NCBI GenBank assembly: GCA_946886065.1
Contig: CAMPHU010000293.1
Span: forward strand, 1 to 5,384
Origin: an uncultured Massilia sp.
GTDB taxonomy: Bacteria; Pseudomonadota; Gammaproteobacteria; Burkholderiales; Burkholderiaceae
Reading direction: 5' to 3'
DNA: 5,384 bases
Positions 1 to 5,384 of this stretch are shown here, piece by piece. The position numbers and the translations under genes were made by a program. The notes under the pieces are model-generated. The model saw only the letters and a list, made by a program, of their open reading frames with translations, was not told the DNA's origin and did not search any database. Position 1 is the stretch's first letter. Every line of letters starts with the position of its first letter.

Positions 1-152
1 GCGTAGCCCACGTGGACGATGACGAAGTCGCCCGCCTCGACTGAGCCTGGCGGCAACAGGTAAAGGCTGACTTCGCGCCGCACGCCACCCGCCTCGCAGC
101 AGGCCGCCGCTCCGTCGAGTGAGACTATCCGCATGGGAATGGCGAGGCACAT
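1..152 (-). CDS. hypC: HypC/HupF-family [NiFe]-hydrogenase maturation chaperone, 3' end cut by window edge
   Basis: The first 50 residues plus part of a codon are visible. The protein begins MCLAIPMRIV, the hallmark HypC N-terminus. Cys2, exposed after removal of Met1, is the residue that in this family binds HypD and the Fe(CN)2CO precursor. The second family signature, GDFVIVHVGYA, ends at the edge; His47 in it matches E. coli His51. HypC proteins are usually about 75-95 residues, so roughly 25-45 are missing. HypC is a small cytoplasmic chaperone that, with HypD and HypE, delivers the iron ligand cluster to the large subunit of [NiFe] hydrogenase. The start is secure: MCLAIP needs this ATG, and an in-frame TGA lies nine codons upstream. 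No strong Shine-Dalgarno is visible. The gene is the first of its transcript, divergent from a USP gene and with FNR-type boxes upstream. Further hyp genes probably follow beyond the left edge (inference). C18-C19 are extra cysteines of unknown meaning. Confidence 0.93.
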   Translation of the reverse strand, partial: MCLAIPMRIVSLDGAAACCEAGGVRREVSLYLLPPGSVEAGDFVIVHVGY

Positions 153-216
153 GGAGAATTCGTCCGCTGGCGATCAAGGGTGCCACCCATATTCCCGCCT
201 GGGCCGCATTAAATGT

Positions 217-230
217 TTGATCTCGATCAA
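217..230. promoter_or_regulatory. FNR/Anr/Dnr-type box 1, probable hypC activator site
   Basis: TTGAT-CTCG-ATCAA is a perfect match to the FNR consensus TTGAT-N4-ATCAA, and the palindrome extends one base each side to TTTGAT...ATCAAA. The centre is 223.5. On the minus strand a class II site at -41.5 would put the transcript start near 182. The hexamer GAATAT (194 to 189) then falls exactly at -12 to -7, with the two most conserved -10 bases (A at -11, T at -7). The hypC leader would be about 30 bases. The site could also act as a distal site (about -85) for the divergent USP gene. Consensus match is seen; target assignment is inferred. Confidence 0.85.
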
Positions 231-260
231 ATACTCCCGCCAAGGCCACTTAGCACTTCT

Positions 261-274
261 TTGACGCTGGTCAA
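261..274. promoter_or_regulatory. FNR/Anr/Dnr-type box 2, probable activator site of the single-domain USP gene
   Basis: TTGAC-GCTG-GTCAA is a perfect inverted repeat with one symmetric change (T to C) in each FNR half-site, extending to TTTGAC...GTCAAA. Its centre, 267.5, is 44 bases from that of box 1. A plus-strand class II promoter would start transcription near 309. At -12 to -7 is AATCCT (297-302), which keeps A at -11 and T at -7; GGTAAT at 294-299 is an alternative -10. The leader to the USP start would be about 24 bases. TTGAC half-sites are tolerated by FNR/Anr/Dnr-family regulators. Confidence 0.75.
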
Positions 275-332
275 ACACAACAGGATCAAGACTGGTAATC
301 CTGACGGCTTATGTCTTCCAGGGCCAATGATC

Positions 333-818
333 ATGTTCATAGAACGAGTTTGCGTGGCAACTGACGGCTCCGACCTTGCGGTACAGGCCGCCCAGATGGG
401 CGCCCTGCTCGCCCGCTCGGGCGCGGGACGGATGTTCGCCGTGTCGGTCGCGCAACCGCATTTCTCCATACCGGAGAGGGCGGCTGCCATGCCCGACGCG
501 GAAGCGGAGTTTCTACGCGCGCACGAGGCCGCCCAGTCGCACGTCGACACGGTCTCGCGCATCGCGCAAGCCGCCGGGGTCAGCTGCGAAACGGCGGCGC
601 CGCTCTCGTCGACGCCGGGTCCGGAGATTGTCCGGATCGCGGAAGAACAGGGCTGCGACTTGATCGTAATGGGTACCCATGGTCCTAACGACGCCAACCG
701 GCTGTTTGCCGGCAGCGTCGCCCAGTACGTGCTCGCGAACTCGACGGTTCCGGTGCTGCTGCTGCGCGTCCCGCGCGAGGCCTCCCAGCCCGAGTTCGGC
801 GGCCGGCCGGCCGGCTAG
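333..818 (+). CDS. Single-domain universal stress protein (UspA superfamily, ATP-binding type)
   Basis: This 161-residue protein is one complete USP domain. It opens with a beta strand and the nucleotide-contact segment VCVATDGS (residues 6-13) and closes with VPVLLLRVP (139-147). In between is the diagnostic ATP-binding loop GTHG-x9-GS: G114, G117, G127, S128. That is the exact G-2x-G-9x-G(S/T) pattern of MJ0577-type USPs, so ATP binding is expected. USPs are usually dimeric cytoplasmic proteins tied to survival under stress or energy limitation; the specific role here is unknown. Start: the frame stays open back to an ATG at 213, but that extension covers both FNR-type boxes and is not USP-like. 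ATG 333 has AGGG (320-323) nine bases upstream; ATG 327 is in frame but only three bases from it, and would add two residues. The protein contains no lysine. Its C-terminal tail (about 148-161) lies outside the fold. It converges on the next gene with a 13-base gap. Confidence 0.92.
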   Translation: MFIERVCVATDGSDLAVQAAQMGALLARSGAGRMFAVSVAQPHFSIPERAAAMPDAEAEFLRAHEAAQSHVDTVSRIAQAAGVSCETAAPLSSTPGPEIVRIAEEQGCDLIVMGTHGPNDANRLFAGSVAQYVLANSTVPVLLLRVPREASQPEFGGRPAG

Positions 819-831
819 GCGGGACGCCGCG

Positions 832-1668
832 TCAGCGCGTCATCAGCAGCGGCACTGTGCTGTCCTGGAGCAAGGTCCTGCTCACCCCTCCCAGGAAGAG
901 TTCGCGGAACTGCGTGTGGCCGTAGCACCCCATGACCACCAGGTCGTAGCCGTCCTGGGTCGCCAGCGTGAGCAGATTGTGCCCGCAGTCGATGTTGCGT
1001 CTGATCGTCAGTATCTGCGCGTGGACGCCGTGGCGGCCGAGGAAGGCGGTGATGCCGGCGTCATCATCGTCCTCGACCAGGCTGTTCTCGTCCGGCGGGC
1101 GGAACGACACCACGGTCACGCGGCCGGCGCGCTGCAACACCGGCAGGGCCGCGCGCAGCGCCGCGGAGGCTTCCTTGCTGCCGTTCCAGGCGACGAGGAC
1201 ATGCTCGCCAGGCTCGCGCGCCACGGGTGCGCAGGGCACGACCAGCACCGGGCGCGCGCTGGTGAACAGCACGTATTCGGGGATGCGGCCAATCGTATCG
1301 GTCAGCGCTTCGGCCAGATCGTCCTGGCTGACAACCACGAGGTCGCTAAAGCGTCCCACCCTGGCCAGTGCATCGCTGGCGAGGTCGCACACCAGGCGGC
1401 TTTCCGACGACACGCCGGTCTCGCCGGCAATCGTCGTGAACTGCTCGAGCGCGCGGGACGCCTTGTCATGCAGGGGCTGGAAATAGCTCGCCTCGAGGCT
1501 GCCGGGAGCGGCGTGGTAGCCGTGCGGGAATACGTCGCGCGACACCCCGGTGGCGGCAAGCCCGATCAGGTGTGCGCCATGCGCCCTGGCCAGCTGCGCG
1601 GCGAGCCGTATGCGTGCCGGCGCATGGCGCGACAAGTCGGCATGCACCAATATGGTCTTGTAGCTCAT
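832..1668 (-). CDS. Tandem two-domain universal stress protein
   Basis: This 278-residue protein has two USP domains, about residues 1-146 and 155-278. Domain 1 begins MSYKTILVHADLS and ends SARPVLVVP, but lacks the glycine loop; the equivalent stretch (VVSQDDLAEALTD) has none of the loop glycines. Domain 2 begins HVLVAWNGS (156-164) and keeps the loop G247-x2-G250-x9-G260, followed by Gly261 rather than Ser/Thr. GG at this point is, from memory, common in proteobacterial tandem USPs. So probably only domain 2 binds nucleotide. An acidic run (E199-D203) sits in a domain 2 loop. Lysines are only K4, K69 and K165, the last next to the NGS nucleotide segment. Start: ATG 1668 has GGGGAG eight bases upstream; an in-frame ATG at 1695 adds nine non-USP residues and has no better ribosome site. 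It is paralogous to the next minus-strand gene and has its own FNR-type box, so it can be transcribed alone or with it. Confidence 0.93.
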   Translation of the reverse strand: MSYKTILVHADLSRHAPARIRLAAQLARAHGAHLIGLAATGVSRDVFPHGYHAAPGSLEASYFQPLHDKASRALEQFTTIAGETGVSSESRLVCDLASDALARVGRFSDLVVVSQDDLAEALTDTIGRIPEYVLFTSARPVLVVPCAPVAREPGEHVLVAWNGSKEASAALRAALPVLQRAGRVTVVSFRPPDENSLVEDDDDAGITAFLGRHGVHAQILTIRRNIDCGHNLLTLATQDGYDLVVMGCYGHTQFRELFLGGVSRTLLQDSTVPLLMTR

Positions 1669-1736
1669 CGTTCCTGCTCCCCGTGTTGATGACATTCGGA
1701 ATCAGGACAGTCTCCCCGCTTCGCTCAACGGCGTGT

Positions 1737-1750
1737 TTGACCGAGATCAA
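1737..1750. promoter_or_regulatory. FNR/Anr/Dnr-type box 3, upstream of the first tandem USP gene
   Basis: TTGAC-CGAG-ATCAA has one change from the FNR consensus, extending to TTTGAC...ATCAAA. Its centre is 1743.5, in the 153-base gap between two minus-strand genes, so only the gene starting at 1668 is a sensible target. A class II start would be near 1702. GAGACT (1714 to 1709) lies at -12 to -7 and keeps A at -11 and T at -7. The leader is about 34 bases. Confidence 0.8.
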
Positions 1751-1780
1751 ATCCGCCTGCGCTCTATGAACAGACCATCA

Positions 1781-1810
1781 GTCGACTTTCGCGCCGGCGC
1801 CCAGGTCGAC
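1781..1810. repeat. Nested palindromes after the second tandem USP gene; possible weak hairpin
   Basis: Two copies of the self-complementary hexamer GTCGAC (1781-1786 and 1805-1810) flank the palindrome GCGCCGGCGC (1791-1800). On the minus strand they lie just after the stop at 1822 and could fold into one hairpin. No T-run follows, so it is not a standard intrinsic terminator. It may stabilise the 3' end of the upstream transcript or be GC-rich coincidence. Confidence 0.3.
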
Positions 1811-1821
1811 CAATACGACGG

Positions 1822-2646
1822 CTAGTGGGCCAACAGGACGGGGAACCGCATGGCCCGCAACACCGTCGCGCTGACGCCGCCGAGGATCTGTTCGCGCAGG
1901 CGCGCATGGCCATAGGCGCCGATGACGAGCAGCCCCGATCCTGCGGCGAAGGCCGCGTCGAGGAGCGCCTCGCCGGTACGGTGCCCGCCCGGCTGTTGCA
2001 CGGGTGTCGCGACGACGCCGTGCCGCCGCAGGAAGGCCACGCAGCGGTCCGCTGCGCCCCTGTCCCATCCCTCGTCGCCTTCCCCGAGGGACAGGACCGT
2101 CACCTGCCCGGCGGCGCGCAGGAAGGGCATGGCGCCGTCGATCGCGCGGCAGGCTTGCACGCTGCCGTCCCAGCCCACCAGCGTGTCCACGCCGGGCCGC
2201 GCAGTGCTCGCACCGGGAATCGCCAGGACGGGCCGTGCGCCATGCAGCAGCACATGGGCGGCCAGGTCGCCTGGCGCGGACCTTCCCGTTTCGGCCATGT
2301 CCTGTCCTAGCACGACCAGGTCGCAATAGCGTGCCCGCAGCGCCAGCGCGCAGCCGGCCTCGTCCTCGGCGAGGCTGTGCTCGAAGGACACGACGCCTTC
2401 CGCTGCGGCCAGCACCGCGAAGCGCGCCAGCGCCTCGCGTGCCTCCTGCCTCAGCCGGTCGCAGCGCGCCTGTACGGCCGGTCCGGCCTGCGCGAGCACG
2501 TCGTGCGGCAGGTAGCGCGACAGCCCGGTGGCGGCGGCGCCGATCAGGTGGGCGCCATGCAGGCGGGCCAGCTGCGCGGCGAAGCGGACCCGGACCGCCG
2601 CACCGGGCGACTGGTCGACGTGCACGAGAATCGTCCTGTACTCCAT
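1822..2646 (-). CDS. Tandem two-domain universal stress protein, paralogue of the 832-1668 gene
   Basis: This 274-residue protein has two USP domains, about 1-145 and 153-274. The N-terminus MEYRTILVHVDQS and the helix AAQLARLHGAHLIGAAATG (24-42) closely match the neighbouring tandem USP, pointing to duplication of a shared ancestor. Domain 1 has lost the glycine loop (VVLGQDMAETGRSAPGD). Domain 2 opens with TLVGWDGS (155-162) and keeps G243-x2-G246-x9-G256, followed by Gly257, so nucleotide binding is expected only there. The protein has no lysine in 274 residues, against three in its paralogue. Start: ATG 2646 has GGAG five bases upstream and gives the family N-terminus. The frame is open to 2754, but that 36-residue extension runs through FNR-type box 4 and is not USP-like. 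It lies upstream of, and may be cotranscribed with, the 832-1668 gene, and is divergent from the ligase-GNAT gene. The role is unknown beyond stress or anaerobic survival by family. Confidence 0.93.
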   Translation of the reverse strand: MEYRTILVHVDQSPGAAVRVRFAAQLARLHGAHLIGAAATGLSRYLPHDVLAQAGPAVQARCDRLRQEAREALARFAVLAAAEGVVSFEHSLAEDEAGCALALRARYCDLVVLGQDMAETGRSAPGDLAAHVLLHGARPVLAIPGASTARPGVDTLVGWDGSVQACRAIDGAMPFLRAAGQVTVLSLGEGDEGWDRGAADRCVAFLRRHGVVATPVQQPGGHRTGEALLDAAFAAGSGLLVIGAYGHARLREQILGGVSATVLRAMRFPVLLAH

Positions 2647-2740
2647 GCCGGCTCCGATGGAAGGAATGCGGACAGGGTAGCGGCACTGATGCAAGCCGTC
2701 CAGTCGCACCGCTGCCTTAACATAACTTTCTAAGCTAATT

Positions 2741-2754
2741 TTGATTGCGGTCAA
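2741..2754. promoter_or_regulatory. FNR/Anr/Dnr-type box 4 in the divergent USP / ligase-GNAT promoter region
   Basis: TTGAT-TGCG-GTCAA has one change from the FNR consensus, extending to TTTGAT...GTCAAA. It sits in an AT-rich island (about 2715-2770) within GC-rich DNA. Centre 2747.5. On the plus strand a class II start falls near 2789, and TAGGCT (2777-2782) is exactly at -12 to -7 with T, A and the final T conserved. On the minus strand the best -10, TATGTT (2724 to 2719), is about six bases too close for -41.5 geometry. The box therefore fits the ligase-GNAT gene best, but may also serve the USP gene. Confidence 0.82.
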
Positions 2755-2812
2755 ATAAATTCTTGTAATGCTTCGCTAGGCTGGCCGTATCCAGCCGTGG
2801 TCAGGAGACTTC

Positions 2813-5384
2813 ATGAGCATTCGCAACCTCGGGCACTTGTTCCACCCCCGCTCGGTGGCCGTGATCGGCGCGTCCGACCGGCCCAGCAGCGTGGGCGCGA
2901 CGGTGTGGCGGAATATCCTCGCGGGCGGATTTTGCGGGCCGCTGTGGCCGGTCAACCGGCGCCATGCCCAGGTTGCCGGCCATCCCGCCTTCGGCGCCGT
3001 GCGCGACCTGCCCGGTGTACCCGAGCTCGCCGTGATCTGCACTCCCGCGCCCACCGTGCCGGCACTGATCGGCGAGCTCGGCGCCGCCGGCTGCCGCGCC
3101 GCCGTAGTGATCAGCGCAGGCATGGATGCGGACGCAGGCGGCGGACGCAGCCTGCGCCAGGCGATGCTGGAGGCGGCGCAACCCTGGCTGTTGCGCATCC
3201 TGGGTCCGAACTGCGTCGGCCTGCTGGTGCCCGGCATCGGGCTGAACGCCAGCTTCGCGCCGGGCGCGGCCCTGCCCGGCCGGCTGGCCTTCGTGGCGCA
3301 GTCGGGCGCGCTCGTCACCGCCGTGCTCGACTGGGCCGCGGCGCGACGGATCGGCTTTTCCTGCTTCGTCTCGCTGGGCGACGGCAGCGACGTCGATTTC
3401 GGCGACCTGCTCGACTACCTCGCCGCCGACCCTGGCACCGACGCCATCCTGCTGTATGCCGAGAGCGTGCGCCAGGCCCGCAAGTTCATGAGCGCAGCCC
3501 GTAGCGCGGCGCGCGGCAAGCCGACTCTGATCGTCAAAGCCGGGCGCGGCAAGGATGCCGCCCGCGCGGCCTTCAGCCACACCGGTGCGCTGGCCGGCTC
3601 GGACCTGGTCTACGACGCCGCACTGCGCCGCGCCGGCATGCTGCGCGTGCTCACCACGGACGAGCTGTTCGACGCGGTGGCGGTGCTGGCGCGCACCCGG
3701 CCCCTGCGCGGCGAGCGCCTGGCGATTCTGACCAACGGCGGCGGGCCGGGCGTCATGGCGACCGACGCGCTGGCGGACGCGGGCGGCGTGCTGGCCCAGC
3801 TCGCGCCGGCCACGTTGGCGCGGCTCGGCGACGGCCTGCCGCCGCTGTGGTCGCACGCCAACCCGGTCGACATCGTGGGCGATGCTCCCGCCGAACGCTA
3901 CCGCCATGCCCTGGCCGTGCTGCTGGATGCGCCGGAGGCCGACGCTGTCCTGCTGATCCATGCGCCGACGGCGATCGTACCCAGCGCCGAGGTCGCCCGC
4001 ATCCTGCTGGCCCTGATGGCCGGCGCCGCCCGTCCGGTGCTGTGCTGCTGGCTGGGCGGGCCCAGCGTGGCCGAGGCCCGCCGCCTGTGCATCGAGGCCG
4101 GCGTCCCGGTCTTCGACACCCCGGAGGAAGCCGTCAAGGGTTTCCAGCAGCTGGTCGATTACCGCCGCAACCAGACCGCCCTGATGCAGGCGCCGGGCCC
4201 GTGCGAACTGGGCGCCCCCGACCGCCCTGCGGCCCGCGCCCACGTCGCCGGGCTGCTGGCCGCTGGCACGGATCCGGGCTGCGCGGGCGGCGCAGTCGGG
4301 GAGCGCGCCACCAAGACCCTGCTGACAGCCTACGGCATCCCCGTGGTGGCGACCGAGTTCGCCGCCGACCGCCCAGGCGCGCTCGCCGCCGCCGGTCGCC
4401 TCCGCTATCCGGTGGCGCTCAAGATCGTGTCGCCGGACATCGTCCACAAGTCCGATGTCGGCGGCGTGGCGCTCGACCTGGCCGGCCCAGAAGCGCTCGG
4501 CGCGGCGTTCGACGCCATGCTGGAGCGCGTGCGCGGCCGGCTTCCCCACGCGCGCGTGGACGGGTTCACGGTCCAGGCGATGGCGCGCCGCCCGCAGGCG
4601 CTGGAACTGATCGTCGGCCTCAGCACCGACCCCGTGTTCGGGCCGGTGGTGCTGTTCGGCCACGGCGGCATCGCCGTCGAGGTCACGGCCGACCAGGCAG
4701 TCGCGCTCCCTCCGCTGAACCGGGTCCTGGCCAGCGAGCTCGTCAGCCGCACCCGGGTGGCGCGCCTGCTGGCAGGCTACCGCGGGCGCCCGCCGGCGGA
4801 CCTGCAAGCCCTGTACGATGTGCTGGTCCGGGTAGGCCAGCTGGCGGCCGACCTGCCCGAACTGGCCGAGCTCGACATCAATCCCCTGCTGGCCGACGCC
4901 GGCGGCGTGATCGCGCTGGACGCCCGCATGCGGCTGCAACCGGTTCCCGCCGGATGCGATGGCCATGCACGGCTGGCGATCCTGCCTTATCCCGAGCAAC
5001 TGGAACGCCAGGTGGACAGCGCGGTGGGCAGGCTGACGGTGCGCCCCATTCGTCCGGAAGACGCCGCCGCGCATGAGGCCTTTTTCCATGCGCTCACGCC
5101 GCAGGACGTCCACATGCGCATGTTCGGCCTGATGCGCGAGCTGTCGCCGCAGCAACTGGCGCGCTTCACCCAGATTGACTATGCGCGCGAGATGGCCTTC
5201 ATCGCCACCCGTCCCGGCCCGGACGGCAAGGGCGAAACGCTGGGCGTGGTGCGCGTCGTGATCGACCCGGACGACGTGCGCGGCGAGTTCGCGGTGACGG
5301 TGCGGTCCGACCTGAAGGGGCGCGGCCTGGGGCGCCTCCTGATGGGTTGCCTCCTCGACTACTGCGCGCAGCGCGGCGTGGCCG
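2813..5384 (+). CDS. ADP-forming acyl/acetate-CoA ligase fused to GNAT acetyltransferase (Pat/PatZ architecture), 3' end cut by window edge
   Basis: The first 857 residues are visible with no stop; relatives are about 890-900. Order: CoA-binding domain (VAVIGASDRPSSVG, 15-28); succinyl-CoA-ligase-like domains (LGPNCVG 130-136, QSGAL 163-167, SHTGALAGSD 255-264, TNGGGPG 307-313); Ala/Pro-rich linker (about 455-495); ATP-grasp domain (YPVALKIVSPDIVHKSDVGG 532-551, LDINPL 687-692); GNAT domain from about 741, with acetyl-CoA loop KGRGLG 835-840. His256 matches the phosphohistidine of ADP-forming ligases, E217 its likely partner, and H545 the probable second phosphohistidine. The ligase could convert acetyl-CoA + ADP + Pi to acetate + CoA + ATP, or the reverse. 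The GNAT part may acetylate protein lysines; E825 is a candidate catalytic Glu. Enterobacterial Pat/PatZ is reported to lack the catalytic His, so this protein may differ. ATG 2813 has AGGAG five bases upstream, and an in-frame TAG at 2777 excludes earlier starts. Acyl substrate is uncertain. Confidence 0.93.
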   Translation, partial: MSIRNLGHLFHPRSVAVIGASDRPSSVGATVWRNILAGGFCGPLWPVNRRHAQVAGHPAFGAVRDLPGVPELAVICTPAPTVPALIGELGAAGCRAAVVISAGMDADAGGGRSLRQAMLEAAQPWLLRILGPNCVGLLVPGIGLNASFAPGAALPGRLAFVAQSGALVTAVLDWAAARRIGFSCFVSLGDGSDVDFGDLLDYLAADPGTDAILLYAESVRQARKFMSAARSAARGKPTLIVKAGRGKDAARAAFSHTGALAGSDLVYDAALRRAGMLRVLTTDELFDAVAVLARTRPLRGERLAILTNGGGPGVMATDALADAGGVLAQLAPATLARLGDGLPPLWSHANPVDIVGDAPAERYRHALAVLLDAPEADAVLLIHAPTAIVPSAEVARILLALMAGAARPVLCCWLGGPSVAEARRLCIEAGVPVFDTPEEAVKGFQQLVDYRRNQTALMQAPGPCELGAPDRPAARAHVAGLLAAGTDPGCAGGAVGERATKTLLTAYGIPVVATEFAADRPGALAAAGRLRYPVALKIVSPDIVHKSDVGGVALDLAGPEALGAAFDAMLERVRGRLPHARVDGFTVQAMARRPQALELIVGLSTDPVFGPVVLFGHGGIAVEVTADQAVALPPLNRVLASELVSRTRVARLLAGYRGRPPADLQALYDVLVRVGQLAADLPELAELDINPLLADAGGVIALDARMRLQPVPAGCDGHARLAILPYPEQLERQVDSAVGRLTVRPIRPEDAAAHEAFFHALTPQDVHMRMFGLMRELSPQQLARFTQIDYAREMAFIATRPGPDGKGETLGVVRVVIDPDDVRGEFAVTVRSDLKGRGLGRLLMGCLLDYCAQRGVA

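Follow-up and report, generated by a model that had tools for sequence, protein, structure and literature searches.

FNR-type palindromes at predicted class II promoters of universal stress protein and ligase-GNAT genes in an uncultured Massilia sp.

Four palindromic boxes in a 5,384-nucleotide stretch of DNA from an uncultured Massilia sp. (here called the window) are, with a probability that we put at roughly 0.8, FNR/Anr-type binding sites at class II promoters that would switch on universal stress protein (USP) and ligase-GNAT genes. The pattern TTGAYNNNNRTCAA has exact matches at positions 217-230, 261-274, 1737-1750 and 2741-2754 and no further match when one mismatch is permitted, while 200 dinucleotide shuffles of the window, also with one mismatch allowed, gave a mean of 0.09 and a maximum of 2. 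All four lie in intergenic DNA, which makes up 512 of the 5384 bases, and each is a TTGAT-N4-ATCAA-like palindrome upstream of a gene, as expected of FNR-type sites. One box has the half-sites TTGAT..ATCAA, one has TTGAC..GTCAA and two are mixed. These positions, the half-site description (one perfect, one symmetric variant, two mixed) and the wholly intergenic placement had been given in the original prediction and were borne out on re-reading. Its coordinates fit the 14-base core; the 16-base form TTTGAY-N4-RTCAAA, found at 4/4 boxes, extends one base further on each side.

Box 1 (217..230; TTGATCTCGATCAA, a perfect palindrome) and box 2 (261..274; TTGACGCTGGTCAA) lie between hypC and uspA. 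The former gene, for a hydrogenase maturation chaperone (PF01455, E 2.9e-18; TIGR00074 above cut-off), occupies 1..152 on the minus strand and is truncated by the window edge; the latter, at 333..818 on the plus strand (its start may be 327), encodes a single-domain USP (PF00582, E 1.9e-26) and begins 65.5 nt from the centre of box 2. Box 3 (1737..1750) is centred 75.5 nt from the start of uspB (832..1668, minus strand; PF00582, E 3.1e-17), and box 4 (2741..2754) is common to uspC (1822..2646, minus strand; PF00582, E 1.6e-13 in two stretches), at 101.5 nt, and the ligase-GNAT gene (2813..5384, plus strand, truncated by the window edge), at 65.5 nt. The products of uspB and uspC are of tandem length, with 278 and 274 aa, and the Usp domain scores above the curated cut-off in all three USP proteins. 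Universal stress proteins of the ATP-binding type carry the motif G-2X-G-9X-G(S/T), and it ends in GS in uspA (GTHG-N9-GS) and in GG in both uspB and uspC. It had been proposed that boxes cover every promoter region, a count that uses the box at 2741 twice, for uspC and for the ligase gene; promoter geometry is present only for hypC, uspA, uspB and the ligase gene.

In these four cases the box centre falls near -41.5 as counted from a predicted -10 element, the spacing of class II promoters. The elements are GAATAT for hypC (189..194, minus strand), AATCCT for uspA (297..302, plus), GAGACT for uspB (1709..1714, minus) and TAGGCT for the ligase-GNAT gene (2777..2782, plus). The canonical TATAAT was uninformative as a -10 model, few hexamers having 4 of 6 bases, and the reduced form A-N3-T proved informative instead. 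At the exact offset that places the box at -41.5, 21 of the 35 box-gene pairs selected have it, the four of the window included, a level reached at any offset in 0/3000 shuffles. The A-N3-T statistic was picked after viewing the promoter alignment and afterwards checked on other sites, where 17 of 100 orientations (50 sites) had it at -41.5 and 4/3000 shuffles reached this level at any offset. The excess was absent at 16 sites of one relative genome (G001) outside the chosen set (3/32 orientations). The promoters were divided 27/8, a division also drawn after viewing the alignment; class II geometry was found at 0/8 divergent USP sides, uspC included. A TGGAC block lies between box 4 and uspC (2698..2702, minus strand), at an identical offset in 7/8 divergent USP promoters and one base away from it in the remaining one.

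Loss of the boxes in close relatives had been named as evidence that would count against regulation, and the outcome was divided: the uspA box is kept in three of five orthologues, at 63.5-67.5 nt and with differing spacer bases, and is missing in the other two (G195 and G151). At ligase loci elsewhere the spacing is 64.5 and 65.5 nt (L001 and L002). A perfect box occurs at 9/9 ligase loci that have a USP gene in divergent orientation, which are related and not independent, compared with 4/67 remaining ligase loci and 278 of 20,000 random 300-mers; this survey used 76 of 80 loci, with L022, L038, L049 and L054 dropped (L022 and L049 are partial). One locus whose ligase is 76% identical (L003) has neither box nor divergent USP gene. 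The nearest relatives of the window are Massilia/Telluria. The USP/ligase-GNAT locus occurs in Massilia and Noviherbaspirillum. Among 111 plasmid records with a match none spans 80% of the window, and every uspA match in 194 plasmid records is below 60% identity.

The palindrome outnumbers its reversed control in all six relative genomes, with 25 v 3, 27 v 3 and 30 v 2 in the first three and 22 v 4, 18 v 6 and 24 v 8 in three further ones. In G001, boxes also precede genes for a COX1-type oxidase subunit, HemN and OmpW. It is very improbable that the boxes have no function and are products of chance or decay. Such a reading could draw on the two box-less uspA orthologues and on the G001 sites lacking the geometry signal; it is opposed by the shuffle expectation of the window, by box spacing that stays constant despite changed spacers and by a -41.5 signal seen in both the chosen and the independent set. 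A chance origin was rejected on the shuffles, the contrast between ligase loci with and without a divergent USP gene, and the A-N3-T signal.

Which protein reads the boxes is a separate matter. Dnr/NNR-type and FixK-like proteins have the same site preference as FNR, and relatives encode CRP/FNR-like proteins whose first 90 residues contain one Cys (L101, L102, L103); one such protein is encoded beside moaA with a box between the two (L165). A nitric-oxide-responsive Dnr/NNR-type or FixK-like protein could thus be the main reader, the direct signal then not being oxygen. We regard this as unlikely, given that FNR family matches above the NF008365 cut-off are present in 3/3 relative genomes tested, and the four proteins above it, the strongest FNR matches of these genomes, all have a C-x2-C-x5-C cluster. 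It also sits poorly with Herbaspirillum seropedicae, where passages of PMC5934665 describe USPs as direct Fnr targets, two USP genes being co-activated by Fnr1 and Fnr3 and the USP pair ranking among the top-expressed genes after an oxygen switch.

The likeness to the Fnr1/Fnr3 regulon is at the level of the USP family. It extends to further targets given in the same passages, namely fixNOP, ompW1 and the hemN2 operon, which parallel the G001 boxes before COX1-type, OmpW and HemN genes. The window differs in having hypC, whereas hydrogenase is mentioned 0 times in the main text of PMC5934665, and in having a ligase-GNAT gene, a target not found in the passages of that paper. For E. coli FNR, the relevant part of PMC3688515 gives the consensus TTGATnnnnATCAA and states that, among 23 activated promoters whose start is known, 19 have the site at -41.5 +/-4. 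The predicted window promoters share this consensus type and placement; unlike the E. coli consensus, their half-sites are often TTGAC/GTCAA, and their -10 elements, placed by prediction and not by mapping, are weak (A-N2-C-T). Literature searches returned nothing combining USP, NDP-forming ligase, GNAT and FNR, and nothing joining Massilia, USP, FNR and oxygen.

The position of hypC is less clear. The original prediction had all five genes co-induced in a single module including hydrogenase maturation; such a module is unsupported because 0/5 genomes with the closest uspA have a HypC match. Nor was the hypC-USP-box arrangement found around 25 HypC matches, from 18 of 195 family genomes, most surveyed over about 3.2 kb and only G130 and G081 over wider stretches. 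As a prediction, co-induction is well supported for uspA and uspB together with the ligase-GNAT gene; uspC has a box but not the geometry, and hypC has the geometry but not the conservation, with a perfect box at 0/25 HypC loci of the family and, at the nearest full-length HypC, a box with one mismatch and without a -10 signal. It is possible, if doubtful, that box 1, which stands 109.5 nt from uspA, is an upstream tandem site of that gene, with hypC outside the regulon. On the other hand, the -10-like GAATAT stands at the -41.5 offset from box 1 towards hypC and none is seen towards uspA, the three box-bearing uspA orthologues have a single box each, and full hypBCDE expression in E. coli requires FNR according to part of PMC5350229. 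On its geometry, hypC is probably regulated by an FNR-type factor.

FNR-type control of uspA, uspB and the ligase-GNAT gene, with oxygen or nitric oxide as the presumed signal, is a well-supported prediction because it draws together conserved boxes, the -41.5 geometry, Cys-cluster FNR proteins in relatives and the Herbaspirillum precedent. We infer that the window's own genome encodes an FNR and that its binding depends on oxygen. When oxygen drops, FNR in its iron-sulphur form would occupy a box whose centre precedes the transcription start by some 41.5 nt, and from there bring RNA polymerase to the weak -10 element. This would turn on uspA and uspB together with the ligase-GNAT gene and, probably, hypC; box 4 would be common to the ligase gene and uspC, the latter without a class II arrangement.

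The ligase-GNAT product combines an ADP-forming acyl-CoA ligase and a GNAT acetyltransferase domain in one fusion protein (Pfam), with His256 in SHTGA and His545 in HKSDVGG. Its N-terminal NDP-forming ligase and C-terminal GNAT form the Type I GNAT architecture, shared with the solved Pat-like chains 9it0 and 9isq over ~855 residues (E 9.2e-197; full-length match to 9it0). Its Glu825 aligns with residue 809 of the solved chains, the number given in a section of the review PMC8556138 for the Glu that is postulated to be catalytic in PatZ. The same source describes the Pat ligase domain as inactive, and a ligase domain without catalytic histidine would be expected of a Type I GNAT, whereas the window protein keeps this residue: its SHTGA histidine aligns with 8wzu, 2csu and 4xyl, the corresponding loop is deleted in 9isq and 9it0, and a catalytic-type His is retained there in 78/80 relatives. 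The ligase half of this Pat-like fusion looks catalytically complete, with both catalytic-type histidines kept.

Fnr control of USPs is already known from Herbaspirillum seropedicae (passages of PMC5934665), and our prediction would extend it to the USP/ligase-GNAT locus of Massilia and Noviherbaspirillum, for which it supplies predicted, testable start points. More speculatively, and in our view improbably, the locus may work as a device for low oxygen, built around a single protein that converts acetyl-CoA to acetate with formation of ATP and also acetylates proteins, the co-induced USPs being its substrates. The ATP-forming part is suggested because the ligase half keeps both histidines, unlike Pat; for USPs as substrates, a precedent is mycobacterial MsPat, which acetylates a USP (Nambi et al., as cited in a passage of PMC8556138). 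By tying low oxygen to a Pat-like fusion with an apparently complete ligase half, the finding would make the role of the Pat-like ligase domain directly testable.

The window holds hypC (1..152, minus strand), three Usp-domain genes coding for universal stress proteins (USPs), uspA (333..818, plus), uspB (832..1668, minus) and uspC (1822..2646, minus), and an acyl-CoA ligase-GNAT fusion gene (2813..5384, plus). The palindrome TTGAYNNNNRTCAA has four exact matches, at 217-230, 261-274, 1737-1750 and 2741-2754 (boxes 1-4), and a one-mismatch scan adds no further site in the window, where shuffled sequence averages 0.09. All four boxes fall within the 512 intergenic bases of the 5,384 and carry T..A outer flanks, giving the 16-base form TTTGAY-N4-RTCAAA. 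The original prediction of four FNR-type palindromes at these positions, all of them intergenic, was therefore borne out.

A box centered at -41.5, the class II arrangement, places the start of the -10 hexamer 36 nt past the first box base. Of the 23 promoters activated by FNR in Escherichia coli whose start is known, 19 have the site at -41.5 ± 4 (PMC3688515). Among 27 box-gene pairs of our choosing, 21 carry A at -11 and T at -7 at this offset, every other offset gives at most five, and 21 was reached in none of 5000 shuffles; on the eight divergent-USP sides, including uspC, the count is 0/8. This 27/8 division was drawn after the alignment had been viewed. All pairs pooled give 21/35 (matched at any offset by 0/3000 shuffles). 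We also examined an unchosen set of 50 other perfect sites from three relatives' genomes (G001, G184 and G151, with 20 of the 24 sites of G151), read in both directions with module sites removed. This set peaks again at -41.5 (17/100, equaled at any offset by 4/3000 shuffles), with 7/32 in G184, 7/36 in G151 and 3/32 in G001, the last not above chance. The predicted -10 elements in the window are GAATAT for hypC, AATCCT for uspA, GAGACT for uspB and TAGGCT for the ligase gene. Box 3 also shows A-N3-T on the side facing away from uspB, which we take as chance. uspC has no class II geometry at box 4; the divergent-USP side carries a TGGAC block (window 2698-2702, minus strand, 45-46 nt from the box centre), found also in the relatives' loci L004, L005, L006, L008, L010, L013 and L014, at the same offset in seven of the eight promoters and one base farther in the eighth.

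Palindromes were scanned genome-wide in the relatives' genomes, with the same pattern read backwards as control. Perfect palindromes exceed the control throughout: 25 vs. 3 in G001, 27 vs. 3 in G002, 30 vs. 2 in G003, 22 vs. 4 in G195, 18 vs. 6 in G184 and 24 vs. 8 in G151. Among the sites annotated in G001, boxes precede or adjoin USP genes at several places and lie before or beside HemN, OmpW, a protoglobin-PAS protein and MoaA; one box overlaps the opening codons of the frame called mechanically for a COX1-type oxidase subunit, and some boxes adjoin genes with no evident connection, among them those of a YkuD protein and a pseudouridine synthase. Four proteins, distributed over 3 of 3 relatives' genomes tested, exceed the NF008365 cut-off, each with C-x2-C-x5-C near the N-terminus. 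G001 has two such Cys-cluster FNR proteins (records L098 and L099/L157), and one of their genes lies about 0.75 kb downstream of a perfect box, with one 150-codon frame between. The 16-base form occurs in 14/15 boxes at USP or ligase loci (G001, G002, G184, G151) vs. 7/53 other perfect boxes (G001, G184, G151), a contrast noticed post hoc in records L110, L113, L114, L120, L121, L148 and L149; it may mark stronger sites or the preference of one FNR paralogue.

Conservation of the boxes in orthologous loci holds in part. Orthologues of uspA (67-79% identity) occur in 5/195 family genomes, the sixth match being 45% identical. In three of the five, a perfect box with a spacer different from the window's lies 67.5, 63.5 and 64.5 nt upstream of the start (65.5 in the window), but in G195 and G151 no box was found within 250 bp, even with one mismatch allowed. 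The closest ligases, from Massilia sp. MS-15, Massilia phyllostachyos and Telluria antibiotica, are 76-79% identical to that of the window. The ligase box, 65.5 nt from the start in the window, recurs at 64.5 and 65.5 nt in relatives' loci L001 and L002, each with a second box farther upstream, but L003 (76% identical) has no box. In G001, G002, G184 and G151 no box lies directly upstream of uspB; it precedes a small frame ahead of the gene, so the window layout, with the box immediately before uspB, differs. In G151 this frame (L121:14337-14807) has 156 codons and no Pfam match, and a similar gap lies ahead of uspB in the other three. Of the 80 best among 554 ligase relatives, four were dropped, leaving 76 usable loci. 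A perfect box is present within 300 bp in 9/9 loci where a divergent USP, recognized solely by similarity to the window's three USPs, lies no more than 1 kb away, vs. 4/67 without one and 278/20,000 random 300-mers; the nine are not independent, since all are Massilia or Noviherbaspirillum.

A single module including hydrogenase maturation, as originally proposed, has the hypC promoter geometry as its only support. HypC has 25 matches in 18/195 family genomes, and no perfect box was found in the stretches examined around them; a one-mismatch box, without a -10 signal, occurs at one of the 18 loci where the window HypC aligned. In the five genomes with the closest uspA, HypC was not found.

The ligase-GNAT protein matches the solved protein acetyltransferase (Pat) chains 9it0 and 9isq over its full length. 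According to the review PMC8556138, in type I Pat the ligase domain is devoid of activity, and the class II domain, like that of class I, is inactive because it lacks a catalytic histidine. Whereas both Pat chains have a deletion at this point, the window protein has SHTGA (His256), which aligns with ADP-forming ligases. His256 is conserved in 78/80 related loci (two gaps), as is His545 of HKSDVGG (78/80, two Arg); judging from these alignments, one protein with both ligase and acetyltransferase activities is possible.

The palindromes and their FNR-type reading stand. In Herbaspirillum seropedicae, Fnr1 and Fnr3 co-activate two USP genes, according to PMC5934665, and the predicted regulation is thus of a known type rather than new in kind.
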